IMG/VR virus record: IMGVR_UViG_3300017990_000005
Span: 1 to 37,442 of that record
DNA from: a virus
DNA: 37,442 bases
Direction: 5' to 3' (one strand)
Shown: in pieces, positions 1-37,442 of the stretch
Layout: every line of letters starts with the position of its first letter
Numbering within the stretch: position 1 is the first letter of the stretch
The notes under the pieces: generated by a model
The model's input: the letters and a program-made list of their open reading frames with translations, nothing else
The model's database searches: none
Told to the model about the DNA's origin: nothing
Position numbers and translations under genes: made by a program

Positions 1-123
1 ATTCTTTTCATGCAGAATTGAAAAGTGCTATCGAAATGGTGCCATGGCTTAAGTCTAAATACCAAGTTGGTATTGACTTCATACGTGGTCATAATGGCAC
101 CGAATTCCTTTTCAAAGGGCTGC
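1..123. repeat. Terminal overlap copy, left (identical to 37320-37442)
   Basis: Bases 1-123 match the last 123 bases of the window exactly, and the reading frame of the terminase large subunit continues through the match. The simplest reading is an assembler overlap at the closing point of a circular or circularly permuted genome, giving a unit of about 37,319 bp. A true 123-bp direct terminal repeat is possible but less likely, because the repeat lies inside a coding sequence at no visible boundary. Confidence 0.9.
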
Positions 124-1952
124 ATCGTAACCTTGGATCTGTCAAGTCAATCTCTGACATCGATATATGTATCATCGAAGAAGCTGAGGACGTGAGCGAA
201 GAGGCTTGGAGAGTGCTAGAACCTACGATCAGAAAGCCGAAAAGCGAAATATGGGTTATATGGAATCCTGCCTCTAAGGATTCACCTGTTGACAAAAGAT
301 TCATCAAGAACAAACCTGATCGAACAGCGATCCAACAGGTCAACTGGAAAGATAACCCATTCTTTCCTAATGAGCTGAACGAGCTTAGGTTACACCAACA
401 AAAAACCATCAATCCTGAAATGTATCTACATATATGGGAAGGTGGCTATTTATTCATCTCTGAAGCGCAGATTTTCAAAGGAAAGTATTCGATTCAAGAT
501 TTTGAAATAGATCATTCCTATGGGCATCCCTTACAAGGTCTCGACTTTGGTTTCTCTCAAGATCCAACAGCTGCAAACAGGATCTATATAAAAGATAACA
601 TTCTTTATATTAGAAACGAGGCAAGCCGTGTAGGTCTAGAGCTAGACGAGACGGCAGCATTCATAACAGGAGAGATAGAAGGCTTTGACCAGTATGTCAT
701 AAGGGCAGATTCAGCAAGGCCAGAATCAATCAGCTACCTATCACGCCATGGCCTTCCTTTTATTGAAGGCGTTGAGAAATGGAGTGGTTCGGTTCAGGAT
801 GGCATTGAGTTTATGAAATCTTTTGATAAAATAGTCGTGCATCCCTCATGCAAAGAGACAATAAAAGAGTTTGTTAACTATTCCTACAAGAAGGATGCTA
901 GGACTGGTGATATATTGCCGATCATAGTTGATGCCTATAACCATCATTTAGATGCATGTTTTTGTGGAGACACACTAGTTGTTATAAATGGGAAAACTTT
1001 GAAAATAAGAGACATACCAGAAACAGGTTATATCAAAGGTTTTAACGGTAATTATTTTAAATATGATTTAGGTGGATATATAAAGCACGACAAAGTATAT
1101 CGCATAACAACAAGTAATGGTAAATTCATCAAATGTACTGGTGATCATGAGTTTTTAACCGATGAAGGGTGGATTAAAGCTATTGCCTTAGAAGGAAAGA
1201 AGTTATGCGTATCAAAATTATTTCAGATACAGAGCAAGAATTTAACGGCAAAAGATATAAAAAATACAAAGGTGAAAAATACTATTCACGAGGGACATTA
1301 TTTGGTGGATCTTTCAGAATACACAGGGAAGTTTGGGAATTTCATCACGGAGAAATCGAAAAAAATTATGATATCCATCATATTGATGGCAATACGAATA
1401 ACAATAATATTGAAAATCTTAATAAGATCATCAAAGGAAAACATAGCTCTTTCCACCTCAAATCTTTCCATGCAAGAAATCCAGATTTTGCAAAGAAACA
1501 AATCGAAAAAAATCAAGAAAAATGCAAAGCATGGCATTCATCAAAAGAAGGGCATGAATGGCATAAGAAGCATTATGAGAAAATCAAAGATAATTTTCAT
1601 AAGAAAACTAATAAAAATTGCAAGCAATGCGGAAAAGTATATCTTACATATGATAGAGAAACACCCTTATTTTGCTCAAATAAATGCAAATCTGCACACA
1701 GAAGAAAAAAAGGAATTGATAACGAACAAAGAACTTGTAGCTATTGCGGCAAAAAATTTATTACAAACAAATACAAAAAAAGCGCCCATTGTTCTAGAAG
1801 TTGTTCCTCTAGGAATAGAACCTACGTATTGTTTAAGAGTAAAGAATAGTGGTTGTTTTTCTCTAGAGAATGATCTGATAGTATCAAATTGTAGGTATGC
1901 CCTAACTCCGATGATTAAATCACAACTTTTTGACTACGGGAGTATTCTATAA
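1..1952 (+). CDS. terL: Terminase large subunit, C-terminal part, interrupted by an intein
   Basis: This is the continuation of the gene that starts at 37121; joined across the ends the precursor is 716 codons. Removing the 311-residue intein leaves a 405-residue TerL, a usual size for the terminase_3/PBSX-like family. TerL pumps DNA into proheads with an N-terminal ATPase and cuts concatemers with a C-terminal RNase H-like nuclease. Visible motifs are a Walker B-like acidic stretch (CIIEEAED, about base 170), nuclease motif I (LDFGFSQDPT, about base 540), motif II (RADSARPES, about 705) and motif III, which is HHLDA directly before the intein and CRYALTPM directly after it. The open reading frame enters from base 3 with no start inside the window. 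The stop overlaps the portal start (TAATG). The C-extein is only 20 residues. Confidence 0.93.
   Translation, partial: SFHAELKSAIEMVPWLKSKYQVGIDFIRGHNGTEFLFKGLHRNLGSVKSISDIDICIIEEAEDVSEEAWRVLEPTIRKPKSEIWVIWNPASKDSPVDKRFIKNKPDRTAIQQVNWKDNPFFPNELNELRLHQQKTINPEMYLHIWEGGYLFISEAQIFKGKYSIQDFEIDHSYGHPLQGLDFGFSQDPTAANRIYIKDNILYIRNEASRVGLELDETAAFITGEIEGFDQYVIRADSARPESISYLSRHGLPFIEGVEKWSGSVQDGIEFMKSFDKIVVHPSCKETIKEFVNYSYKKDARTGDILPIIVDAYNHHLDACFCGDTLVVINGKTLKIRDIPETGYIKGFNGNYFKYDLGGYIKHDKVYRITTSNGKFIKCTGDHEFLTDEGWIKAIALEGKKLCVSKLFQIQSKNLTAKDIKNTKVKNTIHEGHYLVDLSEYTGKFGNFITEKSKKIMISIILMAIRITIILKILIRSSKENIALSTSNLSMQEIQILQRNKSKKIKKNAKHGIHQKKGMNGIRSIMRKSKIIFIRKLIKIASNAEKYILHMIEKHPYFAQINANLHTEEKKELITNKELVAIAAKNLLQTNTKKAPIVLEVVPLGIEPTYCLRVKNSGCFSLENDLIVSNCRYALTPMIKSQLFDYGSIL
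1192..1196 (+). promoter_or_regulatory. Ribosome binding site for the nested HNH gene
   Basis: AAGGA, 8 nt upstream of the ATG at 1205, inside the intein codons just after block B. It supports independent translation of the HNH gene from the terminase mRNA. Confidence 0.75.
1205..1849 (+). CDS. HNH homing endonuclease nested out of frame inside the intein
   Basis: A 214-residue protein whose frame is -1 relative to the surrounding intein/TerL frame. It has an HNH motif (HHIDGNTNNNNIENL, residues 58-72) as in HNH_3-type homing endonucleases. Two Cys4 zinc modules follow (C139/C142/C157/C161 and C178/C181/C196/C200) and probably help bind the target. It has its own Shine-Dalgarno AAGGA at 1192-1196, 8 nt before the ATG. 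A stop at 1175-1177 in this frame shows it cannot be a frameshifted continuation from upstream. Its stop at 1847-1849 lies within the intein block F codons. Expected role: cutting intein-less terL alleles to drive homing. Inteins normally carry the endonuclease in frame, so this is a free-standing overlapping gene. Confidence 0.9.
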   Translation: MRIKIISDTEQEFNGKRYKKYKGEKYYSRGTLFGGSFRIHREVWEFHHGEIEKNYDIHHIDGNTNNNNIENLNKIIKGKHSSFHLKSFHARNPDFAKKQIEKNQEKCKAWHSSKEGHEWHKKHYEKIKDNFHKKTNKNCKQCGKVYLTYDRETPLFCSNKCKSAHRRKKGIDNEQRTCSYCGKKFITNKYKKSAHCSRSCSSRNRTYVLFKSKE

Positions 1953-3157
1953 TGTTAGGCAAAAAGAAAGATAAAGATATAGTACCAACAACAGATGGCA
2001 TTACTAGCTTAACCAATGATCTAGTAAACCAACGCAACGCAACAAACACCAATAGATTTAAGTCTCAAAGAATAGACAAACAAGAATTAAGAGAGATGTT
2101 TAGGTGCGGTGTCCCTAGAAAAATATGCAATCTTAAGGCCGGTTATGCTTTGAAAAACACCTTGATATTTGAATCAAGCGTAGATGAACAATATTATAAC
2201 AAGGTATTGTCTAAGCTTGTTAAAAAAGCAGCAAGGTTTCAACTGGGGTTTGGCCGTGGCATTGTCGTACTTTATAATACTGGCGATGATCTTTCACAGC
2301 CTCTTACAGAATCTTTTAATACAAAGAGAGCAAGATTTCATGTCTTTTCAGGCGACATGGTAACTAGTGGAAATATAAGCTTTGATTTACAAAGCCCTAG
2401 GTATTATAAGCCTATTGCCTATACAACAAGAAGCGAATCAATACATTGGACTAGAGTTGTTGATTTCACTTATATTGAACCTGTTGAAAACGATCTTTCA
2501 TTGTATCAGTATGGCGGAATACCCGAACCTGAATTAATCTATAATCAGCTTATGAACGATGCAATAGTGCAAAGATCGAATACAAGCATAATTGAAAAAG
2601 TAAGCACTATTTTCTACAAAATAAAAGACTTCAAAAAACTGCTTCAAATGAAACAAGAGGGAAAGCTTTTAAGCTATTTTTCATCTTTAGAAAATATGAG
2701 GTCAATATACGGTGCTGGTATTGTCGATTTTGATGATGCGATTGAAACTGTCACCCAACAATTGACAGGCCTAAAGGAAATGGATGATACAAGTTTAAGG
2801 CGACTATCATTGGTTACTGGCATTCCTGTGCCTATTCTTGTTGGTGAAAATGTAAAGGGTTTGAATGCTACCGGTGAAAACGAAAGGCAGGTGCTAAACG
2901 ACACTATCTCTAACTATCAAAGCGATTATTTAATAGATCCTATTAACGAATTGATGCGAAAACTAGATAGAGGTGAAGTAAAATTTAAAGATGGCATCGG
3001 AATGTCCCCAACTGATCAAGCTATTTTTGATGATAAGATCATAAAAAACGCGATGAATCTGCAAGCAATGGGAGAGGACTTTGATACCTACCTACTTGAT
3101 TATGGCATTACCAAAGATTCTGATATTGAGAACTTCTTTAGTATTGAGAAGGATTAA
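1952..3157 (+). CDS. Portal protein (DUF1073-like)
   Basis: A 401-residue protein in the canonical place after TerL. It is expected to form the dodecameric ring at one vertex through which DNA enters and to which the tail joins. It matches the phage portal/DUF1073 style: a GLNATGENERQ motif near residue 300 followed by a helical segment (NDTISNYQSDYLIDPINELM), the pattern of the portal stem-to-crown region. The start ATG overlaps the terL stop by one base, so translation is probably coupled. The length is at the short end for portals (400-500). Family membership is from motif and position. Confidence 0.85.
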   Translation: MLGKKKDKDIVPTTDGITSLTNDLVNQRNATNTNRFKSQRIDKQELREMFRCGVPRKICNLKAGYALKNTLIFESSVDEQYYNKVLSKLVKKAARFQLGFGRGIVVLYNTGDDLSQPLTESFNTKRARFHVFSGDMVTSGNISFDLQSPRYYKPIAYTTRSESIHWTRVVDFTYIEPVENDLSLYQYGGIPEPELIYNQLMNDAIVQRSNTSIIEKVSTIFYKIKDFKKLLQMKQEGKLLSYFSSLENMRSIYGAGIVDFDDAIETVTQQLTGLKEMDDTSLRRLSLVTGIPVPILVGENVKGLNATGENERQVLNDTISNYQSDYLIDPINELMRKLDRGEVKFKDGIGMSPTDQAIFDDKIIKNAMNLQAMGEDFDTYLLDYGITKDSDIENFFSIEKD

Positions 3158-3159
3158 TC

Positions 3160-3984
3160 ATGGCTATCGATGTAACCGCACCTAAGGAAACAGAAGCAAA
3201 AGAGGTCAATTATCCGAGGGGTTTTGAAAAGCGTTTTGAACGTGCCATGACAAAGATGGTTGATGCCATGTATCAACAATTTGAAAACCAAGCTATTTTG
3301 GCATTAAACCAAACTACAATTGATAAATTTGAAGACGCAAAAAATAAGCAGATTGGAAACTATGCCGAAGTCTTCAAAACCCTTTCTGCGCGAACAGTAA
3401 GAAAGATAAAAAAGCGTTTCAACAATAGGCGCATAAAGAAGCTTACTAATGACATATTGTCAGCCTTGAGCAAACAAACCCAAAAAGAATTGTACAACAG
3501 CATTCAAGTTGCTACTGGGATTTCTCAAGATGAGCTAGTAAAGCAGGAAAATCTTAACCCCGAAACAAATGCCCTCATGGCCGAAACAGAGGAATGGGTA
3601 AAAAGACTGAGGGACGATAACTTAACCGAGATGGTAGCTTCCACGCTTAGAAATATGTCATTAGGGAATGATATCCAGGGTGTATTAAAAGAATACAAAA
3701 AGCTTGAAAAGAAAAGTAAGAACAACGCTAAATTCGTGGCAAGACAGCAGCTTGCTACCTACAACTCGCTGCAGAATAAAATCAGATATCAGAATTTAGG
3801 GATAACGAAGGCAATTTGGATAACCGCAAAAGATGAAAGAGTAAGACCGTCTCATGCTGATCGTGAAGGTAAGGAATTTGATTTATCCAAAGGACTTTAT
3901 AGTTCGATTGACAAAAAATATTTGCTCCCCGGTATAGACTGGAACTGTCGGTGCGTTTATAAGGTCATTATCCCAGAAGAATAA
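3160..3984 (+). CDS. Minor capsid / head morphogenesis protein (Mu F / SPP1 gp7 family)
   Basis: A 274-residue protein starting 2 bases after the portal stop. The C-terminal third carries the family signature: ITAKDERVRPSHADREG, then PGIDWNCRCVYKVI at the end (Trp/Asp, Arg-x-Ser-His and Cys-Arg-Cys). The N-terminal part is helical and rich in Lys/Glu. Members are minor head components injected or placed at the portal vertex and needed for head assembly. It ends just before a hairpin at 3987-4015, so it closes the first packaging cluster. Confidence 0.9.
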   Translation: MAIDVTAPKETEAKEVNYPRGFEKRFERAMTKMVDAMYQQFENQAILALNQTTIDKFEDAKNKQIGNYAEVFKTLSARTVRKIKKRFNNRRIKKLTNDILSALSKQTQKELYNSIQVATGISQDELVKQENLNPETNALMAETEEWVKRLRDDNLTEMVASTLRNMSLGNDIQGVLKEYKKLEKKSKNNAKFVARQQLATYNSLQNKIRYQNLGITKAIWITAKDERVRPSHADREGKEFDLSKGLYSSIDKKYLLPGIDWNCRCVYKVIIPEE

Positions 3985-3986
3985 AA

Positions 3987-4015
3987 ATCCCTAAACTTTG
4001 AAACAAGTTAGGGAT
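3987..4015 (+). terminator. Hairpin after the packaging genes (possible terminator or RNA-processing site)
   Basis: ATCCCTAA at 3987-3994 pairs with TTAGGGAT at 4008-4015, and the stem continues for three pairs past a bulged A. No clear T-run follows, so an intrinsic terminator is not certain; attenuation or mRNA 3' protection are alternatives. Confidence 0.45.
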
Positions 4016-4097
4016 GCCTATTAACGTATTTATAAAGGTATAACTTCAGTGTCAATTTAAATAATTATACACTCTTTTAAAAAAAAATATAGTTGAG

Positions 4098-4103
4098 TAT
4101 AAT
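4098..4103 (+). promoter_or_regulatory. Candidate -10 box for the head gene cluster
   Basis: TATAAT 27 nt before the ATG at 4130, in the only real gap (about 145 bp) of the late operon and after a hairpin. The -35 region (TTTTAA-like at about 4075-4080) is poor, so activation by another factor would be needed. A strong SD (AAAGGAG) precedes the start. Confidence 0.4.
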
Positions 4104-4129
4104 GAAATTGAAATCCAAAGGAGTATTAA

Positions 4130-4405
4130 ATGAGTGATACACTTCCAAACGTTGATATACCAGCAAAAACATGGGTTAATATCTATACTGCTACAAGCAT
4201 TGCGGTAGGAACTAAGATATCTATTCAAAATATTGGATCAAGTTACCTTTACTTGTTTTCAGGCGCATCAGCTCCGGGTTCTTTTCCCGGCAGTGCTTAC
4301 ACTTTATTAAGACCTTTTGAAGTTGCCACAAATGATAGTGGTGATGCAGGTGCTTTCGTTTCATCAAAAGTAACTGGGAAAATAAATGTGAAGGAGTTTG
4401 TCTAA
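4130..4405 (+). CDS. Small virion structural protein (unknown)
   Basis: A 91-residue protein with SD AAAGGAG 5 nt before the ATG. It is Ser/Gly/Ala-rich with beta-type patterning (WVNIYTATSIAVGTKISIQN) and no Cys. It resembles small capsid-associated or fibre-base beta-sandwich proteins found between portal and capsid genes in other phages, but I cannot name a family. The stop overlaps the next start by one base (TAATG), so it is probably made with the 431-residue structural protein that follows. Confidence 0.7.
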   Translation: MSDTLPNVDIPAKTWVNIYTATSIAVGTKISIQNIGSSYLYLFSGASAPGSFPGSAYTLLRPFEVATNDSGDAGAFVSSKVTGKINVKEFV

Positions 4406-5700
4406 TGGGATGGACAATTGACGGTGCGCAGAGTGCCAGTGTTCAAGATCCAATACCAGCAGATGGCGACTCTGTATATACCAAAGATATTGACTTAGAT
4501 AATAGCGATAATTACAATTTTACCAATTCTGTTTTGGATTATTTTAATAGTTTAAAAACTATTAATACCGATACAACTGCAAACAATCCGAAGCAGATCA
4601 AAGTAGCTTTCAAGCGCACTATTTATGCAAGCGACATAGGGCTTGGGTGTGATAACCTTTTGGGTAATTTTTCTAATATAAAACTTGAGCTTCTTGGTTC
4701 TGGCGATGTAGTGCGGTTTACACTAGATCTAAGTAGTGACTCAACAAAGTTAAACTCTAAGCTTTTGTCATTCGGACCAAAGGCTTTTAATGGATTTATC
4801 CTAAGCTTTGTTACGGCTGATCAAGTTTGCCTCTCTAATATAACAGTTAGAAAAGAGACAAAAAATAATTCGGTTTTGCAAGCATTAAAACCCGATGGCA
4901 CAGCAGTATTTATCGGTGCTACTGAGTCGGGAAACCTGAAAGTTGCGAATGTAGAAAGCGGACTAGCAATAGCTAAAGGCGATGTAGTAAAAACCTCTTT
5001 TGTTCATAAGTTCGGTCAAGCTCCCGATTTTGATACAGCAGACGGCTTTGTCACTATTTGGGATGGTGCGGATGATGCAAACCTTGATCTAATGAATTAT
5101 GTGTTTTCAACTACAGATGCAATTGATTCTATATCTAGTTCAAATGCAGGAGATACCGAACCACTAGAAATACAAGGGCTTGATGGTGATTACAACCTAG
5201 TAACTCAAGTCGCAACTCTAAATGGACAAAATAGGGTAGCACTAACTACCCCTTTGATCCGTGTATTTAGAATGAAAAATATTGGTTCAAATAATCTGCT
5301 TGGTTTTGCCTATTGTTATGAAAATACTGCTTTAACTGGTGGTGTTCCTACTGACAAAACAAAAGTTAGAGCTTTGATTCAAATAGGTAATAACCAAACC
5401 CTAATGGCAGTGTATACAGTTCCAGCAAATACTTCTTCATATATGCGAGATTGGTATGCAGCTCAATCAAATAGATCTGCTTCAGATGCGATTATCAAAG
5501 TGAAGGCAAGGCCATTTGGTGGCGTGTTCCAGTTAAAGCATATATCAACTATCAAAAGCAGCGGGACAAGTACTTACCAGCATAACTATAAAGAACCAGA
5601 AGTCTTTGAAGAAAAGACAGATATTATAATGGAGTCAGATTCTAGCGTGAATACTGCTTCCGTTGCTGCTGGTTTTGATATTGTTAATGTAGAAAATTAA
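4405..5700 (+). CDS. Virion structural protein (particle-associated, unknown family)
   Basis: A 431-residue protein, beta-rich and acidic. A central part reads IRVFRMKNIGSNNLLGFAYC followed by TKVRALIQIGNNQTLMAVYTVP, a pattern I associate with particle-associated proteins of marine podo- and myophages. Its place between Mu F-like and protease/scaffold genes suggests a head-decorating or head-fibre protein rather than a tail fibre. No enzyme motif is seen. Confidence 0.65.
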   Translation: MGWTIDGAQSASVQDPIPADGDSVYTKDIDLDNSDNYNFTNSVLDYFNSLKTINTDTTANNPKQIKVAFKRTIYASDIGLGCDNLLGNFSNIKLELLGSGDVVRFTLDLSSDSTKLNSKLLSFGPKAFNGFILSFVTADQVCLSNITVRKETKNNSVLQALKPDGTAVFIGATESGNLKVANVESGLAIAKGDVVKTSFVHKFGQAPDFDTADGFVTIWDGADDANLDLMNYVFSTTDAIDSISSSNAGDTEPLEIQGLDGDYNLVTQVATLNGQNRVALTTPLIRVFRMKNIGSNNLLGFAYCYENTALTGGVPTDKTKVRALIQIGNNQTLMAVYTVPANTSSYMRDWYAAQSNRSASDAIIKVKARPFGGVFQLKHISTIKSSGTSTYQHNYKEPEVFEEKTDIIMESDSSVNTASVAAGFDIVNVEN

Positions 5701-5718
5701 TGGTTTAATAATAATATT

Positions 5719-7281
5719 ATGATCAAAAAAATAGATGGAAAATTTTATGTATACTCAGAAACAGGTAAGAAATTATCTGAAGGGTATACTTCTGAAGCTG
5801 ATGCTAAAGAAAGATTGAAAGAAATCGAGTATTTTAAGAATCAAGATGAATCTTGTTTAGAAAATCTAAATAACTCGATGACTGATAGCTTTGAAGACGC
5901 AGAGTACCAAGGGAAACAAGTCACTCTTAATAAGGTTTTCAGAACGCCAGATGAATCGAAAAAATTTGCTGTATATGCGAAGAATTCTAAAGGTGATATC
6001 GTCAAGGTTCGCTTTGGTGATCCTAATATGGAAATTAAAAGGGATGATCCTAAAAAACGTGCTGCTTTCAGAGCTAGGCATAAATGTGATCTGCAAAAGG
6101 ATAAATCTACACCGTCATATTGGTCATGTCGCATGTGGGCTGGTGAAACAGTTTCATCGATGACCGATAGCATCCCCCTTTCATTCAAAGAAGTGGCAGT
6201 TTTTGACTCTGTTTCAAAGAGAGTAAGATCTGTTAGAGATGGAGTTCAAGAGTACTTAGGGCTTGAGTTAGGGTTAGAACCGCACGACAAACTTTTTAAG
6301 ATTTATAGATCGCCTGAAACCATTTCATCAATAACTAAAGAAATGGAAAACTTGGCAATCATAAATGAGCATATAGATCCTAGTTCAACTCCAACCAAAA
6401 ACCAAACACTCGGATTAGTCCAAGATGCAGAAGTAGTTGAATTTGTTGATCAAACAACTGACACTTCTTTAGTTTTGGAAAACAGTGTTAAGATTAATCC
6501 CGAAGTATTGGCACTTGTTGACTTAGGAAAGAATCATTTATCATTAGGCTATCTCGCTGGCGTGAGAGAGCATGAAATATATGATTTTGAGCAATATGAT
6601 ATTAGGCCAAAGCATTTAGCTATTGTAGACAGCGCACGAGGTGGCGATGTTTTAAGATTTATTGATAAGGGAAACGGTATGAATATTGAAGAAATTTTAA
6701 AACTTCTCGGTATGGCACCCGACGCATTACGCAAAATGTCACCAGAGCAGTTGGCAGAATTAATGCCAGCATTTGAGGCTTTGCAAAAGGGTATGGCAAG
6801 CGTGATGACTGAAGGTGAAGAAAAGCCTGAAGGTGAAGAAAAGCCTGAAGGTGAAGAAAAGCCAGAGGGTGAAATTCCTGCTGGCGACGAAAAGCCAACA
6901 GAAGACGAAAAGCCTGAAGGTGAAGAAAAGCCAACAGAAGACAAAGATCAAGAATATGATGAAAAGAAAATGATGGATTCTGATGTTTTCAAAAAGACAG
7001 TTGCAAAGTTTGCAGATGAAAAAGCAATTAAAATTGCTAAACAGCATATTGCTGTAGTAGCAAAAGCCAAAGACTTCTTGCCATCAGATTATAAATTTTC
7101 AGATAAGCTCCCAAGTGAAATAATGAAGGATGCTGTTAAGACCATATCTGACAAGGAGTTTACAGACAGCGAATTAAGCATTGCTTTTGAAATGTTAAAG
7201 AAGCCAAGCAAGTATAGCGATTTTGGCAAAGATAATTCAGAAAACAAAACATTTGAAGAAATAGGCGAAAAGGAGTTATAG
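5719..7281 (+). CDS. Head maturation protease (DUF2213) fused to scaffold
   Basis: A 520-residue protein in three parts. Residues about 60-145 carry a Cys/Trp-containing module (FRTPDESKKFAVYAKN, then FGDPNMEIKRDD and YWSCRMWAG) that recurs in structural proteins of other phages. Residues about 150-315 fit DUF2213, a prohead-protease-like domain (VQEYLGLELGL, LSLGYLAGVREHE). From about residue 321 it is an acidic, helical scaffold-like tail with GEEKPE repeats. In related phages this gene precedes the major capsid gene: the scaffold guides capsid assembly and the protease removes it. An in-frame ATG at 6679 with a good SD could give the scaffold alone. Confidence 0.8.
   Translation: MIKKIDGKFYVYSETGKKLSEGYTSEADAKERLKEIEYFKNQDESCLENLNNSMTDSFEDAEYQGKQVTLNKVFRTPDESKKFAVYAKNSKGDIVKVRFGDPNMEIKRDDPKKRAAFRARHKCDLQKDKSTPSYWSCRMWAGETVSSMTDSIPLSFKEVAVFDSVSKRVRSVRDGVQEYLGLELGLEPHDKLFKIYRSPETISSITKEMENLAIINEHIDPSSTPTKNQTLGLVQDAEVVEFVDQTTDTSLVLENSVKINPEVLALVDLGKNHLSLGYLAGVREHEIYDFEQYDIRPKHLAIVDSARGGDVLRFIDKGNGMNIEEILKLLGMAPDALRKMSPEQLAELMPAFEALQKGMASVMTEGEEKPEGEEKPEGEEKPEGEIPAGDEKPTEDEKPEGEEKPTEDKDQEYDEKKMMDSDVFKKTVAKFADEKAIKIAKQHIAVVAKAKDFLPSDYKFSDKLPSEIMKDAVKTISDKEFTDSELSIAFEMLKKPSKYSDFGKDNSENKTFEEIGEKEL
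6679..7281 (+). CDS. Possible internally started scaffolding protein (Nu3-like arrangement)
   Basis: In-frame ATG at 6679 inside the protease/scaffold gene, preceded by AAGGGA at 6667-6672 with 6-nt spacing. It would give 200 residues (MNIEEILKLLGMAPDALRKM...) containing only the acidic scaffold part. Lambda makes Nu3 from the C gene in this way. This is inference from the SD and the domain boundary only. Confidence 0.4.
   Translation: MNIEEILKLLGMAPDALRKMSPEQLAELMPAFEALQKGMASVMTEGEEKPEGEEKPEGEEKPEGEIPAGDEKPTEDEKPEGEEKPTEDKDQEYDEKKMMDSDVFKKTVAKFADEKAIKIAKQHIAVVAKAKDFLPSDYKFSDKLPSEIMKDAVKTISDKEFTDSELSIAFEMLKKPSKYSDFGKDNSENKTFEEIGEKEL
6811..6948 (+). repeat. 18-bp tandem repeat coding GEEKPE in the scaffold
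   Basis: Three near-perfect copies of GAAGGTGAAGAAAAGCCT at 6811-6864, then degenerate copies to about 6948. They encode an acidic Glu/Lys/Pro linker in the scaffold. The long open frames on the opposite strand here are by-products of the repeat. Confidence 0.9.
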
Positions 7282-7283
7282 CA

Positions 7284-7739
7284 ATGACATTTTCAACAGG
7301 TTACTTAGGCGATCCAGTAGAAATAAAAGCTGGTGAATTAAAAGGCGATAACAATATAGTTTTAAGTGCTAAAACTTTTGAGGATAGCCTTAAAATAGGT
7401 CGTTTCGCAAAGCTTGATAGTGGAAGCTTAGATAATATCGACGCATCTGCTACCCCTGTTATAGCTGGTGTTGTAACAAGAAATCAGGCAAGAGCAGTTG
7501 AAGACGCAGACGTTATCGATTCAGAATATTATGAATATGCTGAATACCTTCGCAGTGGATTGATCACTGTTGACGTTGTGACAGGTGATACCCCTGCCGC
7601 TTTTGGGCAGGTTTATGTAGAAAACCAAACACCTGCTGACTATGGAAAAGCTACAACTACCTCAACAGGTAATGCGCAAGCAAGAGCAGAATTCATCGAA
7701 GAAGTTCAAACTGATGTTTGGTTAGTTAGATTGTACTAA
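7284..7739 (+). CDS. Capsid cement / decoration-like protein
   Basis: A 151-residue protein between protease/scaffold and major capsid genes, the usual place of a head-stabilising protein. The fold pattern is beta: GRFAKLDSGSLDNIDASATP, IAGVVTRNQ, then VYVENQTPADYGKATTTST and a C-terminal WLVRLY. This resembles structural cement proteins (gp24-like/DUF2190-like), which trimerise on the capsid surface. SD AAGGAG lies before the ATG. The family call is by pattern and position. Confidence 0.65.
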   Translation: MTFSTGYLGDPVEIKAGELKGDNNIVLSAKTFEDSLKIGRFAKLDSGSLDNIDASATPVIAGVVTRNQARAVEDADVIDSEYYEYAEYLRSGLITVDVVTGDTPAAFGQVYVENQTPADYGKATTTSTGNAQARAEFIEEVQTDVWLVRLY

Positions 7740-7767
7740 AATCTTAGGATTAAAAAGGGATAGGACT

Positions 7768-8730
7768 ATGAAATTAAAAAATTTATATAACCTAGAAGCG
7801 TTCAAAACAAAATTTTTGAAGTCAGGTGAATTGGCTGGTTTTGGTGATGCTGCTCCGGGTATCGTTATTAAAGAAAACCTAAAGCATATTGATCCAAAAA
7901 TATTTGAAAAAAAGTTTCCAGAACTTGTTTTTTTAAATTCCGGTTTCACTGCAAATAACACAGGCGGATATGCAAAAATTATCCAGTCTCTAAGAACACA
8001 GCCAAGCGGTTCTTTTGCTCTCGCTGGTGATCGATCAGACAATAAAGGAAAGATTACCGTAGAAGGTGAAGACTCTCAGATTAATGTATATGAACATGAG
8101 GCGCAGTCTTCGTGGTCTGATAGTGAGATCAAAGAGGCAAACCTACAAGGGATTAACTTGCAGCAGGATCTTGTTTCATCTCATATGTTAATCTATCAAA
8201 GAGAAGTTGACCAGATTATCGCAACTGGTGTTAATGGAAAATCTACAAGCTTAGGCCTTTTGAATAACACTGCTTTCAGTTCTACAGCTGCTAGTGGTGC
8301 AATTGGCACTCTTACTCCGCAACAAATGTATGATGAAGTTTCAGACCTCATCCTAGCACAGCATAACGCTGTTCAAAATACTGTTGAATATATGGCAAAT
8401 AGGGTAATAATGCCCGTAAGAGTATATAATACTCTAGCAAGGACTATTCTTAATGCTGCTGGATCAACAAAATCTGTTCTTAAATCTCTTCAAGACAACT
8501 ATCCAGACATTCAGTTTCTAATGTCGTTTAGAGCAGAGAGTGTTAGTGGTTCTAGTCGAACAGTTGCATACTCAACAAATGAGCAAGCATCTGTTATTAG
8601 AATTCCCGTTCCTCTATCTCTTTCAGAGATTACAAGAGTAGGATTCAAGTACATGGTAGAATCTAAGTACAGAATCGCTGGTCTTGATATTCTTGAAGCA
8701 ACTTCAGGATATATCCTAACAGGTCTCTAA
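7768..8730 (+). CDS. Major capsid protein (DUF2184/encapsulin-like HK97 fold)
   Basis: A 320-residue protein downstream of the scaffold and cement genes. The sequence pattern (SSWSDSEIKEANLQGINLQQ, helical E-loop and P-domain layout, VDQIIATG, then RVGFKYMVESKYRIAGLDIL near the end) fits the DUF2184 group of HK97-fold capsid proteins. There is no long N-terminal delta domain, consistent with a separate scaffold. SD is AAAGGGAT before the ATG. Confidence 0.85.
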   Translation: MKLKNLYNLEAFKTKFLKSGELAGFGDAAPGIVIKENLKHIDPKIFEKKFPELVFLNSGFTANNTGGYAKIIQSLRTQPSGSFALAGDRSDNKGKITVEGEDSQINVYEHEAQSSWSDSEIKEANLQGINLQQDLVSSHMLIYQREVDQIIATGVNGKSTSLGLLNNTAFSSTAASGAIGTLTPQQMYDEVSDLILAQHNAVQNTVEYMANRVIMPVRVYNTLARTILNAAGSTKSVLKSLQDNYPDIQFLMSFRAESVSGSSRTVAYSTNEQASVIRIPVPLSLSEITRVGFKYMVESKYRIAGLDILEATSGYILTGL

Positions 8731-8743
8731 AAAAGGGGTTAAG

Positions 8744-9007
8744 ATGTCTGATAAGAAAAATAAAAAGCAAGCTGATGCAAACGCTAAAAAGATTGCTGAT
8801 CAGCTTGCCAGAAAAGATGAAGAACCAGTTAAAAAACCAGTTGAAAAGCCTATGCCCAAAAAAATAAAAGTTGCTTTAGACAACTTTGAAATTATGGGCG
8901 TTAGTATCAAGGCAGGTTTTTCCCTTAACAAAAGCTTGATTGAAAATGAAAAGTTTATGAAGAGATTCAATCGAGCTATTGAGATTGGTGTAATCAAATG
9001 GCAATAA
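8744..9007 (+). CDS. Small head protein (unknown)
   Basis: An 87-residue protein right after the major capsid gene. The N-terminal half is Lys/Glu/Pro-rich and probably disordered. The C-terminal half (ALDNFEIMGVSIKAG...) looks like a small beta domain as found in short post-capsid proteins. Function unknown; a capsid decoration or assembly role is suggested only by position. It overlaps the next start by 10 bases. Confidence 0.6.
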   Translation: MSDKKNKKQADANAKKIADQLARKDEEPVKKPVEKPMPKKIKVALDNFEIMGVSIKAGFSLNKSLIENEKFMKRFNRAIEIGVIKWQ

Positions 9008-9348
9008 GCGACGATTTCATTGCTAGGTTTCCACAATTTGATCCTGTTGATCAGGATGCACTTGATAACGCTATAAATGAATATCAGTGCTATTTCAATT
9101 GTGAGTATGGCAATGATGATTGTGCTGATGCTGCTATACTCCAATTGTTAGCTCATATGTATGTTATAGAAACAACGCCAAACAATGCGCCTAGCAAAGC
9201 AACTGCTAGTAAAGCTGTTGGCAATGTGTCAGTATCATATGTTCAAGGTGCTACTGATAGCCTTACTCTATACTTCAATACAACAAAATATGGGCAGCGG
9301 TTTCTTCAAATGACTGCTAAGTGTGGTCAAGGAGCTTTTTTTGTATGA
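8998..9348 (+). CDS. Head-tail adaptor / head completion protein (DUF4054-like)
   Basis: A 116-residue protein with the DUF4054-like layout: FIARFPQFDPVDQDALDNAI at the start, helical LLAHMYVIETT in the middle, then VGNVSVSYVQG and TTKYGQRFLQM near the end. Members bind under the portal ring (adaptor, gp6/gp15-like). The start overlaps the upstream gene and the stop overlaps the next start (ATGA), typical of tightly coupled connector genes. Confidence 0.8.
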   Translation: MAISDDFIARFPQFDPVDQDALDNAINEYQCYFNCEYGNDDCADAAILQLLAHMYVIETTPNNAPSKATASKAVGNVSVSYVQGATDSLTLYFNTTKYGQRFLQMTAKCGQGAFFV

Positions 9349-9797
9349 GCATTACTATCCTTAAAAAATATCTGAAAAGCCTAAATACAGCTAACGAAAA
9401 GGTAGTTGAAGTAGGTTATATTTCAGGTGATAAGGGTGGTGATGCTTATCCAAGTGGTATTACTGTAGCTCAAAATGCAGCTATTCATGAATTCGGCCTT
9501 GGCAATGTTCCGCCTCGATCAACTCTAAAAACTCCTTTTGAAGTAAAAAAAAAGGAAATGTCTAAGTTTGTCGAAAAGCAATATCAGGCTGTGGCAAATG
9601 GTTTAGAAGCTGAAATTGCTTTAGGTAGGATAGGGGTTAAAGCGCAGTCGTTAGTTCAAGGTTCTTTCACTACAAAAGGGTATGGGACTTGGCCTGACAT
9701 AAAAGAAGAAACAAAAGAAGCAAAAGGATCAACTCAGATCCTAATAGACCGAGGTATTTTGAGACAATCAGTTACTTGGAAGGTAGTAAAGAAATAA
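9345..9797 (+). CDS. Tail completion / virion morphogenesis protein (HK97 gp10 / Mu G-like)
   Basis: 150 residues from the ATG at 9345 (SD AAGGAG at 9329-9334, ATGA overlap with the previous stop); a longer reading from 9321 has no SD. Signature pieces: AAIHEFGLGNVPPRS, where the phage family has HEFG followed by a PxR motif, and FTTKGYGTWPDI ... ILIDRGILRQSV. These match the tail completion/virion morphogenesis superfamily, which joins the head and tail ends. Confidence 0.8.
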   Translation: MSITILKKYLKSLNTANEKVVEVGYISGDKGGDAYPSGITVAQNAAIHEFGLGNVPPRSTLKTPFEVKKKEMSKFVEKQYQAVANGLEAEIALGRIGVKAQSLVQGSFTTKGYGTWPDIKEETKEAKGSTQILIDRGILRQSVTWKVVKK

Positions 9798-10126
9798 TGG
9801 TTTTCCCTAATGTTTCAGAAGTATTAACAGACTTTTTGCAAAGCACAACAAAAAAGGTTGTCACTGTAACAACTGTTGATTTTGAAAAAGTTGAAACTGT
9901 TGTTTCATCAACTATCGACGCAGTAATTCAAGTTGCTGATCCAAGAAAATTGAAAGTTGAAAAGATAGATTGGTCACTTGGATACATTCAAGTGCATTCA
10001 GTTTCAGAGCTTGCTATCAATAATCGGATAGTATGGCAAGGGAAAGACTACAAAGTAATTCAGCTAAAGAATTACAGCGACTACGGTTATTATGAAGCTG
10101 TTGGCGAAGAGGTAAGTCGTGGCTGA
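9797..10126 (+). CDS. Head closure / connector protein (unknown family)
   Basis: 109 residues from the ATG at 9797, which overlaps the previous stop as TAATG; an upstream TTG at 9776 is less likely. Small beta-rich protein (VVTVTTVDFEKVETVV, VQVADPRKLKVE, WQGKDYKVIQLKNYSDYGYYE), consistent with stopper or neck proteins that usually sit here. No family named with certainty. Confidence 0.6.
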   Translation: MVFPNVSEVLTDFLQSTTKKVVTVTTVDFEKVETVVSSTIDAVIQVADPRKLKVEKIDWSLGYIQVHSVSELAINNRIVWQGKDYKVIQLKNYSDYGYYEAVGEEVSRG

Positions 10127-10634
10127 TATCAGAAAAGTATTGTCTAGGTTTACTAGAGATCTGCTTAGTTATAATGAGCAATTAATACGAGTAGGCCGGA
10201 GAAATTTTGAAAGGAAAGATTTTGATTTAGACTATATTGTTATAGATGAATCTGAAGGTGATAAAATTTCTCATGCTGAAACATTTGATTCATCAAACGA
10301 TCAGATAAAATATACAGATAATTATCGTAGTCCTATGACTCTTGATTTTTATGGCCTTAATGGTAGATCAAATGCTTATTCATGGGTTTCTCAGTTATCA
10401 ACGCAAAGATCAACTGAATTGCAAAAGACCTATGGAATAACTGTATTATCACCTTCAAGGGTGATTAATGTAGGAGCGTTGACTGGAACCGATTACGGCA
10501 ATAGATATCAAGTAAATCTTAATGTTTGGCATAATGAGGAGTATCAAGAAGAAACCTTATCGATTGATACAGCTCAAATTGACATCTATAATAATGGAAA
10601 CAGAAACACTATTACAAATATAGAGGTTCAATAA
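10119..10634 (+). CDS. Phage neck / tail terminator protein (LIC_12616-like)
   Basis: 171 residues starting with GTG (SD GAGG), overlapping the upstream gene. The stretch DYIVIDESEGD followed by YRSPMTLDFYGLNGRSNAY and LNVWHNEEY is the pattern of the neck/tail terminator proteins annotated LIC_12616 or gp12-like. It is located immediately before the sheath, where the tail terminator that caps the tube normally lies. The stop overlaps the sheath start (TAATG). Confidence 0.7.
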   Translation: MADIRKVLSRFTRDLLSYNEQLIRVGRRNFERKDFDLDYIVIDESEGDKISHAETFDSSNDQIKYTDNYRSPMTLDFYGLNGRSNAYSWVSQLSTQRSTELQKTYGITVLSPSRVINVGALTGTDYGNRYQVNLNVWHNEEYQEETLSIDTAQIDIYNNGNRNTITNIEVQ

Positions 10635-12133
10635 TGGCAAGTTTATCTAATGTAATTAATGTCGCATTACTTCCAGAAGGAGCGGCAGTACAAAAAGATA
10701 ATATGAATGTCTGTTTGGTTGTTACATCCGATACAGGCTTTCTATCTAGCTCTAAAAGGTATGAAATATATAAAGATGCTGAATCGGTAGCAACTGATTT
10801 TGGCACCGACTCGAAAGCATATGCACATGCTTTAGTTTTCTTTGCTCAAACACCAAACCCAATAAACGCAAACGGTTTGTTTATTGTTGGGCATTGGAGA
10901 GCAGCAGATGAAACCGTTGCTGCTACTGCTGGAAAGCTTACAGGTGGACAGGTTACAGAGTCAGAAATCATTCCTATACTTCAAGGAATACAGGATGGTT
11001 CTTTCAATATCACGATAGATGGTGGTGTTGAGGAAAATGTAACAGGTTTGGATTTAAGAACAATAACAACTATCGAAGAATTAGTTGCTATTCTAAATAC
11101 CAATATAACAGGCGCTACAGTCACCTATTCAAATGGAAGCTTAATAGTAACCAGTGATACTACTGGCGCAACTTCAGCGGTTACTCTATTAACAGCAGGT
11201 GCTACAGGAACATTCATTGGTGAAATTTTAAAGCTTGCAGCTGGATCAGGTGCGGTTACTGTAGCAGGTGAAGCAAGTGACACCTTAACAGCAGAAACAA
11301 AGACGGCTGCTATCACAGCTATTAGGGAAGCAGTTGCTTTTAGAGGCTTTGTCTTTGCTGATTCAATGAGTGATGCAGATAGCACAGCTATTGCTACATG
11401 GGCGCAAGCAAATGGCGCTTTAACATACGATGTATTTAGTGATGCTACCAACTTGGAAGTTGATGTTACAAACCCTGTTTGGACAATCAAGCTTGCTAAC
11501 CAAACAAATTGCAGAATGCTTTATTCTAAAGTAGGTGATAGAAAGCTTGCTACTGCCTATATGGCTAGAATGCACACTGTTAATTTCGCAGGTGTCAACA
11601 CAGCTATTACTATGAATCTTAAAGAATTAAGGAGCGTAGTAGCTGAGGATTACACCCAAACAGAAATTACAAAAGCAAAAACAGTTGGACTTGATCTATA
11701 TACTACTTTCAAGAATGTTTCTAAACTTCTTACAAGTGGTGCAAATGACTTCACTGATAATGTTTACAACCTACTTGCTTTTATCGATGCGGTTCAAACA
11801 GATGCGTTCAATCTTTTAGCAACTACTTCTACAAAGATCCCTCAAACAAATGCTGGTGTGAATCAGTTAGTTGATGCAGTTGAAAAAAGCTGTCAAGGCT
11901 TTGTTACTTCTGGTGTATTCGCACCTGGAACTTGGACTAGTTCTGATCGTTTTGGAGATCAAGAAGTATTTGACGCAAATATTGAAGGCCGTGGCTTTTA
12001 TGTATTGGCAGGGACTTTAGCAGATCAAAGTCAAGACGATAGACAAGCTAGAAAAGCGCCAGTGATTCAAACTGCTGTTAAAAATGCAGGTGCTATTCAT
12101 TCTGCTGATATCATCATTTTCTTTAATCTATAG
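10634..12133 (+). CDS. Contractile tail sheath protein (DUF3383-like)
   Basis: 499 residues. The N-terminal SNVINVALLPEGAAVQ, a middle FGTDSKAYAHALVFFAQTPNP (phage DUF3383/sheath pattern), a low-complexity Thr/Ala-rich inserted domain (about residues 150-215) and a C-terminal GRGFYVLAGTLADQSQDDRQ plus HSADIIIFFNL give the sheath signature. The protein surrounds the tail tube and contracts on infection. It identifies the phage as myovirus-like. SD is an A/G-rich stretch before the ATG. Confidence 0.85.
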   Translation: MASLSNVINVALLPEGAAVQKDNMNVCLVVTSDTGFLSSSKRYEIYKDAESVATDFGTDSKAYAHALVFFAQTPNPINANGLFIVGHWRAADETVAATAGKLTGGQVTESEIIPILQGIQDGSFNITIDGGVEENVTGLDLRTITTIEELVAILNTNITGATVTYSNGSLIVTSDTTGATSAVTLLTAGATGTFIGEILKLAAGSGAVTVAGEASDTLTAETKTAAITAIREAVAFRGFVFADSMSDADSTAIATWAQANGALTYDVFSDATNLEVDVTNPVWTIKLANQTNCRMLYSKVGDRKLATAYMARMHTVNFAGVNTAITMNLKELRSVVAEDYTQTEITKAKTVGLDLYTTFKNVSKLLTSGANDFTDNVYNLLAFIDAVQTDAFNLLATTSTKIPQTNAGVNQLVDAVEKSCQGFVTSGVFAPGTWTSSDRFGDQEVFDANIEGRGFYVLAGTLADQSQDDRQARKAPVIQTAVKNAGAIHSADIIIFFNL

Positions 12134-12144
12134 GAGACTGCAAA

Positions 12145-12570
12145 ATGGGTACAGTTGCTTTAACTGCTAAGAGTACAACTCTTATACTAAATGGTCGTGC
12201 ATTAGTTGATTTTGTTGATGGTGATACAATTCTGTTAACACCTGTTAATGAATTAACATCTCATACTAGATCACCCAATTCTTTAAACATTCAACAAAGG
12301 TCTGATGGCCGAGTTTATGATCTTACTTTTCGGGTTCCTAAGTATAGTGATGATGATGGGTTCATGGCTTCTATCATAGCTTCTGAAGCACCGATCATAA
12401 TTAATGGATCTTGCAAAGAAGACTATAGGCTAGATGGTTCTGATCGAACAACAACCTATACTCTAGAAAATGGTTCTGTTACTACATTACCTACTGACAC
12501 CAGAAACAATCAGGATGGTAACAATTTGATGGAATATGTAATTAGGTTCGATAGGGTATTTCGATTATGA
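12145..12570 (+). CDS. Tail tube protein
   Basis: 141 residues directly after the sheath, the fixed place of the tube gene in contractile tails. Beta-rich: LTAKSTTLILNGRALVDFVD, then QQRSDGRVYDLTFRVP and VIRFDRVFRL, as in DUF3277-like tube proteins. SD AGGAG lies 8 nt upstream. It overlaps the next gene by 4 bases (ATGA). Confidence 0.75.
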   Translation: MGTVALTAKSTTLILNGRALVDFVDGDTILLTPVNELTSHTRSPNSLNIQQRSDGRVYDLTFRVPKYSDDDGFMASIIASEAPIIINGSCKEDYRLDGSDRTTTYTLENGSVTTLPTDTRNNQDGNNLMEYVIRFDRVFRL

Positions 12571-12947
12571 TAAAAGACGAGAAAACAAAAGCCGAACAGC
12601 AAAAAAAAGCAGAAGCCATGATGAAAGCTGTTTACAAGGATGGCTTTGCAGAAATAAACGATCATCGATATTGTTTTACTAAAATGAAACATAAAGAACG
12701 ATTAAAAGTTTTCGGCTTTTTTAGCTCACACCAAAACGAAATTGAAAATGGAAATTTCGGATTTTTGGGAACTGATAAATGGGATGAAATACAAAGTATT
12801 ATATTTGACCGTATTACTTATAATAATTCATTGCTATCTAGGCTTGATGATCATTTTGAGAAAGATGATTATATAGGCGATTATATATTGCTCATGTCAA
12901 CAGCAATGGGGGTTATTTCATACCCTTTGTTAAAAGGGAGAAAGTAA
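12567..12947 (+). CDS. Tail assembly chaperone, short form (lambda G-like)
   Basis: 126 residues, helical and charged, between tube and tape measure as expected of the G-type tail assembly chaperone. The frame ends at TAA 12945-12947. A slippery C_CCT_TTG at 12923-12929 plus an 11-bp hairpin at 12934-12965 predict that a fraction of ribosomes shift -1 and make a 200-residue G-T fusion ending at 13168. No database family recognised by sequence; the call rests on place and frameshift architecture. Confidence 0.75.
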   Translation: MIKDEKTKAEQQKKAEAMMKAVYKDGFAEINDHRYCFTKMKHKERLKVFGFFSSHQNEIENGNFGFLGTDKWDEIQSIIFDRITYNNSLLSRLDDHFEKDDYIGDYILLMSTAMGVISYPLLKGRK

Positions 12948-12965
12948 GGTTCAACTTTCTCCCTT
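12923..12965 (+). promoter_or_regulatory. Programmed -1 ribosomal frameshift signal
   Basis: Slippery heptamer C_CCT_TTG (12923-12929) in the zero frame (TAC CCT TTG), so CCT slips to CCC and TTG to TTT. A hairpin follows: AAGGGAGAAAG at 12934-12944 pairs with CTTTCTCCCTT at 12955-12965 around a 10-nt loop, with a 4-6 nt spacer. The zero-frame stop TAA sits in the loop. Confidence 0.75.
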
Positions 12966-13168
12966 ATGGGAATGATGAAAACTATGTAGTTAGTACAAAT
13001 CTGTCTAACTTCACTCTTCAGTGCCTTAATCTAGTTAAAGCTGGTTATGGCACTTTTGATTATATAATCAATTTGGATAGTGATGATTTTTTAGATATAG
13101 TTGAGTATGAGTACATGACAGCACAGATCGAAAAGCATTTGATAGAAACAGCAAAGCCCAGGAGGTAA
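12929..13168 (+). CDS. Tail assembly chaperone extension read by -1 frameshift (lambda T-like)
   Basis: This frame has no usable start codon but is open to the TAA at 13166-13168, right before the SD of the tape measure gene. After a slip at 12923-12929 the product continues VKREKVRFNFLPYGNDENYV ... KHLIETAKPRR, 79 extra codons. Composition and length suit the T part that binds the tape measure protein. Without the frameshift, 220 bp of the late operon would be unexplained. Confidence 0.75.
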   Translation, partial: VKREKVRFNFLPYGNDENYVVSTNLSNFTLQCLNLVKAGYGTFDYIINLDSDDFLDIVEYEYMTAQIEKHLIETAKPRR

Positions 13169-13172
13169 TGTC

Positions 13173-14720
13173 ATGGCAGTTGTAACTGATCTAGTTACAC
13201 AATTTAGTTTCAAAGGATCAACAGCGCCTCTAAAAAATTTCATAGGTAGCATACAATCAGCTACACAACTTTTATTTGGTTTTGATGTAGGCCTTGTAGA
13301 TATTGCAAAGTCTATCAAAAACATGACTCAAGAAGTTTTTTCTTCATTAGATCCTCTTGCACAGATGCAGCGTGAAACAGGTGTTTCGATCGAGCGTATA
13401 CAAGAGTTAGGATTTATCGCAAGCCAATCTGGATCAGATATTAATGCAATTACATCGACGATAACTAATCTAAGTGGAAAGATTGCAGAGGCATCATTAA
13501 AGGGTTCTGAAGACTTTGCACGATTAGGAATTAGCATAAGAGATGCTAGTGGTGAAGTAAAAAATGCTGATGTAGTTCTCGAAGAGGTTAGAAAACGTTT
13601 TCAAGAAATGAATCTCACACTACAACAGCAAAATACTCTAGCCAGTTCACTTGGAATAGATAGCTCACTTTTACAGCTATTAGATACAACAGATGAACAG
13701 ATGGCATCACTTACAGATAGAGCAAGGCAATTGGGTGTTGTAAGTGCAGAGCAAGCAGAGCAACTAATTGAGGTTAATGATACCTTTGCCGCTTTAGGTT
13801 ATGGTGTTGAAAGTTTAAAGAGGCAAATAGCATTAGGCCTCGGTCCTGAAATGAAAGAAATTACTAGCGCATTCACTGACTTTCTTGTTGAAAATCAGGA
13901 CTTAATTAAAAATGGCATCAAAGTAACAATATCTTTTCTAAAAGATCTTGTTCAAGAAATTGCTAAACTTGTTCCAGCAATAACAATAGTAGTCGGAATA
14001 TTTGTAGCTTTTAAAATAGCAGCTGTTGGGTTAACTGGGGTTATGGGTGTCTTATTGTCACCTGTTGTTTTAATAACAGCTGCTATTGCTGCATTAGTTC
14101 TGGTTGTTGATGATCTCCTTGCATATTTTCGTGGTGGTGAATCAGTAATCGGGAATTTCATCGAAAGCTTGATGGAAATAGAAGAGGTGAAGGCAGCATA
14201 TGAAAGCGTTGCTGAATTCGTTAAAGAGTTAGGTGAAGCTTTTAGCTATTTCGGAAATATCATAGCCGAACAGTTCGCAGATGATACCGTTCTAGGACAG
14301 ATGTTAAATTCATTTATGGAACTTGAAGCTGTTAAATTCGTTTTTGATGGCATTAAAGATGCTGCATCAGGAGCATTTTCAGTAATTAAAAAAATAAGTG
14401 AATCTATTGGTAGTTTGGTTTCATCAATTTTTGATAACTCACTAGTTAAAAAATTCTTTGGGTTTGGCGATAAAGATGCTTCTTTAAATGTATCTGAAAA
14501 AACCGTACTACCTCCAGGAGGTATAGATAACCCTTCGATAAGGCAAGCTGTTTCAAATAGCAATTCACAATCAGATGATAATAGAAGCTATAATATGAAA
14601 CAGGAAAACACTATCAATATCCAATCAACAAATGCTCAAGATGCTCAAAGAGGTGTTGAAAATGCTCTATATCGACAAAATGAGGACGCTGTAAACCAAT
14701 TTAAAAGAGGTGGTTTATAA
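13173..14720 (+). CDS. Tail tape measure protein
   Basis: 515 residues. SD AGGAGG at 13160-13165, 7 nt before the ATG. Long helical N-terminal half with Gln/Ala/Ser-rich heptads (VSIERIQELGFIASQSGSDI, TNLSGKIAEAS), two strongly hydrophobic segments around residues 265-315 and a Ser/Asn-rich C-terminus ending NQFKRGGL. It sets tail length; at 1.5 angstrom per residue it predicts a short contractile tail of about 75 nm. It follows the chaperone frameshift pair and precedes the baseplate genes. Confidence 0.85.
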   Translation: MAVVTDLVTQFSFKGSTAPLKNFIGSIQSATQLLFGFDVGLVDIAKSIKNMTQEVFSSLDPLAQMQRETGVSIERIQELGFIASQSGSDINAITSTITNLSGKIAEASLKGSEDFARLGISIRDASGEVKNADVVLEEVRKRFQEMNLTLQQQNTLASSLGIDSSLLQLLDTTDEQMASLTDRARQLGVVSAEQAEQLIEVNDTFAALGYGVESLKRQIALGLGPEMKEITSAFTDFLVENQDLIKNGIKVTISFLKDLVQEIAKLVPAITIVVGIFVAFKIAAVGLTGVMGVLLSPVVLITAAIAALVLVVDDLLAYFRGGESVIGNFIESLMEIEEVKAAYESVAEFVKELGEAFSYFGNIIAEQFADDTVLGQMLNSFMELEAVKFVFDGIKDAASGAFSVIKKISESIGSLVSSIFDNSLVKKFFGFGDKDASLNVSEKTVLPPGGIDNPSIRQAVSNSNSQSDDNRSYNMKQENTINIQSTNAQDAQRGVENALYRQNEDAVNQFKRGGL

Positions 14721-15484
14721 TGGGTATTGTAAAAGATTTTTTAAACTCGAATATCCCTAGCCTTACCAAAGTAGATGACAAGCAAAATGTCGGAATAGGT
14801 GGTTTTACTGCATTTGTCGCAACAAGCAGAGTGAAAAATCTAACATCAACTTCACCAAATGTTACCCTTGAAGACGGTAGCACTATATCAGATACCATAT
14901 TTCTTAATCCGATCGAATTTTCTATAGAAGGCGAAGTTGCAGACGTGAATTTAAAAACACCTACCGACGATGTTTTTAGAAGCGCACGTCAGGCGATAGG
15001 GGTTATTACTCCTTACTTGCCAGAAAGATCAGCAACGCAGATCAACAAGATAAATAATATCATTACAGATGCAACAACGGTTATTGATCAAGCTGACGAT
15101 CTTATCCAAAGGGGTTCACAATTATATGATCTTTTTGGAGACAAAACAGACAGCAAACCCCTTCAAGAGCAATTTTTGGACTACCTTGAAAAAATATGGA
15201 AATCTAAATCTTTAATAACGATTGAATTTCCTTATAGAACCTATGAAAATGTAAGGATAGAAGACTTCCAGTCAACAGAAACAAATGCCGATAGAAGAAT
15301 CCTGTTCAGCATAACATGTAAGCAGATAAGATTAGCTGAATTGGCTTTTGCTCAAGTACAGCAGATTGCTCCTAATCCTGTTGACGCGGTTAAAGGGCAG
15401 GTGTCTGATGTAGTTGACAAAGGGGTTACTCAAGGTGAACCTGTAAATGGATCTCTTTTAAGCAGAATAGTGGGGTCATTATGA
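14720..15484 (+). CDS. Baseplate/tail protein with Dit-like N-terminal domain
   Basis: 254 residues, start overlapping the tape measure stop (TAATG). The stretch ILFLNPIEFSIEGEVAD is misleadingly short, but with LITIEFPYRTYENVRIEDFQ later it gives the two halves of a Dit-like/DUF6046 distal tail domain. A helical linker (residues about 95-150) lies between. Expected to form the ring joining the tube to the hub. Family call is moderate; the position right after the tape measure fits. Confidence 0.6.
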   Translation: MGIVKDFLNSNIPSLTKVDDKQNVGIGGFTAFVATSRVKNLTSTSPNVTLEDGSTISDTIFLNPIEFSIEGEVADVNLKTPTDDVFRSARQAIGVITPYLPERSATQINKINNIITDATTVIDQADDLIQRGSQLYDLFGDKTDSKPLQEQFLDYLEKIWKSKSLITIEFPYRTYENVRIEDFQSTETNADRRILFSITCKQIRLAELAFAQVQQIAPNPVDAVKGQVSDVVDKGVTQGEPVNGSLLSRIVGSL

Positions 15485-15819
15485 GGCAAATTACAAACAT
15501 TTCTGAAGACGCTTATCAAACTCGCATTATCCCTTTAGAAGATAATGAAATAACAGTTGATATGAAATTCTTGAATGTAGTAGGCATTTGGATCATGAAT
15601 ATCACATATAAAGGAGAGATTGTTAATGGTGTTAAAATGTCTGTTGGTACACCTCATGTATTAGAAAAAAGTTGGCCTTTTGACTTTTATATATTGGATC
15701 AGTCTGAAAATGGCCTTGATCCATTTAAGCTTGATGATTTCACCACTAATAGATGCGCTTTTTATATTCTTGATCCTGATGATGTAGAAGAGATAAGGGG
15801 GTTCCCAGTTGAGCTTTAG
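15481..15819 (+). CDS. Baseplate plug-like protein (DUF6983-like)
   Basis: 112 residues overlapping its upstream neighbour by 4 bases (ATGA). It is a small beta protein with VDMKFLNVVGIWIMNITYKG then IVNGVKMSVGTPHVLE, the pattern of the baseplate plug proteins that sit between Dit-like and hub genes. SD is within the upstream gene. Function inferred from pattern and order. Confidence 0.6.
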   Translation: MRQITNISEDAYQTRIIPLEDNEITVDMKFLNVVGIWIMNITYKGEIVNGVKMSVGTPHVLEKSWPFDFYILDQSENGLDPFKLDDFTTNRCAFYILDPDDVEEIRGFPVEL

Positions 15820-16651
15820 CGTCTTAAATAGATTTCAAAGAGACTATGAGTTGATCATAAGGAGTGGCGCAAGGCAGTTAACAATAAAGCCTCCCTTTAG
15901 AATTCAATTCGATGCTACAAAGTCAACAAATGGCGTTGGTCTAAATAAAATGACGATCAGCATATATGGCCTAGGTAGGAATAAAAGAGAGTTTGTAACG
16001 AAAGATGCAGAAGAAAAAAAGCTTGTATCGTGTGAGTTTAAAGTAGGATATCAAGGCAGTATCGAAAGGTTATTTACAGGCCAGCTAAATAAAGGATTTA
16101 ACAAACTAAGTGATGATGGCTTTGTTACCACTATAGAAGTATTTGACGGTGGTTATGATTATCTGAATAGCTATACATCTAAAACAGTCAGTGGGAAAGT
16201 AAATGCTATAAATACAATCCTTTTAGATATGCCTAATACAGCTTTAGGAAAAGTGTCTTTACCTACAGAACTTATCAGACCAAAAGTGCTTGTTGGTAGT
16301 TCTTCAAAGCTTCTTGAAGAACTTGCCGGTTCAGATCAGGAGCTATTTATAGACGATGGCCGAATCAATTTGATTAACAAGAATGAAGTTGTTAGCACTT
16401 TTATTCCTATTGTCAGTGCTGAAACCGGATTACTCAACACACCTCAAAGAGAGTTTCAAAAAATCACATTTGATACCCTTATGAACCCATCGATAAAAAT
16501 AGCTGGTCGAGTATCTTTAAAAAGCATAACCGCACCACAATATGATGGAGTATATAGAATCGATTCTATTATATATTCAGGAGACCTTGAAGGAAACGAA
16601 TGGAAACAAAGTGTAACTGGATTTCTAGCTAACAATGTGAGTGTTATATAA
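15809..16651 (+). CDS. Baseplate hub protein (gpD/gp44-like)
   Basis: 280 residues from a TTG start at 15809 with SD AAGGGGG 7 nt upstream; the frame overlaps the end of the plug gene. Beta-rich hub domains: GARQLTIKPPFRIQFDATKS, LNKMTISIYGLGRNKREF, YQGSIERLFTGQLNKG and a C-terminal ITAPQYDGVYRIDSIIYSGD. This matches baseplate hub proteins related to T4 gp27 or P2 gpD, which form the trimeric adaptor between tube and spike. Confidence 0.75.
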   Translation: MSFSVLNRFQRDYELIIRSGARQLTIKPPFRIQFDATKSTNGVGLNKMTISIYGLGRNKREFVTKDAEEKKLVSCEFKVGYQGSIERLFTGQLNKGFNKLSDDGFVTTIEVFDGGYDYLNSYTSKTVSGKVNAINTILLDMPNTALGKVSLPTELIRPKVLVGSSSKLLEELAGSDQELFIDDGRINLINKNEVVSTFIPIVSAETGLLNTPQREFQKITFDTLMNPSIKIAGRVSLKSITAPQYDGVYRIDSIIYSGDLEGNEWKQSVTGFLANNVSVI

Positions 16652-17487
16652 TGGAAACAAGAGAGCTAGTAAGGACTATAAATGAGGGAATTAAGAACTA
16701 TCTTACTAATCTGCATACTAATACAATTGGCAGGGTGGTCGCTGTTAATTCAACAACTATTGACGTACAGCCAGTAATTAATAGAAAAGTTGATGGTGAA
16801 TCAATACCTTTACCAGTCTTCAAAGAAGTGCCACCTATATTCCTTCAAGGTGGAACGAGTAATGATACATTTCCTATAGCAGTTGGCGACTATTGCATAT
16901 TGATAGTTATGGAACGCTGTATTGATAGATGGTATTCGGGACAAGATGAACAACCGCCACTAGAGGACCGCATGCATGACTATAGTGATGCTATTGCTAT
17001 AGTAGGCGTTAATCCTCTTTTAAAAGCATTACCTATACCCGAAAAGGTTACTAGAAAAGGCGATCAGATTGTTACTGGTAATGTAACCCATACCGGAAAT
17101 TATAACCAGACAGGCGATTTCACGCAAGAGGGTGATTTCAATCTAACTGGTGACATGACTATCGAAGGCACCACGCATAACATAAAAGGCAATGTCAATA
17201 TCGATGGGAATCTAGTTGTTACTGGCAATATAAGTGGCGCTCAAATATCAGCATCGGGTGGCATAAGTGCAACTGGATCGGGTGGTATTGATAGTGAAGG
17301 CGATATTAGTTCTGATGGTGACATAAGTGGTACAAATATAACTGCATCAGGAAAAGTCACTATGGCAACAATGAAAATCGGTGCTACAGATGTCACTGAA
17401 TCTTTCTTTACATCGCATACTCACAGTGGGGGTAATTATTCTAATGGTGCTGGTTTAGTAACAGGAACTTCAGGAGTACCAAACTAA
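16651..17487 (+). CDS. Baseplate puncturing spike (Gp138-like N-terminal domain)
   Basis: 278 residues. The N-terminus (NTIGRVVAVNSTTIDVQPVI, then GDYCILIVMERCIDRWYSG) fits the Gp138 OB-fold spike domain. Residues about 145-245 are a run of short Gly/Asp/Asn/Thr repeats (GNYNQTGDFTQEGDFNLTGD) that predict a triple-stranded beta-helix needle. SHTHSGG near residue 255 offers an HxH motif of the type that binds a metal ion at the spike apex. It overlaps both neighbours by one base. Confidence 0.85.
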   Translation: METRELVRTINEGIKNYLTNLHTNTIGRVVAVNSTTIDVQPVINRKVDGESIPLPVFKEVPPIFLQGGTSNDTFPIAVGDYCILIVMERCIDRWYSGQDEQPPLEDRMHDYSDAIAIVGVNPLLKALPIPEKVTRKGDQIVTGNVTHTGNYNQTGDFTQEGDFNLTGDMTIEGTTHNIKGNVNIDGNLVVTGNISGAQISASGGISATGSGGIDSEGDISSDGDISGTNITASGKVTMATMKIGATDVTESFFTSHTHSGGNYSNGAGLVTGTSGVPN

Positions 17488-17858
17488 TGACTACTTCACA
17501 GTTAGATATCAATGGTGATTGGACTTTTGGACAAGGGTTAGCCAATTACATAAGACAGTCAAGAGAAGTTAGACAAAACCTTGTAACAAGAATTAAATCA
17601 TTTCAGAATGATTGGTTTCTCGATTCAAAGGCAAATATAGACTGGTTCAATATACTTGGTAACAAGAATAATGAAGAGATTATTATTAGAGATATTGAGC
17701 GTGTTACTTCAGAAACAACAGGTGTTAAAACAGTTGATAGTATCGAAGTTGCGGTTAATCGAGAGACAAGATCCGCTTTCATTCAATTGAGATATACAGA
17801 TATTTATGATCCATCATTTTTGCGGGATCTAGGTTTGGAGGTAACTAATGGCGCTTGA
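17487..17858 (+). CDS. Baseplate wedge protein (gp25/W-like)
   Basis: 123 residues between spike and gpJ, the normal place of the gp25-like wedge component that initiates the sheath. The pattern GQGLANYIRQSREVRQNLVTRI then DWFLDSKANIDWFNILG and IEVAVNRETRSAFIQLRY fits. The stop overlaps the gpJ-like start by 11 bases. Confidence 0.7.
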   Translation: MTTSQLDINGDWTFGQGLANYIRQSREVRQNLVTRIKSFQNDWFLDSKANIDWFNILGNKNNEEIIIRDIERVTSETTGVKTVDSIEVAVNRETRSAFIQLRYTDIYDPSFLRDLGLEVTNGA

Positions 17859-19014
17859 GTTTACAAAAGATGGTCTTTCTATAGAAACCTTTCTTGAAAT
17901 ATACGATAGAATATCTGAAGGCTATAAAAGCATATATGGTCAGGATATAAACCTTGAACAGGATACTCCAGACGGGCAAAGGATAGGTATCACAGCCAAA
18001 GAGATCCAAGATATTCAATCATACTGCCAACTTCTTTATTCACAGCTAGACGTTGATTTTAGCTTTGGTGCTTTCTTTGATGTCATACTAAAGCTAACAG
18101 GGATAACCAGACAACCTGCTACTCAGTCAGTTGCTTCTATCCGGTTCACATGCGATAGAGACCTTACTATTCCAGAAGGCTATATTATTGAAGACGATAA
18201 CGGCAAACAATGGGCTACTGATGAATCACATGTATTCACAGCAGGGATAAGTAATTTTGCCAATGTATATGCTCAAGAGTTTGGAAGTATCGAAGCTTTA
18301 GCAAATACCATAACTAATCCTATTACAATTGTTCTCGGTGTAACTGAAGTAACAAACACTCAAGACGCTATACCTGGCCGTGATGAAGAGACAGAAGAAG
18401 AGGTTAGAGCAAGAAGAAGAAAATCTTTAGAGCTTCCCTCTTACTCAACTTTAGGATCTACTATAGCTAGAACCGGAGAGATTGAAGGTGTAACCGATGT
18501 AGTGGGGTATGAAAATAAAACAGATACAACAGATGCAAATGGGATACCCCCTCATAGTTTTTGGATCATTGTCGAGGGTGATCTTACAGATGATATTAAA
18601 GATCAGATAGCAGAAGTATTTGTTAGAAACAAAACAGCAGGTGCAGGATACAAGGGTGCGGTTTCAGCTTCATATGTTGAAACAATACCACGGCCTAATG
18701 GTGCTGAATTTATAATAACTCATGATGTGCTTTTTGATCAGCCAGAAGAAGTTGACCTTTATGTCAGGATAAACGCAACGCCAGCATCAGTTGATAAGGA
18801 TCTAGTAAAAAGCAAGATAGCTGAAAAAATATATATAATAGGTGAAAATGCTTATGCATCTGCATTATATGCTTTTGCTTATAATTCTGGACCTGACATA
18901 TATTTCTCCGATCTTGAAATATCACTGGATGATATTACCTATACAGATGGTGAAATTGCTGCTGATCCAGACCAGAAATTTTTACTTGATGTATCAATAA
19001 TAACGGTAAATTAA
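17848..19014 (+). CDS. Baseplate J-like protein
   Basis: 388 residues. N-terminal YGQDINLEQDTPDGQRIGIT, then FGAFFDVILKLTGITRQPAT, then GRDEETEEEVRARRRKSLEL and VTDVVGYENKTDTTDANGIP, all hallmarks of the baseplate_J family. It forms the baseplate wedge with the gp25-like protein upstream. Length is within the family range (300-400). Confidence 0.92.
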   Translation: MALEFTKDGLSIETFLEIYDRISEGYKSIYGQDINLEQDTPDGQRIGITAKEIQDIQSYCQLLYSQLDVDFSFGAFFDVILKLTGITRQPATQSVASIRFTCDRDLTIPEGYIIEDDNGKQWATDESHVFTAGISNFANVYAQEFGSIEALANTITNPITIVLGVTEVTNTQDAIPGRDEETEEEVRARRRKSLELPSYSTLGSTIARTGEIEGVTDVVGYENKTDTTDANGIPPHSFWIIVEGDLTDDIKDQIAEVFVRNKTAGAGYKGAVSASYVETIPRPNGAEFIITHDVLFDQPEEVDLYVRINATPASVDKDLVKSKIAEKIYIIGENAYASALYAFAYNSGPDIYFSDLEISLDDITYTDGEIAADPDQKFLLDVSIITVN

Positions 19015-19015
19015 T

Positions 19016-19696
19016 ATGACTGATTTAAAAACACAATACAGACAATTAATAATTCAGCAATACTTTGATAAACCTAACGCTACAGCTGAAATAGATGTAA
19101 CTTCAAATGAAATTCAATTGCTTTTTGACTTTATAGATTCATGGCAGGATGAATTTGATATTGATAAGGGAACTGGGGATAGACTAGACCTTATTGGCAA
19201 GATTGTCGGTGTAAGCAGGATTGTCCCAGGAGGGGGAGACCCCTTGCCTTATTTTGGTTTCGATGGAACGCCAAACGCTAGGACTTTTGGTGAAGCACCG
19301 TTTTTCGATATAATAAACGATTCAGGATTTAGCGATGCTGAGCTTGATGATACTAGATATCGTTTTTTTATAAAGGCAAAAATCACAAAAAATATTGCAG
19401 CGATGCTGATGGATACAGAAAGCAGGACAAACCTGCAAGATGTTATTCAATATCTTTTTGATAATAAGGCATTTGTACTAGATAATCTCGATATGTCTTT
19501 GGATCTGTATATCGATGAAAGCTTTTCAGAAGACGACATTAGATTGATTGTGCAACAAGGCCTATTACCTAGCCCTCAAGGCGTTGGATACAAGAATATA
19601 TATTTCTATTCGGATGATGGGACTTTTGGTTTTGCTGAAAACCCCAACGCAAAGACATTTGGTGAAGGTAAATTTGCAAGCTTATTAGTAATGTAG
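19016..19696 (+). CDS. Baseplate/tail protein (DUF2612, tail protein I-like)
   Basis: 226 residues directly after gpJ. FIDSWQDEFDIDKGTGDRLD followed by LIGKIVGVSR is the DUF2612 pattern (phage tail protein I analogue). It also contains two similar segments, YFGFDGTPNARTFGEAPF and FGFAENPNAKTFGEGKF, an internal duplication. These proteins connect the wedge to the tail fibre, and the fibre gene follows. Confidence 0.8.
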   Translation: MTDLKTQYRQLIIQQYFDKPNATAEIDVTSNEIQLLFDFIDSWQDEFDIDKGTGDRLDLIGKIVGVSRIVPGGGDPLPYFGFDGTPNARTFGEAPFFDIINDSGFSDAELDDTRYRFFIKAKITKNIAAMLMDTESRTNLQDVIQYLFDNKAFVLDNLDMSLDLYIDESFSEDDIRLIVQQGLLPSPQGVGYKNIYFYSDDGTFGFAENPNAKTFGEGKFASLLVM

Positions 19697-19707
19697 GAGA
19701 ATATAAA

Positions 19708-20940
19708 ATGGCAAAAATAGTTAGATTTAATGGAAACTTAGTTAGTTTTGCTTCAGGTGCAACTGGATCTGAAAGAACTGTTTTTGGTGATGCAGCAACG
19801 CAAAGCGACACCTTAGATGATAATGTTAATAGTGATTTTATTCGAGGTTGGGCAAATGGACTTAATCCAAGTGGTTTTCCCCCATCGCAATATTTTAATG
19901 CAGCTACTTTTACTGTTTCTCAATTATTGGCATACCTGCACCAAATGGGTGTAGCTGAATGGAATTCAGCCCAAGAATATTATCCGGGTTCAACAACAAT
20001 TAGAAATGGAAAGCTTTATCAGTCAAAAACAACTAACGTTAATAAAGATCCTTTAACGGATACTTCTGATTGGTTGGATATTACTATCGTCAAGAAAAAC
20101 CTTTTAGAAGAGTCTAACTTTATGCTTTCAGCATCAAATGTAGGCTTTGATCTTAGTGTTGCTGGCAATTACTCCATTGGTGATATTCCGGGTGTGAATA
20201 TGGAAATTGTAACTGCTGGTGTCACGAATTTAATATATGATTCAGATGGCTTAAAATGGTCTGGGACAGGTCAAGTTAGACTAAAATACCCTAAAATACC
20301 AGGAGTTGCACTTGCTGACTTAACCGCTTCTATCATTGTTACTGATAACTCACAGATAGAAGATATTTTATATGCTTCAAAATCAGAAGACAGCACCAAT
20401 TATTATGTAACTTTACTGCCAGCAGCGATTACAGATAAAACCGCTATTAGAGCGGTTAAATTGGAAATTAATGTTTATCCTACAGCATTAGAGCAAATAA
20501 ATTCAGCTGAAAACGCTGCAAAATCAAGGCCTGAAAACAGTAAGGTAATAGCGACAAGGAGCATTAATCAAACTATACCTGGAACTACTTTAACGACTAT
20601 CATATTTGATTCAGAAGACCTAGATACTCATAGCGAATATGACAATACAACAGGGAGATTTACAGCGAAAAGAGATGCTAAATATCTTGTTTCAGTGACT
20701 TCTACATGGATAAACTTAGCGTCAGGACAAGCGGGTTGGGCTGTTATATCTAAGAACGGCAGTCAGGTAATAAGAGATGTTTATTCATCGGGAGTAAATG
20801 CTGATGCATCTAATGGCATTACTCAATTAATTGAGCTATCAAAAAATGATTATATCGAAATTCAGGCGTATACAACAGATCCATCAGGGACCGATCTTTT
20901 AGCAAACTTTGTCAGACTTTCAATTGTTGAGGTATCCTAA
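19708..20940 (+). CDS. Tail fibre / receptor-binding protein with C1q-like tip
   Basis: 410 residues, SD AGGAG. The N-terminal segment FRGWANGLNPSGF-like region and WNSAQEYYPGSTTIRNGKLY, then SDWLDITIVK, resemble carbohydrate-binding modules and virion-anchoring domains seen in other fibres. The C-terminal 125 residues (TTIIFDSEDLDTHSEYDNTT, then FTAKRDAKYLVSVTSTWINL) fit the C1q/TNF-like jelly roll that forms a trimeric tip. It is the only fibre gene, so host range is probably set here. No chaperone gene is seen. Confidence 0.75.
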   Translation: MAKIVRFNGNLVSFASGATGSERTVFGDAATQSDTLDDNVNSDFIRGWANGLNPSGFPPSQYFNAATFTVSQLLAYLHQMGVAEWNSAQEYYPGSTTIRNGKLYQSKTTNVNKDPLTDTSDWLDITIVKKNLLEESNFMLSASNVGFDLSVAGNYSIGDIPGVNMEIVTAGVTNLIYDSDGLKWSGTGQVRLKYPKIPGVALADLTASIIVTDNSQIEDILYASKSEDSTNYYVTLLPAAITDKTAIRAVKLEINVYPTALEQINSAENAAKSRPENSKVIATRSINQTIPGTTLTTIIFDSEDLDTHSEYDNTTGRFTAKRDAKYLVSVTSTWINLASGQAGWAVISKNGSQVIRDVYSSGVNADASNGITQLIELSKNDYIEIQAYTTDPSGTDLLANFVRLSIVEVS

Positions 20941-21431
20941 TGGAATGTAAAGGTGATTACTACGCTTTCAGAAAAGCGATGGCGATGAGAGAAAGCAGTT
21001 GCAATTATTCTGCTGTTAATCAATTCGGTTATCTTGGTGCTTATCAATTTGGTATGGCTAGGCTTTGTGACCTTGGTTATACCGAGCGCATTCAAGGTAA
21101 GAAAGGATGGTCAAACAAGTGTTTCAAGTGGAAAGAACCCCATGATGATCATACCTTTTTACATAGTCACAAATGGCAAGATCAAGTATTCGATAAGCAT
21201 GTTAAAAATCTTATGTCTCAAATAAAGAGGCATTCGATTCAATATATCAATACCGAAATAGATGACCTCTTTGTCACTTGGAGTGGTGCGGTGGCTGGTT
21301 GTCACCTTGTGGGACATGGCGGCTTTAGGCAATGGTGCCAAGGCAAAGATAAAGCCGATGGCAATGGTGTCCATATTGAAGCTTATATTGAGCTATTTAA
21401 TGGGTATGACCTAAGCTCTTTAGCTGAATAG
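20940..21431 (+). CDS. Endolysin / lytic transglycosylase-like peptidoglycan hydrolase
   Basis: 163 residues. FRKAMAMRESSCNYSAVNQF carries a candidate catalytic Glu (MRESS), followed by GYLGAYQFGMARLCDLGY, the pattern of lysozyme-superfamily/SLT enzymes. Five Cys are present. There is no signal peptide or SAR segment, so release through a holin is expected. It could instead be a virion-borne muralytic enzyme because it is the last gene of the tail operon; its start overlaps the fibre stop (TAATGG). Confidence 0.7.
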   Translation: MECKGDYYAFRKAMAMRESSCNYSAVNQFGYLGAYQFGMARLCDLGYTERIQGKKGWSNKCFKWKEPHDDHTFLHSHKWQDQVFDKHVKNLMSQIKRHSIQYINTEIDDLFVTWSGAVAGCHLVGHGGFRQWCQGKDKADGNGVHIEAYIELFNGYDLSSLAE

Positions 21432-21554
21432 CATTGCTCAGACAATGACAAAAAGAGCTAGAGAGTGGCTTTTATTCTGATAGATCATTAAAATTTTAAC
21501 GAAAAGAAAAAAAGTCGAAGCCATTGCCTGATGAGGATCGATATTATCAGCAAT

Positions 21555-21833
21555 TTAATCTTTTTTCAATTTCATTGCTTCATTTATTAAATACCGAAGG
21601 TACTCAGATTTTTTCTTGATACCTAATTCTTCCATATGCCATTCGATAAACTCCATTTGATCTTTCGTTATATGGCCAACTAAAGGCTTTTCTTGAAGGT
21701 TTTCTATTTTTTGCATATCCCTTTCCTCTTTTTTGATTTCGTTTATATAAACAAAAGTCATCGATTGGACAAATACATATGAAAAAGCTACCGCCATAAA
21801 TATAAAGTCTGATCTTGTCTCTGCTTTTTTCAT
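21555..21833 (-). CDS. Membrane-anchored ribbon-helix-helix-like protein, possible dual start
   Basis: 92 residues. The first 35 form a transmembrane helix (FIFMAVAFSYVFVQSMTFVY), and the last 50 look like a ribbon-helix-helix domain (PLVGHITKDQMEFIEWHMEE then KSEYLRYLINEA). SD AAAGGAG lies upstream of the ATG at 21833. A second in-frame ATG at 21716 with its own SD (GGAAAGG) would give a soluble 53-residue RHH protein. Function unknown: a small repressor that can be membrane-tethered, or a lysis-related membrane protein because it sits next to the lysin. Confidence 0.6.
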   Translation of the reverse strand: MKKAETRSDFIFMAVAFSYVFVQSMTFVYINEIKKEERDMQKIENLQEKPLVGHITKDQMEFIEWHMEELGIKKKSEYLRYLINEAMKLKKD

Positions 21834-21850
21834 GATATTTGACTCCTTTT

Positions 21851-22207
21851 TTATAAATATTGCATTTTTAATTTTTCCATTTCGATCCTAAGCATAATGC
21901 CCTTAATAGTTAAAATTTGATTTTTTACTTTTAAATATTCATTTTGATCTGACAGAGATTTATCTCTTTTTTCTTCCACCCATATAAGACGACATTTTAA
22001 TTCTACATTTATCTGAACTAATCGATTTATTGCATAGTCCAATTCAAAATATTGATCCCTATTTTCCTCATCAATCCTATTCTTAAAGTCCCAGATCCAT
22101 TCCCACGGATCATTGCTAGTCTCAAAATTTGGGCTAAAAAATAAAGTACGCCTTGGCAAAAAATTCCGAAAATAATTATAAATGGTCGATAAAAAATTTA
22201 TTCTCAT
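21851..22207 (-). CDS. Hypothetical coiled-coil protein
   Basis: 118 residues from the ATG at 22207, chosen because AGGAGGAGG stands just upstream; the longer reading to 22240 has no SD. Aromatic N-terminus (INFLSTIYNYFRNFLPRR), a Trp-rich patch (DPWEWIWDFKNR), then a long charged helix. I recognise no family. It is 18 bp upstream of the membrane/RHH gene and probably co-transcribed from the 22.2-22.6 kb control region. Confidence 0.6.
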   Translation of the reverse strand: MRINFLSTIYNYFRNFLPRRTLFFSPNFETSNDPWEWIWDFKNRIDEENRDQYFELDYAINRLVQINVELKCRLIWVEEKRDKSLSDQNEYLKVKNQILTIKGIMLRIEMEKLKMQYL

Positions 22208-22369
22208 GATAAATCCTCCTCCTAATATACTTATCGACATTATTTAAAAATACTTTAATATAATATTATTAAATAATGTAACTGCGCGAAATAATTAACA
22301 TATAAACAGATATGCGATTTTGAAAATACTCGAGAATGTAATGATTAAACACGACGAAAGTAATAATAA

Positions 22370-22397
22370 AACATTACATAGGATCCTATGTAATGTT
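22370..22397. repeat. Perfect 28-bp palindrome in the control region
   Basis: The half site AACATTACATAGGA is followed directly by its exact complement, centred on GGATCC. Its arms are two inverted copies of the GTAATG core of the flanking repeats, so it is likely a high-affinity dimer site or a cruciform-forming element. Confidence 0.85.
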
Positions 22398-22525
22398 CAG
22401 ATACGACAAATGTAATGATTTATTATGTCAGAGCTCAAAGTAATGTCTAAACACGACAAATGTAATGATAAGTCATTACATCAATAATATCAGGGTTTTA
22501 TCTTTAGATTTTCGGGCATTTGTTA

Positions 22526-22531
22526 TATAAT
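22526..22531 (+). promoter_or_regulatory. Candidate -10 box for the ASCH-like gene
   Basis: TATAAT 44 nt before the ATG at 22575 at the right edge of the repeat array; the -35 (about 22503, TTTAGA) is weak. Repeat-binding protein would sit directly upstream, so the promoter is probably controlled by it. Confidence 0.4.
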
Positions 22532-22574
22532 ACTTAGTTCATCTTTTACAAGTATTTTATGTATAGGGAAGTCC

Positions 22575-22913
22575 ATGGAAAAAGCCAAAAATTTAAGAAT
22601 AAAAAAAGTATTTTTAGAAGAAATTTTAAAAGGAAAAAAAACATCTGAATTTAGAAATTTCAATAAGTACTATATTAATTTTTTCGGGGTAGATTTAAAA
22701 AATTTAGATAATGAAGCATCCATATTTATGCCTTTAAAAACCAATTTGGAATATTTGATTTTTCATTATCAATCACCTATTAAAGTAATTGCCAAAATTT
22801 CTTCGCTGTCTTTAGTATTGCGAGAAGATTATTTCCTAAAACCGAAACCACATCTTAACACGAAATATATCTTTAAAATTGATCTTGAATCTCCATCGCT
22901 TTTAGAGGGTTAA
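22575..22913 (+). CDS. ASCH/PUA-like domain protein
   Basis: 112 residues. The start (LRIKKVFLEEILKGKKTSEF then R) matches the ASCH pattern of a small helix and Gly-Lys-Lys-Thr-x-Glu-x-Arg loop. ASCH domains are RNA- or nucleotide-binding beta-barrels found in phages, and some have nuclease-like roles. The protein lies next to the ParB/ABC-GNAT operon, convergent with it. Confidence is moderate because only the first motif is clear. Confidence 0.6.
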   Translation: MEKAKNLRIKKVFLEEILKGKKTSEFRNFNKYYINFFGVDLKNLDNEASIFMPLKTNLEYLIFHYQSPIKVIAKISSLSLVLREDYFLKPKPHLNTKYIFKIDLESPSLLEG

Positions 22914-22914
22914 A

Positions 22915-23088
22915 ATGTTCCATTTAAAAAGAAAAATAGCAAAAATGATGAATCGAATAGAGGATATCAACGATAAAATGCTTCACGAAATCGATCCTGA
23001 TTTAGAAAAGAAATGTTTCGATGCTATGGATTCAAATAATATTTGTAAAATGAATCAAATAATTAAAAAGCTAGATGAAATGACTTAA
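22915..23088 (+). CDS. Small helical hypothetical protein
   Basis: 57 residues, start 22915 with GAGGG upstream and immediately after the ASCH-like gene, so co-translated. Charged and helical (MFHLKRKIAKMMNRIEDIND ...), with two Cys. No family known. Its stop codon shares bases with the stop of the convergent ABC/GNAT gene. Confidence 0.55.
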   Translation: MFHLKRKIAKMMNRIEDINDKMLHEIDPDLEKKCFDAMDSNNICKMNQIIKKLDEMT

Positions 23089-24191
23089 ACTTTTTCAGCA
23101 TTAAATTTAAAAGTATATGTTTGAACTTTAGATCGGGCATGACAGCCCGATTTCCCTCTCTGCATTTTTTTACCAAAACTATGATTTTTTAAATGCTTCT
23201 CTTTTAAAATTAATTTCCATAATGGATTATTTATTCTAGCCTTGACCATTGGTATTGACGACATTTTAGCCCTTATTTCGTAACCTTTTCTTGATAAAAT
23301 AGTGGCGGTTTGATCGACAAACTTTCCTCCTAATCCCAGCCCTACATAATCGGGATGTATCACAACTCTATTGGAATAAAGTATGTTCATCTTTCCAGGT
23401 ATATAAGAAGCATAACAACCAAACCCTATTTGTTCTTTTCCGCAGAATAAACCATAAAAATATGCTTTTCCACCGGGTAAATTGCTACTCAAATAGTGAT
23501 ACTTGCTAAAATATCTCCATGTATCCCTTTTGACTTCTCTGATGTCCGTCCGAAGCCGGTCAGTACGTTCAAACGCACCGACCATACTCCTACGATCTAT
23601 ATATTTTTGTTTATTGCAATCTATTATGAAATCTGGATTGATCCAATCGATGATATCGAAATGACAACTACACAAGATTATTTTTTTATTTGTTTTCCTA
23701 GCATACTTATTAACACAATTGCTCATAGCTTTAGCCACGACTCTATCAACAACAGATGTCCATTCGTCTATTATGATGATATCATCATTAAAAGCTAAAC
23801 TTAAAGCTGCGCTTGCTCTAGCTTGTTGCCCATTTGACAAAGTATATGCTGGTCTAATCCAACATGGAACGCTTGTTAATCCCATGCCTGATAATGCTTT
23901 TGCGCAATCATCATAAGACCAATCTTTAGGAAATTGTTCTATAATTGGCTTTTTTGGATCTAAGTAATTTTTGAAGCATTCTTCACCAAAAATCTTTTTT
24001 GCTAAAGTCGTTTTACCTGAACCAGATGAACCTACTATCAAACCTATATTAAAAGGTGTTTTAAGATCTGCTTTTATCTCTAATCGATGACGTGACTTTT
24101 TTTCTGAATCTATATCCAAAGAATTGGCTGCTTTTTGGCATCTAAATGTTTTAAATACTTCTGATTTTAAGTCGACTATATAAGTTTGCAT
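23085..24191 (-). CDS. ABC ATPase fused to a GNAT (Mom-like) acyltransferase domain
   Basis: 368 residues. N-terminal ABC ATPase: Walker A GSSGSGKT (54-61), signature LSNGQQAR (118-125), Walker B IIIIDEW (138-144) and H-loop His177. It lacks membrane segments, so it is a soluble ATPase. From about residue 215 a GNAT fold follows: WRYFSKYHYLSSNLPGGK, then VVIHPDYVGLGLGGKFVD (acyl-CoA-binding motif A). ABC/GNAT fusions next to ParB-like proteins occur in phages and prophages and have been linked to Mom-type DNA modification; that role is inference here. It overlaps the ParB-like gene by 16 bases and is probably translationally coupled. Confidence 0.8.
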   Translation of the reverse strand: MQTYIVDLKSEVFKTFRCQKAANSLDIDSEKKSRHRLEIKADLKTPFNIGLIVGSSGSGKTTLAKKIFGEECFKNYLDPKKPIIEQFPKDWSYDDCAKALSGMGLTSVPCWIRPAYTLSNGQQARASAALSLAFNDDIIIIDEWTSVVDRVVAKAMSNCVNKYARKTNKKIILCSCHFDIIDWINPDFIIDCNKQKYIDRRSMVGAFERTDRLRTDIREVKRDTWRYFSKYHYLSSNLPGGKAYFYGLFCGKEQIGFGCYASYIPGKMNILYSNRVVIHPDYVGLGLGGKFVDQTATILSRKGYEIRAKMSSIPMVKARINNPLWKLILKEKHLKNHSFGKKMQRGKSGCHARSKVQTYTFKFNAEKV

Positions 24192-24763
24192 TGAAATCCC
24201 CTTTCTTTTAACTCTTCATAAAGGGCTGATTGTTCAGTTTCATCAGTTAATTCTATCAATACATTATATTCTTTATCATCTAGGTCTATATCTAAATCCT
24301 TTTCTTCTTTAACATCTGAAATATCTAATTTGATATCTGGGATATCGAAATTTTCTAATTGAAAATCTATATCTAGTGTAAAATCATCAAATCCCTGCTT
24401 ATCTACCTTTCCATATGTGGATATAGATTGTAATACTTTTCTTTTTGCTTCGTTTATATCTTCCGCATGTATCAAGTTTGCCGGAATACCTGAAAGCACT
24501 TCTCCCTCTGGAGTTACTAAATTATATCCCTGATTTAAAAGCTGAGACAGAACATATATTCTTTGATGACCATCCAATATATAAAACCATTTATCACACT
24601 TCCATAGATGAGGCGCAAAATTGAAACCGTCTTCTAAAATTTCTCCCCTTAGTTTGTTAAAATTTGTTTTTGATAATTTCTTCAAATCACCTTGAAATGG
24701 CCTAATATCAGATAACGGGATGACAGTATGAGCAACAACCTTGACGATGATATTTTTATTCAT
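24176..24763 (-). CDS. ParB/sulfiredoxin-fold protein
   Basis: 195 residues. VIPLSDIRPFQGDLKKLSKT, then WFYILDGHQRIYVL (DGHQRI at 64-69), match the ParB N-terminal nucleotide-binding domain. The C-terminal part is very acidic (DVKEEKDLDIDLDDKEYNVL). There is no HTH and no C-terminal dimerisation domain of partition ParB, and no ParA is present, so plasmid partition is unlikely. ParB-fold proteins can hydrolyse CTP/ATP or act as nucleases. The pair with the ABC/GNAT fusion suggests a DNA modification or marking system. SD AGGA 9 nt before the ATG. Confidence 0.8.
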   Translation of the reverse strand: MNKNIIVKVVAHTVIPLSDIRPFQGDLKKLSKTNFNKLRGEILEDGFNFAPHLWKCDKWFYILDGHQRIYVLSQLLNQGYNLVTPEGEVLSGIPANLIHAEDINEAKRKVLQSISTYGKVDKQGFDDFTLDIDFQLENFDIPDIKLDISDVKEEKDLDIDLDDKEYNVLIELTDETEQSALYEELKERGFQCKLI

Positions 24764-24833
24764 AAATATTGTCCTATATTAGTGAAATTGCAGATATTGT
24801 ATAGATTAAGATAATAGACAGCAAACAAAAAGA

Positions 24834-25205
24834 GCCGTTCCAACATAACTTTTGTATTTCTAGGTACTATTATGAATAAAAAAGAACGGCATAAGAGTCG
24901 CTCAAGGGAAGTCAAATATTTCTCTGCTGATATAAAAGACAAAGAGCGACATATATATGGAACCGCACTTAGGCCTAAAATGTCGTTCGTTACAACTTCC
25001 ATTAAAGATAGTGCGGTGTAAGGTCGCAGCTCAAAAAACCAAAAAAAAGCTTGCATAGATCCGTTAGTTGATAATCAGAGCTACGCAAGCACAGTACCAT
25101 CTTGTAATTCTTATTTCAAGTATAGGATGGTCCTATAAGTATTCAAATAGATCAACAATTGATAGTCGTGTCCAGCATATTGTTAATAACCATTTGTAGG
25201 ACCAT
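24834..25205 (-). ncRNA. Tandem stem array, candidate structured RNA or leader of the ParB operon
   Basis: 449 bp without a supported gene (24764-25212). Consecutive inverted repeats: GCCGTTC/GAACGGC (24834-24840, 24884-24890), GTCGCTC/GAGCGAC (24897-24903, 24944-24950), ACCGCACT/AGTGCGGT (24962-24969, 25010-25017), GCTTGC/GCAAGC (25049-25054, 25085-25090) with three more pairs inside, then ACCATC/GATGGT (25096-25101, 25126-25131) competing with ATGGTCCTA/TAGGACCAT (25127-25135, 25197-25205). The first three stems close loops of about 40 nt, are spaced 63-65 bp and share the form RYCGYNC with matched changes on both sides. Strand assigned from flanking minus-strand genes; either strand could be used. 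Confidence 0.4.
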
Positions 25206-25212
25206 TATAAAC

Positions 25213-25416
25213 TTACCATTTGATTTTGTGATGTTCAATTATATTGTCAATTTCTAACTGTTGGTTCGGTGATAGAAATTTATTCTTGTTGTAGCTTTTT
25301 ATGTGATCAGTCATGTCTGGAAGTGTTAGGCGTGGGTTATTTAGCTTTGCCAGTATAATTGAGTTTATTTTTTTTAAATACTCGTGATTAACTTTGTCAA
25401 GATCTCTTGTTGTCAT
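25213..25416 (-). CDS. Hypothetical protein
   Basis: 67 residues, highly charged and helical (TTRDLDKVNHEYLKKINSII ...). SD GAGG upstream. No family recognised. It lies between the 94-residue acidic protein and the stem array in the minus-strand operon. Confidence 0.6.
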   Translation of the reverse strand: MTTRDLDKVNHEYLKKINSIILAKLNNPRLTLPDMTDHIKSYNKNKFLSPNQQLEIDNIIEHHKIKW

Positions 25417-25476
25417 TTGTAAGCCTCTTTTTTTTATTTTGTTATTGGCCTAGAATAAACAACAAGAGGCAATTAA

Positions 25477-25761
25477 TCAATCGTCTATATCATACTCGAC
25501 CCTTTCAACAGGTCTGTATCCAACCTCTTTCCCTTTTATTATCGACAAACCCTCCAAAGCTTCTTTGTCTAAAGTGGAAAGATGTTTTTTTAATTCTTTT
25601 TTACTTGAAAACTCTTCAATCACATTTGCGATATAATAGTTCGGTGTTGTTCTTTTTGCTTTGCTCTCTTCAACAACTTCTTTAGTTTCTGTTTCTTCTT
25701 GCTTAGAACCGCACTCATCTATATCTCTTTCCATAGCATCTATTTCATGCATTTCATTCAT
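25477..25761 (-). CDS. Hypothetical acidic protein
   Basis: 94 residues from the ATG at 25761, where AAGGAG stands 8 nt upstream; a longer reading to 25824 runs through a hairpin and has no SD. Acidic N-terminal half (EMHEIDAMERDIDECGSKQE), then a helical C-terminal half (PNYYIANVIEEFSSKKEL). No family known. First gene of the operon that ends with ParB and ABC/GNAT. Confidence 0.6.
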   Translation of the reverse strand: MNEMHEIDAMERDIDECGSKQEETETKEVVEESKAKRTTPNYYIANVIEEFSSKKELKKHLSTLDKEALEGLSIIKGKEVGYRPVERVEYDIDD

Positions 25762-25788
25762 TTTGGTCACTCCTTCTTTTTTTAAGAT

Positions 25789-25806
25789 GCCTACCCAATG
25801 GTAGGC
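25789..25806. other. Leader hairpin upstream of the minus-strand operon
   Basis: GCCTACC (25789-25795) pairs with GGTAGGC (25800-25806) around a CAAT tetraloop. It lies 28 nt before the start at 25761. No T-run on either strand, so more likely a regulatory or stabilising leader stem than a terminator. Confidence 0.5.
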
Positions 25807-25842
25807 AAATACAGTCTTCAACACCTAACTTTACCAACACGC

Positions 25843-25851
25843 TTATCCACA
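25843..25851 (+). promoter_or_regulatory. DnaA box
   Basis: TTATCCACA, a perfect consensus DnaA box, single, in the 282-bp gap 25762-26043. The rest of the gap shows a weak open frame without SD at 25798-25980, which I do not accept, and AT-rich promoter-like sequence before 26044. Confidence 0.4.
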
Positions 25852-26043
25852 TTTCGTATTGATAAAAAAAGTAAAATAGGTGTAACAAAATCAATAGCTT
25901 TTAGCAAACATAAAAAATGGGGCTTGTATAGCAGCTTTGCTGTTGATAATAGAGTGCGGATACACTACGTTTATGGATAGAATATTGCTATATATATTAT
26001 AGGAAATCTATATAGGTTTTCACATATATAAAAAGGGTTAATT

Positions 26044-26208
26044 ATGAATTGTAGTTATTGCGGAGTTTCACATCTAAAAGAACCTCTTGTCCAAGCACCG
26101 GGTTTTCAGCTATGTAAATCATGCTTGAAAGCATTGCTTATGGCAATGATATTAAAAGACCCAGACTTTAGGGGGGAGGTATCTAACGAACTTAAAAAAA
26201 GTGATTGA
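26044..26208 (+). CDS. Small zinc-ribbon protein
   Basis: 54 residues with CSYCG at the start and CKSCL about 21 residues later, a four-Cys zinc knuckle. SD AAAGGG before the ATG. First gene of a plus-strand accessory cluster. Function unknown; short zinc ribbons of this type are often regulators or adaptors. Confidence 0.6.
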   Translation: MNCSYCGVSHLKEPLVQAPGFQLCKSCLKALLMAMILKDPDFRGEVSNELKKSD

Positions 26209-26270
26209 TCAGATATCGGCAATACTATTAAGAATTGCCAAAAAATTAGATAAAAAAAAGGAGAAAAATA

Positions 26271-26519
26271 ATGGATAAAATAAAGAAAATCTTTGATGAA
26301 ATTGAACAGTGTAGTGAGAAAGCTCGTGCTTTTGATCGAGAATCGAATGATCTCAAAGGAAAGTTGTCATTCGAGTCGGAAGGTGAAAACTATACCTTTT
26401 CTGCGCAAATACAAACTAATAGCGCAGTCATATGCAGCGGAAGACTTGAATCAGTTGAACAAATAACTTCTTTTATAAGCTGGTTAAAGGAGATGTATGC
26501 CATAGAAGGAGATGAATAG
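26271..26519 (+). CDS. Hypothetical protein
   Basis: 82 residues. SD AAAGGAG 8 nt before the ATG. Alternating beta patterning in the centre (FESEGENYTFSAQIQTNSAV) and a C-terminal helix; no transmembrane segment. No family recognised. It overlaps the secreted protein that follows. Confidence 0.6.
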   Translation: MDKIKKIFDEIEQCSEKARAFDRESNDLKGKLSFESEGENYTFSAQIQTNSAVICSGRLESVEQITSFISWLKEMYAIEGDE

Positions 26520-26915
26520 ATGAAATATTTTTTTGTGTGGTTGTTATTAACCAGTGCGGTTTATGGATCATCCGATAAGAATCCATGTCATGATTTTGTT
26601 AAATATATACCTATGGACCATTTGAAGGCACATGAGGGGGTATGTCTTATTGAGCATGGGTTTAAATCTAAAGCCAAGCTTAATGGTGCAATAAAATTCA
26701 TATGGCCTATGGTTCAAAGTAATGGCCGATCATGCGATGTAAAGGATAAAGAATGCCCAACGTTCATGGTGTTCTCTTGGGACTGGAAAGCCTCTATCGG
26801 TGTGATTCTTAGTAAAGAGAGTTTCAAGGCAAGTGATTTCAGAGGTTCTGATATCGAACCAACACTTACATATATTAGAGAAAAAACAGGTGTTAGATTT
26901 AGAAGGGAAATTTAA
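26520..26915 (+). CDS. Secreted protein with signal peptide (unknown)
   Basis: 131 residues. The N-terminus MKYFFVWLLLTSAVYG is a Sec signal peptide with likely cleavage after Gly16. The mature part has paired Cys (CHDF, VCLIE, SCDV, ECPTF), which would suit disulfides in the periplasm. Start overlaps the upstream stop. It forms a tight pair with the next gene. Role unknown; lysis accessory or superinfection exclusion are possibilities. Confidence 0.65.
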   Translation: MKYFFVWLLLTSAVYGSSDKNPCHDFVKYIPMDHLKAHEGVCLIEHGFKSKAKLNGAIKFIWPMVQSNGRSCDVKDKECPTFMVFSWDWKASIGVILSKESFKASDFRGSDIEPTLTYIREKTGVRFRREI

Positions 26916-27538
26916 TGAAAAAATTATTATTACTTACTTTATTACTATCTTTTCAAGCATCGTCAGCAGATCTTAGATGTGAGATGTACGGCATATGCCC
27001 GAATCCATGCGACAAGCTTATTCGTGATCACCCTGATATTGAAGAGTACTTTCATGATGGCGAGATGTGTGTCACTCGGTTGGATTATGGACCTCAGCTT
27101 GTAGGTGAGATCGATCTAGCTATTGATCTAAAGAACAATAGAGAAGTCTATATAGACATGAAAGACGGTACTAAGCTTCTTTTGGCACACCCTAGATGGT
27201 TTTTTGAACTAAAACTTATGAAACAAAAAGAATTAGAGCGTCAAGGGTTTAAGATTCACGGTATGTCTCTTACTGTGAGAAATGATACCTTTGCCACACA
27301 CCGATCAACCACCCTAAAAAGGGTTGTTAAATGGGTCCTAAAGCTTATTGAAGAAGACATTACTAAAGATGATTGTGAGATCATAAAAGACGGCCTAGAG
27401 AAGGCATATAGATCGAGAGGTGACACTGTCAGTGATCGGGTTATCGAGAAAGAAGCCAGAGAAATATGCGATAGAGCGCATGAAAAAGCTGAGAGAAATG
27501 AGAGAGAAATGAAAGAGATTAGAGATAGAATGGATTAA
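26915..27538 (+). CDS. Secreted protein with signal peptide (unknown)
   Basis: 207 residues. Signal peptide MKKLLLLTLLLSFQASSA. The start of the mature part is Cys-rich (LRCEMYGICPNPCDKLI and MCVTRL), and the end is a long charged helix rich in Arg/Glu. The start overlaps the upstream stop by one base, so the two secreted proteins probably act together outside the cytoplasmic membrane. No family recognised. Confidence 0.65.
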   Translation: MKKLLLLTLLLSFQASSADLRCEMYGICPNPCDKLIRDHPDIEEYFHDGEMCVTRLDYGPQLVGEIDLAIDLKNNREVYIDMKDGTKLLLAHPRWFFELKLMKQKELERQGFKIHGMSLTVRNDTFATHRSTTLKRVVKWVLKLIEEDITKDDCEIIKDGLEKAYRSRGDTVSDRVIEKEAREICDRAHEKAERNEREMKEIRDRMD

Positions 27539-27541
27539 ATA

Positions 27542-27560
27542 CTACCAACCCTCATTTGGT
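27542..27560 (+). terminator. Weak hairpin after the secreted pair
   Basis: CTACCAA pairs with TTGGTAG over a short loop just after the stop at 27538. The T-rich run follows at a distance (GTTTTTGC), so termination here may be partial. Confidence 0.4.
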
Positions 27561-27589
27561 AGCTGAAAGTTTTTGCTTAAAGTTTTGTT

Positions 27590-27625
27590 GGATCTGGTTT
27601 TTACAAAAGACTAGATCCTTTTTTT
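27590..27625 (+). terminator. Intrinsic terminator
   Basis: GGATCT at 27590-27595 pairs with AGATCC at 27613-27618 with further pairing inside (about 13 pairs including wobbles) and then TTTTTTT at 27619-27625. Strongest terminator of this region; it ends the 26.0-27.5 kb operon. Confidence 0.8.
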
Positions 27626-27656
27626 ATAGTAAGACCATCCTGAAATGACTCGGTGG

Positions 27657-27707
27657 CAGTGAGTTTAGAAATTATTAACTCTCCTTTTTTCTCACTGTCA
27701 TTTTTTT
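27657..27707 (+). terminator. Second candidate terminator
   Basis: CAGTGAG (27657-27663) pairs with CTCACTG (27691-27697) with a 27-nt loop, followed by TCATTTTTTT. Back-up terminator or a separate RNA element. Confidence 0.45.
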
Positions 27708-27774
27708 GCAATTCGATTGCGTTCTCTACATAATTTTGCTAATTTTTTTCTAAATCCCAATATAAGACATTGCT

Positions 27775-27996
27775 ATGCAGACAATTAAATGTATAAAGTG
27801 CAACAAAACGATTTTAGCAAATTATAAAGAACCTCGAAAGTTTTTTAAAAAGAAGCAACTTGAGAGATTAAAATTTATACTTTCCAGCTACCCTTGTTTA
27901 AAATGTAGTGGTGAAGTCTTTGATAAAAAAAAGGAGAAAAAAAGTGGTAGAAAAAATAAAAAAGATAACATCAAGCACACTACTTCCGATGTCTAG
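27775..27996 (+). CDS. Zinc-finger protein, Com-like N-terminus
   Basis: 73 residues. IKCIKCNKTILAN at the start resembles the Mu Com/Com-family opening (C-x2-C-N-K), and CLKCSG follows after 26 residues, longer than in Com. The Lys-rich C-terminus suggests nucleic-acid binding. In Mu, Com activates translation of the DNA modification gene mom. A link to the ABC/GNAT gene at 23-24 kb would be interesting but is inference. No SD is visible before the ATG. The gene overlaps the next one. Confidence 0.5.
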   Translation: MQTIKCIKCNKTILANYKEPRKFFKKKQLERLKFILSSYPCLKCSGEVFDKKKEKKSGRKNKKDNIKHTTSDV

Positions 27997-28168
27997 CATA
28001 GCAATTATAGCAACTGCTATAGGCTGGCTTATGTCTGCACATGCTGATGTTAAACACAATATAGATGATATTGCGGCCTTAAAAGTTGATAACAAGGACG
28101 TTCATCATAAGTTGGATGATATTATTCAACGACTCTCACGGATCGAGGGTAAAATCGAAAACCAATAG
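27944..28168 (+). CDS. Holin-like small membrane protein
   Basis: 74 residues from the GTG at 27944, with AAGGAG at 27931-27936 (7-nt spacing); upstream GTG codons at 27908/27911 have none. One transmembrane helix (LLPMSSIAIIATAIGWLMSA), then a coiled coil (HNIDDIAALKVDNKDVHHKL ...). A holin or a membrane-anchored partner of lysis is likely because no other holin is evident, but it is 7 kb from the lysin. Confidence 0.5.
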   Translation: MVEKIKKITSSTLLPMSSIAIIATAIGWLMSAHADVKHNIDDIAALKVDNKDVHHKLDDIIQRLSRIEGKIENQ

Positions 28169-28187
28169 TTTTTTCACGGAGGACAGT

Positions 28188-29087
28188 ATGAAACTTTGGT
28201 TAATCACACTAGTATTTTTGTTAATCCCATTTTCCGCTTGTGGTGATCCTTGCAAAGATCCCCCTAAGCAAAAAGCAAAAGACTGGACACTCGTTGTCAT
28301 TCCTGACACTCAGCACTATACAGCTAATTGGAGCAAAGCTCCTTTCAGTCATATGCTCAAATCATTTGATTGGATTAAGGCAAATAAAGAAAGGCTTAAC
28401 ATCCAAATGGTGCAAGGTCTGGGTGATATCACTGAAAACTGGAATAGCCATACTGAATGGAACCGAGGTACAGAGGCATGGTACAAGCTAGATGGTACTG
28501 TAGCCTGGATGCCTGTAGTTGGCAATCACGATGATCCTGCATCATTTAATAGATACTTTCCTATTTCTTATTGGGAGAAATCTCATGGTGAATTATGGGG
28601 GGGCGCTGGAAAGACAGGTAATCAAAACAACTACATTAAGATTAATATGGGTGCAGAGACCTATATCTTTTTGCAGTTAGAAGCGTACACGCAGTACAAC
28701 AAGTACCAGCCAGAAGGTATTAAGTTTGGAAATGAAATCGCTTCTAAGTATCATGATAAGAAAATCATTCTTGCTACTCATGATAATTGGGATACTCGCA
28801 ATATTAGGAATGAGCTACTTTCTAAGCATGATAATATCGTGCTTTCTAATTCCGGTCATACATGCGCTAGGGAGCAGCATTTCACGACCAAAGGTCCAAA
28901 TGGTGGTATTACTCAGAATTTCATTGCTGATTATCAGTGCGATAATAAAGAAGTCATGATGCTGAGGTACTATACTTTCAAGCCAGATGAGGACAAGGTT
29001 TACTATTACACCTATTCACCTGTCACTGGAAAGTTTGAAACCGATAGTAATTCACAGGGAAGTTTTCATCTTGAGCAAAAAGACTGA
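28188..29087 (+). CDS. Lipoprotein calcineurin-like metallophosphoesterase
   Basis: 299 residues from the ATG at 28188 (SD GGAGG); a longer reading from 28086 has no SD. Signal peptide with lipobox-like PFSAC, Cys18 lipidated. Metal-binding motifs of the calcineurin-like superfamily: DTQH (40-43), GLGD (77-80), GNHDD (112-116), ATHDNWD and SGHTC. A four-Cys set suggests a periplasmic or surface location. Phage genes of this sort are usually morons; candidate roles are phosphate or nucleotide release or protection of the infected cell from other phages. Confidence 0.8.
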   Translation: MKLWLITLVFLLIPFSACGDPCKDPPKQKAKDWTLVVIPDTQHYTANWSKAPFSHMLKSFDWIKANKERLNIQMVQGLGDITENWNSHTEWNRGTEAWYKLDGTVAWMPVVGNHDDPASFNRYFPISYWEKSHGELWGGAGKTGNQNNYIKINMGAETYIFLQLEAYTQYNKYQPEGIKFGNEIASKYHDKKIILATHDNWDTRNIRNELLSKHDNIVLSNSGHTCAREQHFTTKGPNGGITQNFIADYQCDNKEVMMLRYYTFKPDEDKVYYYTYSPVTGKFETDSNSQGSFHLEQKD

Positions 29088-29147
29088 ATGCTATAGTATT
29101 CATTGAAAATCGAATACATTATTTCATTAATCAAAATTTACTCGTTA

Positions 29148-29180
29148 GCCCTATTGATACTATTAATAGGGCGTTTTATT
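29148..29180 (+). terminator. Intrinsic terminator after the phosphoesterase gene
   Basis: GCCCTATT (29148-29155) pairs with AATAGGGC (29165-29172) and GTTTTATT follows. It ends the plus-strand 27.8-29.1 kb operon. Confidence 0.65.
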
Positions 29181-29181
29181 G

Positions 29182-29305
29182 CAAACCGCACACAATTAGA
29201 GATTAAATTCGTCCATTTTACTACAAATTTATGTGCGCGGTTTGTTGCCTCGACGTGCTGCCTAATCTTAATAAGGTGATTTTAACATCTTAAAAAAGCC
29301 GAGGC
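29182..29305. other. Two further long-stem inverted repeats between convergent genes
   Basis: Two neighbouring stems with about 40-nt loops. CAAACCGCACACA (29182-29194) pairs with TGTGCGCGGTTTG (29232-29244), 12 of 13 positions. GCCTCG (29247-29252) pairs with CGAGGC (29300-29305). The layout is like the array at 24.8-25.2 kb, with the same ACCGCAC stem sequence. Could be terminators for the minus-strand genes ending at 29337, or structured RNA. Confidence 0.5.
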
Positions 29306-29336
29306 GGTATCCTTATATATGTATGATATTTTTTTT

Positions 29337-29627
29337 TCAATCGAATTTTCTTTTAAGTGTTAGGTAGGTCTCATAGTCTGGATCTTTTTTCTTTAAATAG
29401 TCTTTGTATAGACCCATATACGCTTTCTGCCACTCTTCTGGGATCTGTTTATTCACTCCAAGCTTATAGAACTTCTGTGCTTGTTTTATAAGTCTTATTT
29501 TTGCCTCATATTCACGAGGGTCTAAGTCTGCTTCTATTTCTGCGTTTTCCATTGACTTTATTTCTGCTGTAAGGGCAGTCATGAGTTCATCAAAACATTC
29601 TTCAACAAATATCGTCTTCTCGGTCAT
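29337..29627 (-). CDS. Hypothetical protein
   Basis: 96 residues from the ATG at 29627; a GTG at 29642 would add five residues and neither has a strong SD. Highly charged, helical (FVEECFDELMTALTAEIKSM, then EWQKAYMGLYKDYLKKK). Last gene of a three-gene minus-strand operon, overlapping the upstream gene. No family recognised. Confidence 0.6.
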   Translation of the reverse strand: MTEKTIFVEECFDELMTALTAEIKSMENAEIEADLDPREYEAKIRLIKQAQKFYKLGVNKQIPEEWQKAYMGLYKDYLKKKDPDYETYLTLKRKFD

Positions 29628-29835
29628 GTTCTTTTTGCTCACTGATTTTTTTTTGGTCTGAATCAGACATAAATTCTTTCATTTGTTTCATAAAGTCTAA
29701 TTCTATCTCTGATGATTCCTTTATTAGATTCATCATCTTTTTATGATTTTTAATTCGCATGTTATTTGTTTTTTCGACCAGCTTCATTGCATCTAAATGA
29801 GCTTCACTAGCTGGCCGATTTTTGCTATCGGCCAT
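29602..29835 (-). CDS. Hypothetical protein
   Basis: 77 residues, SD AAAAGGAT before the ATG. Charged coiled-coil composition (MKLVEKTNNMRIKNHKKMMN ...), rich in Met and Lys. Middle gene of the minus-strand trio. Function unknown. Confidence 0.6.
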   Translation of the reverse strand: MADSKNRPASEAHLDAMKLVEKTNNMRIKNHKKMMNLIKESSEIELDFMKQMKEFMSDSDQKKISEQKEHDREDDIC

Positions 29836-29838
29836 TGA

Positions 29839-30240
29839 TTATCCTTTTGTAGCCATCTTAGTGACTAGATCAGTAAGTTGGCTTACTTGAGTAGCAAGGC
29901 CGTTATACTGAGTTACAAGATTAGGAAGGATCTGGTTAACCTGATGATATCCAGATGCTAAGTGATGACCTTGAGAAATTGGATCTATTCCAGAGTCCAA
30001 CTTAACAAGTGACTTTGATTCTTCCATATCCATTTCTACAAGACCTTTAACCATTTTTCCTGTAGCGTGATCAAGCATACCTTGTAATCGATCATTGCCA
30101 CGGATAAGGTTAGAATTAACGATCTTAACATTTTGTCTCGCATCGTCTAAAACATGCGCAAAATGAATAGCTGAGTATTCACCACCGATTTTATAGTTAA
30201 CATTTCCAACCGCTTCTTTTACTTCTTCGTGAATAGCCAT
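29839..30240 (-). CDS. Hypothetical protein
   Basis: 133 residues, SD AGGAGG before the ATG. Helical; two long amphipathic segments (MVKGLVEMDMEESKSLVKLD and VTQYNGLATQVSQLTDLVTK). No Cys and no transmembrane segment. First gene of the minus-strand trio. Function unknown. Confidence 0.65.
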   Translation of the reverse strand: MAIHEEVKEAVGNVNYKIGGEYSAIHFAHVLDDARQNVKIVNSNLIRGNDRLQGMLDHATGKMVKGLVEMDMEESKSLVKLDSGIDPISQGHHLASGYHQVNQILPNLVTQYNGLATQVSQLTDLVTKMATKG

Positions 30241-30341
30241 TTGTGGCCTCCTAGTATGTCTGTTGATTATTATAGGGTGCTATAATACCAAGGGTATCAA
30301 GAAATTAAAATATTAACTTTATTTAGTTTTTGTAAAGTTGA

Positions 30342-30423
30342 TATAATAGAATAATAGATATCCTTTCATTTCTGCGTATGTAAAAACAAACGAGTGATCT
30401 TAAAATAGATGACTCGTTTTTTT
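30342..30423 (+). ncRNA. Candidate small RNA: extended -10 promoter followed by an intrinsic terminator
   Basis: In the 364-bp gap 30241-30604. TGATATAAT (TATAAT at 30342-30347) is an extended -10 box. About 70 nt downstream lies a strong terminator: AAACGAGT (30388-30395) pairs with ACTCGTTT (30412-30419), with four inner pairs, and the T-run reaches 30423. No ORF with SD lies between. The would-be RNA contains UCCUUU, complementary to an AAAGGA Shine-Dalgarno. The rest of the gap holds an AT-rich stretch and the hairpin at 30589-30602. Confidence 0.4.
30388..30423 (+). terminator. Intrinsic terminator, probably bidirectional
   Basis: AAACGAGT/ACTCGTTT stem extended by ATCT/AGAT past one mismatch, followed by TTTTTTT on the plus strand; the minus strand has a T-rich flank too. 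Confidence 0.75.
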
Positions 30424-30588
30424 GTTTAATGTACTATCAGTACATCTGTAATCGATCTATTTGTTGAGGCAATAAAAAAGGCATGAAATTAGATTTTTTT
30501 TCAATTTTCACACATATTCTTTATTATGTTGATCTACGTATTTCTAGCCAATAAACTCTTAGTGCGGTTATAACTAGCCTACCTATCC

Positions 30589-30602
30589 CTCTTCGGAGGG
30601 TT
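30589..30602. terminator. UUCG hairpin at the end of the minus-strand gene
   Basis: CCCTC-TTCG-GAGGG, a stable tetraloop stem, directly beyond the stop of the gene at 30605-30907. It lacks a long T-run, so a weak terminator or mRNA 3' stabiliser. Confidence 0.45.
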
Positions 30603-30604
30603 CT

Positions 30605-30907
30605 TTAATCACCCTCTAACAAAAGTCTTTCAATTGCTTTATTAGATAGATCCCATAGTGTCTTATAATTTAGTTGTGTTGCAATCTTTTCTCTAAGCTG
30701 ATCTTGGACTTGTTGTGTCTTTAAATATTGTCTTAATAGATGACATATTTCTTCATTAACAACTTTTTTGACAGCCTTTTGCCAACCAAAGTCTCTTATC
30801 TCTCTATCAAGAATCTGCTTAAATTCTTTTCCTAAAGATGATTTTATTATTTCTTCGCTTATATATTTATTGATGTCTTCTGATTTTATGTCAATATTAA
30901 TTGTCAT
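30605..30907 (-). CDS. Hypothetical protein
   Basis: 100 residues, helical and charged (DIKSEDINKYISEEIIKSSL, then QYLKTQQVQDQLREKIATQL). Weak SD (GAGAAAAG). Divergent from the replication initiator across the control region 30908-31263. Location suggests an early regulator or replication accessory, but no family is recognised. Confidence 0.6.
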   Translation of the reverse strand: MTINIDIKSEDINKYISEEIIKSSLGKEFKQILDREIRDFGWQKAVKKVVNEEICHLLRQYLKTQQVQDQLREKIATQLNYKTLWDLSNKAIERLLLEGD

Positions 30908-30937
30908 GTACTTTTCTCTATAGCTTTTATGTATAGA

Positions 30938-30966
30938 AAGCTTACGTCAAAATTTGACATAAGCTT
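30938..30966. promoter_or_regulatory. Near-perfect 29-bp operator-like palindrome
   Basis: AAGCTTACGTCAAA and its mirror around position 30952, one mismatched pair. It includes TTGACA (30954-30959), a perfect -35 hexamer on the plus strand, but the -10 (GAAACA) is poor. It lies between divergent genes, so is probably a regulator site. The 356-bp gap 30908-31263 also has ACTTGC/GCAAGT at 31028-31041 and GGGCAG/CTGCCC at about 31160-31190, and otherwise AT-rich sequence. Confidence 0.55.
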
Positions 30967-31263
30967 ACTAACTTAAGAAACAGTCGCAGATCCAGCAACT
31001 ATTAAAAAATGTACTAACTTATTTGGAACTTGCCAGCAAGTGCTTTCTGGAAAAGCCAAAGATCATTTTTACCTTTAGGCAAAGTATATTTTTTTTCACA
31101 ATTTACTAATTTTTATTTTACTTTTGGAAGGTTGGGGTATATGTTTTTGTGACTTTGAGGGCAGAAAAAAATTGGTACTTCTTACTGCCCATATAAAAGC
31201 GTCATCTGTATGAACCCAGATGCGCTTTCAATAGCTTATTCAGAGCAGAAAGGGAAGCGGAAA

Positions 31264-32283
31264 ATGTCAAAAATTACAAAACTACCTGTCAAAAAAAACA
31301 AAAAAAATTCAAACAACGCAAAAAATGTCACTCAAGTCTTTTCTCATATAGAAAAGATGTCTATAGATAATTGTCATGCGGCAATAAAATCAGGCATCCC
31401 ATTTTCGATGGTTCCTAATTTCGTTTATAAGATGGGTTTGACCGCTCAAGAATTCACGCTTTGGACTTATCTAAGATCTCTTCATCCTGAAGACAATCCT
31501 AAAACTGAAGCTATAGCTAGAGCTCTGAAGCTTAGTAAGGCAACAATAAGAAAGTGTGAGGCTGTTCTGATTGAAAAGAATATGCTTGTTAAGGAGCTTG
31601 TTTCATTTCATGAAAATCCAAAATCAAATTCGCTTATTTCGGTAGTCTATCACTTCCCTCATTGCTACTACTGGAAAGATAGTGTTGCTCAAGAGTTCTT
31701 TCAAAAGAACCCCGATAAGATCCCTGATGAGAAATATTACCTAATGTCTCCTTCTATCAAAGCCATAAACGACTATCGCAAGTCAGGTCAAAATAGTACT
31801 GAGTCAGGTCAAAATAGTACTGAGTCAGGTCAAAATAGTACTGAGTCAGGTCAAAATAGTACTGAGTCAGGTCAAAATAGTACTGACACCATTTCAGAAG
31901 ATACTGAAAATACTAGTGCTAATTCAGATATTCACAACCAACAAAAAGAGTATAAAAAGAAGAATAAAAAAGAATCTAAAATGTATGTATGTAAAAAGGA
32001 AAAAAATCATCCAGCCAGCCAGTCAAAAAAATTCACTAATGCTATCATGTTTGAAAGGTATCTCTTTCAAAAGAAAGGCAGCAACTACCTCGATTACATC
32101 TCTCTCAACGATGAGGTCCGAAAGCTGATGGACGAATTTGGGGAACAGGGGCCAACAGAGTTCTTAGATTTTCTTAAAGCTGAGATCACTGATATTGCTT
32201 CCAAGGGCTTTCGTTTTCACCCCGAAAACTGGAATTACATGGTATCAAAATTTAGAAATCAAAAACATGTCAATTCAGTATAA
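31264..32283 (+). CDS. Replication initiator (lambda O-like, winged-helix, internal iterons)
   Basis: 339 residues from the ATG at 31264 (AAGGGAAG upstream); an ATG at 31210 has no SD. The N-terminal half has a helix-turn-helix (MGLTAQEFTLWTYLRSLHPE then KTEAIARALKLSKATIRKCE) as in phage O/RepA-type initiators. Residues 173-207 are five SGQNSTE heptads encoded by five 21-bp DNA repeats. A C-terminal segment (FLDFLKAEITDIASKGFRFH) may recruit helicase or a loader. Lambda O has the same plan, with ori iterons inside the gene between the two protein domains. The next gene is an ERF annealing protein. Confidence 0.7.
   Translation: MSKITKLPVKKNKKNSNNAKNVTQVFSHIEKMSIDNCHAAIKSGIPFSMVPNFVYKMGLTAQEFTLWTYLRSLHPEDNPKTEAIARALKLSKATIRKCEAVLIEKNMLVKELVSFHENPKSNSLISVVYHFPHCYYWKDSVAQEFFQKNPDKIPDEKYYLMSPSIKAINDYRKSGQNSTESGQNSTESGQNSTESGQNSTESGQNSTDTISEDTENTSANSDIHNQQKEYKKKNKKESKMYVCKKEKNHPASQSKKFTNAIMFERYLFQKKGSNYLDYISLNDEVRKLMDEFGEQGPTEFLDFLKAEITDIASKGFRFHPENWNYMVSKFRNQKHVNSV
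31781..31885 (+). repeat. Five 21-bp iterons, candidate replication origin
   Basis: Five exact tandem copies of AGTCAGGTCAAAATAGTACT plus G, 21 bp each, within the initiator gene. Each carries the palindrome AGTACT. An A-rich, easily melted stretch follows (about 31930-32015). This repeats the layout of lambda ori (iterons then AT-rich region inside gene O). Confidence 0.7.
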
Positions 32284-32311
32284 AATTTCTCATTATTTAT
32301 ACAAAATTTTA

Positions 32312-32349
32312 GCTACGTAACTAAAATATTTTTGCTACGTAACTAAAAT
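32312..32349. promoter_or_regulatory. Direct repeats after the initiator gene (operator or terminator)
   Basis: Two copies of GCTACGTAACTAAAAT at 32312-32327 and 32334-32349 with TACGTA in each. TTTTAG/CTAAAA around the first copy forms a short stem followed by a T-run, so it could end the initiator mRNA as well. Confidence 0.5.
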
Positions 32350-32431
32350 TCGCATAAATAATTTTTAGTACATTTTCATCAATGAAAGAATATACTTTAA
32401 GTACATCTATTTTTTTACTATTTACAATAAG

Positions 32432-32485
32432 CTATATATATAGTATAAAATCACTCTCAAAAATTATTACACTATATATATAGTA
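32432..32485. promoter_or_regulatory. Twin CTATATATATAG palindromes before the ERF gene
   Basis: CTATATATATAGTA occurs at 32432-32445 and 32472-32485, 40 bp (about four helical turns) apart. The second copy ends 3 nt before the GAGG of the erf SD (32488-32491). Likely operator for autoregulation or translational control. Part of the 216-bp gap 32284-32499. Confidence 0.5.
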
Positions 32486-32499
32486 ATGAGGAACGTACT

Positions 32500-33447
32500 A
32501 TGAATAATGAAGAAAAAAAGACCCCTTTGATATATGAGCGCATTTCAAAGGTAATGGAAGATCTTAGCGCAGTTGGAAAGAACCAGATAAACCAACAGCA
32601 GAGATTCAACTTTAGAGGTATTGATGATGTATACAATGCTGTGCATTCAGCTATGGCAAGGCATCAAGTATTCACCACTTCTACGATCTTAGAAGCATCA
32701 GAAAAAGAGATAACTAGTGGACGTGGTGGAAAAGGCACTCACATAAAAGCTAAGTATGAATATACTTTCTATACCGTCGATGGCAGCTGTGTAACAACCA
32801 TTACAATGGGAGAGGGGGTAGACTATGGAGACAAGGGATACAACAAGTGTGCTTCAATCTCTCACAAATACGCTCTAATCCAAATATTCTGCATACCGAC
32901 AGAAGACATGGCCGAACCCGATAAAGAGGTACATGAAATTAAATACGAACCGATAAACAAACAACAACCGCCTCAACAACAACCGCACCCTTCTGATCTC
33001 AAGAAAAAAATCGAACAGATGGCCGATGCTTTCAAGGGAGTCGGAGTTGTCGTTGAGCAACTTACAAAGTATCTGAATATAGAATCAATAGGACAGATAC
33101 AACCACAACAATTAAAGGCATTAAGTAATCTGTATCAGTTGATCAAAAAAGGCGAAGCTGAACCCTCTCAGATATTCAAGCCCAATACTATTAAAGATCA
33201 TATGAAAGAACAGCTAGCAAGTGAAGCAGAGACCATTGCGCTAAGGAATGAATGCCTTACTCTTTTGGGTACTGCTTCGATGATAAAAGAGGACGCTTTA
33301 TCGCAAAAAACAGCCTTGTCGGTAAATGATTTTAAGAAGAAAATCGAACTAGCAAAGACTAATGATGAACTGAATGGTATGAAAAAAATATTGGTCGAAG
33401 TGTTGGCAGATAAAGAGGGGGATGAAAATGAAAACACACATGCTTGA
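32500..33447 (+). CDS. erf: ERF-family single-strand annealing protein
   Basis: 315 residues. GRERF signature: AVGKNQINQQQRFNFRGIDD then VYNAVHSAM, DGSCVTTITMGEGVDYGDKG and YNKCASISHKYALIQIFCIP, as in P22 Erf-like annealing proteins. Expected to anneal complementary single strands in recombination-dependent replication and circularisation. The C-terminal half is Gln/Lys-rich and less conserved. SD GAGGAA 6 nt before the ATG. The next gene begins inside its end. Confidence 0.9.
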   Translation: MNNEEKKTPLIYERISKVMEDLSAVGKNQINQQQRFNFRGIDDVYNAVHSAMARHQVFTTSTILEASEKEITSGRGGKGTHIKAKYEYTFYTVDGSCVTTITMGEGVDYGDKGYNKCASISHKYALIQIFCIPTEDMAEPDKEVHEIKYEPINKQQPPQQQPHPSDLKKKIEQMADAFKGVGVVVEQLTKYLNIESIGQIQPQQLKALSNLYQLIKKGEAEPSQIFKPNTIKDHMKEQLASEAETIALRNECLTLLGTASMIKEDALSQKTALSVNDFKKKIELAKTNDELNGMKKILVEVLADKEGDENENTHA

Positions 33448-33631
33448 TAAGACTTTCGATTCATCTACACAAGCAGGAAAAGCCGGTCTTTGTGGTGCAG
33501 TATGGGTTTCAAGGTATACTGAATTCTGGGACGAAGTTGATTGCAAAAGATGTTTAAAGCTCAAAAACAAAGAAGAAGAGATATATAAAAAGCGCAAAAT
33601 TATACTTGATAACATCGCATCAAAAGGATGA
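33428..33631 (+). CDS. Small hypothetical protein
   Basis: 67 residues from the ATG at 33428 (SD GAGGGGG at a proper distance; the ATG at 33422 is too close). It overlaps the end of erf. One CKRC and a nearby LCGAVW suggest a metal site; the rest is charged. No family recognised. Confidence 0.55.
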   Translation: MKTHMLDKTFDSSTQAGKAGLCGAVWVSRYTEFWDEVDCKRCLKLKNKEEEIYKKRKIILDNIASKG

Positions 33632-33875
33632 TAAATGCCAAAGCTAGATCAAGAAAATCGAAATGCTGCCTACTTTAATAGAAAAAATTGAAAAAGATCT
33701 CATTTTTTTAAAAAAGCAATTAGAAAAAACAACAAACTAGAGCAAAAAAAACGCACGTCAAAAGCCTACCTGTTCACTCCCTCCTTTATCTGCACACACA
33801 TCCTGCCACTAGATCACTCGTGCGTTGCTCATTTTTTTGATACTGTAGCCTCAAATTAAAAAAAAGAGGTGCGGT
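33632..33875. other. Intergenic segment with a long-range hairpin
   Basis: 244 bp. An SD (AAAAGGATG) precedes the ATG at 33634, but that frame has only 18 codons; an overlapping 25-codon frame from 33662 lacks an SD. Downstream AACGCACG (33750-33757) pairs with CGTGCGTT (33819-33826), flanked by GAGC (33740-33743) and GCTC (33827-33830), then ATTTTTTT. The enclosed loop is C-rich and almost lacks long A/G runs, unlike the rest of the phage. Terminator with a long loop or a small RNA. Confidence 0.5.
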
Positions 33876-34172
33876 GTGTTAGAAACAGATATACAGAAAG
33901 CTATTATGAAATATCTCAAAGCTAAAGGGTATATGGTATGGAAGAACTTGACAGAAGGTGCTCGGACAGGTGGAAGGGGTAGGGGTAAAAATCCTAACAA
34001 AGGTATCCCTGATATCTGTGCGGTTAAGGATGGTGTTACTCATTATATCGAGATCAAAAGACCTGAAGGAAAATTATCAGAGCATCAGATTAAATGGCAT
34101 CAGGAGGCTTATAGGCATGGTGTGATAGTGCATGTAGTAACATCGTTGGATCAGATAAAGGAGATTTTTTAA
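33876..34172 (+). CDS. VRR-NUC nuclease
   Basis: 98 residues, GTG start with SD GAGG. Full VRR-NUC layout in one small domain: ETDIQKAIMKYLKAKGYMVW at the start, then NKGIPDICAVKDG (motif with catalytic Asp), then YIEIKRPEGKLSEHQIKWHQ (catalytic E-x-K) and a C-terminal strand. Family members cut branched DNA such as Holliday junctions and flaps. Next to ERF it fits recombination or resolution before packaging. The stop overlaps the next start (TAATG). Confidence 0.9.
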   Translation: MLETDIQKAIMKYLKAKGYMVWKNLTEGARTGGRGRGKNPNKGIPDICAVKDGVTHYIEIKRPEGKLSEHQIKWHQEAYRHGVIVHVVTSLDQIKEIF

Positions 34173-34597
34173 TGATTAAAAAAAATAGAGCACTTAGGCG
34201 ATATGAAAAAAGTGTTCATAAAAACAAGGCAAAAAATTCAAGATACGATGATCCTTTAGTAAATCAAACAACAGATTTTAAGTTGCAGTTAATAGAAAGA
34301 GATAAAAACCCCAGATGTGTGAGAGGTTTTTATTCTAATGACATGATAAGTATTCAAGAATTTGAATATGAAGATATGTTTGTTCTAGGTTTTAGGCATA
34401 ACACTCAAAAGAAAGATATTCCTTGGTCAGTAAAGCAGTATTGGAAAAATAAATTAGGGTATGAAAGTTTTTTCGGTTATGAAGCTTTTCCATCTATTAC
34501 TGAAACAGTAGACGAAGCAAATATGTATTGGATCATGATCCCTAAAAAAGATATTAAATTAAAGATTTTTGATAGAAAATTCTTTCCAGACGCATAG
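34172..34597 (+). CDS. Hypothetical protein (DUF7694-like)
   Basis: 141 residues. The C-terminal half (WSVKQYWKNKLGYESFFGYE then AFPSITETVDEANMYWIMIP) resembles a phage domain of unknown function with a characteristic W..KQ..KN and ANMY. It is in the early operon with the nuclease and CsrA genes. Function unknown. Confidence 0.6.
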   Translation: MIKKNRALRRYEKSVHKNKAKNSRYDDPLVNQTTDFKLQLIERDKNPRCVRGFYSNDMISIQEFEYEDMFVLGFRHNTQKKDIPWSVKQYWKNKLGYESFFGYEAFPSITETVDEANMYWIMIPKKDIKLKIFDRKFFPDA

Positions 34598-34609
34598 GAG
34601 AGCATGCAA

Positions 34610-34768
34610 ATGCTATGGACAAACCTAAAGATAGATCAAATGGTTAAGATAGGTGAAAACATCACGATCATTTTAAAGAAAAAAAAAGGAAATCAGATAC
34701 TCTTAGGCATCGAGTGTCCCAAGGATCAAAAGATAGAAAAGGAGATTTTTGATAATGAAGACAATTAA
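34610..34768 (+). CDS. csrA: CsrA-family RNA-binding protein
   Basis: 52 residues. SD GGAG at 34597-34600, 9 nt before the ATG at 34610; an ATG at 34604 is too close. KIGENITIILKKKKGNQILL followed by GIECPKD matches the CsrA core (IGD-x-I-x-V ... GNQVRIGI-x-APK). Unlike bacterial CsrA it starts MLWTNLK rather than MLILTRK, so the first RNA-binding strand, which usually carries Arg44-partner Leu4 and Arg6, has changed. CsrA binds GGA in mRNA leaders and blocks translation. A phage copy could reprogram host metabolism or time phage genes. It overlaps the next gene. Confidence 0.75.
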   Translation: MLWTNLKIDQMVKIGENITIILKKKKGNQILLGIECPKDQKIEKEIFDNEDN

Positions 34769-34991
34769 AAGAAAAGATCTTTATTATATGCATGGTTATG
34801 AATCATATATAAAAGAATGTAATTCCATGATTGATAGAGTGTTTAGCCAATGTATTTATCTTGGCAAATCCAATGGCATTAATTTTACTTGGAATAAGGA
34901 TTTTAAAGAAAACATAACAACAGATGAATCAAATATAATCATTAATACTATAAACGCTTTTTGCAATACAGAATTTGTGTTTGATGATTAG
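34755..34991 (+). CDS. Hypothetical protein
   Basis: 78 residues from the ATG at 34755 with GGAG at 34741-34744, inside the end of the csrA-like gene, so probably translated together. Contains three Cys and mixed helix/strand pattern (NSMIDRVFSQCIYLGKSNGI). No family recognised. Confidence 0.55.
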   Translation: MKTIKRKDLYYMHGYESYIKECNSMIDRVFSQCIYLGKSNGINFTWNKDFKENITTDESNIIINTINAFCNTEFVFDD

Positions 34992-35066
34992 GAGTTGATA
35001 ATATAGATGAAAAACAAGCTTTAGACGAGATTAAGAGAAGATCTGAAGAAGCAAAAAATAGATAAT

Positions 35067-35120
35067 GCAAGCCATTCTAGGATATTCCTAATCACCAAAT
35101 TTTGAGCAGGTAAGGCTTGC
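35067..35120. other. Inverted repeat before the 35149 gene
   Basis: GCAAGCC (35067-35073) pairs with GGCTTGC (35114-35120), enclosing 40 nt, the same geometry as the stems at 24.8-25.0 kb. One such repeat can arise by chance in a 37-kb genome. TATACT at 35123-35128 could be a -10 box with a weak TTGAGC at 35102-35107. The 157-bp gap 34992-35148 otherwise holds only a start-less 20-codon frame. Confidence 0.35.
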
Positions 35121-35148
35121 TCTATACTTATAGCATAGGAAAATAATT

Positions 35149-35523
35149 ATGACACAGAAATATAAATGTAGATACACTCTGATACCAGAAGCAGGTGAAT
35201 TCGATGAATCTGAAATCAAAGCATCACAAGGTGGCTGTGATTCTTTCATACATCTATCGATGCTATATCCTTCTGATGGTTCTTACCAGCAAGCTATGTA
35301 TGGTTTTGACGGTAACAATGGTGGAAAGCCACCAAGCAAAACAGATCTATTTAAAGCATGGATACTGATGTGCAAAAATATATTGGATGATGAAACAGCA
35401 GAAGGCACTTTAGAAGACTGGCAAATAGTTATATTGGAGCATGCTTGGGAGTTAATGACAAAAGTTATGGGTGTAACTCCAAATGGAAAAGAGCCTACAG
35501 GATTGATTAATAATGATGTTTGA
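35149..35523 (+). CDS. Hypothetical protein
   Basis: 124 residues, SD AGGAAAA. Contains GYQ-like segment SDGSYQQAMYGFDGNNGG then TDLFKAWILMCKNILDD, and a C-terminal PNGKEPTGLINN. No transmembrane helix. Conserved-looking early phage protein but the family is unknown to me. Confidence 0.6.
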   Translation: MTQKYKCRYTLIPEAGEFDESEIKASQGGCDSFIHLSMLYPSDGSYQQAMYGFDGNNGGKPPSKTDLFKAWILMCKNILDDETAEGTLEDWQIVILEHAWELMTKVMGVTPNGKEPTGLINNDV

Positions 35524-35710
35524 ATACAGAGATAGCGCATCAACTATCCAAAAAAATATGCTCAGACTCGTAGTCAAAAAGTATGGTTCAAAGGTAAAAG
35601 TTGCCGAATTATTGCAAATTTCCAGACAGCAATTATTAAGGTATGAATCGGGAAAACATATTATGAGATTGGATACTTATCTTAGGCTGAAGGTGTTAAG
35701 AGATCTGTGA
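35513..35710 (+). CDS. Small helix-turn-helix protein
   Basis: 65 residues. KVKVAELLQISRQQLLRYES is a clear helix-turn-helix of the Fis/Cro type. It overlaps the upstream gene end. Likely an early transcription regulator; the palindrome at 30938-30966 and the late promoter at 36587-36611 are candidate targets. Confidence 0.65.
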   Translation: MMFEYRDSASTIQKNMLRLVVKKYGSKVKVAELLQISRQQLLRYESGKHIMRLDTYLRLKVLRDL

Positions 35711-35749
35711 TAAGAGTAACATATTTGATACATCTAAAAAGGGATTATA

Positions 35750-35965
35750 ATGACCATCAAAGAAAAAAAAGTTCCGGCAAAACCCGTCTTAACAAGGCTT
35801 GTTTGTGAAAAGTGTAATGCCAAACCTCGGCTAGTGGGTGGTACTAATGGAGATCCAATAAAAAAGGAACAACCTACGTACATATACCAATGTCCTGAAT
35901 GCGGTGTATCTCAAGTAACAGGCAGAGAGTACCCCATATTAAATTTTGAAGAGAGTAAGGAATAA
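35750..35965 (+). CDS. Zinc-ribbon protein
   Basis: 71 residues with CEKCNAK and, 30 residues later, CPECGV, a four-Cys zinc ribbon. SD AAAGGG. Zinc ribbons of this size in early phage operons are often transcription or DNA-binding adaptors; the role here is not known. Confidence 0.65.
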   Translation: MTIKEKKVPAKPVLTRLVCEKCNAKPRLVGGTNGDPIKKEQPTYIYQCPECGVSQVTGREYPILNFEESKE

Positions 35966-35968
35966 ATA

Positions 35969-36226
35969 ATGTGCAAGTGCAATCCAACCATTAGAACCCC
36001 TTATTGCGGACGTGGTGACTGTGTATGGCCACACCAAAAGGTTAGACTCACACCTAACCAAAGAAAAGCTAGGGAGCGTATAGACTTCTATGAGAGTAGA
36101 ATATTGCCTTTGTTGTCCGGTGTTAAACGAGATCATCTCTTAACCCAAAGCGAAAGAGATCAAATAGCTCACCTATTTAGAAAAGGACTTTTTGATTTAA
36201 AAAAGATGCTAGAGGAAAAGTCATGA
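35969..36226 (+). CDS. Hypothetical Cys-rich-start protein
   Basis: 85 residues, 3 nt after the zinc-ribbon gene. The start (MCKCNPTIRTPYCGRGDCVW) has four Cys, a likely metal site; the rest is a basic helical tail (RKARERIDFYESRILPLLSG). It may work with the zinc-ribbon gene. No family recognised. Overlaps the next gene (ATGA). Confidence 0.6.
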   Translation: MCKCNPTIRTPYCGRGDCVWPHQKVRLTPNQRKARERIDFYESRILPLLSGVKRDHLLTQSERDQIAHLFRKGLFDLKKMLEEKS

Positions 36227-36585
36227 CAATTCCATTTTTTATAATTGTATTCGGGCTAGTCGGATGGTCTTTAGCAGGTATCTTTATCTGTGACAAAATC
36301 GATGTATATAGGCAGAAAAGGAAGAGAGTAAAAGAACACCAGAAAAGCATTAATATAACAACTAGGATCAAATGCCCTCGCTGCTTAAGCGCAACAACAA
36401 TTTCAGGAATACAATCAGGAAAAGTTATAAGAACTGCGGTATGTGATAATTGTGGTAAAGCTATCATCTTTAGATCGAATATAGAGGTAATTGCAAAAAA
36501 TGCAGTCACAACACATACAAAAATGGAAATCATGGTTGTTGCAGATCGAACGAAAGATAATGTTATCCCTTTAGTGAAAAACTAG
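36223..36585 (+). CDS. Membrane protein with zinc ribbon
   Basis: 120 residues. N-terminal transmembrane helix (FFIIVFGLVGWSLAGIFICD), then a basic segment, then CPRCLSATTI...CDNCGKA, a four-Cys zinc ribbon on the cytoplasmic side if N-out. SD GAGGAAAAG. Function unknown. Confidence 0.6.
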   Translation: MTIPFFIIVFGLVGWSLAGIFICDKIDVYRQKRKRVKEHQKSINITTRIKCPRCLSATTISGIQSGKVIRTAVCDNCGKAIIFRSNIEVIAKNAVTTHTKMEIMVVADRTKDNVIPLVKN

Positions 36586-36586
36586 A

Positions 36587-36611
36587 CCGCACCGCACATT
36601 TCTGTTATAAT
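36587..36611 (+). promoter_or_regulatory. Candidate late promoter with doubled GTGCGGT element
   Basis: Extended -10 TGTTATAAT (TATAAT at 36606-36611) 28 nt before the small gene at 36639. In place of a -35 hexamer stands ACCGCACCGCAC (36587-36598), two overlapping copies of the over-represented motif, as expected of an activator site. It would drive TerS, TerL and the structural operon. Confidence 0.5.
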
Positions 36612-36638
36612 TCCAGATAAATACCAAGGAGAGTTATA

Positions 36639-36743
36639 ATGGATGAAAGTTCTATCCAAAGATTAGTAATAGTTTGTCTTATCTTTTTTATTGTATTGTT
36701 CAGTTCAATTGGTGCTGTTATTGGCTGGCTTATATGGGGGTAG
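36639..36743 (+). CDS. Tiny single-span membrane protein
   Basis: 34 residues, SD AAGGAG 7 nt before the ATG. Nearly all of it is one hydrophobic span (LVIVCLIFFIVLFSSIGAVI then GWLIWG). Immediately before terS, first gene after the late promoter. Small phage membrane proteins of this kind can be pinholins or superinfection-exclusion factors; the function here is unknown. Confidence 0.6.
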   Translation: MDESSIQRLVIVCLIFFIVLFSSIGAVIGWLIWG

Positions 36744-36744
36744 C

Positions 36745-37128
36745 ATGGCTAGACCGTCAAAGATGACAGAAAAAAAGATAAAGGAGCTTGAAAAGCTTTG
36801 CCGTTTGTATCCTACTCTAAAGGATTGCGCTGCTTATTTGGAAGTTAATGAGCGCACGATAGAGAGATATATTAAAAAGGAATATAAGACTGGTTTTGTC
36901 GATTATCGAGAACGTTTTATGGTACAGACACGACTTAAGCTAGTACAGGTAGCAATAAACAAAGCGCAAAGCGGCAATGTAAAGATGCTTATATTTTGCT
37001 TGAAAAACCTTTGTGGTTGGGCAGAAAAGTCTGAAATAGGCCATTCAAGTGATGGTTCTTTAGCTCCTACGACAGTCAATATCATCCCTGCTGAATTTGA
37101 AGACAATAAAGAATCAACAAATGAATGA
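36745..37128 (+). CDS. terS: Terminase small subunit
   Basis: 127 residues from the ATG at 36745 (GGGGG upstream), not the longer frame from 36691 that runs through the upstream membrane gene. N-terminal helix-turn-helix (LKDCAAYLEVNERTIERYIK) for pac/cos recognition, then a long helix (FMVQTRLKLVQVAINKAQSG) for oligomerisation. Typical size and position directly before terL; the ends overlap (ATGAATGA). Confidence 0.85.
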   Translation: MARPSKMTEKKIKELEKLCRLYPTLKDCAAYLEVNERTIERYIKKEYKTGFVDYRERFMVQTRLKLVQVAINKAQSGNVKMLIFCLKNLCGWAEKSEIGHSSDGSLAPTTVNIIPAEFEDNKESTNE

Positions 37129-37442
37129 AGTGAATATTAAACTACCCCCTAAGCTTTGCAATATATTTGCGAAGCCTAGAGGTAGTGTTAGATACCGATG
37201 TGCTTATGGTGGTAGGGGTTCAGGAAAGTCGAAAGGCTTTGCTATTATGGCTGCGGTTTATGGTGCTACTGAAAAGATAAAGATCCTTTGTTGTCGTGAA
37301 ATTCAAAACTCGATTAAAGATTCTTTTCATGCAGAATTGAAAAGTGCTATCGAAATGGTGCCATGGCTTAAGTCTAAATACCAAGTTGGTATTGACTTCA
37401 TACGTGGTCATAATGGCACCGAATTCCTTTTCAAAGGGCTGC
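37121..37442 (+). CDS. terL: Terminase large subunit, N-terminal part
   Basis: Start ATG at 37121 overlapping the end of terS. Walker A GGRGSGKS (about base 37210) is the ATPase P-loop of the packaging motor. The frame runs to the window end and continues at base 1 (37320 equals base 1). See the entry at 1-1952 for the intein and nuclease part. Confidence 0.92.
   Translation, partial: MNEVNIKLPPKLCNIFAKPRGSVRYRCAYGGRGSGKSKGFAIMAAVYGATEKIKILCCREIQNSIKDSFHAELKSAIEMVPWLKSKYQVGIDFIRGHNGTEFLFKGL
37320..37442. repeat. Terminal overlap copy, right (identical to 1-123)
   Basis: Second copy of the 123-bp overlap. It should be removed when the circular unit is built. Confidence 0.9.

Follow-up and report, generated by a model that had tools for sequence, protein, structure and literature searches.

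Inteins are generally taught as splicing domains that carry an in-frame endonuclease. The phage large terminase (terL) locus described here resembles canonical endonuclease-containing inteins such as PI-SceI in that endonuclease sequence occupies the usual place between blocks B and F. However, its HNH gene is out of frame with the intein and has its own start codon. A second arrangement, the fractured genes reportedly described by Dassa et al. in 2009, is said to place a free-standing endonuclease gene between the two halves of a split intein. The likeness is the pairing of an intein with an endonuclease that is apparently translated separately, and 22 relatives of our HNH gene do lie between separate intein halves, whereas the intein of the present locus is a single ORF that runs on across the HNH gene, with which it is out of frame. 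A 2025 preprint by Gosselin, Arsenault and Gogarten on non-canonical actinobacteriophage inteins (doi 10.1101/2025.01.02.630785) may describe similar inteins, to judge from its title and from a citation concerning overlapping frames in PMC11855218, but the loci of the present set are mostly from outside the actinophages.

In collaborative homing, as outlined in PMC10448857, a free-standing homing endonuclease gene (HEG) adjoins the interrupted gene. Relatives of our HNH gene likewise stand free beside terL in several phages, whereas the HEG of this locus lies within the intein. The methylase inserts of phages ShiLan and Pacc40 contain an out-of-frame HNH gene while the host frame remains open, and the authors, who found neither an intein nor an intron, predicted that the ShiLan insert is unspliced (Arsenault, Gosselin and Gogarten 2025, PMC11855218). 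This insert shares with our locus an HNH with zinc fingers in another frame of an open host gene, as well as an identical offset (host frame = HNH +1 in JN020143). However, no intein halves were found there, whereas they are present here, and the host gene codes for a methylase rather than TerL. Furthermore, the HNH and zinc-finger segments of the ShiLan protein (4510-5100 in locus L150) match our profile in swapped order, indicating a different HNH family. A reading of the DNA made before any database search, hereafter the sequence-only reading, knew of no established example of the arrangement. We found no description of an intein with an overlapping out-of-frame endonuclease gene in the literature searched, although the 2025 actinophage preprint may overlap with the present findings. 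HNH inserts that are out of frame with a host gene which stays open are already published for the ShiLan methylase, though without an intein (PMC11855218).

The window, meaning the entire stretch of DNA that was analysed, comprises the 37,442 bases of an IMG/VR virus record and opens within the phage large terminase gene (Table 1). The N-extein matches the Pfam families Terminase_3 (E = 5.1e-22) and Terminase_3C (E = 2.1e-16), and its match to TIGR01547 is over the cut-off. The intein begins with Cys (957-959) in the motif CFCGDT and closes with LIVSN, the final Asn occupying 1887-1889. It matches the NCBIfam model TIGR01445 (intein_Nterm) with 29.7 bits against a cut-off of 24.5, and its match to Pfam Intein_splicing is under the cut-off of that model. 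Residues C1, G31, T61 and H64 are invariant across 43 relatives in the intein alignment. The required N-terminal nucleophile is Cys both in the window and in 81/81 measured relatives, block B carries its TxxH motif (T61, H64), and the C-terminus has the form of a class 1 intein, with N311 followed by Cys+1. The penultimate His is missing and is replaced by Ser; SN is found in 19/81 relatives and HN in 52/81. Active inteins commonly lack this His, which is usual and not strictly required.

Table 1. Features of the interrupted terL gene, in positions of the window
Feature	Positions	Strand	Remarks
TerL N-extein: remainder of ATPase and RNaseH-like nuclease domain	3..956	+	gene start precedes the window
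Intein, 311 aa, Cys1 to Asn311	957..1889	+	between TerL ...NHHLDA and CRYAL
N-terminal splicing block (A and B), with C1 and T61xxH64	957..1214	+	profile match, 87 bits
Shine-Dalgarno-like AAGGA	1192..1196	+	8 nt 5' of the HNH ATG
HNH endonuclease gene for 214 aa, with an HNH core plus two zinc-binding regions of the CxxC type	1205..1849	+	-1 frame of the intein
Shadow linker, the intein frame across the HNH gene, stop-free	1215..1790	+	low-confidence prediction, chiefly disorder or helix
C-terminal splicing block (F and G), with SN at its end, then Cys+1	1791..1889	+	profile match 1791-1898, 50 bits
TerL C-extein, first residue Cys+1	1890..1952	+	sequence; comparison with intein-less relatives

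The AlphaFold model of the intein has pLDDT values above 90 for residues 1-90 and about 281-311, and values of about 38-82 for residues 90-275. The top Foldseek matches to this model are inteins (E about 1e-5), consistent with a predicted HINT fold. Among solved structures, the one closest to the profile of the intein is gp41-1, a split intein that reportedly originates in the 2009 work of Dassa et al. The insertion site is empty in 43 of 46 TerL relatives checked, where the sequence reads NHYIDA/IRYAL (the slash marking the site) or similar, and these intein-less proteins thus fix the boundaries of the window intein and reveal its sporadic distribution. At the codon for Cys+1 (1890-1892), intein-less relatives mostly encode Ile or Leu, which suggests that the insertion may have brought its own splicing-compatible +1 residue to the terL gene of the window.

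The sequence-only reading described an HNH gene wholly inside the intein in the -1 frame, with an ATG, an AAGGA 8 nt upstream, an upstream stop at 1175-1177 and its own stop within the C-splicing block, all of which proved exact to the base. It likewise held that the intein frame stays open across the overlap, and the TerL frame indeed has no stop from 3 to 1952, intein included. The upstream in-frame stop is a TAA, the HNH frame is open from 1178, and the HNH stop occupies 1847-1849. The encoded protein matches Pfam HNH_3 (E = 4.7e-12), all of the invariant HNH and Cys columns of the family are intact, and AlphaFold predicts its structure with a mean pLDDT of 96.2. I-HmuI (1u3e) is matched at the profile level (E = 1.3e-4), and the corresponding fold search is weak (E = 0.078). 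Thus, the architecture of the locus, a complete HNH gene within the open frame of an intein, is established.

Searching with the HNH protein by tblastn yielded 20 phage records, in which the gene has three kinds of neighbourhood: free-standing by terL, within an intein-bearing terL, or between split terL halves. A search with an HNH alignment then gave 217 relatives in viral contigs, the best 80 of which were used, and 52 in bacterial or archaeal genome contigs. These loci were sorted with profiles for the intein N block, the intein C block and HNH, leaving 148 after removal of duplicates. The intein profiles were seeded from seven early loci that are all out of frame, and frame played no part in the search. 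Both intein halves flank the HNH gene in 104/148 non-duplicate loci (the viral set being the best 80 of 217). A single-ORF intein with a -1 HNH accounts for 77/148 loci, a single-ORF intein with HNH in the other frame for 5/148, N and C blocks carried by separate ORFs for 22/148, loci with no intein for 39/148 and partial cases for 5/148, and since these loci share ancestry the counts are not independent events. By profile classification, the in-frame HNH of canonical inteins is found with a complete intein in 0 of the 104 loci that have both halves.

A control that is blind to HNH gave the same picture. Three scans with TerL exteins covered 142 TerL loci and detected an intein in five, two of which (L176 and L177) are near copies, and all 5 have an open frame with a nested -1 HNH. 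The proposal that an intein is combined here with an independently encoded, out-of-frame HNH, and that both frames are under selection, is supported by stop avoidance in the window, by 82 relatives of like architecture, by the lack of in-frame cases, by the stop-filled controls described below and by the result of the HNH-blind scans (5/5). An assembly error is excluded in practice, since the arrangement recurs across numerous unrelated contigs and in phages that were sequenced separately.

The nearest kin of the window is a Bacteroidales metagenome contig (L098) with identical architecture. Its HNH aligns end to end with that of the window (54-58% identical), and 101/218 differences fall at third codon positions. 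A query with the intein frame gave no matches in phages or viral contigs, whereas the HNH-frame query succeeded, because the shadow linker is not conserved. In the isolates Acinetobacter phage Highwayman (L007, 903-3185), Tetrasphaera phage TJE1 (L009, 984-3170) and phage MD07 (L012, 1128-3176), an over-long TerL annotation spans the intein, and the nested HNH gene is unannotated in 3/3 of these records. An unannotated HNH relative is also located immediately 3' of terL in Brevundimonas phage Poludnitsa (L011, 2471-2986). By eye, two further nested elements occupy other TerL sites instead of the usual C-terminal nuclease motif, one near ...SSIYGFSCY/C SFVDELDE (L123, about 1730) and one near ...QHDAAW/C DELAAW (L135, about 3241).

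The different classes of locus permit a test of selection on the two frames. Joined inteins have no intein-frame stops in 77/77 loci with a -1 HNH, where 3.95 per gene are expected from local codon usage, and none in 5/5 loci with the other offset, where 16.6 are expected. Because openness defines the joined classes, the test is the size of the class. Chance alone is expected to leave between about 3 of the 77 open, from local codon usage, and about 10, from the gene shuffle. The shadow frame of the 22 loci with separate halves contains 6.2 stops per gene versus 5.0 expected, and that of the 39 HNH genes without an intein contains 5.2 versus 4.8 expected, with 2/39 stop-free. Thus, stops are purged solely where a ribosome has to traverse the shadow frame. 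Among nested pairs with 55-90% HNH identity, differences at third positions are 1.6-1.9 times as frequent as at first positions and 1.9-2.1 times as frequent as at second positions, a pattern that resembles that of HNH genes without an intein. The third position of an HNH codon is the second position of an intein codon, and so the amino acids of the shadow peptide appear not to be held by selection. The conserved protein is therefore HNH, with no sign of amino-acid conservation in the shadow linker, and the AlphaFold predictions agree in giving high confidence to the intein ends and HNH and mostly low confidence to the linker. Comparison establishes the upkeep of both frames, as had been suggested from the window, although along its shadow part the intein frame is maintained for its lack of stops and, by the codon-position pattern, not for its amino acids.

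In this Lys-rich HNH family, the -1 offset presents about 4 stops to purge and the other offset about 17. We infer that -1 is favoured as the cheapest frame to keep stop-free, which would explain both the 77:5 ratio and the offset in ShiLan.

For the window considered singly, the DNA must encode HNH, and under this null an intein-frame stop arises solely at HNH codons of the form NTA or NTG (Ile, Leu, Val, Met). If synonymous codons are drawn according to phage codon usage in the rest of the window, 7.1 stops are expected, and the exact probability of having none is 4.2e-5. Shuffling the codons of the HNH gene itself gives 3.15 expected stops and a probability of 0.0016, a conservative value because stop avoidance has itself shaped the HNH codon pool. 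Ile is encoded by ATA in 1/14 cases in HNH versus 38% in the other genes of the window. The sequence-only estimate of a stop in about 8% of random codons agrees with the base composition (8.4%), but the chance of 1 in 10^7 to 10^8 derived from it over 215 codons is overstated, as it uses the wrong null and should be 4.2e-5 given the HNH protein. Thus, the openness of the window is above chance, yet not at the level of 10^-7 for a single sequence, and the proof rests on the comparative set. One could still propose that the frame is open by accident and that a group I intron or a dead insertion accounts for the insert, particularly as the expected stops (3-7) are fewer than was first assumed. 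Given the exact probability for the window and the 82 fully open relatives, and given intein motifs and a predicted fold at both ends of the insert, which argue against an intron or a dead insertion, we find this explanation scarcely credible. The group I intron was also rejected on searching the window and 12 relatives, which have no Rfam covariance match above threshold. Somewhat less improbable, but still very unlikely, is that HNH persists as a passenger in decay or that its ORF goes untranslated. Decay is frequent among intein endonucleases, but a decaying gene is hard to reconcile with the intact invariant and Cys columns, the confident fold prediction and the excess of third-position differences in the end-to-end alignment with L098.

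The manner in which HNH would be translated also has competing explanations. Programmed -1 ribosomal frameshifting could yield an N-intein/HNH fusion in place of internal initiation; a -1 slip would reach the preferred offset, and the HNH ORF is open for a short way 5' of its start in most loci. However, an X_XXY_YYZ heptamer is present in just 7/77 loci and is absent from the window, so that a slippery site is not shared and programmed frameshifting was rejected on this ground. The five loci with the other offset also argue against it, and the -1 preference is expected without frameshifting from the ease of keeping that frame free of stops. Furthermore, a start codon lies near the expected place in 81/82 nested loci and is mostly ATG. 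The ATG nearest the expected HNH start has a mean Shine-Dalgarno (SD) match of 3.88, versus 2.62 for same-frame ATGs of the N-extein (p = 1.3e-8). Matches are short in many relatives (3-4 nt in 53/81), and the SD support is thus a clear group trend that is modest in size. Frameshifting is very unlikely on these grounds, and internal initiation of HNH translation is plausible. A different proposal is that the window intein acts as a split intein, its C half being made from an internal start, in which case an open shadow frame is not needed. This is how 22 related loci appear to be organized. Their N ORF ends 3 to 132 nt past the N block and a candidate start is located near the beginning of the C half, which in Brochothrix phage BL3 is the annotated gene gp3, and they look like split inteins. 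However, separate halves gather stops at the neutral rate whereas joined inteins have none, and the window belongs to the joined class, making this proposal highly improbable for the window.

Two relatives have unusual arrangements. In Exiguobacterium phage vB_EauM-23 (L004, 2201-3174), terL stops at NNH and its C-extein (CDATRYAM...) resumes past the HNH gene; no intein halves were seen and no Rfam intron was found at this interruption. In L037 (about 2700-3600), a complete terL and HNH are followed by a second, degraded TerL C-terminus (CDAMRYACMW...), and the shadow frame is open across. The arrangement resembles what a nested element might leave behind next to a terL gene that had been repaired.

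Evidence for mobility comes from one pair of near-identical phage sequences. Locus L204 is occupied by an element related to that of the window, inserted exactly at NH/C, whereas L205 is empty, and upstream the two share 99.5% DNA identity across 3,169 bases, whereas the 2.7 kb compared downstream are 94% identical. The presence and absence of a related element in this pair establish its mobility. No near-identical empty relative of the window's own phage was found among those seen. On the HNH tree, the nested state changes at least 16 times, with 9 of these changes forced by strongly supported branches and the bootstrap not settled, and by this evidence the nested, split and free states interchange. 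In a Mantel analysis, distances among the HNH genes correlate with those among the inteins beyond the effect of TerL (partial r 0.40, p 0.001), which, given a poor TerL alignment (mean identity 19%), offers a hint that HNH and intein may be transferred jointly.

We therefore favour, with a probability of roughly 0.87, a model in which the terL insert is a composite mobile element that combines a splicing-competent intein with an HNH homing endonuclease whose translation starts internally, in a frame that overlaps that of the intein. According to this model, the ribosome translating terL would pass straight across the insert, and the conserved intein ends would form a HINT domain that excises the insert and ligates TerL. 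The middle of the insert, as a complete -1 frame HNH gene that has a start codon of its own, would be expressed by internal initiation. In phages that co-infect the cell, the HNH protein might then cut terL alleles that lack the intein, close to the insertion site, and repair would copy the whole element into the cut allele. When read in the intein frame, the HNH gene would provide a passive linker, from which selection removes stops without holding the amino acids.

We also think it fairly probable that this locus represents a class of inteins, widespread among phages, whose homing endonuclease is an overlapping out-of-frame gene and not a domain, as a third way of joining splicing to homing, with free, split and nested states that interchange repeatedly and with -1 as the cheapest frame. 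If so, there would be a common alternative to the in-frame endonuclease, in which one stretch of DNA gives rise to two proteins, a folded enzyme and a stop-free linker. The joined and split inteins that share one HNH family would constitute a natural experiment on overlapping genes. The likely route to such a composite element begins with a neighbouring endonuclease gene, and nested elements are in turn a plausible source of split inteins. The arrangement would also explain why, in phage genomes, some TerL annotations are too long and some endonucleases have been missed.
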